A stretch of DNA of 38,903 nucleotides, from assembly GCA_003162245.1 (NCBI GenBank), contig PMMM01000258.1, forward strand, positions 50,875-89,777, written 5' to 3'. Below, piece by piece: positions 1 to 38,903 of the stretch. Positions within the stretch are counted from its first letter, which is position 1, and every line of letters begins with the position of its first letter. The DNA is from Phycisphaerales bacterium. Lineage in GTDB: Bacteria > Planctomycetota > Phycisphaerae > UBA1845 > Fen-1342. The translations under genes and the position numbers were made by a program. Below the pieces are notes generated by a model, which worked only from the letters and a program-made list of their open reading frames with translations, did no database searches and was not told where the DNA came from.

Positions 1-996
1 GAGCCGCTCCGCACCGGCGTGTTCCCGGTCCCCGCCTCAGATCAGGTCGCATACAACTTCCAGGAGCTGTATGAGGACAAGCTCTACGAGCTGCCCCGGG
101 CCCTGCTGGCCGGCGGTCCCCCGACGCCCGAGGAGGTCCAGGACGAAGCCGAGCGGATGCAGGAGGCCAGGCGCCGCGACGACGAGCGGAAAGCGCCCGA
201 CGAAGCGCCGGCCGTCGGCTCGACCGCGCTGCCGTCGCCGCCGCCCGGTGCCGCGCCGGGGACGCCGCTGTCCCCGGAGGCGTCCGGCGCGGGCAAAGGC
301 TCTGAAGCCGAGCTGCGCGCCTCAATCCGCAAGGCCCGCAACATCCGCATGTACGCCGAGATGACCGCCCAGCATTCCTGCTTCCATATCAGTCCGATTG
401 GGCAACTGCAGCGCGTGCCCACGGCCGAGGAGATGTGGGAGGCGCAGGTCACCCTGTGGGTGCAACAGGACGTGGTCAATGCGATCCGCAAGCTCGACGA
501 CGAGGCGGCCGAGCAGCTCCCGGAGAAGGACCGCCACGTCGAGTTCATGCCCGTGAAGCGCCTGCTCGAGATCCGCGTGTTCGGGTACACCGGCGCCGCC
601 GGCCAGTTGGTGCGTTTCAACGCGGCGGCGGCCACCGGCACGAGCAGCGGCGCCGCCCCGACCAGGTATCGCAGCCCCGATTACCGTCCTTCGTTCACCG
701 GCCGGAAGGGCGACGAGAACTTCGACGTGATCAGCTTCGGCCTGGCCGCCGTCATTGACCAGCGCGACGTGCTGCGGCTGGTGGACCGCATCACGCGCGA
801 GAACTTCTACCAGTTGACCAGTATCCAGTACGACGCCCTCCCGCCCGGAGGCGGCGAGGGCGTGTACTTCTACGGCAGTGCCCCGCTCGTCCTGGCCACC
901 ATGAACTTCGAAGGCTACATGGCGCGCAAGGCATATAAGGAAATGATGCCGGCGGGAGTCCTGCGTGAGCTGAGCGGATCGAGCGCGCGCCCCTGA
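1..996 (+). CDS. Envelope protein of unknown function, 5' end missing
   Basis: The reading frame is open to the first base of the window, so the true start lies upstream; a GTG at 19 is available but has no reason to be the start. The stop is TGA at 994-996. The visible part has an acidic, charged stretch, then an Ala/Pro-rich linker (roughly residues 60-95), then a mixed alpha/beta region with no motif I recognise. The next gene begins 42 bases later and encodes an inner-membrane anchored protein, so the two are probably co-transcribed. I suspect a PilN/PilO- or Amuc_1100-like pilus accessory protein, because planctomycetes often carry such pairs beside pilM, but this is inference from context and general shape only. 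Confidence 0.7.
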   Translation, partial: EPLRTGVFPVPASDQVAYNFQELYEDKLYELPRALLAGGPPTPEEVQDEAERMQEARRRDDERKAPDEAPAVGSTALPSPPPGAAPGTPLSPEASGAGKGSEAELRASIRKARNIRMYAEMTAQHSCFHISPIGQLQRVPTAEEMWEAQVTLWVQQDVVNAIRKLDDEAAEQLPEKDRHVEFMPVKRLLEIRVFGYTGAAGQLVRFNAAAATGTSSGAAPTRYRSPDYRPSFTGRKGDENFDVISFGLAAVIDQRDVLRLVDRITRENFYQLTSIQYDALPPGGGEGVYFYGSAPLVLATMNFEGYMARKAYKEMMPAGVLRELSGSSARP

Positions 997-1038
997 CCCG
1001 CCGCGCGCTGCGCTGGGGTCTGCCTTGGAGGACCGACA

Positions 1039-2865
1039 ATGGCCGCGAAAGGATCGCTGAGCTTCGTCGAGCTGCATATCGAGAAGATCGTGCTCGGGCT
1101 GGTCGTGGCGCTGGCGATCGGCGTCACGGTCTATTTCCTGACCGGGGCCCACACGATCGCGTACTCGGGCGAGAAGCTCGGGCCCGGCGCGCTCGACGAG
1201 GCCATCGCCAACAAGGCCCAGGGGCTGCAGAACGCGATCAAGAACATCAAGGAACCTGCGAAACCGGTCCCGACCTTCAAGAAAGCCCTGACCGACCAGT
1301 TCGAGGGCGGGCTCTTCGCGCCCGATCCCAACGGCGGGCCGGCGCTGCCCAAGACTCTCCGCGTGGCCACCGAGTTTGACATCCCCACGCCGCCGTTGGT
1401 CGACAAAGACGAGAAACCGGAAGAGAAGGTCGAGCTGGTGAAGGTGCTCAGCCCGACGACCCCCGTCGCGCGCACCGGGATCAGCATGGTCCGCCGGCAG
1501 CAGGCTGTGCTCCGTTTGCCGGGGGATACTAGGGACCCGGCGGTCACCAAGCCCCCCGACGAGGCCGCGACCGAGCGCTCCTGGGTGACCGTCGGCGCGT
1601 ATTTCCCAAGGGAAGCCCAGAAGCGGGAGATGACCAGCGCCGGGTACGTCGGCTACCGCGCCCGCGTATTCGTGTTGGGCGTCGATGTGCAACGGCAGGT
1701 GCTGCTGCCCAACGGCCAGTTCTCCGACTGGCAGGATGTCGAGCCCAGCCTCGCAATGCCGCGCGTGGATGCGCCCGCGCCGGTGCTGGACGAGCGCACG
1801 GGCGACGTGCTGAACCAGACGACCCTCGAGCAAACCCTGGAGCTGATCAAGGCTTCCCAGAGGCCGCTGATGCAGCCGGAATTCTACCCGGTCGAGGCCG
1901 GCGACGCGTGGGCACTGCCGCCGCTGCCGGGCCTGGACACGGCAGTTGCGGGAGAGGAGATCAAGCCCCCGGACAAACCACCGCCCGTCGCCGCGACCAT
2001 CTCGAAGAAGCTGAACGACGCGCGGTTAGCGAAGCGCAAGAAGGACTGGGACCAGGTCGAGAAGCTGGCTCAGGAGGTCATTAGCGACTCGAAGGTCAAT
2101 CCGGCCCAAAAGAAGGAGGCTGAGCAGCTCTTGGCCGAGGCCAAGAAGGAAAAGGAGAAGCACCCGCCGCCGCCCCCCCCGCCGCCGCCCCCGCCGCCGC
2201 CCGACAGCAGGCCGGCGGTCTCCACGCCCGGAGCCGAGAAGTTCGTGATCGACCCCAGTAGCGCGGATGGCGACCCGGCCGTCTGGTTTCACGACGACTC
2301 GGTCGAGCCCGGCAAGACCTATCGCTACCGCATGAGAGTCAAGCTCTGGAACCGCTACGTCGGTCGCCGCGCCGCCCTGCGTAACCCAGACCAGGCCTCG
2401 CAAACCGTGCTCGTCGGGGACTGGTCGTTGCCGGCCGACCCCGTCGTCGTCGCCCCGAAGACCCACTTCTTCGTGCTCAACGAGAAGACCGGCGAAGTGC
2501 CGAGCGCGACGGTCGTCGTTTTCACTTGGTACGGCGGCCATTGGTACAAGCAGAGCTTCGACGTGCAGGTCGGCGACACGGTCGGCGACGTCAAGGAAAT
2601 CCGCACCAACGAGCCCGATGTCGACGGCAAGCCGCGCCGCCTGCCGATCGACTTCTCCACCGGCGCGGTCGTGCTCGACCTGCGGATCGACGAGCCCGTC
2701 TTTCTCCGCAAGGCCTCGCGCGACGCCGGCTTCACCTACAACGAGCAGAAATCGGTCCGGCTCACCTACCTGGACCCGGCCGACGGACACGTGAAGGAGC
2801 GAATCAACTGGCTCGACCACAGCGATCCGCTCTACGACAAGCTCAAGAAACACGCGTCTGACTAA
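1039..2865 (+). CDS. Single-pass membrane protein with poly-proline hinge, unknown function
   Basis: 608 residues. The ATG follows a GGAGG ribosome site at 1027-1031. A short cytoplasmic N-terminus leads into one transmembrane helix (about residues 17-37, VLGLVVALAIGVTVYFLTG), so most of the protein should lie outside the inner membrane. After a long central region comes a Lys/Glu-rich helical stretch with a TPR-like look (about 325-372), then 13 consecutive prolines, then a C-terminal beta-rich region with the phrase VEPGKTYRYRMRVKLWNRY, which resembles a fibronectin-III-like strand pattern. No catalytic motif is visible. It follows the truncated gene by 42 bases and probably works with it. 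Type IV pilus or secretion-complex accessory is a guess; the sequence alone does not prove it. Confidence 0.8.
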   Translation: MAAKGSLSFVELHIEKIVLGLVVALAIGVTVYFLTGAHTIAYSGEKLGPGALDEAIANKAQGLQNAIKNIKEPAKPVPTFKKALTDQFEGGLFAPDPNGGPALPKTLRVATEFDIPTPPLVDKDEKPEEKVELVKVLSPTTPVARTGISMVRRQQAVLRLPGDTRDPAVTKPPDEAATERSWVTVGAYFPREAQKREMTSAGYVGYRARVFVLGVDVQRQVLLPNGQFSDWQDVEPSLAMPRVDAPAPVLDERTGDVLNQTTLEQTLELIKASQRPLMQPEFYPVEAGDAWALPPLPGLDTAVAGEEIKPPDKPPPVAATISKKLNDARLAKRKKDWDQVEKLAQEVISDSKVNPAQKKEAEQLLAEAKKEKEKHPPPPPPPPPPPPPDSRPAVSTPGAEKFVIDPSSADGDPAVWFHDDSVEPGKTYRYRMRVKLWNRYVGRRAALRNPDQASQTVLVGDWSLPADPVVVAPKTHFFVLNEKTGEVPSATVVVFTWYGGHWYKQSFDVQVGDTVGDVKEIRTNEPDVDGKPRRLPIDFSTGAVVLDLRIDEPVFLRKASRDAGFTYNEQKSVRLTYLDPADGHVKERINWLDHSDPLYDKLKKHASD

Positions 2866-2885
2866 CACCCCGCGCGGGAGCGCGC

Positions 2886-3656
2886 GTGCCGCTGCGGCTG
2901 ACCATCCTGGGTTCCGGCACTTCGCACGGCATCCCCATGATCGCCTGCGACTGCCCCGTGTGTACCTCCGCCGATCCCCGCGACCGGCGGACGCGCACCA
3001 GCGCGCTGTTCAGCTTCGACGGCCACCACGTGCTCATCGACACGGCGCCGGAGCTGCGCCTGCAGTGCCTGGCGCAAGACGTGCAGCGCGTCCACGCCAT
3101 CCTGCTCACCCATGCGCACGCCGACCACGTCACCGGGCTCGACGACGTCCGGCGTTTCAACCACGTGCTGGGTGGGCCGCTCGACGTGTATAGCGCCGCG
3201 GCCGCCCTCGCCCGGGTGCAGCGGATGTTCGACTACGCCTTCTGCGACGACCCGGATTACCCGAGCGCCAAGCCGCAGTTGCGGGCCGTAGCGGTCACTG
3301 GGCCCTTCATGCTCTTCGGGCGGCGGGTGACGCCCATCCCGTACCAGCACGGCCCCACGCCGGTACTCGGTTATCGCATCGGCGACATCGCCTATTGCCC
3401 GGATTGCAGCTTCGTGCCCGACGAGTCGCGCACGCTGCTGGCGGATCTGGATGTGCTCGTGCTCGATGCGCTCCGCCGCCGGCCGCATCCGACGCACTTC
3501 AACCTCGAACAGGCGGTGGCGGAGGCGCAGCGCATCGGGGCGCGGCGTACGTACTTCACGCACATCGCTCACGAGCTCGGCCACGCCGCGACAAACGCGG
3601 AGCTTCCGCCCGGCCTGGAATTGGCCTACGACGGGCTCGTCTGCGATACGGAATGA
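2886..3656 (+). CDS. MBL-fold metallo-hydrolase, PhnP-like
   Basis: 256 residues, GTG start with GGGAG at 2876-2880 five bases before it. The protein opens with LGSGTSHGIP followed by Cys21, Cys23 and Cys26, the structural zinc site known from PhnP-type enzymes. The metallo-beta-lactamase signature THAHADH is at residues 75-81 and supplies two-metal ligands; further His and Asp ligands follow (CPDC at about 178-181; THIAHE near 222). PhnP hydrolyses cyclic phosphoribosyl phosphodiesters in phosphonate breakdown, but no phn genes are nearby, so the substrate here is unknown; a general cytoplasmic phosphodiesterase is the safest call. No signal peptide. The gene starts 20 bases after the preceding stop and ends before a strong hairpin. 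Confidence 0.9.
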   Translation: MPLRLTILGSGTSHGIPMIACDCPVCTSADPRDRRTRTSALFSFDGHHVLIDTAPELRLQCLAQDVQRVHAILLTHAHADHVTGLDDVRRFNHVLGGPLDVYSAAAALARVQRMFDYAFCDDPDYPSAKPQLRAVAVTGPFMLFGRRVTPIPYQHGPTPVLGYRIGDIAYCPDCSFVPDESRTLLADLDVLVLDALRRRPHPTHFNLEQAVAEAQRIGARRTYFTHIAHELGHAATNAELPPGLELAYDGLVCDTE

Positions 3657-3677
3657 CCGGCCGCGCCGTCCGCGCAA

Positions 3678-3726
3678 CGAAGAATCCGGGCACGTCGCAG
3701 ATCGCGCCACGTGCCCGGATTCCTCG
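3678..3726. terminator. Long hairpin between convergent genes
   Basis: A perfect 14-bp inverted repeat (3682-3695 with 3709-3722, arm GAATCCGGGCACGT) around a 13-base loop, extending to 18 bp with one mismatch (3678-3695 / 3709-3726). It lies 22 bases after the metallo-hydrolase stop and 24 bases before the stop of the PEP-CTERM gene on the other strand. There is no clear U tract, so it is a bidirectional terminator or 3'-end stabiliser by position. Confidence 0.65.
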
Positions 3727-3749
3727 TCGCAGGAGAGAAGACTTCTATC

Positions 3750-4340
3750 TCAACGCCGGCGCAGCAACCCGATTAGCCCGCATCCGAGCATCGTCAGGGT
3801 GGCCGGCTCGGGGGTTTTTGTCGCTGAGCAGGTGAAAGCCGCAGTCCACGTCAAGTTCGGCGGCTCGCCGGCCTGATTCACCAGGGCGAAAGAAAACGAC
3901 TGGTTGCGGAGCTGCGACTCCGGCGGAATTCCGGGACCGCTGATCACGACCCCGTCCCGCGCCAGGAACTGCGTCCCCCCGAAGGTTATCAGATCCAGCG
4001 TGGCGGACGTGAAGGAAATGTGCAGCACCTCCACGGCGTTCGGATCCCGGAAGCTGATGTCGCCCGGCCCCAGCAGGCTCGGGAGGTTGTTCGGTGCTAT
4101 CACGGTAACCGGATTGACGAGTTGGAACGTCGCATTCTGGTACGTGTGGCCGGTGAACGGCATCACGAGGGTCAGCCCGGCCTCGGTCCACCCCCCGGTA
4201 AGGAGGTTGCCGCTCTGGGTGAACACCGGCGTATTGCCGTCGGACGGGTCCAGGAAAGTGCCAATCGTCGCAGCGTTCGCAGCGACTGTCGCTAACAGCA
4301 GGACGCCAAAAACCGAGAAACGCATCACACGAGCGCGCAT
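3750..4340 (-). CDS. PEP-CTERM sorting-domain surface protein
   Basis: 196 residues. I chose the ATG at 4340 because GGAGGAA lies just upstream and the protein then begins with a good signal peptide (RFSVFGVLLLATVAANAA); a longer frame to 4439 has no such support. The mature part is rich in Thr, Gly and beta-forming residues, as in secreted planctomycete proteins. The C-terminus has the tripartite PEP-CTERM signal: PEP, a hydrophobic stretch (ATLTMLGCGLIGLL), then RRR. Such proteins are exported and then cut and anchored by an exosortase; none is encoded in this window. Function of the mature domain is unknown. A sigma70-like promoter lies about 100 bases upstream. Confidence 0.9.
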   Translation of the reverse strand: MRARVMRFSVFGVLLLATVAANAATIGTFLDPSDGNTPVFTQSGNLLTGGWTEAGLTLVMPFTGHTYQNATFQLVNPVTVIAPNNLPSLLGPGDISFRDPNAVEVLHISFTSATLDLITFGGTQFLARDGVVISGPGIPPESQLRNQSFSFALVNQAGEPPNLTWTAAFTCSATKTPEPATLTMLGCGLIGLLRRR

Positions 4341-4442
4341 CGCTTCCTCCAGCCCTCCCGGGCTTTTGCAAGAACCAAGACTCCACGAGGGATTCTGTGA
4401 CCATGCACCCTCCCGTGCGCACGTCACCCAGCGCCTCATTTC

Positions 4443-4472
4443 ATACTAGGCAATCGCTTTGCGGGAAGTCAA
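4443..4472 (-). promoter_or_regulatory. Sigma70-like promoter for the PEP-CTERM gene
   Basis: On the minus strand, TTGACT (4472-4467) and TAGTAT (4448-4443) are separated by 18 bases. This predicts a transcript with a leader of about 95 bases before the ATG at 4340. Confidence 0.5.
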
Positions 4473-4563
4473 AACGCGCCCCCGGACTTGCACGCGATCC
4501 TGGTGGTTCGCTTGTGGTCCCCCCCGTTTCCACCCTCCCCCGTCGGCTTTTCTCGGCCGCGAT

Positions 4564-4590
4564 ACGACCAAAGCCCTATGGTCGTTTTTT
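4564..4590 (+). terminator. Small hairpin with T tract
   Basis: ACGACCA (4564-4570) pairs with TGGTCGT (4579-4585) and is followed by five more Ts (4586-4590). The T tract is on the plus strand although both flanking genes are on the minus strand, so it would stop antisense transcription; it may be chance. Confidence 0.3.
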
Positions 4591-4604
4591 CGACAGCGCG
4601 GGCT

Positions 4605-5606
4605 CTACCGCCCAATCCGCCGCACGCCGGCGATCACTCGGTCCCAGTCGAACGCCGGCCCCGGATCGACCTTGTCGGTTGTGATGTGGAAATGCCCGAC
4701 CAGGCCATTGAAGCCTTCAAGTTCCTCTTTCGTCAGCGTCGTCGTCCGCAGCGCACCGTCTTCGTCGCGCGGGTAGTCCGGCTGGATGCGCGGCAACACC
4801 CGGCAGAGCGTCGCCGTCAGCTTGATGAGCGCGTCGTACTGGGCGTCGGTCAGGTCGTACTGGTGCAGCTCCCGGCCGTTGATCTCGCCCGTGACCGCCT
4901 CCTCGCGGGCCGGGCGGGCCACGTAGCCCGGCGTGCGGATGCTGCCCGTGTCGACGGACGCCGGGAACGTGACGTAGCGGCGGCAACAGCAGTCCAGGCC
5001 GTACCACTCCTCCAGCGTCTTCATGTCCGGGTACGCGCCGATGTTCGCGATCTCGATCCCGACGCTGCGGTCGTTCGCGGTGCCGGCGTGCCACGCCCGC
5101 TCCTTCAGGTCGAGCGTCTGGTAGATGGTTCCGTCGACGTCCAGCATGAAGTGCACACTCAGGCCGCGCAGGTCCTGCAAGACTCCGAAGCACCGCCGCG
5201 ACGTGCCGCACACGTCGTAGTGGATGACGAACAGGTCGACGTATTGCTGCAAGAGCGGCAGGCTCCAGCCCGTCGCGCGTATCTCGGCGGTGACCTCGTC
5301 CGGCAGGTGGCGCCGATACGTGTTGTACCGGAGCACAGAGTCGCTGACCGGCTTGCTGGGCTTGTCCTGGTCGGGGATGAAGCGGCACTCGGCCCGGTAT
5401 GCGTCGTACCCGCCGGGGTCGGTCCACAACACTACCGGCGTGCCGGTGTGAAAGAGCTGCCCACACACGACGATCTCGTCGCCGGCCCGCACTAGCGGCT
5501 CGCCCGGCCGGCCGAACCGCGGCGTCGTGACACACGCCGGCAGGGCCGCCGTGACGAGCAAGGTCATGAGGCCGGCGAGTCGCCACGAGCGCTGAGCAGG
5601 GACCAT
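4605..5606 (-). CDS. Lipoprotein N-acetylmuramoyl-L-alanine amidase (Amidase_2 family)
   Basis: 333 residues; ATG with GGAG six bases upstream. The signal peptide ends in the lipobox ALPAC (Cys25), so it should be a lipoprotein. The Amidase_2/PGRP fold is shown by VIHYDV (zinc ligand His129), HFMLDVDGTIYQTLD (153-167), AWHAG (His173), GIEIANIG, and the late GHFHITTDKVDPG (His305 and Asp314, the usual third ligand region). The enzyme cleaves the bond between N-acetylmuramate and L-alanine in peptidoglycan; partners could be wall recycling or remodelling. The insertion CCCRR (205-209) after the second histidine is unusual. It is followed after 264 bases by the PEP-CTERM gene, which has its own promoter. 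Confidence 0.9.
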   Translation of the reverse strand: MVPAQRSWRLAGLMTLLVTAALPACVTTPRFGRPGEPLVRAGDEIVVCGQLFHTGTPVVLWTDPGGYDAYRAECRFIPDQDKPSKPVSDSVLRYNTYRRHLPDEVTAEIRATGWSLPLLQQYVDLFVIHYDVCGTSRRCFGVLQDLRGLSVHFMLDVDGTIYQTLDLKERAWHAGTANDRSVGIEIANIGAYPDMKTLEEWYGLDCCCRRYVTFPASVDTGSIRTPGYVARPAREEAVTGEINGRELHQYDLTDAQYDALIKLTATLCRVLPRIQPDYPRDEDGALRTTTLTKEELEGFNGLVGHFHITTDKVDPGPAFDWDRVIAGVRRIGR

Positions 5607-5729
5607 GAGCAGCTCCGATCAAAGGGTGGACGCGTGCGCGCAGAATTCAAACGCGCAGCATACCGCGCCTGCGCCGGCTCGACAGTCTCGCGCGCTCCGT
5701 CGATCGTGCCCTTCGACCGCCGCCCCCGC

Positions 5730-6464
5730 CTATTGCTTGGTCAGCGTCGCCGAGCACTCCGTGACCTGGTGGCTGGTGATCACCTGCTGTTCCGGCTGCA
5801 GCGTGACGAAGTTAAGGCCGTTAATGGTCTCGGTGATGTCGTAGGTGCAGGTCGTGGTATACGACAGCACGCCCGCGACGAGAACCCAGTCGTACGTCTG
5901 TGAGCCGGTCCCATGATAGGGCAGACCCGCCATCGTTCCGGTAAACGCGTAGTCATAAACCAGGTGCGCGTGCGCGGGCAGGTAATACGCCTCACGCACC
6001 GTGATGCTCTCCGTAGTGCTGTCCGTGGGGGACGACGGCGGGTGATACGTGGTGGTCGTCGTCTGCCCGGTCTGGATGATCGTCGAGTGCGCGGCGACAT
6101 CGTCGCTGAGGGCGGTAAACTCCACGCCGGCCGGCGTGCCGTCATCGTTGAACGACATGTCTGCGACGCTGTTCGCGTACGTAACCGTGGGGGCCCCGGG
6201 CAAGCTGCTGAGAGTCGACGTCAGCGTGCAGTTCAGATCTCCGGTCCACTTTCCGGCAATGGCCTTGTACGCAGCCGTCGGATTGGCCCCGCTCGCGCCG
6301 CTGGGGCCGGTGGCGCCGCTCGGACCCGTGGCGCCGCTGGGGCCGCTGGCCCCGCCGTTGTTCTGATCCAACGCGTTGGGGTCCCCGCTGCTGTTCGTGG
6401 GACATCCGCCGAAAGAGACCAATAGAATCGCCGCCACGCCGAGTAGTACCGCTGTTGTACGCAT
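5730..6464 (-). CDS. Lipoprotein with short collagen-like Gly-X-Y segment
   Basis: 244 residues. An SD-like AGGAGAAGG precedes the ATG. The signal peptide ends in SFGGC (Cys21). Residues 38-61 are eight uninterrupted Gly-X-Y triplets (GAS, GPS, GAT, GPS and so on), directly after the lipid anchor, so they may act as a stalk. The C-terminal 180 residues are Thr-rich, probably beta-sandwich, and match nothing I can name; phrases such as AGKWTGDLNC look like a lipocalin-like or META-type 'how much of a signal' fold, but that is weak. Its stop is TAG at 5730-5732. It is separated from both neighbours by 120-230 bases and is probably transcribed alone. Confidence 0.85.
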   Translation of the reverse strand: MRTTAVLLGVAAILLVSFGGCPTNSSGDPNALDQNNGGASGPSGATGPSGATGPSGASGANPTAAYKAIAGKWTGDLNCTLTSTLSSLPGAPTVTYANSVADMSFNDDGTPAGVEFTALSDDVAAHSTIIQTGQTTTTTYHPPSSPTDSTTESITVREAYYLPAHAHLVYDYAFTGTMAGLPYHGTGSQTYDWVLVAGVLSYTTTCTYDITETINGLNFVTLQPEQQVITSHQVTECSATLTKQ

Positions 6465-6697
6465 CGCCCTTCTCCTGACTCCGAGAAACGTGATTGCCTG
6501 GCACTGCTTCTCGTCTACGGCTTCGCTCAGGGCGCGAGAAGTGCCGCAGCCGGGATTCCCCAGGCGATCTGCTCAACTCCACCATCGAGCAGAATATCCA
6601 GTGTACCATCCGGCCCCAGCCGCGCCTATGCCGTTTCGCGTGTGTTTTTCCCTGCGATTCGGCCGTCGGTACGCCGCCACCGGACGCCGGCGGTGCT

Positions 6698-7600
6698 TCA
6701 CTCGACGCGCTCGACCGGCAGCAACCCATACCAGAACCGCATGTTCCGCAGATGCGCCATGTGGTCCTCGCCGGACTTCCCGGCACAGCCACGTACGAAG
6801 AAATTGCCTTGGTCGACGCGCGAGACGATCTGCATCCCGCCTGGTCCCGCTTCATTCACCGCCCGCCGCTGCGCTTCGACAAACGCGATCAGGTCGTCGG
6901 CCGTCTCGTGCGTGCCCGCGTAGCCGCCCGGCTCCAGATACGAGTGCGTCACGACCATCGTCTTTCGCCCCGCGACCGCCTCAGCCGCGAACCGGCGGAA
7001 GTCGGTCATGTTCTCCGGGTTGACCCGGCGCTGGCCGTCTTGCTCGACGTATCCCGCGTACACCGTGTCGGCCAGGTACAGCCCGTCGATGGCCGCGAAA
7101 AACTCCGGCACGTTCAGCAACGCGCGCACCGCCCCGAAGCCCGCACTGAACGACGAGACGCACACTACCTGCCGGTGCGCGTTTTCCGCCAGGCGCCGCC
7201 GCGCCTCCAATTCGGACTGGGTGCCGTCCAGCAGCGCTCGAAACCGCTGCGGGTCGCTGAACGGCTTCTCGTAAACGCCGGACAGCCCGCCAAAGTTCAC
7301 CGTCACCAGCACGGCCCGCAGCCCGGCCGCCGCGAACTCCCGCTGCACCACCTCCGGCGCGCCGTGGAAATGTACGACCAGGTCGAAGGCCGTGGCGCCC
7401 CAGGGCAGGGACTCGGGCACGAAGACCTCCTCGCCCGTCCCCAGCGTGAACCGCAACCCGGCGGCCGTGGCCTGCGACGCCGGCACCGGAAGTGGACTGG
7501 CCGGGCCGCTGCGACGACTCTCGCGGGGCGAAGACGGTGTCGCGCACCCGCTCACGATCGCCGTGCATACGAGGAACACGATTGCGGACAAACGGCACAT
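6698..7600 (-). CDS. Lipoprotein alpha/beta-hydrolase
   Basis: 300 residues from the ATG at 7600, which has GAGGG upstream and begins a signal peptide ending in IVSGC (Cys19). Frames extending further upstream would read through the neighbouring gene and are rejected. The fold is suggested by VVHFHGAPE (an oxyanion-loop HxHG), SFSAGFGA (nucleophile elbow, with Ser in place of the first Gly of GxSxG) and a late GEDHMAHLRNM carrying the likely catalytic His. The substrate is not apparent; distant relatives are esterases and poly-hydroxybutyrate depolymerase-like enzymes. It starts 11 bases after the stop of the upstream gene, so the two form an operon. Confidence 0.85.
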   Translation of the reverse strand: MCRLSAIVFLVCTAIVSGCATPSSPRESRRSGPASPLPVPASQATAAGLRFTLGTGEEVFVPESLPWGATAFDLVVHFHGAPEVVQREFAAAGLRAVLVTVNFGGLSGVYEKPFSDPQRFRALLDGTQSELEARRRLAENAHRQVVCVSSFSAGFGAVRALLNVPEFFAAIDGLYLADTVYAGYVEQDGQRRVNPENMTDFRRFAAEAVAGRKTMVVTHSYLEPGGYAGTHETADDLIAFVEAQRRAVNEAGPGGMQIVSRVDQGNFFVRGCAGKSGEDHMAHLRNMRFWYGLLPVERVE

Positions 7601-7611
7601 GCTGCACCCTC

Positions 7612-9015
7612 TTATGGCCGGGGTCTGGCCAGCTCCAGCGCCATCTCGCGCGCCGCGGGGTACGCCGGCTGCCGCCCGACCCACACCCCGCGAATCACGC
7701 CCTTGGAATCCAACACACGCACGACCGGCAGCTCGGGCAACGTTTCCACCTCCACGAGCGCACCGCCCAGGAACTGCGTCAGCCCGCCGCCGCACTGCCG
7801 GATGACCTGCCGTGCCCGCACGAAGTCGGCGTCCAGGTTGTAGCAGAGTACGCGGACCGCCGACGTCGACAGCTCCGCCTGCAGCCGCCGCATCGGCTCC
7901 AGCACCCGCAACCCGGCCGCCGACTCCCCCGACCAGAAGCACTCGACGACGACGCCCCGCCGCGCGGCCTCACAGGTCACCGTCCGCCCGGCCGCATCCT
8001 GCAACGTCCACGGCACGGCCCGGCGGTTCAGCCAGCGCAGCGCCAGCGCCGCCCGCGTCTCGAGCACCTCGGCCGCGGCCCGCAGCTCTTGCCGGTGGGC
8101 GTCGGCCAGCGTCCAGAAGGGCGACACCGTGCGGACGTCGATGTCCGACTTGAACGTCGCCCACAACTGGTCGAGCCGCTCCAGAATCCGTGGCAACTGG
8201 TCCCCCCGCGCGGTCAGCTCCTGGACGAACCGGTCCTCGTTGCCCAGCGCGCGCAGGAACCGCCCGGCCTCCTCCGTCCGCCGCGCCGCCCACTCCGGCG
8301 TTTGCCGCGTGCGCTCGCGCAGGACCGCGCTGACGTGGGTCCATGTTCTGTTCAGCCCGTCCTGCTGTTCAGACTCCAGGCGCGTCATCAGGCCGCCCCG
8401 CGCGTCAAACCAGTACGTCCCGGTGCGAACCTGTCCCAAGGCCTCGTCCACGCCCAGCGGATCCTCGACCTCGAAATCGACGCGCGTGCCACCCTGTTGC
8501 CCAGCGTCGGGCCCCCGGCTCATGCAACGCCAGGCCCGCTGGTAAACGTCCGGCGGCGTGTTCCACGCGTCCGCGACCTGCGCTCCCACCGGCAGCACCG
8601 GCAGCAGCTCGAGCGCGGGCTCCACCGGATCGAGGTGCGTTATCACCTCCGGTGGGAGGCGCCGTCGCCCGCCCTCGTCGATGTACAGCACCGCCGCGCG
8701 GGCCGGTTCGGCGCGCCCCGCCGTCGTGCGTGTGAGTGTGACGAGCATGAACGCTTCTTTCTCACGCTGCTGCACGCACCATAGCTCGATCTGGTCGTCG
8801 ATCTCCGCCGTCGGCGGCCCACCGTCGAGCGGCCGCGTCGTCGCTCGGCGCTCGTACAGCAGCCGGTCCCCGGCTTCGAGCCGATACACGAACTCCGGCT
8901 GGGCGCGGGCCGGCGCAAGGGCCGCCAGCGCGCCGCCGACGCACAACGCCAGCGCCCAGGTTCGTGTTCCGTGACCGCGGATTGGTGCTGTGCGAGTGCC
9001 GATCATAGTCGCCAT
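7612..9015 (-). CDS. Secreted protein with C-terminal thioredoxin-like domain
   Basis: 467 residues from the ATG at 9015; an ATG three codons in (9006) is equally possible, neither has a clear ribosome site. A signal peptide (ALALCVGGALAALAPARAQ) leads the protein outside the cytoplasm. The first 250 residues are a beta-rich domain of unknown role. The last 120 residues look like a TlpA/AhpC thioredoxin fold: VVVECFWSGESAAG, a second strand VRVLCYNLD, and the cis-Pro-like LPVVRVLDSKGVI. The CxxC active site is missing (WSGES sits where WCxxC would be), so it is probably not an oxidoreductase. It is followed within 11 bases by the hydrolase lipoprotein gene. Confidence 0.8.
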   Translation of the reverse strand: MATMIGTRTAPIRGHGTRTWALALCVGGALAALAPARAQPEFVYRLEAGDRLLYERRATTRPLDGGPPTAEIDDQIELWCVQQREKEAFMLVTLTRTTAGRAEPARAAVLYIDEGGRRRLPPEVITHLDPVEPALELLPVLPVGAQVADAWNTPPDVYQRAWRCMSRGPDAGQQGGTRVDFEVEDPLGVDEALGQVRTGTYWFDARGGLMTRLESEQQDGLNRTWTHVSAVLRERTRQTPEWAARRTEEAGRFLRALGNEDRFVQELTARGDQLPRILERLDQLWATFKSDIDVRTVSPFWTLADAHRQELRAAAEVLETRAALALRWLNRRAVPWTLQDAAGRTVTCEAARRGVVVECFWSGESAAGLRVLEPMRRLQAELSTSAVRVLCYNLDADFVRARQVIRQCGGGLTQFLGGALVEVETLPELPVVRVLDSKGVIRGVWVGRQPAYPAAREMALELARPRP

Positions 9016-9111
9016 AGCGTACCAGCGACCGGCTGCGGTGGGGATACCGGTGCGTGGGGAAGCCGGCGGCGCGGCGGGACACATGCGAGGAACGGCCGTT
9101 GTCGAGTGACG

Positions 9112-10605
9112 CTACTGCTGCGCGAGACGCCACTGCGCCAAGCGGTGCTCCGTGTAGTCGACCATCTTGACATCGACGCACTTCTGGAACCACGGCCGCG
9201 CCGCGTCCGCCCCGTCTTCCACGCGCGTGTGCTCGCCGATGTAGTAGTACGCCTCGCAGTGCTGCCCATCGTCGGCCGCGGCGGCCACCAACTCGTCCGC
9301 GGTCAGCTTGCCCCCGCAGTAGCGCAGGATCTTCGTGGACCACGCATTCGGATCCGCGCGCTGCTCCAAGTCACGGACAGCGGACTCCGCTGCATCGGCG
9401 TGACCGGCACCGTTCTCCACGACCCAGAGAAAAAGGGCGGCATACGCGTCGTTCGGGTCCGTCTCAATCGCTCGGCGCAAGTCGGCCACCGCACCGTCCG
9501 TGTTACCCGACTGGGCCCGCACGTAGGCCCGCCCACGACGGCTTTCGCCGTCCGCGGCGCGCTCCAGCGCGCTCGTGTAGTCTGCTTCCGCTTGCTGAAG
9601 CTCTCCGCGCTCGACGTGGACGACGGCCCGACAGCCAAGCAACGACGCCGACTCCGGCTGACGCTTGAGCTGCTGTTCGGCCAACGCGAGCGCCTCATCG
9701 CTTTGCCCGCTCCCGAGCAGAGCCTGGCACAACCCCCACACGGCCGTTACGTCGTCGGGGTTGGCCGCCAGCGTCTTCCGAAACCAGTCCGCCGCCCGAT
9801 CTGGTTGTTGCGCGCGCAGCTCCAGCGCTCCCATGTTGTGAAGGGCCGTCGCCCAGTTGGGGTCCAGCTCAACAGCGTGCCCGAATGCTTCACGGGCCTC
9901 CGCCGTACGCCCCTGTTTGAAGAACATCCCTCCCAGCCCATTCCAGGCGGCGGGCTCCTTCGGTGCCAGCTCGATCGCGCGGCGATACGCACGCTCTGCT
10001 TCCTCGCCCCGCCGGACGCTCCAAAGCGCGTCGCCGTACTGGGCCCAGGCCGTGCCGTTCTTGGGAACCAGGTCGGTCACCTTCTGAAAGGCGTCCACGG
10101 CATCTGACGCCCTTCCTGCGCCGCCGTACGCCGTGCCCAGCAGGCCCCACGCCTCCGGGTTCTGCGGCATAGAGTCTGTCACTTGGCGGACGGCCTCGAT
10201 CACCCGCTCGTACTCCCCCAATCCGAGGTACGCCCGCCCCAGATTCAGCCGCCCCATCGGAAATCCCGGATTCCGCTCCACCAGCGGTCGCAGAACCGCG
10301 ACGGCTTCCTGGTACCGGCCCTTCATAAGAAGGTCGGCGCCATAGTTGTTCGCCGCGAACAGGTCGTTCGGGTTCCGCGAGCTCGCCTCCTTCGCCACGG
10401 CCGCGGCCTCGTCGCCCCGCCCCATTCCCGACAGCACGATGGCGAGATTGATCTGGACCGGATACGGCTCATCGGTCAGCTCGAGCGCACGCCGGTAGGC
10501 CTTCTCCGCCCCCGGCAGATCATTGCCTTTCTGACAGGCGAAGCCCAGGGTGAACCAGACGTCCTTCGAGTCCCGCAACGCGACTTCCTTGGTCATCGCG
10601 GTCAT
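9112..10605 (-). CDS. TPR-repeat protein, probably the downstream part of a split gene
   Basis: 497 residues made almost wholly of tetratricopeptide repeats (for example NPNDLFAANNYGADLLMKG, NPEAWGLLGTAYGGAGR, EPAAWNGLGGMFFKQGRTAE). TPR solenoids bind proteins; no partner can be named. The first ATG is at 10605, but there is no ribosome site before it and no signal peptide. It lies in the same frame as the lipoprotein gene upstream, 12 bases after its TAG. Reading through that TAG would restore a complete TPR and give one 697-codon lipoprotein gene (9112-11205). So this is either a fragment made by a nonsense mutation, a product of reinitiation, or a sequencing error. The final 60 residues (GQHCEAYYYIGEHTRVEDG...) are also TPR-like. 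Confidence 0.75.
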   Translation of the reverse strand: MTAMTKEVALRDSKDVWFTLGFACQKGNDLPGAEKAYRRALELTDEPYPVQINLAIVLSGMGRGDEAAAVAKEASSRNPNDLFAANNYGADLLMKGRYQEAVAVLRPLVERNPGFPMGRLNLGRAYLGLGEYERVIEAVRQVTDSMPQNPEAWGLLGTAYGGAGRASDAVDAFQKVTDLVPKNGTAWAQYGDALWSVRRGEEAERAYRRAIELAPKEPAAWNGLGGMFFKQGRTAEAREAFGHAVELDPNWATALHNMGALELRAQQPDRAADWFRKTLAANPDDVTAVWGLCQALLGSGQSDEALALAEQQLKRQPESASLLGCRAVVHVERGELQQAEADYTSALERAADGESRRGRAYVRAQSGNTDGAVADLRRAIETDPNDAYAALFLWVVENGAGHADAAESAVRDLEQRADPNAWSTKILRYCGGKLTADELVAAAADDGQHCEAYYYIGEHTRVEDGADAARPWFQKCVDVKMVDYTEHRLAQWRLAQQ

Positions 10606-10617
10606 CTTCTGCGCGGC

Positions 10618-11205
10618 CTATTTCCAGTTTCCGTCCATCCGCGCCTGCGTCATGATGATCCCCATCCGCACCTCGGGATGGTTGGGGTCCAATTGGGCGG
10701 CCCGTTGGACGAGACGGGCCATCAGGTCGAACTGGTAGAACTGCCCGCATAGCCGATAGGCCTTCATCAGCGCTGCGACGGAGCCGCCCTTCGAGGAACC
10801 CAGTCCGGTCGTCCGTGGTACGGGCCGCGGTGCCCCTGTCTGCGAGCTGCGAACGGACTTGAGCAGGTCCGGGAAGTCCCAGGTCCCGCCGGCCAACTCG
10901 TGCGCCTTACGGAAGTCGTCCCACGCGTCCCGGCACAAAGTCCAACTTTCATCCGATGGCTCGTATCGCGACAGCCTCCCGCGTGCCTCCCCGCGCTCGA
11001 CATAGGCCTCGATGTCATTGGGCTTGCTCTCGATCCGCCGATCGAACTCGGCGATTTGCGCCTGGAAGTCCGCGGGCCGGAGTTCCTTCTTCGGCCCCGC
11101 CGTCCCGGAAGCGGGTGGGCTGGACCGTTCACACGCGGTCAACAGCGCGAGCACGGTCACGGTCGCCACGCAGGCAAGGCATCGTCGGGTAACAGGGCTA
11201 AACAT
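10618..11205 (-). CDS. TPR lipoprotein, N-terminal part ended by an in-frame amber codon
   Basis: 195 residues from the ATG at 11205, supported by GGGAG upstream; the earlier in-frame start at 11241 has none. The signal peptide ends in LLTAC (Cys25), so the protein is lipid-anchored. The body holds TPR-like helices (RRIESKPNDIEAYVERGEA, RAAQLDPNHPEVRMGIIM). It stops at TAG 10620-10618 right inside the repeat core GNW-K-stop-AA, where G-x-W-x-x-A is the TPR consensus. See the downstream entry and the finding. A weak promoter (TTGCCA at 11285-11280, 17 bases, TAGCGT) may drive it, divergent from thyX. Confidence 0.8.
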   Translation of the reverse strand: MFSPVTRRCLACVATVTVLALLTACERSSPPASGTAGPKKELRPADFQAQIAEFDRRIESKPNDIEAYVERGEARGRLSRYEPSDESWTLCRDAWDDFRKAHELAGGTWDFPDLLKSVRSSQTGAPRPVPRTTGLGSSKGGSVAALMKAYRLCGQFYQFDLMARLVQRAAQLDPNHPEVRMGIIMTQARMDGNWK

Positions 11206-11350
11206 GACTTCTCCCACCAGTTCCGCCGCGGCAGAACCCATGCACAGGCCGTCGCTACGCTATCATGCCCGCCACTCGTTGGCAATCGTCTTCTCCGCCT
11301 CGCGGGAGCGGCCGGCGGCGCGCTCGGGTTCCCGCGCTTCGGCCGAGCGT

Positions 11351-11356
11351 TACAAT
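11351..11356 (+). promoter_or_regulatory. -10-like TACAAT before thyX
   Basis: TACAAT ends 8 bases before the AAGGAGG of thyX. No good -35 is seen at the expected distance. The same hexamer precedes the genes at 18281 and 23579. Confidence 0.4.
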
Positions 11357-11377
11357 GTCCGCGAAGGAGGCCCCGCC

Positions 11378-12148
11378 GTGAACATCATCCGCGAGCCGCG
11401 CGTGTACCTCATCGGCCGGCAAACGCTCGACGATGCCGCCCTCGAGCGGTTCCTCAGCGACGTCGGCGCGACCTGGACCACCGATTCCGAAGTCGGCGCG
11501 GAACGCCTCTGCGAACTGGCCGGCCGCCTGTGCTACATGTCCTTCGGCAAAGGCCGCAAGACCAGCGCCGCGTACCTCGCCAACATCATCGAGTCCGCCC
11601 ACGGCTCCGTGCTCGAGCACGCCGTCTGGAACTTCATCATCGCCGGCGTGTCGCGCTCGTTCACCCACGAGCTGGTCCGCCACCGCGCGGGCTTCGCCTT
11701 TTCGCAGCTCTCGCAACGCTACGTCGACGAGTCCGCCGCCGATTTCGTCGAGCCCGACTGCATCGCCGAAAACCCCGAACTGCACGCCCTTTGGCTCGAA
11801 GCGGTCCGACAATCCCACGCGGCGTACGGGCGGCTGGTCGAGGGCCTGCTGCAGGTATTCGCCCGCGAGTCGGACCCGACGCAACGCCGCAAGCTGGCCC
11901 GCCAGGCCGCTCGCAGCGTCCTGCCGAACGCCACCGAGACGCGCATCTTCGTCTCGGCCAACGCCCGCGCGTGGCGGCACTTCATCGAAGCCCGCGCGAA
12001 CGAATACGCGGAAACCGAAATCCGCAAAGTCGCCATCCAGATCCTGCGCGTGCTCCAAAAGGAGTCGCCCAGCCTCTTCGGCGATTACGAGATCGTGCCC
12101 CTCCCCGACGGCAGCGCCGTAGCGCGCACCGCCCACCGCAAAATCTAG
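11378..12148 (+). CDS. thyX: FAD-dependent thymidylate synthase
   Basis: 256 residues from the GTG at 11378, chosen because a perfect AAGGAGG lies seven bases upstream (11364-11370) and because the protein then begins at the usual ThyX position; a longer frame to 11012 runs through the neighbouring gene. ThyX methylates dUMP to dTMP using methylene-tetrahydrofolate as carbon donor and FADH2/NADPH as reductant. The diagnostic RHRxxxxxxxxSQR motif is at residues 101-114 (RHRAGFAFSQLSQR), with the HGSVLEH segment at 75-81. Length and motifs are typical. The gene ends seven bases before the stop of the histidine kinase gene on the other strand. Confidence 0.97.
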   Translation: MNIIREPRVYLIGRQTLDDAALERFLSDVGATWTTDSEVGAERLCELAGRLCYMSFGKGRKTSAAYLANIIESAHGSVLEHAVWNFIIAGVSRSFTHELVRHRAGFAFSQLSQRYVDESAADFVEPDCIAENPELHALWLEAVRQSHAAYGRLVEGLLQVFARESDPTQRRKLARQAARSVLPNATETRIFVSANARAWRHFIEARANEYAETEIRKVAIQILRVLQKESPSLFGDYEIVPLPDGSAVARTAHRKI

Positions 12149-12155
12149 CGCCCCG

Positions 12156-13754
12156 CTACACCAGCGAAATCAGCGGCCGTTCGCGACGCTCCGGCGCCGC
12201 GACCGGCAGCGTGATCCAGAACGTCGCCCCCTGCCCGACCTCGCTCGCCACCCCGATCTCGCCCCCCAGCAGGTAGGTCAGGTCCTTCGCGATCGCCAGC
12301 CCCAGCCCCGTGCCGTGGTGTTCCCGCGTCGCCGACTGATCGATCTGCCGGAACTTCTCGAAGATGATCTGCTGGTGCTCCGCCGCAATCCCGGGCCCCG
12401 TGTCGCGCACCGCCACGCGCACGTGCTCCCCGTCCAGCCGCTCCGCGTGCAGCCAAACCTGCCCTCCCTCGGGCGTGAACTTGATCGCGTTCGACAGCAG
12501 GTTGAACAGCACCTGCCGCAGCCGCCCGCGGTCCGTGGACAGCACCGGCAGCTCGCCGTCCGCCTGCACGTCGATCCGCACCTGCCGCTTGTCCGCCAGC
12601 GGCCGCATGAAGTCCGCCAGCGTGCTGCACACTTCCTGCACCGCCACCGGCTCGATGTGCAGTTCGACCCGGTTCGCCTCGATCTTCGCCAGGTCCAGCA
12701 GATCGTTGATGATCTCCAGCAGAATCCGGCCAGAAATCAGTATGTTCTCCGCGTACCGCAGCGTCCGCGCCTCCACCCCGCCCGGCGGGCTCTCCCGCAG
12801 CAACTCGGCAAAGCCGATGATGCTCGTCAGCGGCGTGCGCAGCTCGTGCGAGACGTTCGCCAGAAACTCGCTCTTGAGCCGGTTGGCCTCGAACAGCGCC
12901 ACGTTCGTCTCGGCGATCTGGCCCAGCTTCTCGTCCAGCAGGCGGTTCGCCTTCTTCAGCTCCTCCTGCGACTCGCGCAGCCGCTCCAGCATCGTGTTGA
13001 TGTTCACCGCGAGTTGCTCGAACTCGTCGCCCGTCCGGATCGTTGAGCGCACCGTCAGGTCGCCGTCCGCCACGCGCAACGCCACCGAGCGCAGCTCGTG
13101 GATCGGCGACAGAATGAAGCGCGTCGTGATCAAGTAGAACACCAGAATCGCCAGGATTCCCGCCAGTACGCCCGCCGCGACGACCACCACCCGGTTGAGC
13201 AGCGAGTACTGTCCGCTCTGCCCGGCGGGCAGCGCCACGGCGATGATCCCGGCCAACTGGTTCTCACGAAACGGCTGCGCGCTCCGCCCCTCGTCGTGGC
13301 AGTTGAGGCACCGTCGCCCGACCCGCACCGCGTGCGCATACTCGAACCGCCGCCCCGTCGTATCCGACTGGTTCCGGTAGAAGAAGTCCTTGCTCGGACG
13401 CTCCCGGAAGGCGGCCAGTGCCTCACGCACGAACGGCTCGTCTCGGCGATCGTGCGGGCGCGTCGTCGGGCCGTTGGGGTCCGGCTCCAGCGGAATGAAC
13501 TGGGGTTGCTCCGGCAGCGGCTCCGGCACCAGTCCGAACGCTCCGCCGTGCACGCCTGCCGCCGCCTCCGGGTTCGCGAGCACCAGCCGGAAGTAGCTGT
13601 CCGCGACGCTCTGCGCCTCGCGAAACGGCTGCTGGAGCACTAGGATTTCCATCGTATACAGCGGCACCGCCAACGCGGCGCCGATAATCAGCACCACGGC
13701 CAGGCCGAAGAGAATCCGGTATTTCGTCGCTAGTGAGATTCGCGTGAAGCGCAC
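12156..13754 (-). CDS. Sensor histidine kinase with heme-c periplasmic domain
   Basis: 532 residues from the GTG at 13754, which has AAGGCGG eight bases upstream and a TATAAT 35-40 bases upstream. Order: transmembrane helix (about 14-34); periplasmic domain of the DUF3365/Tll0287 type with a CxxCH heme-c site (Cys149, Cys152, His153 in RCLNCHDEG); second transmembrane helix (about 188-210); HAMP (to about 262); coiled coil; HisKA with phospho-acceptor His303 in SHELRTPLTSIIGFAELL; HATPase_c with N box (LSNAIKFTPEG), G1 (DTGPGIA) and G2 (GTGLGLAIAK). It should sense redox state or a small gas ligand through heme and pass phosphate to a response regulator, which is not in this window (orphan kinase). 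It overlaps by 11 bases the divergent gene at 13744. Confidence 0.92.
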   Translation of the reverse strand: MRFTRISLATKYRILFGLAVVLIIGAALAVPLYTMEILVLQQPFREAQSVADSYFRLVLANPEAAAGVHGGAFGLVPEPLPEQPQFIPLEPDPNGPTTRPHDRRDEPFVREALAAFRERPSKDFFYRNQSDTTGRRFEYAHAVRVGRRCLNCHDEGRSAQPFRENQLAGIIAVALPAGQSGQYSLLNRVVVVAAGVLAGILAILVFYLITTRFILSPIHELRSVALRVADGDLTVRSTIRTGDEFEQLAVNINTMLERLRESQEELKKANRLLDEKLGQIAETNVALFEANRLKSEFLANVSHELRTPLTSIIGFAELLRESPPGGVEARTLRYAENILISGRILLEIINDLLDLAKIEANRVELHIEPVAVQEVCSTLADFMRPLADKRQVRIDVQADGELPVLSTDRGRLRQVLFNLLSNAIKFTPEGGQVWLHAERLDGEHVRVAVRDTGPGIAAEHQQIIFEKFRQIDQSATREHHGTGLGLAIAKDLTYLLGGEIGVASEVGQGATFWITLPVAAPERRERPLISLV

Positions 13755-14910
13755 CGGGTGTATCCGCCTTGCGAGAAAACCGGGTTCGATTATAGCCGCG
13801 CGACGCGCGTCCGAAAGACGGCTCCCGCGCGTCCGGCTTCTTCCGTGGCTGGCGGCGGCCGCGCTGCTGCCCGCGTGCACTCCGCCCTGGCCGCTGTTCG
13901 ACGCCTGGCCGGTGGACGCCGCCGAGTACGAGCTCGAAGAGTTGCCCGTGGTCCTGTCCGCCTCGTATGCGCGCGGCCAGGACGTGTATTGGGGCTTGAC
14001 TACCGGCGAGGTCCTCCGCGTCGCCGATGACGATCCCAACGGGCCCCGCGTCAGCCTTGGCTCGCCGCTGGACGGCGGCCCGCGCCTGCTATTCGCCTCC
14101 ACGCACGGCACTGTCTTCGCCTCCGCCGACCGCCATTCGTTGTACCGCACGACCGACAATGCCACCTGGGCCGCCAGCCTGGACGTGCCCATTTGGCGAA
14201 TGGATGAGGACGACGAAGGCAATCTCTACGCCGGAAGCTACACCAAGGATCCCCGGCACGTCGCCACGCTCTACAAGAGCACCGACGACGGCGCCTCGTG
14301 GAACGAGATCTTCCGCGATCCGACCAATGACCACGTCCACACGGTCCGCTGGGACTCCGCCGGGCAGCGCCTCTACATCGCGTTCGGCGACGGTCGCTGG
14401 CCCCGGCACCTCACCCGCGGCGAGGCCTATTCCGACGACCGCGGCGCGACGTTCCACGACCTCGCCCGCGGCCCCCGGCAGGGCGACACCGACGTCGCCT
14501 TCACCGACGACTACGTCATTTGGTGCAGCGACGACCAATCCGGCCGCGTCTTCCGCGTCCGCCGCACCGACGGCGCCATCGAAACCGTCTTCGGCGACTC
14601 GCAGTTTGTCTGGTTTGGCGTCGCCGCGGGCCAGCAGATCTATGCCGGCACGATGTCGTCCCGCAAATTCGGCGGCGAGCGCGCCGCGCTGCTCGCTTCC
14701 GACGACCAGGGCCAGACCTGGCGGAAGTTGCTCGAGACCTCGCCCTCCGCCGGCCCCTATGACCGCGGCTTCTACGCCGAGTCCCGCGAGTTGAGCGCCG
14801 GCGGCTGGTTGTACTGCACTGCCCGCGACGATCCGCCGCGCTCGTTCCGCGTGCGCCACGTCCCGTCCAGCTCGGTCGCCCAGCGCCGCGTAACCGAGGC
14901 CCAGCCATGA
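13744..14910 (+). CDS. BNR/Asp-box beta-propeller lipoprotein
   Basis: 388 residues. The only available in-frame start is the GTG at 13744; no clear ribosome site precedes it, and the resulting n-region is long (about 32 residues) before the hydrophobic core and lipobox LLPAC (Cys45), so the real start is uncertain. At least four Asp-box repeats (S/T-x-D-x-G-x-[TS]-[WF]) are visible: STDDGASW, SDDRGATF, SDDQGQTW and TTDNATW, the hallmark of sialidase/BNR-type propellers. The sialidase arginine triad is not evident, so a structural or binding role is more likely than glycosidase activity. Its TGA overlaps the ATG of the next gene (ATGA), giving translational coupling with the epimerase. Confidence 0.8.
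   Translation: MKRTGCIRLARKPGSIIAARRASERRLPRVRLLPWLAAAALLPACTPPWPLFDAWPVDAAEYELEELPVVLSASYARGQDVYWGLTTGEVLRVADDDPNGPRVSLGSPLDGGPRLLFASTHGTVFASADRHSLYRTTDNATWAASLDVPIWRMDEDDEGNLYAGSYTKDPRHVATLYKSTDDGASWNEIFRDPTNDHVHTVRWDSAGQRLYIAFGDGRWPRHLTRGEAYSDDRGATFHDLARGPRQGDTDVAFTDDYVIWCSDDQSGRVFRVRRTDGAIETVFGDSQFVWFGVAAGQQIYAGTMSSRKFGGERAALLASDDQGQTWRKLLETSPSAGPYDRGFYAESRELSAGGWLYCTARDDPPRSFRVRHVPSSSVAQRRVTEAQP
13789..13794 (-). promoter_or_regulatory. Consensus -10 TATAAT for the histidine kinase
   Basis: TATAAT on the minus strand, 35 bases upstream of the GTG at 13754. The -35 region is poor (TTTCGG at 16 bases). It lies inside the annotated 5' coding part of the opposite gene. Confidence 0.5.
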
Positions 14911-15845
14911 CCGCGGCCCAAAGTACCGTCGCCTTGACCGGCGCCAGCGGCTTGATTGGCGGCGCGCTGCGCGCCGCGCTCGCGCAGGCCGGCTATTCGG
15001 TCATATCCCTCGTCCGGCGGACGCCCAGCGGGCCAGACGAGGCCGAATGGAGCCCGGAACGTGGCGTCATTCAGCCGCAACGCCTGGAGGGCATCGTCGC
15101 CCTCGTGCACCTCGCCGGCGAAAACATCGCCGCCGGCCGCTGGTCCCGCCGGCGCATGGACGCCATCCGCGGCAGCCGCATCGACGCCACTTCCGCCCTC
15201 GTGGACTCGTTGACCCGACTGCGAACCCCGCCGAACGCATTCTTGTGTGCCTCCGCCGTCGGCATCTACGGCGATCGCGGCGACGACTGGCTCACGGAGC
15301 AGAGCGACCCCGGTCACGGCTTCCTACCCGATGTCTGTCAGGCCTGGGAAGCCGTAGCGGGCAAAGCGCGCGAGAAACTCGGGGCGCGCGTCGTGCACCT
15401 GCGGTTTGGCGTGGTGCTTGCGCCGACCGGCGGAATGCTCGCCCGCCTGCTGCTGCCCTTTCGACTCGGTCTCGGCGGCCCGGTCGGCAGCGGGCGGCAA
15501 TACCTCAGTTGGATTTCGCTCGCCGATGTGGTGGGGGCCGTGCAGCATGCCTTGCGGGACGAGCGAATCGCGGGCCCGGTCAACGTCGTGGCCCCGACGC
15601 CCGTGACGAACCGCGAATTCGCGCGTACGCTCGGACGTGTCCTGCACCGCCCGGCGGTGCTGCGCGTGCCGGCTACGCTGCTGCGCCTGGCGCTGGGGCG
15701 GTTGGCGGACGAAGCGCTTCTCGCCAGCGCACGCGCCAAGCCGGCCGTTTTGCTGGACACCGGCTACGCGTTTCGGCATCCAAACCTCGACGGCGCCCTG
15801 CGCGACCTGCTGGCGCCTCGCCTTGCGAACGGCGAGGTGGCCTGA
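14907..15845 (+). CDS. TIGR01777-family NAD(P)-binding epimerase-like protein
   Basis: 312 residues, ATG overlapping the preceding stop by four bases. It is an extended-SDR protein of the YfcH/SDR39U1 family: glycine-rich TGASGLIGGALR at the N-terminus, the family phrase HLAGENIAAGRWS with R..I..SRI..T, SAVGIYGDRGD, and a C-terminal DUF1731-like end (RVPATLLRLALGRLADEALLAS). The family is a predicted nucleoside-diphosphate-sugar epimerase; its substrate is not established. Bacterial members are common beside membrane or oxidative-stress genes; here it follows a propeller lipoprotein. Confidence 0.93.
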   Translation: MTAAQSTVALTGASGLIGGALRAALAQAGYSVISLVRRTPSGPDEAEWSPERGVIQPQRLEGIVALVHLAGENIAAGRWSRRRMDAIRGSRIDATSALVDSLTRLRTPPNAFLCASAVGIYGDRGDDWLTEQSDPGHGFLPDVCQAWEAVAGKAREKLGARVVHLRFGVVLAPTGGMLARLLLPFRLGLGGPVGSGRQYLSWISLADVVGAVQHALRDERIAGPVNVVAPTPVTNREFARTLGRVLHRPAVLRVPATLLRLALGRLADEALLASARAKPAVLLDTGYAFRHPNLDGALRDLLAPRLANGEVA

Positions 15846-15894
15846 GTGGAGCCCATCCGCACAGTACCCGCGTATCCTGCTCTTCCCGCGGCTA

Positions 15895-15923
15895 TAGCCA
15901 ACTCCGCACTGCCCGTGGATACT
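15895..15923 (+). promoter_or_regulatory. Possible promoter for the small lipoprotein
   Basis: TAGCCA (15895-15900) and GATACT (15918-15923), each 4/6 to consensus, are separated by exactly 17 bases, and lie about 90 bases before the ATG at 16014. Confidence 0.35.
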
Positions 15924-16013
15924 GTGCTCCCATGGCGGAAGCGGCCGCGCGGCCCTTATCGCCGGTATGCGACGGCACGTGACCCTTTGATCGGTCCGAC
16001 CGGAGGTTTGCCC

Positions 16014-16190
16014 ATGAAGACGTCGGCAAAATGGAAGTGGCTGACCCTCACGACGTGCCTGGTCCCCACGCTCGCCGTGAGTTGCTCCACGACGCTCCGC
16101 GATTCGATCATGTCGGGCATCATCGACCTCGTCACCTCCGTGGTGCCGGCCGCGCTCGAGGCGCTCTTGCCGATCGGCCGCGTGCTCTAG
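16014..16190 (+). CDS. Tiny lipoprotein, 58 residues
   Basis: ATG with GGAGG seven bases upstream (16002-16006). The protein has a signal peptide ending in LAVSC (Cys24) and then a short amphipathic/hydrophobic tail (SGIIDLVTSVVPAALEALLP). No function can be assigned. The strong ribosome site and intact lipobox argue that it is real despite its size. Confidence 0.75.
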   Translation: MKTSAKWKWLTLTTCLVPTLAVSCSTTLRDSIMSGIIDLVTSVVPAALEALLPIGRVL

Positions 16191-16410
16191 CCTGCTTGAG
16201 CCGATAACTGCGGCCACAGCGTGTCTTCGCCGCGCAGAGAGGCGACACGACCCCGATCCGCGGCTGCGCCTTTATCGCCACCCGAACGAAACATTCGGCC
16301 CGCCCGAGTGAGCTTCGCCGCTTACCCCGTCCCTTCCGCGCCCCCGCGCAAAACCAAGCCTACAGTTCTTGTGTCAGGAGTTGTCGTGCTCCAACGGAGG
16401 AGCTTGCGCT

Positions 16411-17157
16411 ATGGGACGCTGTCTGTGTGGCCTGCTCGGAGCAACTATACTCCTCGCGGGCTGCGCCGCGCCAGGCCCCGCAGCGGCACCCGGCATCCTG
16501 CAACATGCCGCGCAACAGGCGTCCGCCTCCGTCGTGCACATCCGCACCACGTTCCCCGCGCAGACCCAGGCCGACAATCCGCCGGCTACCGCCCGCCCCA
16601 CGTCCTGGCGATCCGGCGGCACCGGCGTCACCATCGGCGCGGGCCTGATTCTCACCGACGAGCACGTCGTTCACGACGCGCTCGAGATCGCCGTCTGCCT
16701 GCCGGACGGCTCATGGCGACCGGTCGAGCGCGTCGTCACCGATCGCGCTTTCGACCTGGCCCTGTTGCGCGTCACCGGCGCCGACCTGCCGGCGATCGCT
16801 TTCTCCGACGCATACGCCTCGCCGGGAACGCCGGTCATCGCCCTCGGCCGTCCGGCTGCCGGCACGACCCACTGCGCGCGTTCGGGCGTTGTCACGAACG
16901 ACGCCGCTTCTCTCCAAGATCAACTCGACCCCGCGCGCCGCCGCGATTATGCCTACCTGATCGAGAGCACGGTCCGCCTCGAGCCCGGTTTCAGCGGTGG
17001 GCCGCTGCTGGATGCCGCCGGCCGTCTCATCGGGCTCAACGTGGCGACGTCCGACTCGACGGACACCGGCGAATGCCGCGGCTACGCCCTGCCGCTGAAC
17101 AAGCGCGTCCGCGCCGCCCTCGCGCGGATGGTCGCGCAGGCAAACCAGCCTCACTAA
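16411..17157 (+). CDS. Trypsin-like (DegP-type) serine protease lipoprotein without PDZ domain
   Basis: 248 residues from the ATG at 16411 with GGAGG at 16396-16400. Signal peptide ending in LLAGC (Cys18). The catalytic triad is complete: His85 in TDEHVVHDA, Asp115 in RAFDLALLRV, Ser195 in EPGFSGGPLLDAAGRLIGLNV-type context. The chain ends after the protease domain, with no PDZ domain, so it is shorter than DegP/HtrA. It should act outside the inner membrane in protein quality control or processing. It is convergent with the DUF89 gene, 11 bases apart. A TACAGT (-10-like) is at 16361-16366. Confidence 0.9.
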   Translation: MGRCLCGLLGATILLAGCAAPGPAAAPGILQHAAQQASASVVHIRTTFPAQTQADNPPATARPTSWRSGGTGVTIGAGLILTDEHVVHDALEIAVCLPDGSWRPVERVVTDRAFDLALLRVTGADLPAIAFSDAYASPGTPVIALGRPAAGTTHCARSGVVTNDAASLQDQLDPARRRDYAYLIESTVRLEPGFSGGPLLDAAGRLIGLNVATSDSTDTGECRGYALPLNKRVRAALARMVAQANQPH

Positions 17158-17168
17158 GCCCATCCACG

Positions 17169-18227
17169 TCACCCCGCCGCGGCCTCGAAGCGGAAAACAC
17201 AGTCGAACAGCTTGCCGCCCGCCCGCCGCGCGACCGCCTCGTCCTTGATGACCGCGCTCCACAGCGTGTCGCAGCCGAAACGCACGTGGAAATTGCTCTC
17301 GATTGCCCGCCCCATCCCGTGCAGCATCAGCAGGTCGGCGTCGCGCGTCGCCGCGACGAAGTCGGCTGACAGTCGTGTCAGGTCGATCAACGGGGCGGTG
17401 CTGCCGGTGGCGGCCACCCGCAGCCGGCCGTCGCGCACGGCCTCCGCCAGCAACCGGTCGACCGCGCCGCATCGCTCCAGCAGCGGACCCAGCTCCGCCG
17501 CCGTGATGTCGTTCAGCGCCGGCCGCGAATTCGCCGCCAGCGTCACGCGGGTCCCGTGCGCCACCATCCAGCGCGCCAGCGGCACGCAGCCCAGCACGAT
17601 GTCGCCGCCCGCGTTGTCCACGAAGAAGACCGCGTGCCGGTAGGAGGGCTGCGTCTCCCAACGCCGCCACCACGCGTCCAGGTCGTCCCGCAACCACGGC
17701 CGCGGCGGCAAGGTCGCACGCGTCGCGTGAAACGCGCTGTTCCCCTCCCGATGCCGGTCGATCGTCGCCCGCGCCCCCAGGTCGAAGATGTTGCCCGCCA
17801 GCAGCCCCGCCGCCAGCAGCGCGCGACGATCCGCCGGCGTCGCCGCGTGCAGCTCGGCCAACACGCCCGGCAGAAGTCGCAGCGCCGCTTCATTTGCCTG
17901 CTGTTTGATCTCCTCGAAGGGGTCCGTGAACCCGTGCCGGGCGAGCAGTCCTTCGCGCACCTCGGTGAACAGCAGGATGTCCAGCCGCTCATATTGCTCC
18001 GGGTGGCTGCTGATGTCGTCGAGCGCCGCGTGGTATTCGGCACGAAAGGCCGCGGACCGGCCGCCGTCCACTTCCGTCCCCGCCGGCCGAATCAACGGCA
18101 GCACGACCTCCTCCAGGTGCCAGCGGAAGAGCGCGACCCAGTACTCGCGACCGGCGGCATCCGCCCGCAGGTCCCACTCGCAGGGCCGGTAGCGCTCGCC
18201 ATCCAGAAGCTGTGCCAGTTGTGCCAT
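17169..18227 (-). CDS. DUF89 damage-control phosphatase, PANK4-like
   Basis: 352 residues; GGAGG four bases before the ATG. Metal-site motifs of the DUF89/ARMT1 family are clear: NIFDLGA (146-152), FVDNAGGD (202-209, Asp204/Asn205), AANSRPALNDIT (231-242, Asp240), and LLMLHGMGRAIESN late in the chain. The last two phrases resemble the phosphatase half of human PANK4, which removes phosphate from 4'-phosphopantetheine or its damaged forms; no kinase half is present. Plausible role: cytoplasmic metabolite repair; the substrate is inferred. The gene is divergent from the DHH gene with 53 bases between the starts. Confidence 0.9.
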   Translation of the reverse strand: MAQLAQLLDGERYRPCEWDLRADAAGREYWVALFRWHLEEVVLPLIRPAGTEVDGGRSAAFRAEYHAALDDISSHPEQYERLDILLFTEVREGLLARHGFTDPFEEIKQQANEAALRLLPGVLAELHAATPADRRALLAAGLLAGNIFDLGARATIDRHREGNSAFHATRATLPPRPWLRDDLDAWWRRWETQPSYRHAVFFVDNAGGDIVLGCVPLARWMVAHGTRVTLAANSRPALNDITAAELGPLLERCGAVDRLLAEAVRDGRLRVAATGSTAPLIDLTRLSADFVAATRDADLLMLHGMGRAIESNFHVRFGCDTLWSAVIKDEAVARRAGGKLFDCVFRFEAAAG

Positions 18228-18265
18228 TCATCCTCCACGGCGCTGCCGCGCGGGCCCGCAGCGCC

Positions 18266-18271
18266 TACAAT
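18266..18271 (+). promoter_or_regulatory. -10-like TACAAT directly before the DHH gene
   Basis: TACAAT ends nine bases before the ATG at 18281. Transcription starting about seven bases after it would begin at the start codon itself, giving a leaderless mRNA; no ribosome site is present. Confidence 0.4.
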
Positions 18272-18280
18272 CTGCCCATC

Positions 18281-19297
18281 ATGGTCGACCCACTCGAATA
18301 CCACAACGTCGGCGCCTGGCTGGAACACTGCCGGCGCCCGCTGCTCGTCACGCACCAGCGGCCTGACGGTGACGCGCTCGGCGCCGTGGCCGCCGTGACG
18401 CTCGCGCTCCGCACCCGCGGGCTCGACCCGCGTCCGACGCTCTTCGAGACATTCCCCGCGCGCTACAACTGGTTGCTGCGCGACCTGGTGCCGTGGCGCC
18501 GTTGGGATCAGGAACGGGCCGCCCTCGAGGCCGAGTGCGATGCGCTCGTGATCGTCGATACCTGCGCGTCCGCCCAACTCGAGCCGATCGCCGATTTCTT
18601 GCCGCGCGCGCCGCGCACGCTCGTCGTCGACCACCACGCAAAGCCCGACCCGATCGCGACGCGCCCCGGCGACCTGCGGCTCCTGGACGAGTCCGCCGGC
18701 GCCGTGTGCCTTGTCCTGACCGAGCTGATGGGCGCGCTCGGCGTGCCGCTCAATCCGCCGCTGGCGAACGCCCTGTTCATCGGGCTGGCCACGGATTGCG
18801 GGTGGTTCCGGTACTCGAACACGGACGCGCGCGTGCTGCGTATCGCAACGGAATTGGCCAACGCCGGAGCGGTGCCGAACACCATCTATCGGGCGGTCTA
18901 CGAGCAGGAAGCCCCCGCCCGCCTGCGGCTGACGGCCCGCCTGTTGCAGTCGCTGAAGCTGCTGGCCGGCGACCGCCTCGCGGTGCTGACGCTGCGGCAG
19001 GCGGATTTTGCCGCGGCGGGTGCGGATTCGACGATGACCGAGGACCTCGTGAACGAGCCCTCGCGTCTGGGCTGCGTCGAGGCGACGATCCTGTTCACCG
19101 AGGAGCCGGACGGGCGGGTACGCGTCAATTTCCGCAGCAAGGCGGCGCTCGACGCGAGCAAGTCGGCGTTCGACGTGGCCGCGCTCGCCCGCAGCTTCGG
19201 CGGCGGCGGACACGCGCGCGCGGCCGGTGCCCGTCCGCCCGGGAGCTGGGACGACGTCGTCGCCCGCGTCACCGCCGCAACCGTCGCTGCCCTGTAG
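18281..19297 (+). CDS. DHH/DHHA1 phosphoesterase, NrnA-like
   Basis: 338 residues from the ATG at 18281. DHH-family metal motifs are in order: THQRPDGDALGA (His25, Asp29, Asp31), VIVDTCA (Asp93), VVDHHAKPD (DHH at 117-119), GLATDCGWFRYSN, then the DHHA1 domain ending in SFGGGGHARAAGA. NrnA-type enzymes degrade short RNAs (nanoRNA) and 3'-phosphoadenosine 5'-phosphate in the cytoplasm. No ribosome site is seen before the ATG (possible leaderless start). The stop codon TAG (19295-19297) is part of the first copy of a 21-base repeat that follows the gene. Confidence 0.93.
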   Translation: MVDPLEYHNVGAWLEHCRRPLLVTHQRPDGDALGAVAAVTLALRTRGLDPRPTLFETFPARYNWLLRDLVPWRRWDQERAALEAECDALVIVDTCASAQLEPIADFLPRAPRTLVVDHHAKPDPIATRPGDLRLLDESAGAVCLVLTELMGALGVPLNPPLANALFIGLATDCGWFRYSNTDARVLRIATELANAGAVPNTIYRAVYEQEAPARLRLTARLLQSLKLLAGDRLAVLTLRQADFAAAGADSTMTEDLVNEPSRLGCVEATILFTEEPDGRVRVNFRSKAALDASKSAFDVAALARSFGGGGHARAAGARPPGSWDDVVARVTAATVAAL

Positions 19298-19361
19298 CGG
19301 CCAACCCCGCAGATGTAGCGGTCGCCCCCGTGAATGCAGCGGCCGACCCCCGTGTCGGCCG
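19293..19361 (+). repeat. Tandem 21-bp repeats ending in a CCCCGT-loop hairpin
   Basis: Three units start at 19293, 19314 and 19335, exactly 21 bases apart, each beginning TG[TC]AGCGG and containing the C-rich core. Only the third is complete: CGGCCGAC (19340-19347) pairs with GTCGGCCG (19354-19361) around the loop CCCCGT. The first unit contains the DHH gene's stop codon. Related hairpins are at 30009 and 30726. Confidence 0.75.
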
Positions 19362-19417
19362 TAGACCACCAAAGAACCCGCGTAGCGCGCGAATATCCCG
19401 CCCGGTGTGTGTTCACC

Positions 19418-19452
19418 CCAAATCCAGAATCCAAAATCTAAAGTCCAAAATG
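19418..19452. repeat. Five heptads of the CAAAATC type
   Basis: CCAAATC, CAGAATC, CAAAATC, TAAAGTC, CAAAATG follow each other with a period of exactly seven. It is AT-rich in an otherwise GC-rich region and lies between convergent genes. The interval 19298-19467 holds only this and the preceding repeat. Confidence 0.75.
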
Positions 19453-19467
19453 TCTGGCTGGCGACGC

Positions 19468-20904
19468 CTATCGCGCGCCGCCCCCCTCGAGCATCGCCCG
19501 GCACGCCTGCACCGGCAAATCCGCCCCGGCCTCCGTGTTCATCAACAGCGCAAACGCCAGCACCGTGCCGTCGGGCCGCGTCAGGTACCCCGCCAACCCA
19601 CGCACGCCCTCGATCGAGCCGGTCTTACCGCGCAGTCGGCCGCGGAGCGCCGGATCAGAATACCGATGCCGCATCGAGCCGAGTTCTCCGGCCTCCGCCA
19701 GGCTCGCCAGAAACACGTCCGCGTGGCGGTGCCGGTGCATGAGCACGAGCAGCCGCGTGATCTGCGCCGCCGTCACGCGGTTCCGGTGACTCAGCCCGCT
19801 GCCGTCGCGGATGGCTGCCCCCGACATATCGACGCCCATCCGCCCTAACGTCTCCAGAAGCACCGCCCGCCCGCTGTCCCAACTTCCCCCCGCGTCGCCC
19901 GTCGCCCGCCCGTCCGCACCATACACCCCCAGCGATTTCAGCAGACACTCCGCAAAGAGGTTCTGGCTGAACCTGTTCGCTCGCCAGAGCACATCCGGCA
20001 GCGGCGTGCGATACGTCGCCACCAGCGTGGCTCGCGCCAGTGCGTCGGCCGGCAGTCGCCGACACGCGACGCTTCCCTGCACCTGGATGCCGCGTTTCTC
20101 GAATGCTTCTTTCAGCGCCGCGCCGAAGAACGCGCTTGGCCGCCGCACGCAGACGGGACTCAGCGCGCCGCCTTTGGCCGCCGTACCGGTCAGCTCGAGG
20201 CCGTCGCCGCTGGCCCGGCGTCGCAGCACCGGGTGCTGACGCTTTGCGAGCTTCAGGTCGTTCCGCAGGAAGTCCGCGGGCAGCTCGGGCTGCGATTTCG
20301 CCTCAATCCGCCCGCCGCGCACCGCCAGCGTGACGTCCACGCAATTATCGTTCAGGTTCAGCCCGCCGACCGGGGCCTGGTACCACGTGTCGGCCTGTCC
20401 GTCCGGCCAATCGGGGTGCACCCACTGCTCGTCGAACACGCTGTCGTCGAGCACGATCCCGCTCAGGCTCGTCACCCCGCGGGCTCGCACCGCCGCCGCC
20501 CACTCGTCGAACGCGTGGTCAGGATTCTGGTTGTGCCGGTCCGCAATCCGCTCGTCGCCGATGGCTGGATCGCCCGCTCCGACCACCCACAGCTCGGTGC
20601 CCTGTAGGTACACGCGCGTCTGGTACTCGAAACCCGGCCCCAGGCGCTCTAGCGCCGCCGCCGTGACGAACAGCTTTTGCACGCTCGCCGGCTTCAGCGG
20701 CGTATCGGCTTGGTGCTCATACAGGACCGTACCGCTTTCCGCATCCGCGACGACCAGACCCACCGCATTCGCCTGCGGCAGTCGCGCCAGCAGGGCATCC
20801 AGCCGCTCCGCGACGCCTTGCGCGCCGCCGCGGGCCGCAGCCCCAGTCAGGGCCACAAAGACGAAGACGACGAGCCGCACCGCCCGCATACGCTGCTCAG
20901 GCAC
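19468..20904 (-). CDS. dacB: D-alanyl-D-alanine carboxypeptidase/endopeptidase (PBP4, S13)
   Basis: 478 residues. The GTG at 20904 is preferred because GAGGAG lies eight bases upstream; an ATG at 20889 lacks a ribosome site. An N-terminal signal peptide (VRLVVFVFVALTGAAARGGAQ) exports it. The penicillin-binding motifs are all present: SVQK (SxxK, Ser74/Lys77), DGSGLSHRN (SxN region, near 370) and KTGS (near 433). Peptidase S13 enzymes trim or cleave peptidoglycan cross-links in the periplasm. The long insert between SxxK and SxN, typical of PBP4, is present. The start overlaps the end of the RluD gene by eight bases, so translation may be coupled. Confidence 0.93.
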   Translation of the reverse strand: MPEQRMRAVRLVVFVFVALTGAAARGGAQGVAERLDALLARLPQANAVGLVVADAESGTVLYEHQADTPLKPASVQKLFVTAAALERLGPGFEYQTRVYLQGTELWVVGAGDPAIGDERIADRHNQNPDHAFDEWAAAVRARGVTSLSGIVLDDSVFDEQWVHPDWPDGQADTWYQAPVGGLNLNDNCVDVTLAVRGGRIEAKSQPELPADFLRNDLKLAKRQHPVLRRRASGDGLELTGTAAKGGALSPVCVRRPSAFFGAALKEAFEKRGIQVQGSVACRRLPADALARATLVATYRTPLPDVLWRANRFSQNLFAECLLKSLGVYGADGRATGDAGGSWDSGRAVLLETLGRMGVDMSGAAIRDGSGLSHRNRVTAAQITRLLVLMHRHRHADVFLASLAEAGELGSMRHRYSDPALRGRLRGKTGSIEGVRGLAGYLTRPDGTVLAFALLMNTEAGADLPVQACRAMLEGGGAR

Positions 20905-21925
20905 GCGTTTGACTCCTCAGCAGATTCACCGCCCGCTTGAACGGCGGCGGAAACGGCGCCTCCAGCTCCATCGTCTGCTCCAGAATCGGGTGCCGGAACT
21001 GGATCTTCCACGCGTGCAGCGCCTGGTGCGCGAAGATCGGCTCCACCGACCCCGTCCCGAGGATGTCGAACTCGCTCAGCGCCCGCCCGCCGTACATCGT
21101 GTCGCCCGCGATCGGGTGCCCGATGTACGACATGTGCACCCGCAACTGGTGCGTGCGCCCCGTCTTCGGCATCAGCTTGACCAGCGCGTAGCCGCGGTAC
21201 CGCTCCGCCACCTCGTAGGATGTGACCGCGTTCTTGGCGAGGTCGATCTTGTTCTCGCGCACCATGACCGCGAATTTCTCGCGCACGACCGGATGAACGC
21301 CGATCGGCTTGTCGATCGTGTCCCCGTCGAGGTGCGGGCTGCCCTGCACGATCGCCAGGTATGTCTTCTGCGTCGTCCGCCGTTCGAACTGGAGCGAAAG
21401 CCGCCAGTGCGCCTCATCCGTCTTCGCTACCAGCATGATCCCGGTCGTGTTCTTGTCCAGTCGGTGCACGATCCCCGGGCGAAACGGGTCCTCGCCGTGG
21501 CTGAGCTCATTCGCGTAATGCACCAGCCCGTTGACCAGCGTCTCGGTCTGGTCCCCGTGCGCCGGGTGGCAGATGATCCCCGCCGGCTTGTTCAACGCCA
21601 GCATGTGATCGTCTTCGTACACGATGTCCAGCGCCATCGCCTGCGGAATCACCTCCCGCGGCTCCGGCGGCGGGATCACCAGCTCGACCACGTCCCCGCC
21701 GTTCATCTCATAGCTCGACTTGGTCGTCGCCCCGTTCACCGTCACCGCCCCCTGCTTGATTAGCCGCTGAATCGTCGTGCGCGACAGACGCGGGAACCGC
21801 CCGTGCAGGTACTTGTCCAGCCGCCGCCCCGGCAGCTTCCGCCGGATGCGCAACCGCACGCGCTCCGCCTGATCCTCGTCAATCGGAATCGGCCGCTCGA
21901 GGATGTCCTCGTCGTCGGGCCTCAC
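20897..21925 (-). CDS. RluD-family 23S rRNA pseudouridine synthase
   Basis: 342 residues from the GTG at 21925, which overlaps the stop of the upstream gene in GTGA; a longer frame reaching 22339 merely crosses that gene. An S4 RNA-binding domain (about 34-85, RRLDKYLHGRFPRLSRTTIQ) is followed by the PseudoU_synth_2 domain with catalytic Asp157 in HRLDKNTTG and the typical KPAGIICHPAHG and GRTHQLRVHMSYIGHPIAGD. RluD modifies helix 69 uridines of 23S rRNA; the exact site used here cannot be told from RluC/RluA relatives, though S4 presence and order favour RluD. Overlaps neighbours at both ends. Confidence 0.94.
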   Translation of the reverse strand: MRPDDEDILERPIPIDEDQAERVRLRIRRKLPGRRLDKYLHGRFPRLSRTTIQRLIKQGAVTVNGATTKSSYEMNGGDVVELVIPPPEPREVIPQAMALDIVYEDDHMLALNKPAGIICHPAHGDQTETLVNGLVHYANELSHGEDPFRPGIVHRLDKNTTGIMLVAKTDEAHWRLSLQFERRTTQKTYLAIVQGSPHLDGDTIDKPIGVHPVVREKFAVMVRENKIDLAKNAVTSYEVAERYRGYALVKLMPKTGRTHQLRVHMSYIGHPIAGDTMYGGRALSEFDILGTGSVEPIFAHQALHAWKIQFRHPILEQTMELEAPFPPPFKRAVNLLRSQTRA

Positions 21926-22812
21926 GGTGACTGGCTGGGCGCTGGCGGGGGAGCCTCCGGCTTCGGCTCTTCGGCCGGTGGGTCGCCGGGCGGGGGGCTC
22001 GGCTGGCCCGGTGGCTCCGTGGGCGGCGGCGGCGGCGGCCCCACGGGTCCGGGCGCGGGCGTGCCCGACTGCCGCTGGTTCAGAAAGGCCTGAATCTGCT
22101 CGGGCGTCATCTTCTGCGCGCCCGGCATCGGCATCCCGACTGATTCCCCCGCTGGCGCCGGCCCCGCCGTAAACGCGATCGCCGTCTTCAACAACGTCGC
22201 CATCGTCTTGAGCCGCTCCGCAGCCAGTGTCGGGTAGGGCGTCCCCTTGAAGCGCGGCTCCTGTGTGATCTTCTGATACAACTCGGCGGCCTTGTCCAGC
22301 TGACTCTGGCGCGACGCCGGTTCCACCGTCGCCAGGCATTCGTGCGTGCTCCCTAGGGCAAACGACGCCGCGGCCTCCAGCGACGCCGGCGTATTCGGTC
22401 CGTGGATGATCTGCTCGAGTATCTGCACTGCCTCGGCGAACGCGGCTTGGCGCTCCTCGGGCTTGCTGAAGGCCTCCTGGACACGTTCGCGCGCCAAGCG
22501 CAGCCGCGCGTAGCCTTGCAGTCCCGGGTCCGACGTCTCCTGAATCAGGGCGCGCAGCTCGCTCGCCGCGCCGGCGGCGGCCGCTTGGTCCTTGCCGCTC
22601 AGCGTCATCTCGATGGTCCCCAGCCGCTGCCAGCCCTGTTCAAGCGTGTGCCGCTGGTGATAGGCCCAGACCCGCCAGGCCCCAAACGCGATCGCCACCA
22701 GCGCGAGCACGAGTAGCGTGTACCGTGTCGTCGGGCTGTTCCAGTCCCGCAATTGCGCCAGCGCCTCGGCCAACTCGTTCTGTTTCAGTTGATGTCGTTC
22801 GTCGGCTTTCAT
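21922..22812 (-). CDS. Membrane-anchored TPR protein with Pro-rich tail
   Basis: 296 residues from the ATG at 22812, with AGGTGG just upstream. A cytoplasmic N-terminus, one transmembrane helix (about 30-52, YTLLVLALVAIAFGAWRVWAY), then helical repeats of the TPR_21/YfgM type (QGYARLRLARERVQEAFSK, ASFALGSTHECLATVE), then a MTPEQIQAFLNQRQSG segment and a Pro/Glu-rich end. YfgM-like proteins sit at the secretion machinery and assist envelope protein folding; the likeness is in architecture only. It lies between a lipoprotein gene (26 bases upstream) and rluD (4-base overlap). Confidence 0.82.
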   Translation of the reverse strand: MKADERHQLKQNELAEALAQLRDWNSPTTRYTLLVLALVAIAFGAWRVWAYHQRHTLEQGWQRLGTIEMTLSGKDQAAAAGAASELRALIQETSDPGLQGYARLRLARERVQEAFSKPEERQAAFAEAVQILEQIIHGPNTPASLEAAASFALGSTHECLATVEPASRQSQLDKAAELYQKITQEPRFKGTPYPTLAAERLKTMATLLKTAIAFTAGPAPAGESVGMPMPGAQKMTPEQIQAFLNQRQSGTPAPGPVGPPPPPPTEPPGQPSPPPGDPPAEEPKPEAPPPAPSQSP

Positions 22813-22838
22813 CCATCCACCTGTGCGGCGTTGCCTGG

Positions 22839-23333
22839 TTACGGCTGGTAGCCGGGCGGTCTCGCCTCGCCGGCCCCTTTCAGCAGCGGTCCGACGTCGA
22901 TGACGAGCGCCGCTTTTCCCTTGGCGGGACGCACGCGTACGTTGCAAACCTCGTTGTCGCTCTCGAAACGCAGGGCGTATTCGCCGTTGTTGAAACCCTT
23001 CTCCTTGAGCGTGAACTTGGCCGTCGGCATGTACTTCTCGTAAAAGCGCGCCACGTCGTCGGGCATCGCACCGCCGAGAAACTCGCACTGGCCGATCCGC
23101 GTCGCGCCGGCCTTCCGGGCCATGCTGCGCTCGTCGACGATCTGGAACCCGGCCGGCAGCGGGATTCCTTCCAGCACCGGGTGCTGCATCGGCGATACCG
23201 GCGGGGCCTGACCCGTCGACTGCCGGTTCCCGCCCAGCAGCTCACAGCCGGGCACGCCGCCGCACAGCACCAGCACCGCTCCGACGAGCAGCTTCTGCAT
23301 GCGGTTGGTCTCACGTGCCGTCGCCGCGTCCAT
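22839..23333 (-). CDS. Lipoprotein of unknown function
   Basis: 164 residues; the ATG at 23333 is supported by GAGGAG eight bases upstream, although an internal ATG at 23300 gives a shorter signal peptide. The lipobox is GVPGC (Cys30). The mature domain contains PLPAGFQIVDERS, DDVARFYEKYMPTAKFTLKEK and NVRVRPAKGKAALVIDVGP; the first two resemble a small alpha/beta domain common in planctomycete lipoproteins, but I cannot name a family. First gene of a four-gene minus-strand unit leading to dacB. Confidence 0.82.
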   Translation of the reverse strand: MDAATARETNRMQKLLVGAVLVLCGGVPGCELLGGNRQSTGQAPPVSPMQHPVLEGIPLPAGFQIVDERSMARKAGATRIGQCEFLGGAMPDDVARFYEKYMPTAKFTLKEKGFNNGEYALRFESDNEVCNVRVRPAKGKAALVIDVGPLLKGAGEARPPGYQP

Positions 23334-23423
23334 CGTCGCATCTCCTCAACCAGCCCACGAATCCCGGATTCTGACGGAGATGGCGAGGCGCGTCAAATCC
23401 CACCCTCCCCGCGGCTCCCCACC

Positions 23424-23451
23424 TTGAGCCCGTCGCCGGCCCCGCTACAAT
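23424..23451 (+). promoter_or_regulatory. Sigma70-like promoter for the PIN-TRAM gene
   Basis: TTGAGC (23424-23429), 16 bases, TACAAT (23446-23451). It predicts a leader of about 120 bases before the ATG at 23579. The 245-base interval 23334-23578 separates divergent genes; beyond this promoter I see only a second -10-like TATAAG at 23470. Confidence 0.55.
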
Positions 23452-23578
23452 AGCCGTTCTGCGTCTCGGTATAAGCGTTCCGAGGTCATAACTCGCCGGC
23501 CGCGCCCGGTTCCACCGGCCGGCGGATGGTTCATCGCCTCAAGGGTTCATCGACCTTATATCATTCAAGGAAGCACCC

Positions 23579-24661
23579 ATGGTCCTCTGGTTCCTACGCT
23601 GCCTGTTTGTCCTGTTGCTTGTCGCCGTGTCATTCATGGCGATCGCCTCCGATACCGAGAGCTTTGGCCCCCGCGGCTACATGCTCGTGACCGCCGCCGC
23701 CGTGTTCGGCGTCGTCCTGGTCGGCGTGGACCTGTTCCTGACCCGCAAGTCCCTCGCCGCCCTGTCCGGCGCGTTCTTCGGCCTGGTCGTGGGCATGGTC
23801 TTCGCCTACGGCCTCACCTTCGTCGTCGACATGATGGTCCAGGTCTTCGGAAACGTCTCCAAATCCGAGCCGGGCTACAAAGACATCGCCCCGATCATCG
23901 GCGCGATCAAGCTGATGCTCGGCATCGTCTCCTGCTACGTCGCCATCAGCTTCATCCTCCAAAGCAAGGACGACATCCGCTTCGTGGTCCCCTACGTCGA
24001 GTTCGCCCGCCAGACGCGCGGCGCCCGGCCTCTGATCCTCGACACCTCCGTCATCATCGACGGCCGCATCGCCGACATCTGCGAGACCCGCATCATCGAC
24101 TCGCCCATCTTCATTCCCCGCTTCGTCCTCCAGGAGCTCCAGACCATCGCCGACAGCGCTGACAAGCTCAAACGCAACCGCGGCCGCCGCGGCCTCGACA
24201 TGCTCAACAAGCTCCAGACCAACGACAAGGTCGACATCCGCATCGCCGACACACGCCTCCCCAGCGTCGACGAGGCCGGCGACGTCGACCAGAAGCTCGT
24301 TGCCCTCGGCAAAAAACTCGACGGCCGCGTCGTCACCAACGACTACAACCTCAACAAAATCGCCCAGATCCGCGGCGTCGACGTGATCAATATCAACGAC
24401 CTCGCCAACGCCCTCAAACCCGTCGTCATGCCCGGCGAGATGCTCACCGTCCGCATCATCAAGCCGGGTGAAGAGATGGGCCAGGGCGTCGGCTACCTCG
24501 AAGACGGCACCATGGTCGTCGCCGAGAACACGCGCGAGAAGCTCAACGAGGAGGTCACGCTCACCGTTACCAGCGTGCTCCAAACCTCCGCCGGTCGCAT
24601 GATTTTCGGACGCCCCGAGGGCTCTCCCATCCTCCCCCGCCGCCCCCGCCCGCGCGCATAG
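23579..24661 (+). CDS. Integral membrane PIN/TRAM-domain protein (YacL-like)
   Basis: 360 residues; AAGGAAG precedes the ATG. Four N-terminal transmembrane helices (about 1-22, 35-54, 60-85, 105-127) are followed by a PIN nuclease domain starting PLILDTSVIIDGRIADI (acidic residues Asp154 and Asp160-region), with conserved VTNDYNLNKIA, and a C-terminal TRAM RNA-binding domain (GEMLTVRIIKPGEEMGQGVGYL...). The order TM-PIN-TRAM is that of B. subtilis YacL. PIN domains cut RNA; the membrane location suggests a role in RNA turnover at the membrane, but the substrate is not known. Codon choice is strongly GC3, like its neighbours. Confidence 0.93.
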   Translation: MVLWFLRCLFVLLLVAVSFMAIASDTESFGPRGYMLVTAAAVFGVVLVGVDLFLTRKSLAALSGAFFGLVVGMVFAYGLTFVVDMMVQVFGNVSKSEPGYKDIAPIIGAIKLMLGIVSCYVAISFILQSKDDIRFVVPYVEFARQTRGARPLILDTSVIIDGRIADICETRIIDSPIFIPRFVLQELQTIADSADKLKRNRGRRGLDMLNKLQTNDKVDIRIADTRLPSVDEAGDVDQKLVALGKKLDGRVVTNDYNLNKIAQIRGVDVININDLANALKPVVMPGEMLTVRIIKPGEEMGQGVGYLEDGTMVVAENTREKLNEEVTLTVTSVLQTSAGRMIFGRPEGSPILPRRPRPRA

Positions 24662-24830
24662 GAACCCGCCGCGCATTGCATAAACTCCCACCGGCCTCTG
24701 GCCGATTCCCGAATGGAGGAGCGCCGAGCGCAGGGTTCGCGCCCGCGGAGCGACACCGGCGACCCGCCTAGAATAGATCGACGGTGGTTCGCGGGCGGCG
24801 AGCACGCCACCACGCATCGGCGGCCATGAA

Positions 24831-25364
24831 ATGACGTCATTGACCGGACCCGGACACCCGTTACGCAAGCTCTTCAACGGCTTGGTCGAGCAGGTCTTCC
24901 AGGTCGAGATCGGGATCTGCGACCCCCACCTGACGGACTACCTCGGCGACCTGCTCGCCGACTTCGTCCACGTCGACCGCATCTATCCCCTCCGCACGGC
25001 CAGCGGCGACGTCATCCGCGACCTTTCGCGACTCGAGGCCGAAGCCAACCTCGGGCCCGCCGTCCCCGAGACACGCCGCCGCCGCTTCATCAACAAGTAC
25101 GTCGGCGATGTCACGCTGTTTTGGACCGGCGTGTACCCGGAGAACCTGCGCGCCGGACATCGGGGCGGCGTGGACCTGCTCGAGCCCTATGTCGCCCAGG
25201 GCAAACGCTCGTACGGCATCGCCGGCGAACTGACCGGCGACGGCGACGAGCCGCCCGCGAACGTGCTCCTCCAGCTCAGCGAGCAGTTCGAGTTCTGCGT
25301 CCACGGCCTGCACCTGGTCCGCGTGGAGTGGGAACGCCTCTCGCAGGGCAACCGCCGGAATTGA
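24831..25364 (+). CDS. Conserved-looking protein of unknown function
   Basis: 177 residues, no signal peptide or membrane helix. The ATG at 24831 has no ribosome site; a TAGAAT (-10-like) is at 24769-24774. Two segments look like a conserved core: EIGICDPHLTDYLGDLLADFVHVDRIY and RRRRFINKYVGDVTLFWTGVYPE (each shown in part). I do not recognise the family. The 169-base gap before it holds only the -10-like site. Confidence 0.75.
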   Translation: MTSLTGPGHPLRKLFNGLVEQVFQVEIGICDPHLTDYLGDLLADFVHVDRIYPLRTASGDVIRDLSRLEAEANLGPAVPETRRRRFINKYVGDVTLFWTGVYPENLRAGHRGGVDLLEPYVAQGKRSYGIAGELTGDGDEPPANVLLQLSEQFEFCVHGLHLVRVEWERLSQGNRRN

Positions 25365-25385
25365 CGCTCTGGATCGCACGCTGCG

Positions 25386-25430
25386 CCGCCCGATTTGCCC
25401 CGGCCAGTCGTCCTCTTGGGGGCGGTTTTT
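25386..25430 (+). terminator. Possible terminator after the 24831 gene
   Basis: CCGCCC (25386-25391) can pair with GGGCGG (25420-25425), directly followed by five Ts (25426-25430). The loop is long (28 bases), which lowers confidence. Confidence 0.35.
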
Positions 25431-25449
25431 GAAAAGGCCCGGCGCCAGT

Positions 25450-25480
25450 CGGGAGGGCGAGGCTCCTGCCGAGCCGCGGC
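25450..25480. repeat. GGCTC-CTGCC-GAGCC hairpin repeat unit
   Basis: A C/G-rich unit with a 5-bp stem (25461-25465 / 25471-25475) and loop CTGCC. From memory such GGAGGGCGAGGCTCCTGCC-like units recur in planctomycete intergenic DNA; only one copy is in this window, so the repeat status is not proven here. Confidence 0.35.
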
Positions 25481-25487
25481 CCGCGTG

Positions 25488-26051
25488 CTAGTCAGCCCGG
25501 CCGACGTAGAAGGGCGTGCCGTTGACGTCGACGACCAGGACCGCGTGCAGCCCCGGCACATATCCGGTTTCCAGCCGGGCCGTCCCGTCCGGCAGATACG
25601 TTCCCCCTTTGAACTTCGCTTTCAACAGCCCCCCGCCCTCGTGGACTTGAACCGCGTCGAACTCGACCGGCCAGCCGCCGTTCAGCGGCGTGCCGACCCA
25701 CGCCACGATCCCGACCACCGTGCCGCGGCGAAGGTCCGGACAGGCCCCGATCTGCGGGGCAGCGTCCTCAAGCGCCCGCCACTGCTCCGCCGAGCGCACC
25801 TCAATCAGCCCGAGCCGCGGACCGAGCGGCTTGCACAGCGCCCGGAGCCCCTGCGCATCGGATACGACCACGTGCCGCGCGCCCGTGGGGCGCTGCGCCG
25901 GGGCGGCTTCCAGATCGGCGAGCGCGATGGTGCGTGTAGGCGACAAGAATCGACAGGCCGGTAGGACCGCTAATACGCCTGCCACAAGCGGCACGGCGCC
26001 CCTCGCAAACCGACGCCCGATCCGGCCCGGCTTGCAAAGGAATCCGCGCAT
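25488..26051 (-). CDS. Lipoprotein of unknown function
   Basis: 187 residues from the ATG at 26051, supported by GGGAG seven bases upstream; the frame running to 26141 has no such site and reaches into the divergent ald gene. A basic n-region and hydrophobic core lead to the lipobox VLPAC (Cys33). The rest contains VRSAEQWRALEDAAPQIGA, RGTVVGIVAWVGTPL and LETGYVPGLHAVLVVDVNG; this resembles the 'protease-complex/PrcB-like' beta proteins that bear a TGGY-type turn, but only weakly. Divergent from ald with 82 bases between starts. Confidence 0.8.
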   Translation of the reverse strand: MRGFLCKPGRIGRRFARGAVPLVAGVLAVLPACRFLSPTRTIALADLEAAPAQRPTGARHVVVSDAQGLRALCKPLGPRLGLIEVRSAEQWRALEDAAPQIGACPDLRRGTVVGIVAWVGTPLNGGWPVEFDAVQVHEGGGLLKAKFKGGTYLPDGTARLETGYVPGLHAVLVVDVNGTPFYVGRAD

Positions 26052-26133
26052 CCTTAATCTCCCAGGCTCTCGGCGGTAATCCACCGTGTCGTCGTGGATA
26101 TCGGCCGATTCGCCCCGTTCCAGGAGATAGCGG

Positions 26134-27243
26134 ATGATCATCGGCGTACCGAAGGAGATAAAGCCCTACGAGTATCGCGTCGCGGTCGTGCCCGCGGGCG
26201 TCGAGCAGCTTAAACGCGGCGGCCACCGGGTGCTGATCGAGCGCGGGGCCGGGGTCGGCTCGGGCATCTCGGACGACGACTATCAGACGTATGGGGCCGA
26301 GTTGGTCGCGTCGGCCGCCGAGGTCTGGCAACGTGCCGACCTGATCTGCAAGGTGAAGGAGCCGCTCGCCGACGAGATCAAGCGGATCAAGTCCAACCAC
26401 GTGGTTTTCACGTACTTCCATTTCGCCGCCGCCCGCGAGCTGACCGACGGCGTCCGCGATTCGGGCTGCGTCGCCATCGCCTATGAGACCATCTTCGACA
26501 AGCAGGGCCGCCTGCCCCTGCTGGCGCCCATGAGCGAGGTGGCCGGCAAGATGAGCATCCAGGAGGGGGCCAAGTTCCTCGAAAAACCCATGGAGGGCCG
26601 CGGAATCCTGCTCGGCGGCATCCCCGGCGTCGAGCCCGCCAACGTCCTCGTGCTCGGCGGCGGAATCGTCGGCACCTGCGCCGCCCGCCTCGCGGCCGGC
26701 GCCGGCGCGTCCGTCACCATCATGGACGTCGACCTCTACCGCCTCCGTTATCTCGACGAGGTCATGCCGCCGAACGTCAAGACCGTCTTCAGCACCGACG
26801 AGGCCATCCGCCGGCATCTGCGCACCGCCGACCTGGTGATCGGCGCCGTCCTGATTCCCGGCGCCCGCTGCCCGATGCTCGTCCGCCGCGAGTATCTCAA
26901 GCTGATGCAGCCCGGTTCAGTGATCGTCGACGTCGGCGTCGACCAGGGCGGCTGCTGCGAGACCACGCGTCCGACCACGCACAAGGAGCCGACGTACGTC
27001 GTCGACGGCGTCGTGCACTACGGCGTGGCGAACATGCCGGGCGCCGTGGGCCGCACCAGCACGTTCGGTCTGACGAACGCGACGATCCCGTACCTGTTAA
27101 AGCTGGCCAACCTGGGCTATGAGCAAGCCTGTGCTGCGGACGCCGGCCTGGCCGCCGGCGTGAACATGGCGCATGGCAAGATTACGAACCAGCCGGTAGC
27201 CCAGGCGTTTGGCTTGCCGTTCGTGCCGTTCCAGGGGAAATAG
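26134..27243 (+). CDS. ald: Alanine dehydrogenase
   Basis: 369 residues; AGGAG lies before the ATG. The enzyme interconverts L-alanine and pyruvate plus ammonia with NAD. Key residues fall in their canonical places: Arg15 (EYRVAVVP), Lys75 (KVKEP), His96 (YFHFA) and an Asp in VIVDVGVDQGG (about 270). The NAD-binding glycine motif is VLVLGGGIVGTCAARLA (about 171-187). Length is typical. It precedes the MacA-like gene by 92 bases with a G/C-rich hairpin between, so it is probably its own transcript. Confidence 0.97.
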   Translation: MIIGVPKEIKPYEYRVAVVPAGVEQLKRGGHRVLIERGAGVGSGISDDDYQTYGAELVASAAEVWQRADLICKVKEPLADEIKRIKSNHVVFTYFHFAAARELTDGVRDSGCVAIAYETIFDKQGRLPLLAPMSEVAGKMSIQEGAKFLEKPMEGRGILLGGIPGVEPANVLVLGGGIVGTCAARLAAGAGASVTIMDVDLYRLRYLDEVMPPNVKTVFSTDEAIRRHLRTADLVIGAVLIPGARCPMLVRREYLKLMQPGSVIVDVGVDQGGCCETTRPTTHKEPTYVVDGVVHYGVANMPGAVGRTSTFGLTNATIPYLLKLANLGYEQACAADAGLAAGVNMAHGKITNQPVAQAFGLPFVPFQGK

Positions 27244-27273
27244 TCCCGCCGGTCGACGGAATTCGCCGGTGGA

Positions 27274-27303
27274 CGCGCCCCGCCCGGGCCGCAGGCGGGC
27301 GCG
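27274..27303 (+). terminator. G/C-rich hairpin after ald
   Basis: CGCGCCCCGCC (27274-27284) pairs with GGCGGGCGCG (27294-27303) with one bulged C and a 9-base loop. No T tract. It lies 30 bases after the ald stop. Confidence 0.4.
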
Positions 27304-27335
27304 GTGTGGAGAGAGTCCGTTTCGAGGTGCCGGCC

Positions 27336-28721
27336 GTGAAAAAATGGCTCATTCTGCTGGGTGTCGTGCTGCTCGTGGTCGTGATCTGGTATTTCGCCCG
27401 GCGGCAGACATTCACCCCCCCCTGGGCCGAGCCGAAGTTCGGCAAGGTCATCCGTGGCGACATCAAGGTGCCGATCACGGCCTCGGGCCTGATCCACCCC
27501 GCGCAGGAAGTCGAGGTCAAGCCGGAGGCCTCCGGCATCATCCAGGAGCTGCCCGTCGTCGAAGGGACTTATGTGCACAAGGGTGACGCGATCGCCATCA
27601 TCAACCCCGAGGACGAGCAGCGCCTGCGCGACCGCGCCAAGGCCGAATTCGACCGCTCGAAGGCCATGCTCGACCAGGCCGAGGTGGCCGTCGAGCGCGC
27701 CGCGGTGGGGATCGACGCAGCCAAGGCCCACCTGGAGGAGATCACGGCCCAGGGCGAGGTCGTCGCGTTCGAGCTGAAGAAAATCGAGGACGCGCTCAAA
27801 GCCGGCAAGGTGGACATCTACAGCGAGCAGCAGGTGCACGACACGCGGGCGCAGTACCGGATGAACGTGTCCCAGCAGGAATCCGCGCGGATTGCGATCC
27901 GCAGCGCCGAGCTCTCCAAGGACGACGCCGCTACGGTCGTCGCGTCGCAACAGGCCACCGTCGAGGCGACCCGCAAGGCGCTCGAGGACGAAGACTCGCG
28001 CCTCCGCAAAACCAGCGTCCTCGCCTCGCTCGACGCCATCGTCACCAAGGTCTCGGTCCAACCTGGCATGTTGGTGCAGTCCGGCACCGCCAGCATCATG
28101 GGCGGCACCGCGCTGATGATGCTGGCCGACGTCTCGCAGAAGAAAGTCATCGCCAAGCTCGACGAGGCCGACTATGGCCGCGTGCTCAACATCTCGCCCA
28201 TCGACGCTCTGCCCGACATGCCCGAGCTGCGCGAGGTCGCTCGCCAGGACGCCGAGCAACTGGCCAAACGCAGCGGAACGGTCCGCATCACCGTGGACGC
28301 CTTCCCCGACAAGTCCTTCGAGGGCCGCATCGAGCGGGTCGAGCCCCAGGGCAAGCTCAACGTCGGCTCCTCTATCATCCAGTTCGACGTCCACGTCGAA
28401 ATCACCGACCCCCAACGCCACATGCTCCCCCTCGGCGCCCAGGCCCAGGTCGAGTTCACCGTCGAAAGCGCCGTCGGCGTCCTCTGCGTCCCCGCCGAAT
28501 CCGTCAAGACCTTCGAGGAGCAGCGCGGCGTCTGGGTCAAACGCCCGCCCGAGTCCGGCGCGGATGAGAAGTTCGGCAAGAAGTTCGTCCCCTGCCGCTT
28601 CGGCATCAGCGACGGCGAGCATACCGAACTGGTCGCTGTCCTCGGCGAGGGCCACCTCAAAGAGGGCGACGAGATCTACACCAAGTTGCCGCAGACCGCG
28701 GCCGAGATGCAGCACGACTAG
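27336..28721 (+). CDS. Periplasmic adaptor (MacA/HlyD-like) of an efflux or lipoprotein-export system
   Basis: 461 residues from the GTG at 27336, which has GAGGTG seven bases upstream and begins the anchor helix (KKWLILLGVVLLVVVIWYF); a GTG at 27306 is possible but adds only ten polar residues. The order is N-terminal membrane anchor, barrel-sandwich lipoyl half (GIIQELPVVEGTYVHKGD), long alpha-hairpin (about 100-225, many A/E/K), second lipoyl half (KTSVLASLDAIVTKVSVQPG), beta-barrel and membrane-proximal domain. Such adaptors link an inner-membrane ABC transporter to an outer-membrane channel. It is followed after 21 bases by an ABC ATPase, so it fits MacA, but no MacB permease or TolC is in the window. 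Confidence 0.9.
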   Translation: MKKWLILLGVVLLVVVIWYFARRQTFTPPWAEPKFGKVIRGDIKVPITASGLIHPAQEVEVKPEASGIIQELPVVEGTYVHKGDAIAIINPEDEQRLRDRAKAEFDRSKAMLDQAEVAVERAAVGIDAAKAHLEEITAQGEVVAFELKKIEDALKAGKVDIYSEQQVHDTRAQYRMNVSQQESARIAIRSAELSKDDAATVVASQQATVEATRKALEDEDSRLRKTSVLASLDAIVTKVSVQPGMLVQSGTASIMGGTALMMLADVSQKKVIAKLDEADYGRVLNISPIDALPDMPELREVARQDAEQLAKRSGTVRITVDAFPDKSFEGRIERVEPQGKLNVGSSIIQFDVHVEITDPQRHMLPLGAQAQVEFTVESAVGVLCVPAESVKTFEEQRGVWVKRPPESGADEKFGKKFVPCRFGISDGEHTELVAVLGEGHLKEGDEIYTKLPQTAAEMQHD

Positions 28722-28742
28722 CCGCCCACGGAGCGCCCCCGC

Positions 28743-29987
28743 GTGCCCCTGATCGAAGTCCGAGCACTGACCAAGCTGTACCAGATGGGCGACTCCGTCG
28801 TCCGCGCCCTCGACGGCGTCGACCTCGACATCGAACGCGGCGAGTTCGTCGCCATCACCGGCGCCTCCGGCAGCGGCAAAAGCACCATCATGCACCTGCT
28901 CGGCTGCCTCGACCGCCCCACCGCAGGCGTCTATCGCCTCGACGGCCGCGACGTCAGCGGCCTCTCCGACAGCGAGCTCGCCGTCACACGCAACCTGCGC
29001 ATCGGCTTCGTCTTCCAGACCTTCAACCTCATTAACCGCGTGACCGCCTGGGAAAACGTGGGCGTCCCCCTCTTCTACGCCCGCAAGACCAACACCAAGG
29101 CGCCCGCCTTCCGCGCCCTCGAGCGCGTCGGCCTCGCCAGCCGCGCCGCCCACCAGCCCAACGAGCTCTCCGGCGGCGAACGCCAACGCGTCGCCATCGC
29201 CCGCGCCATCGTCAACGACCCCCTCCTCGTCCTCGCCGACGAGCCCACCGGAAACCTCGATACTCGCACCGGCGAGCAGATCATGGAGATCTTCCGCGGC
29301 CTCAACGAGCAGGGCGTCACCGTCATCATGGTCACCCACGAAGCGGAGATCGCTCAGCAGGCCCGCCGGATCGTCCAGATGCGCGACGGCAAGATCCTCT
29401 CCGACCGCCCGACCAAGGACATCGTCGCCGAACGCGGCCATGCCCCGCCGCGCAAGTTGCCGTCCGTCGAGCCCGCCGCGCCCCTCGACGCCGCGGCGCC
29501 CCCGCCTCTCGATGTCGCAGGCGCCCCGCCCGTCGAGGTCGCCGCCGCGCAACAGGAAACCCCCATCGCCGCGTCTGCCCTGCCTCCGCGCATCGTCCGC
29601 GGCGCCATGCCGGCCATCGTATGCGGACTGGTCGCAGCCGCGCTCTGGGTGCTGGGCTATGCTGCCCAGGTCGCACTCCAAAAGATCTACGGCTACAAGC
29701 CCGAGGCCATGGACCCCATGCACCCCAAGATGCCGCCGATGCCCGTGATCATCGGCAGCGGCATCGCCAGCCTGGGGATGCTGGTCGGGGTCGTGCTGGC
29801 CATCCTGGCGATCGTGTCTGGCTACGGCGCCCGCCGCCGGGCCCGGACTGAGATTGGCAACTGGCAAGGTCGCCGTCGCGCCCTCGTCGGCCTGATCCTC
29901 GGCTGGGTCGTCGTCGCGATCCCGATCATCGTCATCATCATCGCGGTGGTCAAGCTCGCCACCGGCGGCTTCGGCGGCGCGAAGTAG
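28743..29987 (+). CDS. ABC ATPase (MacB/LolD type) fused to a C-terminal three-helix membrane domain
   Basis: 414 residues, GTG start, weak ribosome site. The first 225 residues are a complete ABC ATPase of the MacB/LolD group: Walker A GASGSGKST (40-48), Q-loop region FVFQTFNLI, signature LSGGERQRVAIARA, Walker B LLVLADEPTGN, H-loop VTHEAE. Then comes an Ala/Pro-rich linker (about 237-290) and a C-terminal part with three predicted transmembrane helices (about 287-312, 332-356, 380-405) resembling DUF4190. MacB permease domains have four helices with a large periplasmic loop; that loop is absent. So the MacB-type permease appears to be missing or replaced. See finding. Confidence 0.88.
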   Translation: MPLIEVRALTKLYQMGDSVVRALDGVDLDIERGEFVAITGASGSGKSTIMHLLGCLDRPTAGVYRLDGRDVSGLSDSELAVTRNLRIGFVFQTFNLINRVTAWENVGVPLFYARKTNTKAPAFRALERVGLASRAAHQPNELSGGERQRVAIARAIVNDPLLVLADEPTGNLDTRTGEQIMEIFRGLNEQGVTVIMVTHEAEIAQQARRIVQMRDGKILSDRPTKDIVAERGHAPPRKLPSVEPAAPLDAAAPPPLDVAGAPPVEVAAAQQETPIAASALPPRIVRGAMPAIVCGLVAAALWVLGYAAQVALQKIYGYKPEAMDPMHPKMPPMPVIIGSGIASLGMLVGVVLAILAIVSGYGARRRARTEIGNWQGRRRALVGLILGWVVVAIPIIVIIIAVVKLATGGFGGAK

Positions 29988-30008
29988 CCGCGTCATCGTG
30001 TGATGTCG

Positions 30009-30030
30009 CGTCCGACCCCCGTGTCGGACG
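30009..30030. repeat. CCCCGT-loop hairpin after the ABC gene
   Basis: CGTCCGAC (30009-30016) pairs perfectly with GTCGGACG (30023-30030) around CCCCGT. It is in the 60-base gap between the ABC gene's stop and the sigma factor's ATG. Member of the hairpin family at 19340 and 30726. Confidence 0.75.
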
Positions 30031-30047
30031 TTGGATTCGGTGGGCCA

Positions 30048-30725
30048 ATGGACGAACAACAACGCACCGAACGGGTAGCGCGTGTGCTGGCCGGCGACGC
30101 CGACGCCCTGCAGCAACTCATCGTCCACTACCACCCCATCCTGCACCACGCGGTCGAAACCCACGTTGACGCTGCGCTCCGCAGCCGCATCGACCCCGAC
30201 GACGTGCTCCAACAAGCCTATGTCGCCGCCTTCCGCGCCCTGTCCGCCCCCCGTCAGAGCCCAAGCGGCAGCGACGGGCCGGCCCCCGATCCCCAACCCG
30301 CGCCGCACTTCGACTCGCCCGCCAGCTTCTACAAATGGCTCGAAACCATCGCCCTCAACCAGCTCCGCGACCTGGAGCGCGCCCTCCGGCGTCAAAAACG
30401 CGACGTGGCTCGCCAGGCGCGCGATGTGCCCAACCTGAGTGATTCCTGCCCGAACCTCCTGAACCGTCTCGCCGGCCGCGACAGCACCCCCAGCCGCCGT
30501 GTAGGCCGTGCGGAGGCCGTCGCCGCGCTCCTGTCATGCCTCGCACGCCTCAACGACGACCAGCGTGCCGTCGTCCGCCTGCGCTTCCTGGAAGACGTCC
30601 CGGTCGCCGAGATCGCCCAGCGCCTCGGCAAGACCGAGACCGCGGTCTACACCCTCTGCCACCGCGGCCTCAAGTCCCTCCGCGAGCGCATGGTCTCCAT
30701 CACGCGCTATCTCACCCACTTGTAG
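30048..30725 (+). CDS. ECF-type sigma-70 factor
   Basis: 225 residues from the ATG at 30048; a start at 30000 would place the hairpin repeat inside the gene and adds unlikely residues. Region sigma2 is seen as RSRIDPDDVLQQAYVAAFRAL and SFYKWLETIALNQLRDLERA; region sigma4 as LNDDQRAVVRLRFLEDVPVAEIAQRLGKTETAVY with a helix-turn-helix. A Ser/Pro-rich linker follows sigma2 (QSPSGSDGPAPDPQPAP), as in planctomycete ECF factors. It should redirect RNA polymerase; no anti-sigma gene is adjacent. The stop TAG (30723-30725) is within the following hairpin repeat. Confidence 0.9.
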   Translation: MDEQQRTERVARVLAGDADALQQLIVHYHPILHHAVETHVDAALRSRIDPDDVLQQAYVAAFRALSAPRQSPSGSDGPAPDPQPAPHFDSPASFYKWLETIALNQLRDLERALRRQKRDVARQARDVPNLSDSCPNLLNRLAGRDSTPSRRVGRAEAVAALLSCLARLNDDQRAVVRLRFLEDVPVAEIAQRLGKTETAVYTLCHRGLKSLRERMVSITRYLTHL

Positions 30726-30750
30726 CGTCGCCCCCCCGTGGGCGACGTAG
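30721..30750. repeat. CCCCGT-loop hairpin at the end of the sigma factor gene
   Basis: TGTAG (30721-30725, containing the sigma factor stop) is followed by CGTCGCCC (30726-30733), loop CCCCGT, and GGGCGACG (30740-30747), then TAG. The stem differs in sequence from the other copies but stays fully paired. The rest of 30751-30956 shows nothing I can support apart from the promoter entry. Confidence 0.75.
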
Positions 30751-30873
30751 GTCGGAGCCGGGCCAGCCTCAGCCTCGTCCCCGACCACCCCGTCGTGCGG
30801 AAACGCCGGCTCGAACCGGACCCGCGTCCCGGCCCCGCACGTCCAGATTCCGGCCCCGGTCGCCCGGCGACCC

Positions 30874-30895
30874 CGCCCGGCGGGCGCGGTATACT
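30874..30895 (+). promoter_or_regulatory. Promoter and possible operator of the toxin-antitoxin pair
   Basis: TATACT (30890-30895) is a good -10. Immediately before it is a 13-bp palindrome CGCCCGGCGGGCG (30874-30886) sitting where the -35/-10 spacer would be, as expected for an autoregulatory operator. No -35 match is seen. Confidence 0.4.
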
Positions 30896-30956
30896 GTCTA
30901 TCGAGAAACCGCGAGTTTGACCAGCGCCGGCGGCACCACCGCAAAGGAGGTGTGTC

Positions 30957-31193
30957 GTGCCCAACGCCGATCTTGTGCAGCGCATCACCGTCGATCCCAA
31001 CGTCTGCGGGGGCAAGCCGTGTGTCCGCAGCACGCGCATCTACATTGCCATCATCCTGGACGGCCTGGCCGAAGGGCTGAGCCCAGAACAAGTGATTGAC
31101 CATTACCCGCAACTAACGCTCGACGACATTCGGGCTGCCCTCGCGTATGCCGCCGCGCTGGCCCAGGAGAACACCTGGAAGCTGGCCGGATGA
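30957..31193 (+). CDS. DUF433 antitoxin-like protein
   Basis: 78 residues, GTG start behind the best ribosome site in the window (AAAGGAGGTG, 30943-30952). The DUF433 signature RITVDPNVCGGKPCVRSTRI is complete, followed by a small winged-helix-like region (LSPEQVIDHYPQLTLDDIRAAL). DUF433 proteins are typical partners of DUF5615 PIN-like toxins. It overlaps the next gene in ATGA. Confidence 0.92.
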   Translation: MPNADLVQRITVDPNVCGGKPCVRSTRIYIAIILDGLAEGLSPEQVIDHYPQLTLDDIRAALAYAAALAQENTWKLAG

Positions 31194-31546
31194 AGCTCAA
31201 GCTGGACGAGAACCTCTCGCGCTACCTCAAGGCGCCTCTGGCGGGGCTGAACCACGATGTTACGACGGCGGCGGACGAGGGCTTGCTCTCGCGGCCTGAC
31301 GCGGAGATCGCGGCCGCCGCAAAAGCAGAAGGGCGTATGCTCCTGACGCTCGACCTCGACTTCGCGAACGTGTTGGCGTACCCGCCCGGCTCTCACGCCG
31401 GCATAGTCCTGTTTCGCCCTGCCACCCTCGGTCCGTTGGAGGTCAACCGGTTCGTGGAGGCGTTCGTCGGCCGGCAGGATCTCGCCGCGCTCGTGGGTTG
31501 CCTGGCCATCGTCGAGCCGGCGCGCGTGCGCGTTCGTCGCCCGTAG
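31190..31546 (+). CDS. DUF5615 PIN-like toxin
   Basis: 118 residues; its ATG overlaps the preceding stop. It begins KLKLDENLSRYLKAPLAG with the conserved acidic Asp6/Glu7, and keeps the second acidic cluster TLDLDFANV (Asp residues) typical of DUF5615, a PIN-like nuclease fold. The family acts, by inference from VapC, as a toxin that cuts RNA, held by the DUF433 antitoxin. All key acidic positions I can see are intact, so it is probably active. Confidence 0.9.
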   Translation: MKLKLDENLSRYLKAPLAGLNHDVTTAADEGLLSRPDAEIAAAAKAEGRMLLTLDLDFANVLAYPPGSHAGIVLFRPATLGPLEVNRFVEAFVGRQDLAALVGCLAIVEPARVRVRRP

Positions 31547-31580
31547 CCGAATCCGCCCCGCCCAGCCGCCGTTTCCCGCC

Positions 31581-31673
31581 CTCCCTCCGTGCCTGCGTGT
31601 CTCCGTCCCTCCGTGCCTTCGTCCCTTTTTCTCTCAACTTTCCTGCCAAATCCCACCGCCGACGGCGTTCGTT
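31581..31673. repeat. Octad-repeat element, copy 1
   Basis: Six units with a period of eight at 31584-31631 (CCTCCGTG, CCTGCGTG, TCTCCGTC, CCTCCGTG, CCTTCGTC, CCTTTTTC), followed by a non-periodic tail beginning TCAACTTTCCTGCCAAA and ending near GACGGCGTTCGTTGG. A second copy is at 32424. The 238-base gap 31547-31784 contains this element and an imperfect hairpin (31689-31703). Confidence 0.8.
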
Positions 31674-31784
31674 GGCTTGAGCTGACAGCGAGACCACACG
31701 GGGTGGTTCCGGTCGGCGTTCCATGGTTCGTCCGCCGGAGGCGACGCCACCGGCGTCCCCACAGAGCAAAGCAAAGGAGAAACC

Positions 31785-32273
31785 ATGACTACCGTGAAAG
31801 GACCCCTGACGTGCGTTTTTCTGTGCCTCCTGGCCGCGGCGGCCCCCAGCGAGGCCGGCACGACCAAGGGCACTGGCGCCAAGTTCAACGACAGCGCCAC
31901 CGGCACCTTGCCTTCGGCCGTTAAGGGCGGTCAGTCCTACGATTGTCCGCTCACCGTCAGCACGCCGGGCCTGAACGGGTGGCCGGCGACCGTCGAGGTG
32001 AAGCTGAAGTCGAGGTGCTGGGCGGACCTCTGGGGGAACACGACGATTGCGACTCTCAATCGCGACGTGCAAATGAACACAACGAGCGTGACCTTCAACG
32101 CCACCGTTTATGTCAAGAAGGTCCAGGCCAAACTCGTTGGGACCGGGGATCTGTGGTGGGAAGTCAAGGTCACGCCGTGGAACATGTGCCCGCTCCCGTC
32201 GTGGATGAGGCCAAAGTCGATGGTGGTCGACACCTTCAGCACGAGCGTGGTCAAATTCACGGTCACCAAGTAG
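31785..32273 (+). CDS. Secreted protein of unknown function
   Basis: 162 residues; AAAGGAG precedes the ATG. A signal peptide (GPLTCVFLCLLAAAAPSEAG) is clear. The mature part is Thr/Lys/Val-rich and beta-forming, with three cysteines (DCPLTVS, SRCWADLW, WNMCPLPSW). No family is recognised. It lies between the two copies of the octad element and is followed by a hairpin. Confidence 0.8.
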   Translation: MTTVKGPLTCVFLCLLAAAAPSEAGTTKGTGAKFNDSATGTLPSAVKGGQSYDCPLTVSTPGLNGWPATVEVKLKSRCWADLWGNTTIATLNRDVQMNTTSVTFNATVYVKKVQAKLVGTGDLWWEVKVTPWNMCPLPSWMRPKSMVVDTFSTSVVKFTVTK

Positions 32274-32330
32274 AAACTGCTGGCGTGACGCGCTGGGTGG
32301 CCACCGTCACCAGAGCATACTACGGGCCGA

Positions 32331-32365
32331 CGAGCGGCGCCTCCGGGGACCGGGGGCGCCGCTCG
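32331..32365. terminator. Hairpin after the secreted-protein gene
   Basis: CGAGCGGCGCC (32331-32341) pairs perfectly with GGCGCCGCTCG (32355-32365) over 11 bp; loop 13 bases, no T tract. It lies 58 bases after the stop. Confidence 0.5.
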
Positions 32366-32423
32366 CCGTGCCAGCGACGAGGGGGCTTGCACCCCAATCT
32401 CGCTTCCCGGGGCCCCGCACTCC

Positions 32424-32516
32424 GCCCCTCCCTGCCTGCGTGCCTCGGTGCCTCCGTCCCTTCGTCCCTTTTTTCCCCAACTTTCCTGCCAAACCCCGCC
32501 GCGGACGGCGTTCGTG
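32424..32516. repeat. Octad-repeat element, copy 2
   Basis: Units at 32427-32474 (CCTCCCTG, CCTGCGTG, CCTCGGTG, CCTCCGTC, CCTTCGTC, CCTTTTTT) then the same tail as copy 1 (CAACTTTCCTGCCAAA ... GACGGCGTTCGTGG) with only a few differences. The 426-base gap 32274-32699 holds this, the hairpin before it and otherwise nothing I can name. Confidence 0.8.
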
Positions 32517-32699
32517 GGGTAGACGGTGGATGCAGCCCGGACGGTCCGGGGCGCATCGTGGGAATGGCGGCGAACGACCTCGAAAGAGTCTCGGCCCGGG
32601 GTTCGAGGGCGTCCGACCAAGCGTTGAGATGGAGCCAACGTCACAGCGGCCCTGGACGTTCCTGGGCCCGGCAGCAGGTGCGATGAAGGAGGAAGATCA

Positions 32700-33422
32700 A
32701 TGTTCAACACAACGAAGTGGAGTCATGCCATCTGCGCAGCAGCCCTTGTGGCCCTGTGCGCCGGTGCCGCTACAGCGGCAACGCTCTTCGAGGATCACTT
32801 CGACGGTCCGTTATCTCCCGAATGGGTCAGCGTCCTACCGAATCAGTGGGTGTCTGATGGGTGGCTGCATTGCCGCAAGCCGGTATGGGATCCTCCGCTC
32901 GATGCGGTAGCGGTCACTCACGACGGCGACCAATCGTGGACCGACTATGAGTTCTCCTTCATCGCGGATCCCGTGACGTCGGTCCAAATGGCGTTGGCCT
33001 ACATCCGAACGAACGGTTCAAGACCTCGCACCGGTGCGAGCGGCCTGCTGACGCTTGGCTACAGGCTAGATTTTCACGGAGACGATCAGAGTGGGTACCC
33101 GAACGCCCTGGTTCTCTATCGCGATGCAGGAGTGCTGGGAGAGGATCTAGTGCTCGCTGCTGCGGTTCCGGGCTGCATACCTGCCGCACCGTGGCATGTC
33201 GACATCCAGGCGCAGGGGCCGCGCATTCGGGTTGCCGTGAATGGCATATGGCTTCTCGACTGGACGGACCCCAACCCTATTCTGAGCGGCGGCGTCGGGC
33301 TCGGGAGCATCTGGACTGAGGAGGCCCGGTTTGACGACGTCCTCGTCCAGACCATTCCCGAACCCGGCGCAGCAACTCTACTTGCCCTGGGCGCGCTGAC
33401 GTTTCTTAGACGTCGAGGCTAA
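32700..33422 (+). CDS. PEP-CTERM surface protein with LamG-like domain
   Basis: 240 residues; GGAGG before the ATG. Signal peptide (HAICAAALVALCAGAATAA). The mature domain opens LFEDHFDGPLSPEWV and has GLLTLGYRLDF, WHVDIQAQGPRIRVAVNGIWLLDW and ARFDDVLVQ, the pattern of a concanavalin-like/DUF1080-type jelly roll that often binds sugars. The C-terminus IPEPGAATLLALGALTFLRRRG is a complete PEP-CTERM signal. Anchoring would need an exosortase, not present here. A gene remnant follows at once in another frame. Confidence 0.9.
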   Translation: MFNTTKWSHAICAAALVALCAGAATAATLFEDHFDGPLSPEWVSVLPNQWVSDGWLHCRKPVWDPPLDAVAVTHDGDQSWTDYEFSFIADPVTSVQMALAYIRTNGSRPRTGASGLLTLGYRLDFHGDDQSGYPNALVLYRDAGVLGEDLVLAAAVPGCIPAAPWHVDIQAQGPRIRVAVNGIWLLDWTDPNPILSGGVGLGSIWTEEARFDDVLVQTIPEPGAATLLALGALTFLRRRG

Positions 33423-33423
33423 G

Positions 33424-33663
33424 GACACCTCTGGCCAATGCGGCATACCCTCGCCGAACACGGACTTCGCGCCGGTCGCCGCAGGCGACAAGCACAGCCT
33501 CGACTTGAGGGTCTTCTACGGCAACCTGAACTGCGAGGGCATTGCCGGTTACGCCGACATCAGCCCGTTCATCGCCGCGCTCGGGTCCTGCGGCCCACCG
33601 AAAGCACTGGAAGCGCCGATCACGTATGCGTCCCCCGTCCCCCTCATGGACGGGGGACGCTGA
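33424..33663 (+). pseudogene. Remnant of an RCC1-like/dockerin-like secreted protein
   Basis: An open frame without a start runs to a TGA at 33661-33663 and translates to SGQCGIPSPNTDFAPVAAGD, HSLDLR, then YGNLNCEGIAGYADISPF and IAALG. The first part matches the QCNVPxPNxxFVAVAAGxxHSLGLK repeat of planctomycete RCC1-like proteins, the second the GDLNCDGxVxFxDINPFV dockerin-like end. The frame opens only at 33400 inside the PEP-CTERM gene, so just the tail of an ancestral gene is left; the calcium-binding residues are partly lost (GNLNCEG for GDLNCDG). Confidence 0.7.
33628..33660. terminator. 13-bp hairpin between convergent genes
   Basis: GCGTCCCCCGTCC (33628-33640) pairs perfectly with GGACGGGGGACGC (33648-33660), loop CCCTCAT. 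It is the last 33 bases before the TGA of the remnant and lies ten bases before the kinase gene's stop; it should end transcription from both sides. Confidence 0.6.
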
Positions 33664-33669
33664 TGCGCC

Positions 33670-36174
33670 CTACGGGGCCGCGTCGGGGAGGTACTCCCCC
33701 TCGCGGATGATGACGTGCCAGTGCTCGCTCCACCAGTCCTCGCTCGCGGGTTCGCCGGGGGCCCTCATCACGTTGGTTATGTTGAGAGACCGGTCCAGCT
33801 TCAGGTGTGCCCCCCCGTGTTTCCCCCGCGCACCCACCGGTCCACGATCCACCATCACGTTCAACCACGCACTTTCCGTACTTCGCTCTCCCTCAGCCAG
33901 TACGAAGATTGTGTCGATCGTCGCGGCGTCCTGAGGTTCGACTCTGTCGCGAACATCAGAACCCGGCCGGCGCCTCCCCTGGAGCTCGTCATGAGCCATG
34001 TCCAGGAAAGCGTACGCGTACGGTCTGGCCGGCGGCGCGTCGTCCCCAACGAGCCAATCCAACCGGCGCGTGCGCGGCGGCCCAAGCCCCTCCATCTTGG
34101 CCGCAGCGGGGTCCAGGATCACGAGCATGGGCACGTAGTCCCACTCCGTGCGCGGGGGGTCGTCGCCGTCTCGGCGGCTTTCGAAACCCGGGCGCTGGTC
34201 GTCGTCGAAGCCGTCCAGCTTGTTGTTCGTGCCCCAGGCGACGAGCGCGGGCCGCCCGTCGTCGAAGAAGTTGCCTATCACGCACACGTCGACGATGAGG
34301 CCCATGTGCCAGAACGTGGACCGGATGCCGCCGCTGGCCGCATCCACGACGGATATGCGGGCAGGATACTCACATGAGTTGGTGCGAGCTACCGCGACCA
34401 ACTCCGCCACGGGCTTGCCATCCAGGTCCTTTGCGACGACCCGGTCACAGAGCCAAGGGTCTTTTCGAACGCAGTTCGGCCAGAGCTCGTTCGGGTTCGG
34501 CGTCAACGAGCATCGCCAGCGCTCAGTGCGGTCGGCGTTAAACGCAACCAGGGCCACGTCGTTCTCGCCCAGCGGCTGCATGAGGCCCGCCACGAGCACC
34601 TTGTGGTCGCCCGTGCCATCCAGGTCGGCCAGCGTTGCCGCGCGGATTTCGCCCCTATAGTTGGGCAAGACCCAGTTCAATCGCTCCCAGTCCGCCCTGT
34701 TGCCGTAGCGACCTTCGAGCGCATACCTCGTTCGCCCCCCGTCCTTGTATTCGACCGTCCTGACCTCCGTGAGGCCCTCGCCGGCGCGCCCAATTCGGCT
34801 CAGCCACCACGCCCCGGCGCCCAGCGCGCCCACCAGGACCACGGCGAGCGCAACGCGCCGGAAACCTGGCTGCACCGTACGGGGCCGCCGTACGCGCGCA
34901 CCGGCCTCCAGCGCTTTGAGCGCTTCGCCCGCCGATGCCAGGCGCTCCTCCCGCCGCTTCGCCATCAGCCGCAGCGCCAAACTCGCGAGCACCGGATCGA
35001 TGCTCTTGTCGAACTTCCGTGGGTCGTGCGGCTCCTCGTTCAAAATCTGATGAATCGTCGCCGTCGGCGTGTCGCACCGGAACGGCGTCCGCCCCGTCAG
35101 CATCTCGTACAACACCACGCCCGCCGAATACAAATCGGTCCGCTCGTCAATGTCCGCCTCGCCCCGCGCTTGCTCGGGGCTCATATACTCCGGCGTCCCC
35201 AGCACCGACGCCGGCAGCGTGAGTTGCGTCTGCGACGACCGCATCCGCGCCAACCCAAAGTCGGCCAGCTTCACGAGCAGGCCATCAGCTCTCAGCTCTT
35301 GGCTCTCCGCCACGTCAGCGCCGCCGGACTCGTCCGGCTGAAGGCTGATGGCTGACGGCTGACGGCTCGCCTCCAGCAGAATGTTTGAGGACTTGATATC
35401 CCGATGGATCAACCCCGCCCGATGCGCCGCATCCAGCCCCGACAGTAGCTCGCGGAAGATGTGCCGAATCAGCGCTGTCGGAAGGTGCGAAGGCAGGGAC
35501 GCGCGCTGGGAAGCGCGGTCCGGCGTCTCCGTGGGCGCCGCCCGGGACGCGCCGGCTGAGAGCTGCGAGCTGCGAGCTGGCAGTTCTCGCATTCCGGCTG
35601 ATGGCTGATAGCTGAAAGCTGACTGCTCTCGAACCACCTCCGCCAAACTCGGCCCATCCACGTACTCCATCGCAATGAACCGCACGCCGCACTCGTGGCC
35701 GACGCCGTAGACGGTAACGATGTTCGGATGCTGCAACGCCGCCGCCGTCTTCGCCTCCCTTTCGAACCGCACCAGCGCCGCCTCGTCCTCCGCCAGCTCC
35801 GGCCGCAAGATCTTCAGCGCGACGACGCGGTCCAGGCTCTCATCGTGTGCCTTCAGCACAATCCCCATCCCGCCACGCCCCACAAAGTCGAGCACCTTGT
35901 ACGGCCCCAGCTCCGCCCGGTACCGCGGGTCAGCGCTCGCAGCGAGCATCCCCTGTGCGACCAGCTCCTCGATCTTGCTCGCCGCCGGTCGCAGGTCCCG
36001 CAGCAACTCGAGGTGCTCCCGTAATTCGTCCGCTATGTCCGCGTGCTGCGCGAGCAGCGCAGATTCGCTGACGCGCTCCCCGCGCGCCCGCCGACTCACG
36101 AAGTCGTCAACGATCCGCCCGATGCGGGCGTCGCGCTCCTCGTCATATCGCGTTAGCGTGTTGTCGCCCGCCAT
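33670..36174 (-). CDS. Transmembrane Ser/Thr protein kinase with FG-GAP-like outer domain
   Basis: 834 residues from the ATG at 36174 (a TTG at 36192 has no better support). N-terminal helical region, then a Hanks-type kinase: glycine loop VGRGGMGIV (98-106), Lys121 (ALKIL), HRDIKSSN (257-264), DFG (305-307), GTPEYMSPEQ (326-335). Transmembrane helix about 440-458. Outside: FG-GAP/VCBS-like calcium-loop repeats (ATLADLDGTGDHKVLVAG, AKDLDGKPVAELVAVA, NFFDDGRPALVAWG). Two non-conserved insertions interrupt the kinase: about 183-230 and 269-297, both made from heptad-repeat DNA. Catalytic residues are kept, so activity is likely. Planctomycete kinases of this type are linked to surface sensing; the ECF sigma factor at 30048 is a possible partner but no evidence ties them. 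Confidence 0.92.
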   Translation of the reverse strand: MAGDNTLTRYDEERDARIGRIVDDFVSRRARGERVSESALLAQHADIADELREHLELLRDLRPAASKIEELVAQGMLAASADPRYRAELGPYKVLDFVGRGGMGIVLKAHDESLDRVVALKILRPELAEDEAALVRFEREAKTAAALQHPNIVTVYGVGHECGVRFIAMEYVDGPSLAEVVREQSAFSYQPSAGMRELPARSSQLSAGASRAAPTETPDRASQRASLPSHLPTALIRHIFRELLSGLDAAHRAGLIHRDIKSSNILLEASRQPSAISLQPDESGGADVAESQELRADGLLVKLADFGLARMRSSQTQLTLPASVLGTPEYMSPEQARGEADIDERTDLYSAGVVLYEMLTGRTPFRCDTPTATIHQILNEEPHDPRKFDKSIDPVLASLALRLMAKRREERLASAGEALKALEAGARVRRPRTVQPGFRRVALAVVLVGALGAGAWWLSRIGRAGEGLTEVRTVEYKDGGRTRYALEGRYGNRADWERLNWVLPNYRGEIRAATLADLDGTGDHKVLVAGLMQPLGENDVALVAFNADRTERWRCSLTPNPNELWPNCVRKDPWLCDRVVAKDLDGKPVAELVAVARTNSCEYPARISVVDAASGGIRSTFWHMGLIVDVCVIGNFFDDGRPALVAWGTNNKLDGFDDDQRPGFESRRDGDDPPRTEWDYVPMLVILDPAAAKMEGLGPPRTRRLDWLVGDDAPPARPYAYAFLDMAHDELQGRRRPGSDVRDRVEPQDAATIDTIFVLAEGERSTESAWLNVMVDRGPVGARGKHGGAHLKLDRSLNITNVMRAPGEPASEDWWSEHWHVIIREGEYLPDAAP
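35284..35370. repeat. TCAGC heptads inside the kinase gene, between HRD and DFG
   Basis: On the coding strand units such as CGTCAGC, CGTCAGC, CATCAGC, CTTCAGC follow with a period of seven, and a further AGCTCTCAGCTC-like part lies at the other end. It encodes the insertion at about residues 269-297. Confidence 0.75.
35552..35632. repeat. TCAGC heptads inside the kinase gene, after the hinge
   Basis: On the coding strand TCAGCTT, TCAGCTA, TCAGCCA, TCAGCCG run in period seven, followed by CTCGCAG, CTCGCAG, CTCTCAG. Three heptads equal seven codons, giving the repeated peptide SAxSxQP. Encodes part of the insertion at about residues 183-230. Confidence 0.8.
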
Positions 36175-36233
36175 AACTCGGAGCCGTCCCAAAAGCAGAA
36201 CTGATCGAGGCTAACCCCCATCATACCCGCTCG

Positions 36234-36287
36234 CCGCCGCCCCACAAAGCCACCCGCCGCCCGCAACCCTAACCGCCGCCCCACAAA
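36234..36287. repeat. Short 15-bp direct repeat
   Basis: CCGCCGCCCCACAAA occurs at 36234-36248 and 36273-36287 in the gap between the kinase and ppdK genes. Confidence 0.5.
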
Positions 36288-36345
36288 CCACTTACGCCAC
36301 GTCTACGCCCCGCTTCCCTCGCCCCGCCCCGCGCGCCCCTCCCGC

Positions 36346-36374
36346 TTGGTATCCCCGCCATTCTGCCCTATGAT
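36346..36374 (+). promoter_or_regulatory. ppdK: Sigma70-like promoter for ppdK
   Basis: TTGGTA (36346-36351), exactly 17 bases, TATGAT (36369-36374). The leader to the ATG at 36560 would be about 180 bases and can fold: GGTGCGTC (36403-36410) pairs with GACGCACC (36432-36439), and GGAGCGCGCTCC (36476-36487) is self-complementary. Confidence 0.55.
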
Positions 36375-36559
36375 TCCCCCTTCGTCGTCCGGCCAAGCCG
36401 ACGGTGCGTCACGCTCAACTTGCGTGCCCGCGACGCACCCGCGGCCCCCCGGCCGTCCGCGCCGACGAACCCGGCCGGAGCGCGCTCCACGCTGGCCTCC
36501 GGCGTTCGGATAAACCGATGAGACAGCAGGCACGACACAACTAACTGAAGGATCGACAC

Positions 36560-38903
<2,344 letters not shown>

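Follow-up and report, generated by a model that had tools for sequence, protein, structure and literature searches.

The intervening sequence (IVS) of the Coxiella burnetii 23S rRNA gene carries an S23p/IVP gene, with tandem heptamers (GACAGAT) ahead of it, and has been called a selfish element of unproven mobility (PMC4990558). Heptads of another kind, the TAACTGA direct repeats, form dispersed intergenic arrays in Beggiatoaceae, Cyanobacteria and Bacteroidetes (MacGregor 2015, PMC4679880). Read in one orientation this repeat yields stops in every frame, and open reading frames tolerate it in the other; no transfer mechanism was found and translational regulation was favoured (PMC4679880).

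The window analysed here, a stretch of 38,903 nt from a Phycisphaerales bacterium (PMMM01000258.1, positions 50,875-89,777; genome coded G000), holds a protein kinase gene with TCAGCNN heptads in it, and arrays of this and other units also flank genes of the PF05635 family. As in the 23S rRNA IVS, the protein belongs to PF05635 and the terminal inverted repeats fold into a stem, opposed arms being present at 73 of 89 loci. The known IVSs, however, lie inside 23S rRNA genes, whereas the present elements are found between or within protein genes, end in opposed degenerate 7/8-mer arrays and commonly occur as gene-less copies. At the loci inspected the flanking genes were protein-coding, and Rfam gave no match around the kinase inserts. 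Since they are not inside 23S rRNA, the elements were not filed as intervening sequences; the two may work alike.

The reverse complement of TAACTGA, TCAGTTA, is a TCAGTNN unit such as we found at PF05635 loci in genomes G326, G425 and G045. The TAACTGA study reported no link to PF05635, however, and the terms '23S', 'S23' and 'four helix' are absent from the text of that paper (PMC4679880). In being small gene-less inverted-repeat elements dispersed beside a single-gene partner, the elements resemble the REPIN/REP-RAYT systems (PMC3116915), but their ends are tandem degenerate heptads, and TCAGCNN arrays have no Y1 HUH transposase associated with them. The genome has three weak Y1_Tnp matches, on contigs C204, C4 and C59, none of which carries a three-unit array, and on these grounds both membership of the REP/RAYT (REPIN) group and a Y1/REP transposase as the source of the arrays were rejected. 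REP elements themselves are palindromes with a GTAG tag. There is, in addition, a distant sequence similarity (NF033474, E=2.6e-5) to Avd of the diversity-generating retroelements, and a fold relationship between 2GSC and 4DWL has been stated (PMC10053308). The genome yielded no reverse transcriptase (PF00078), however, which led us to reject Avd-like mobility, and no template/variable repeat was seen.

The kinase gene and its inserts

The gene (33670-36174, minus strand) specifies a Ser/Thr protein kinase with a PknB-like catalytic domain and a C-terminal extension. The open reading frame spans 33670-36192 on the minus strand, with the start probably at the ATG at 36174, and is open across both inserts. 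It matches Pfam Pkinase (E=3e-44), and the glycine loop, VALK, HRDIKSSN and DFG are all intact, which, with an alignment to PknB structures, places the product among the PknB-like Ser/Thr kinases. The PASTA equivalog cut-off was missed (283 vs 450 bits), and the protein was therefore left outside the Stk1/PknB PASTA kinases. Between the sigma factor gene and the kinase lies a small ORF (31190-31546) with a DUF5615/PIN-like match, possibly half of a toxin-antitoxin pair.

Alignment to the PknB structures revealed two expanded segments: query residues 191 to 246, from the hinge/alpha-D side to alpha-E, have 54 residues vs 10 in PknB, and residues 276 to 307, from the catalytic loop to DFG, have 30 vs 2. 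Exact two-unit matches to TCAGCNNTCAGC number seven in the window, all inside 35285-35622, compared with an average of 0.05 in shuffles. Insert 1 (residues 191-236; 35485-35622, minus strand) occupies the hinge/alpha-D to alpha-E loop with 46 aa vs 3 in the paralogue. It comprises a TCAGCNN array of four exact units (TCAGCTTTCAGCTATCAGCCATCAGC; 35597-35622, minus strand), a second, degenerate array running in the same direction (CCAGCTCGCAGCTCGCAGCTCTCAGC; 35555-35580, minus strand), and a remainder of some 70 nt in which there are no repeats. The segment between the two inserts, containing alpha-E and the catalytic-loop motif HRDIKSSNILL (35365-35484, minus strand), is conserved and nearly repeat-free.

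Insert 2 (residues 277-306; 35275-35364, minus strand) is laid out as a TCAGCNN array (35337-35369, minus strand; four exact units at 35337-35362 and one degenerate unit), followed directly by a perfect hairpin core, CCGGAC-GA-GTCCGG on the coding strand (35324-35337), and by an inverted arm of two opposite-direction heptads, TCAGCTCTCAGC on the plus strand (35285-35296). As a single strand it is predicted to form one long hairpin (z -3.7) in which the inverted arm pairs with the sense array. When its DNA was compared with the rest of the genome, the heptad part alone had matches elsewhere, and the core is therefore no conserved repeat; no target-site duplication was legible at this insert. 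Its inverted ends are TCAGCNN arms like those of a gene-bearing element on contig C161 of the same genome, a MITE-like arrangement, and to judge from its sequence insert 2 looks like a gene-less copy of a PF05635 element.

An earlier note on this DNA had described TCAGCNN heptads in two kinase loops, with the reading frame kept and the catalytic motifs spared, and the match counts, the Pkinase score and the PknB alignment bear this out. Its view that repeat DNA had entered two surface loops in frame agrees with the paralogue (contig C6) and several homologues, which have 3 residues at loop 1. The loops were correctly recognized, but the residues given for them, 183-230 and 269-297, become 191-236 and 277-306 in P0001 numbering, and the inserts are heptads only in part, the first containing non-repeat DNA and the second a hairpin and inverted heptads. 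The proposal that repeats enter a gene as multiples of 21 bases finds no support, since the lengths added relative to PknB, 84 nt for insert 2 and about 129-132 nt for insert 1, are not both such multiples; exact 21-bp (three-heptad) insertions were rejected as a frame rule because lengths and cores vary. The palindromic array-hairpin-array form of insert 2, the different 7/8-bp arrays at the same loops elsewhere, and the arrays as PF05635-linked element ends had gone unnoticed.

Arrays in related kinases and across genomes

The alignment of homologues proposed in the earlier note revealed kinases without inserts or with different ones. Among 15 related kinases, loop lengths were 3-93 aa at loop 1 and 3-85 aa at loop 2; with lengths varying so widely, inserts of equal length and unrelated sequence, which the note had named as evidence against its reading, were not seen. 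The syntenic kinase of G001, from the same genus, contains TCAGC heptads in loop 1 and GGTTCNN heptads in loop 2, the neighbouring ABC and sigma genes being 88% and 86% identical, respectively. When L328 (G001:C260) is set against window positions 28743-36174, the orthologous kinase itself shows about 50% identity, compared with 86-88% for these neighbours, and thus appears to be unusually fast-evolving. The hinge loop of the G007 homologue also holds TCAGC heptads. Other units are present as well: CAATCNN arrays with opposed arms in the G008 kinase, GTGGGAAC octads with opposed arms in that of G007, and octads in that of G011. CAATCNN is itself dispersed, with 114 four-unit matches in G008, 126 in G007 and 0 in G000. 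In the G015 kinases (L084, L082), hinge loop 1 carries a non-heptad tandem repeat, NPKRQRGANVAAG...

Twenty loops in this set were long enough for a periodicity test. A period of 7 or 8 was detected in 15 of them (period 7 in 11, period 8 in 6, both in two) vs 0 of 351 control segments of the same length from the same genes, from which we conclude that insertion recurs at the same loops. None of the 20 had a period of 4-6 or 9-11, and opposed arms were found in five, vs 2 of the 351 controls.

A genome search for TCAGC heptads, also proposed in the earlier note, located about 26 dispersed array sites. There are 45 exact three-unit and 19 four-unit TCAGCNN matches genome-wide and 0 in a reversed-pattern control; of the 26 sites catalogued from retrieved stretches of the genome, 24 are apparently non-coding by codon-usage score and the remaining two are those of this kinase. 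Most of the arrays in this genome are single, without a partner arm, and their link to the full element rests on the shared unit. Several solo arrays (L004, L014, L045) are followed by a GCCGAC/GTCGGC hairpin, which suggests that array plus hairpin may be a usual solo form. An array just ahead of one gene start is common to G000:C151 (L032) and G001:C266 (L327, about 4771); the TCAGC core is conserved between them, the NN letters and the unit number differ, and in G001:C266 an extra TACTCGC heptad array adjoins the shared one.

Four-unit arrays were found in 25 of 61 genomes (this one and its relatives), with 1 to 389 matches each, and the TCAGCNN pattern is also present in many phyla. G001 has 12 four-unit TCAGC matches, yet its sole PF05635 gene bears another unit. 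No PF05635-like gene was present at any of 117 array loci, mostly of about 8 kb, sampled at random from other genomes. Most arrays are thus solo, a result to be expected only where full elements are far fewer than solo arrays.

PF05635 genes between opposed arrays

The sole PF05635 gene of the genome (23S_rRNA_IVP, four-helix bundle) is located at 3922-4236 of contig C161 and scores 126 bits against PF05635 (cut-off 33.8) and 117 bits against TIGR02436 (cut-off 24). It is flanked by opposed TCAGCNN arrays at 3830 and 4743; in G007, G045 and G014 a PF05635 gene likewise lies between opposed arrays. We know of no nuclease activity for PF05635 proteins.

The association was assessed at 89 PF05635 loci, for whose choice the protein score counted and the flanks did not: 30 order-relative loci (from PF05635 matches in 26 order-relatives), 29 phylum-wide loci (from a search with a profile built from array-bracketed members) and 30 cross-phylum loci. 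Period-7/8 arrays were present on both flanks at 26 of 30, 20 of 29 and 24 of 30, respectively, or 70 of 89 in total, the cross-phylum genomes and part of the order-relative set having been selected for carrying TCAGC arrays. With TCAGC-type loci omitted, the figures were 23/26, 15/23 and 14/19. Far-flank pairs gave 4 of 81, and lags of 5, 6, 9, 10 and 11 gave 0 of 89. The opposed, complementary arms noted above (73 of 89 within a locus) compare with 15 of 267 between mismatched loci. In nearly every case the array period is equal on both sides of the gene, and in one group of PF05635 genes (L255, L257, L259, L224) the bracketing arrays are 8-bp, not 7-bp. The array unit follows the relatedness of the PF05635 proteins (Mantel r=0.54, 0/2000 permutations), a correlation which suggests, and does not prove, that the protein recognises the array. 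In the literature covered, which comprised open-licence and not subscription papers, no link between PF05635 and heptad arrays was found, and as far as these papers go the association is apparently unreported.

Probable mobility and a proposed origin of the inserts

A Trichormus/Scytonema plasmid element of about 428 bp is missing from plasmids whose surrounding DNA is 98% identical. Without the element the site is AAAGTAATTAACAAATA; with it, the left side is GTAATAAA and the right side GTAATTAA, giving an imperfect 8-bp duplication, GTAATWAA; this was the only one of the filled/empty pairs examined with a legible target duplication. At this plasmid site Brasilonema carries an array-hairpin-array that lacks the gene. 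Elements on cyanobacterial plasmids split the conserved neighbours cas6/cas4 and nrdB/nrdA, and on Nostoc plasmids two different elements occupy two gaps, with no legible target duplications, in one gene cluster that is unbroken elsewhere. On a Pseudanabaena plasmid (L301; NZ_CP112875.1 44280-48591) the gap between cas6 and cas4 in a type I-D CRISPR operon is occupied by a PF05635 element whose arrays are of the TTAGCNN/GCTAANN type; the related plasmid ABRG53e is without it and has an unrelated 7-bp array (ATTACGA) in the same gap.

What can be read from the sequences, then, is arrays, their dispersal, inverted ends at PF05635 genes, filled and empty sites, a gene-less copy and recurrent loop arrays. 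Together, arrays and PF05635 gene suggest a family of small mobile elements, widespread and to all appearance not yet described, and both kinase inserts are probably in-frame gene-less copies or remnants of such a dispersed family, with its PF05635 gene between inverted arrays.

Growth in place, by replication slippage of 7-bp units in low-complexity linker loops with no mobile element involved, would account for the tandem structure, the variable unit number and the drift of NN letters between the orthologous arrays of G000:C151 and G001:C266. It predicts, however, that the loop units should be absent from the rest of the genome, and TCAGCNN and CAATCNN are both dispersed; opposed arms exist within loops, loop 2 of the same-genus syntenic kinase is built on another unit (GGTTCNN), and units of 7 or 8 bp, not being multiples of 3, speak within coding DNA for arrays that were inserted ready-made and against slippage under frame selection. 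We regard such growth as very improbable. That the loops are functional, selected features of the kinase, for example docking or regulatory segments, also strikes us as quite unlikely. The return of insertions to precisely these two loops, the TCAGC heptads in the hinge loops of the same-genus orthologue and the G007 homologue, and the intact remainder of the kinase would fit selection, but the inserts vary in sequence, unit and length (3-93 aa), several homologues have none, and tolerance fits better.

The PF05635 gene might, on the other hand, be a passenger, with arrays and hairpins spread by a Y1/REP-type transposase or by replication and recombination. REPINs provide a precedent for hairpin pairs mobilised in trans (PMC3116915), gene-bearing arrays are a tiny minority beside gene-less and solo ones, and the weak Y1_Tnp matches could be cited in favour; yet no Y1-type gene shares a contig with a three-unit array. 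The unit also tracks protein relatedness, and 70 of 89 loci picked without regard to their flanks are doubly array-flanked, so the association of PF05635 with the arrays is specific. A passenger role has, in our judgement, a small but real chance of being correct.

If the inserts derive from mobile elements, a full-length element would consist of a degenerate-heptad array (here TCAGCNN), then a PF05635 gene some 105-150 codons long, then that array again in reverse. Copies would insert into DNA, most of them landing between genes, and those within genes would survive only where a surface loop is tolerant, the total length can be divided by 3 and TCAGCNN lies on the coding strand. The four-helix-bundle protein would most likely recognise its own array, as DNA or as an RNA hairpin, a step suggested by the correlation of unit with protein, and take part in copying or insertion with host enzymes. 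We lean somewhat towards the broader view that PF05635 genes are the coding part of phylum-spanning mobile elements whose ends the protein recognises, and that gene loss has given rise to countless heptad arrays, repeatedly building protein surface loops.

TCAGCNN is stop-free in all three frames whatever the NN, hence its tolerance in a gene; three GCTGANN units place a stop in all three. The kinase arrays are all TCAGC-sense, the sole inverted arm being two units long with its stop out of frame. Since survival needs only a total length that is a multiple of 3 and a stop-free array direction, no 21-base rule is needed. The compared kinases are in frame across the loops, which suggests that the inserts are most likely translated rather than excised from RNA as 23S rRNA IVSs are by RNase III, and the resulting peptide is most likely tolerated, not selected.

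If true, this explanation would join the heptamer arrays that occur unexplained in many bacterial genomes, the decades-old question of 23S rRNA IVS mobility and the function of a common four-helix-bundle family. It would clearly exemplify, in bacteria, how mobile DNA forms protein loops again and again, and a simple rule, the lack of stop codons in every frame of one strand of the unit, would predict the in-gene survivors and would be testable in any PF05635-rich genome.
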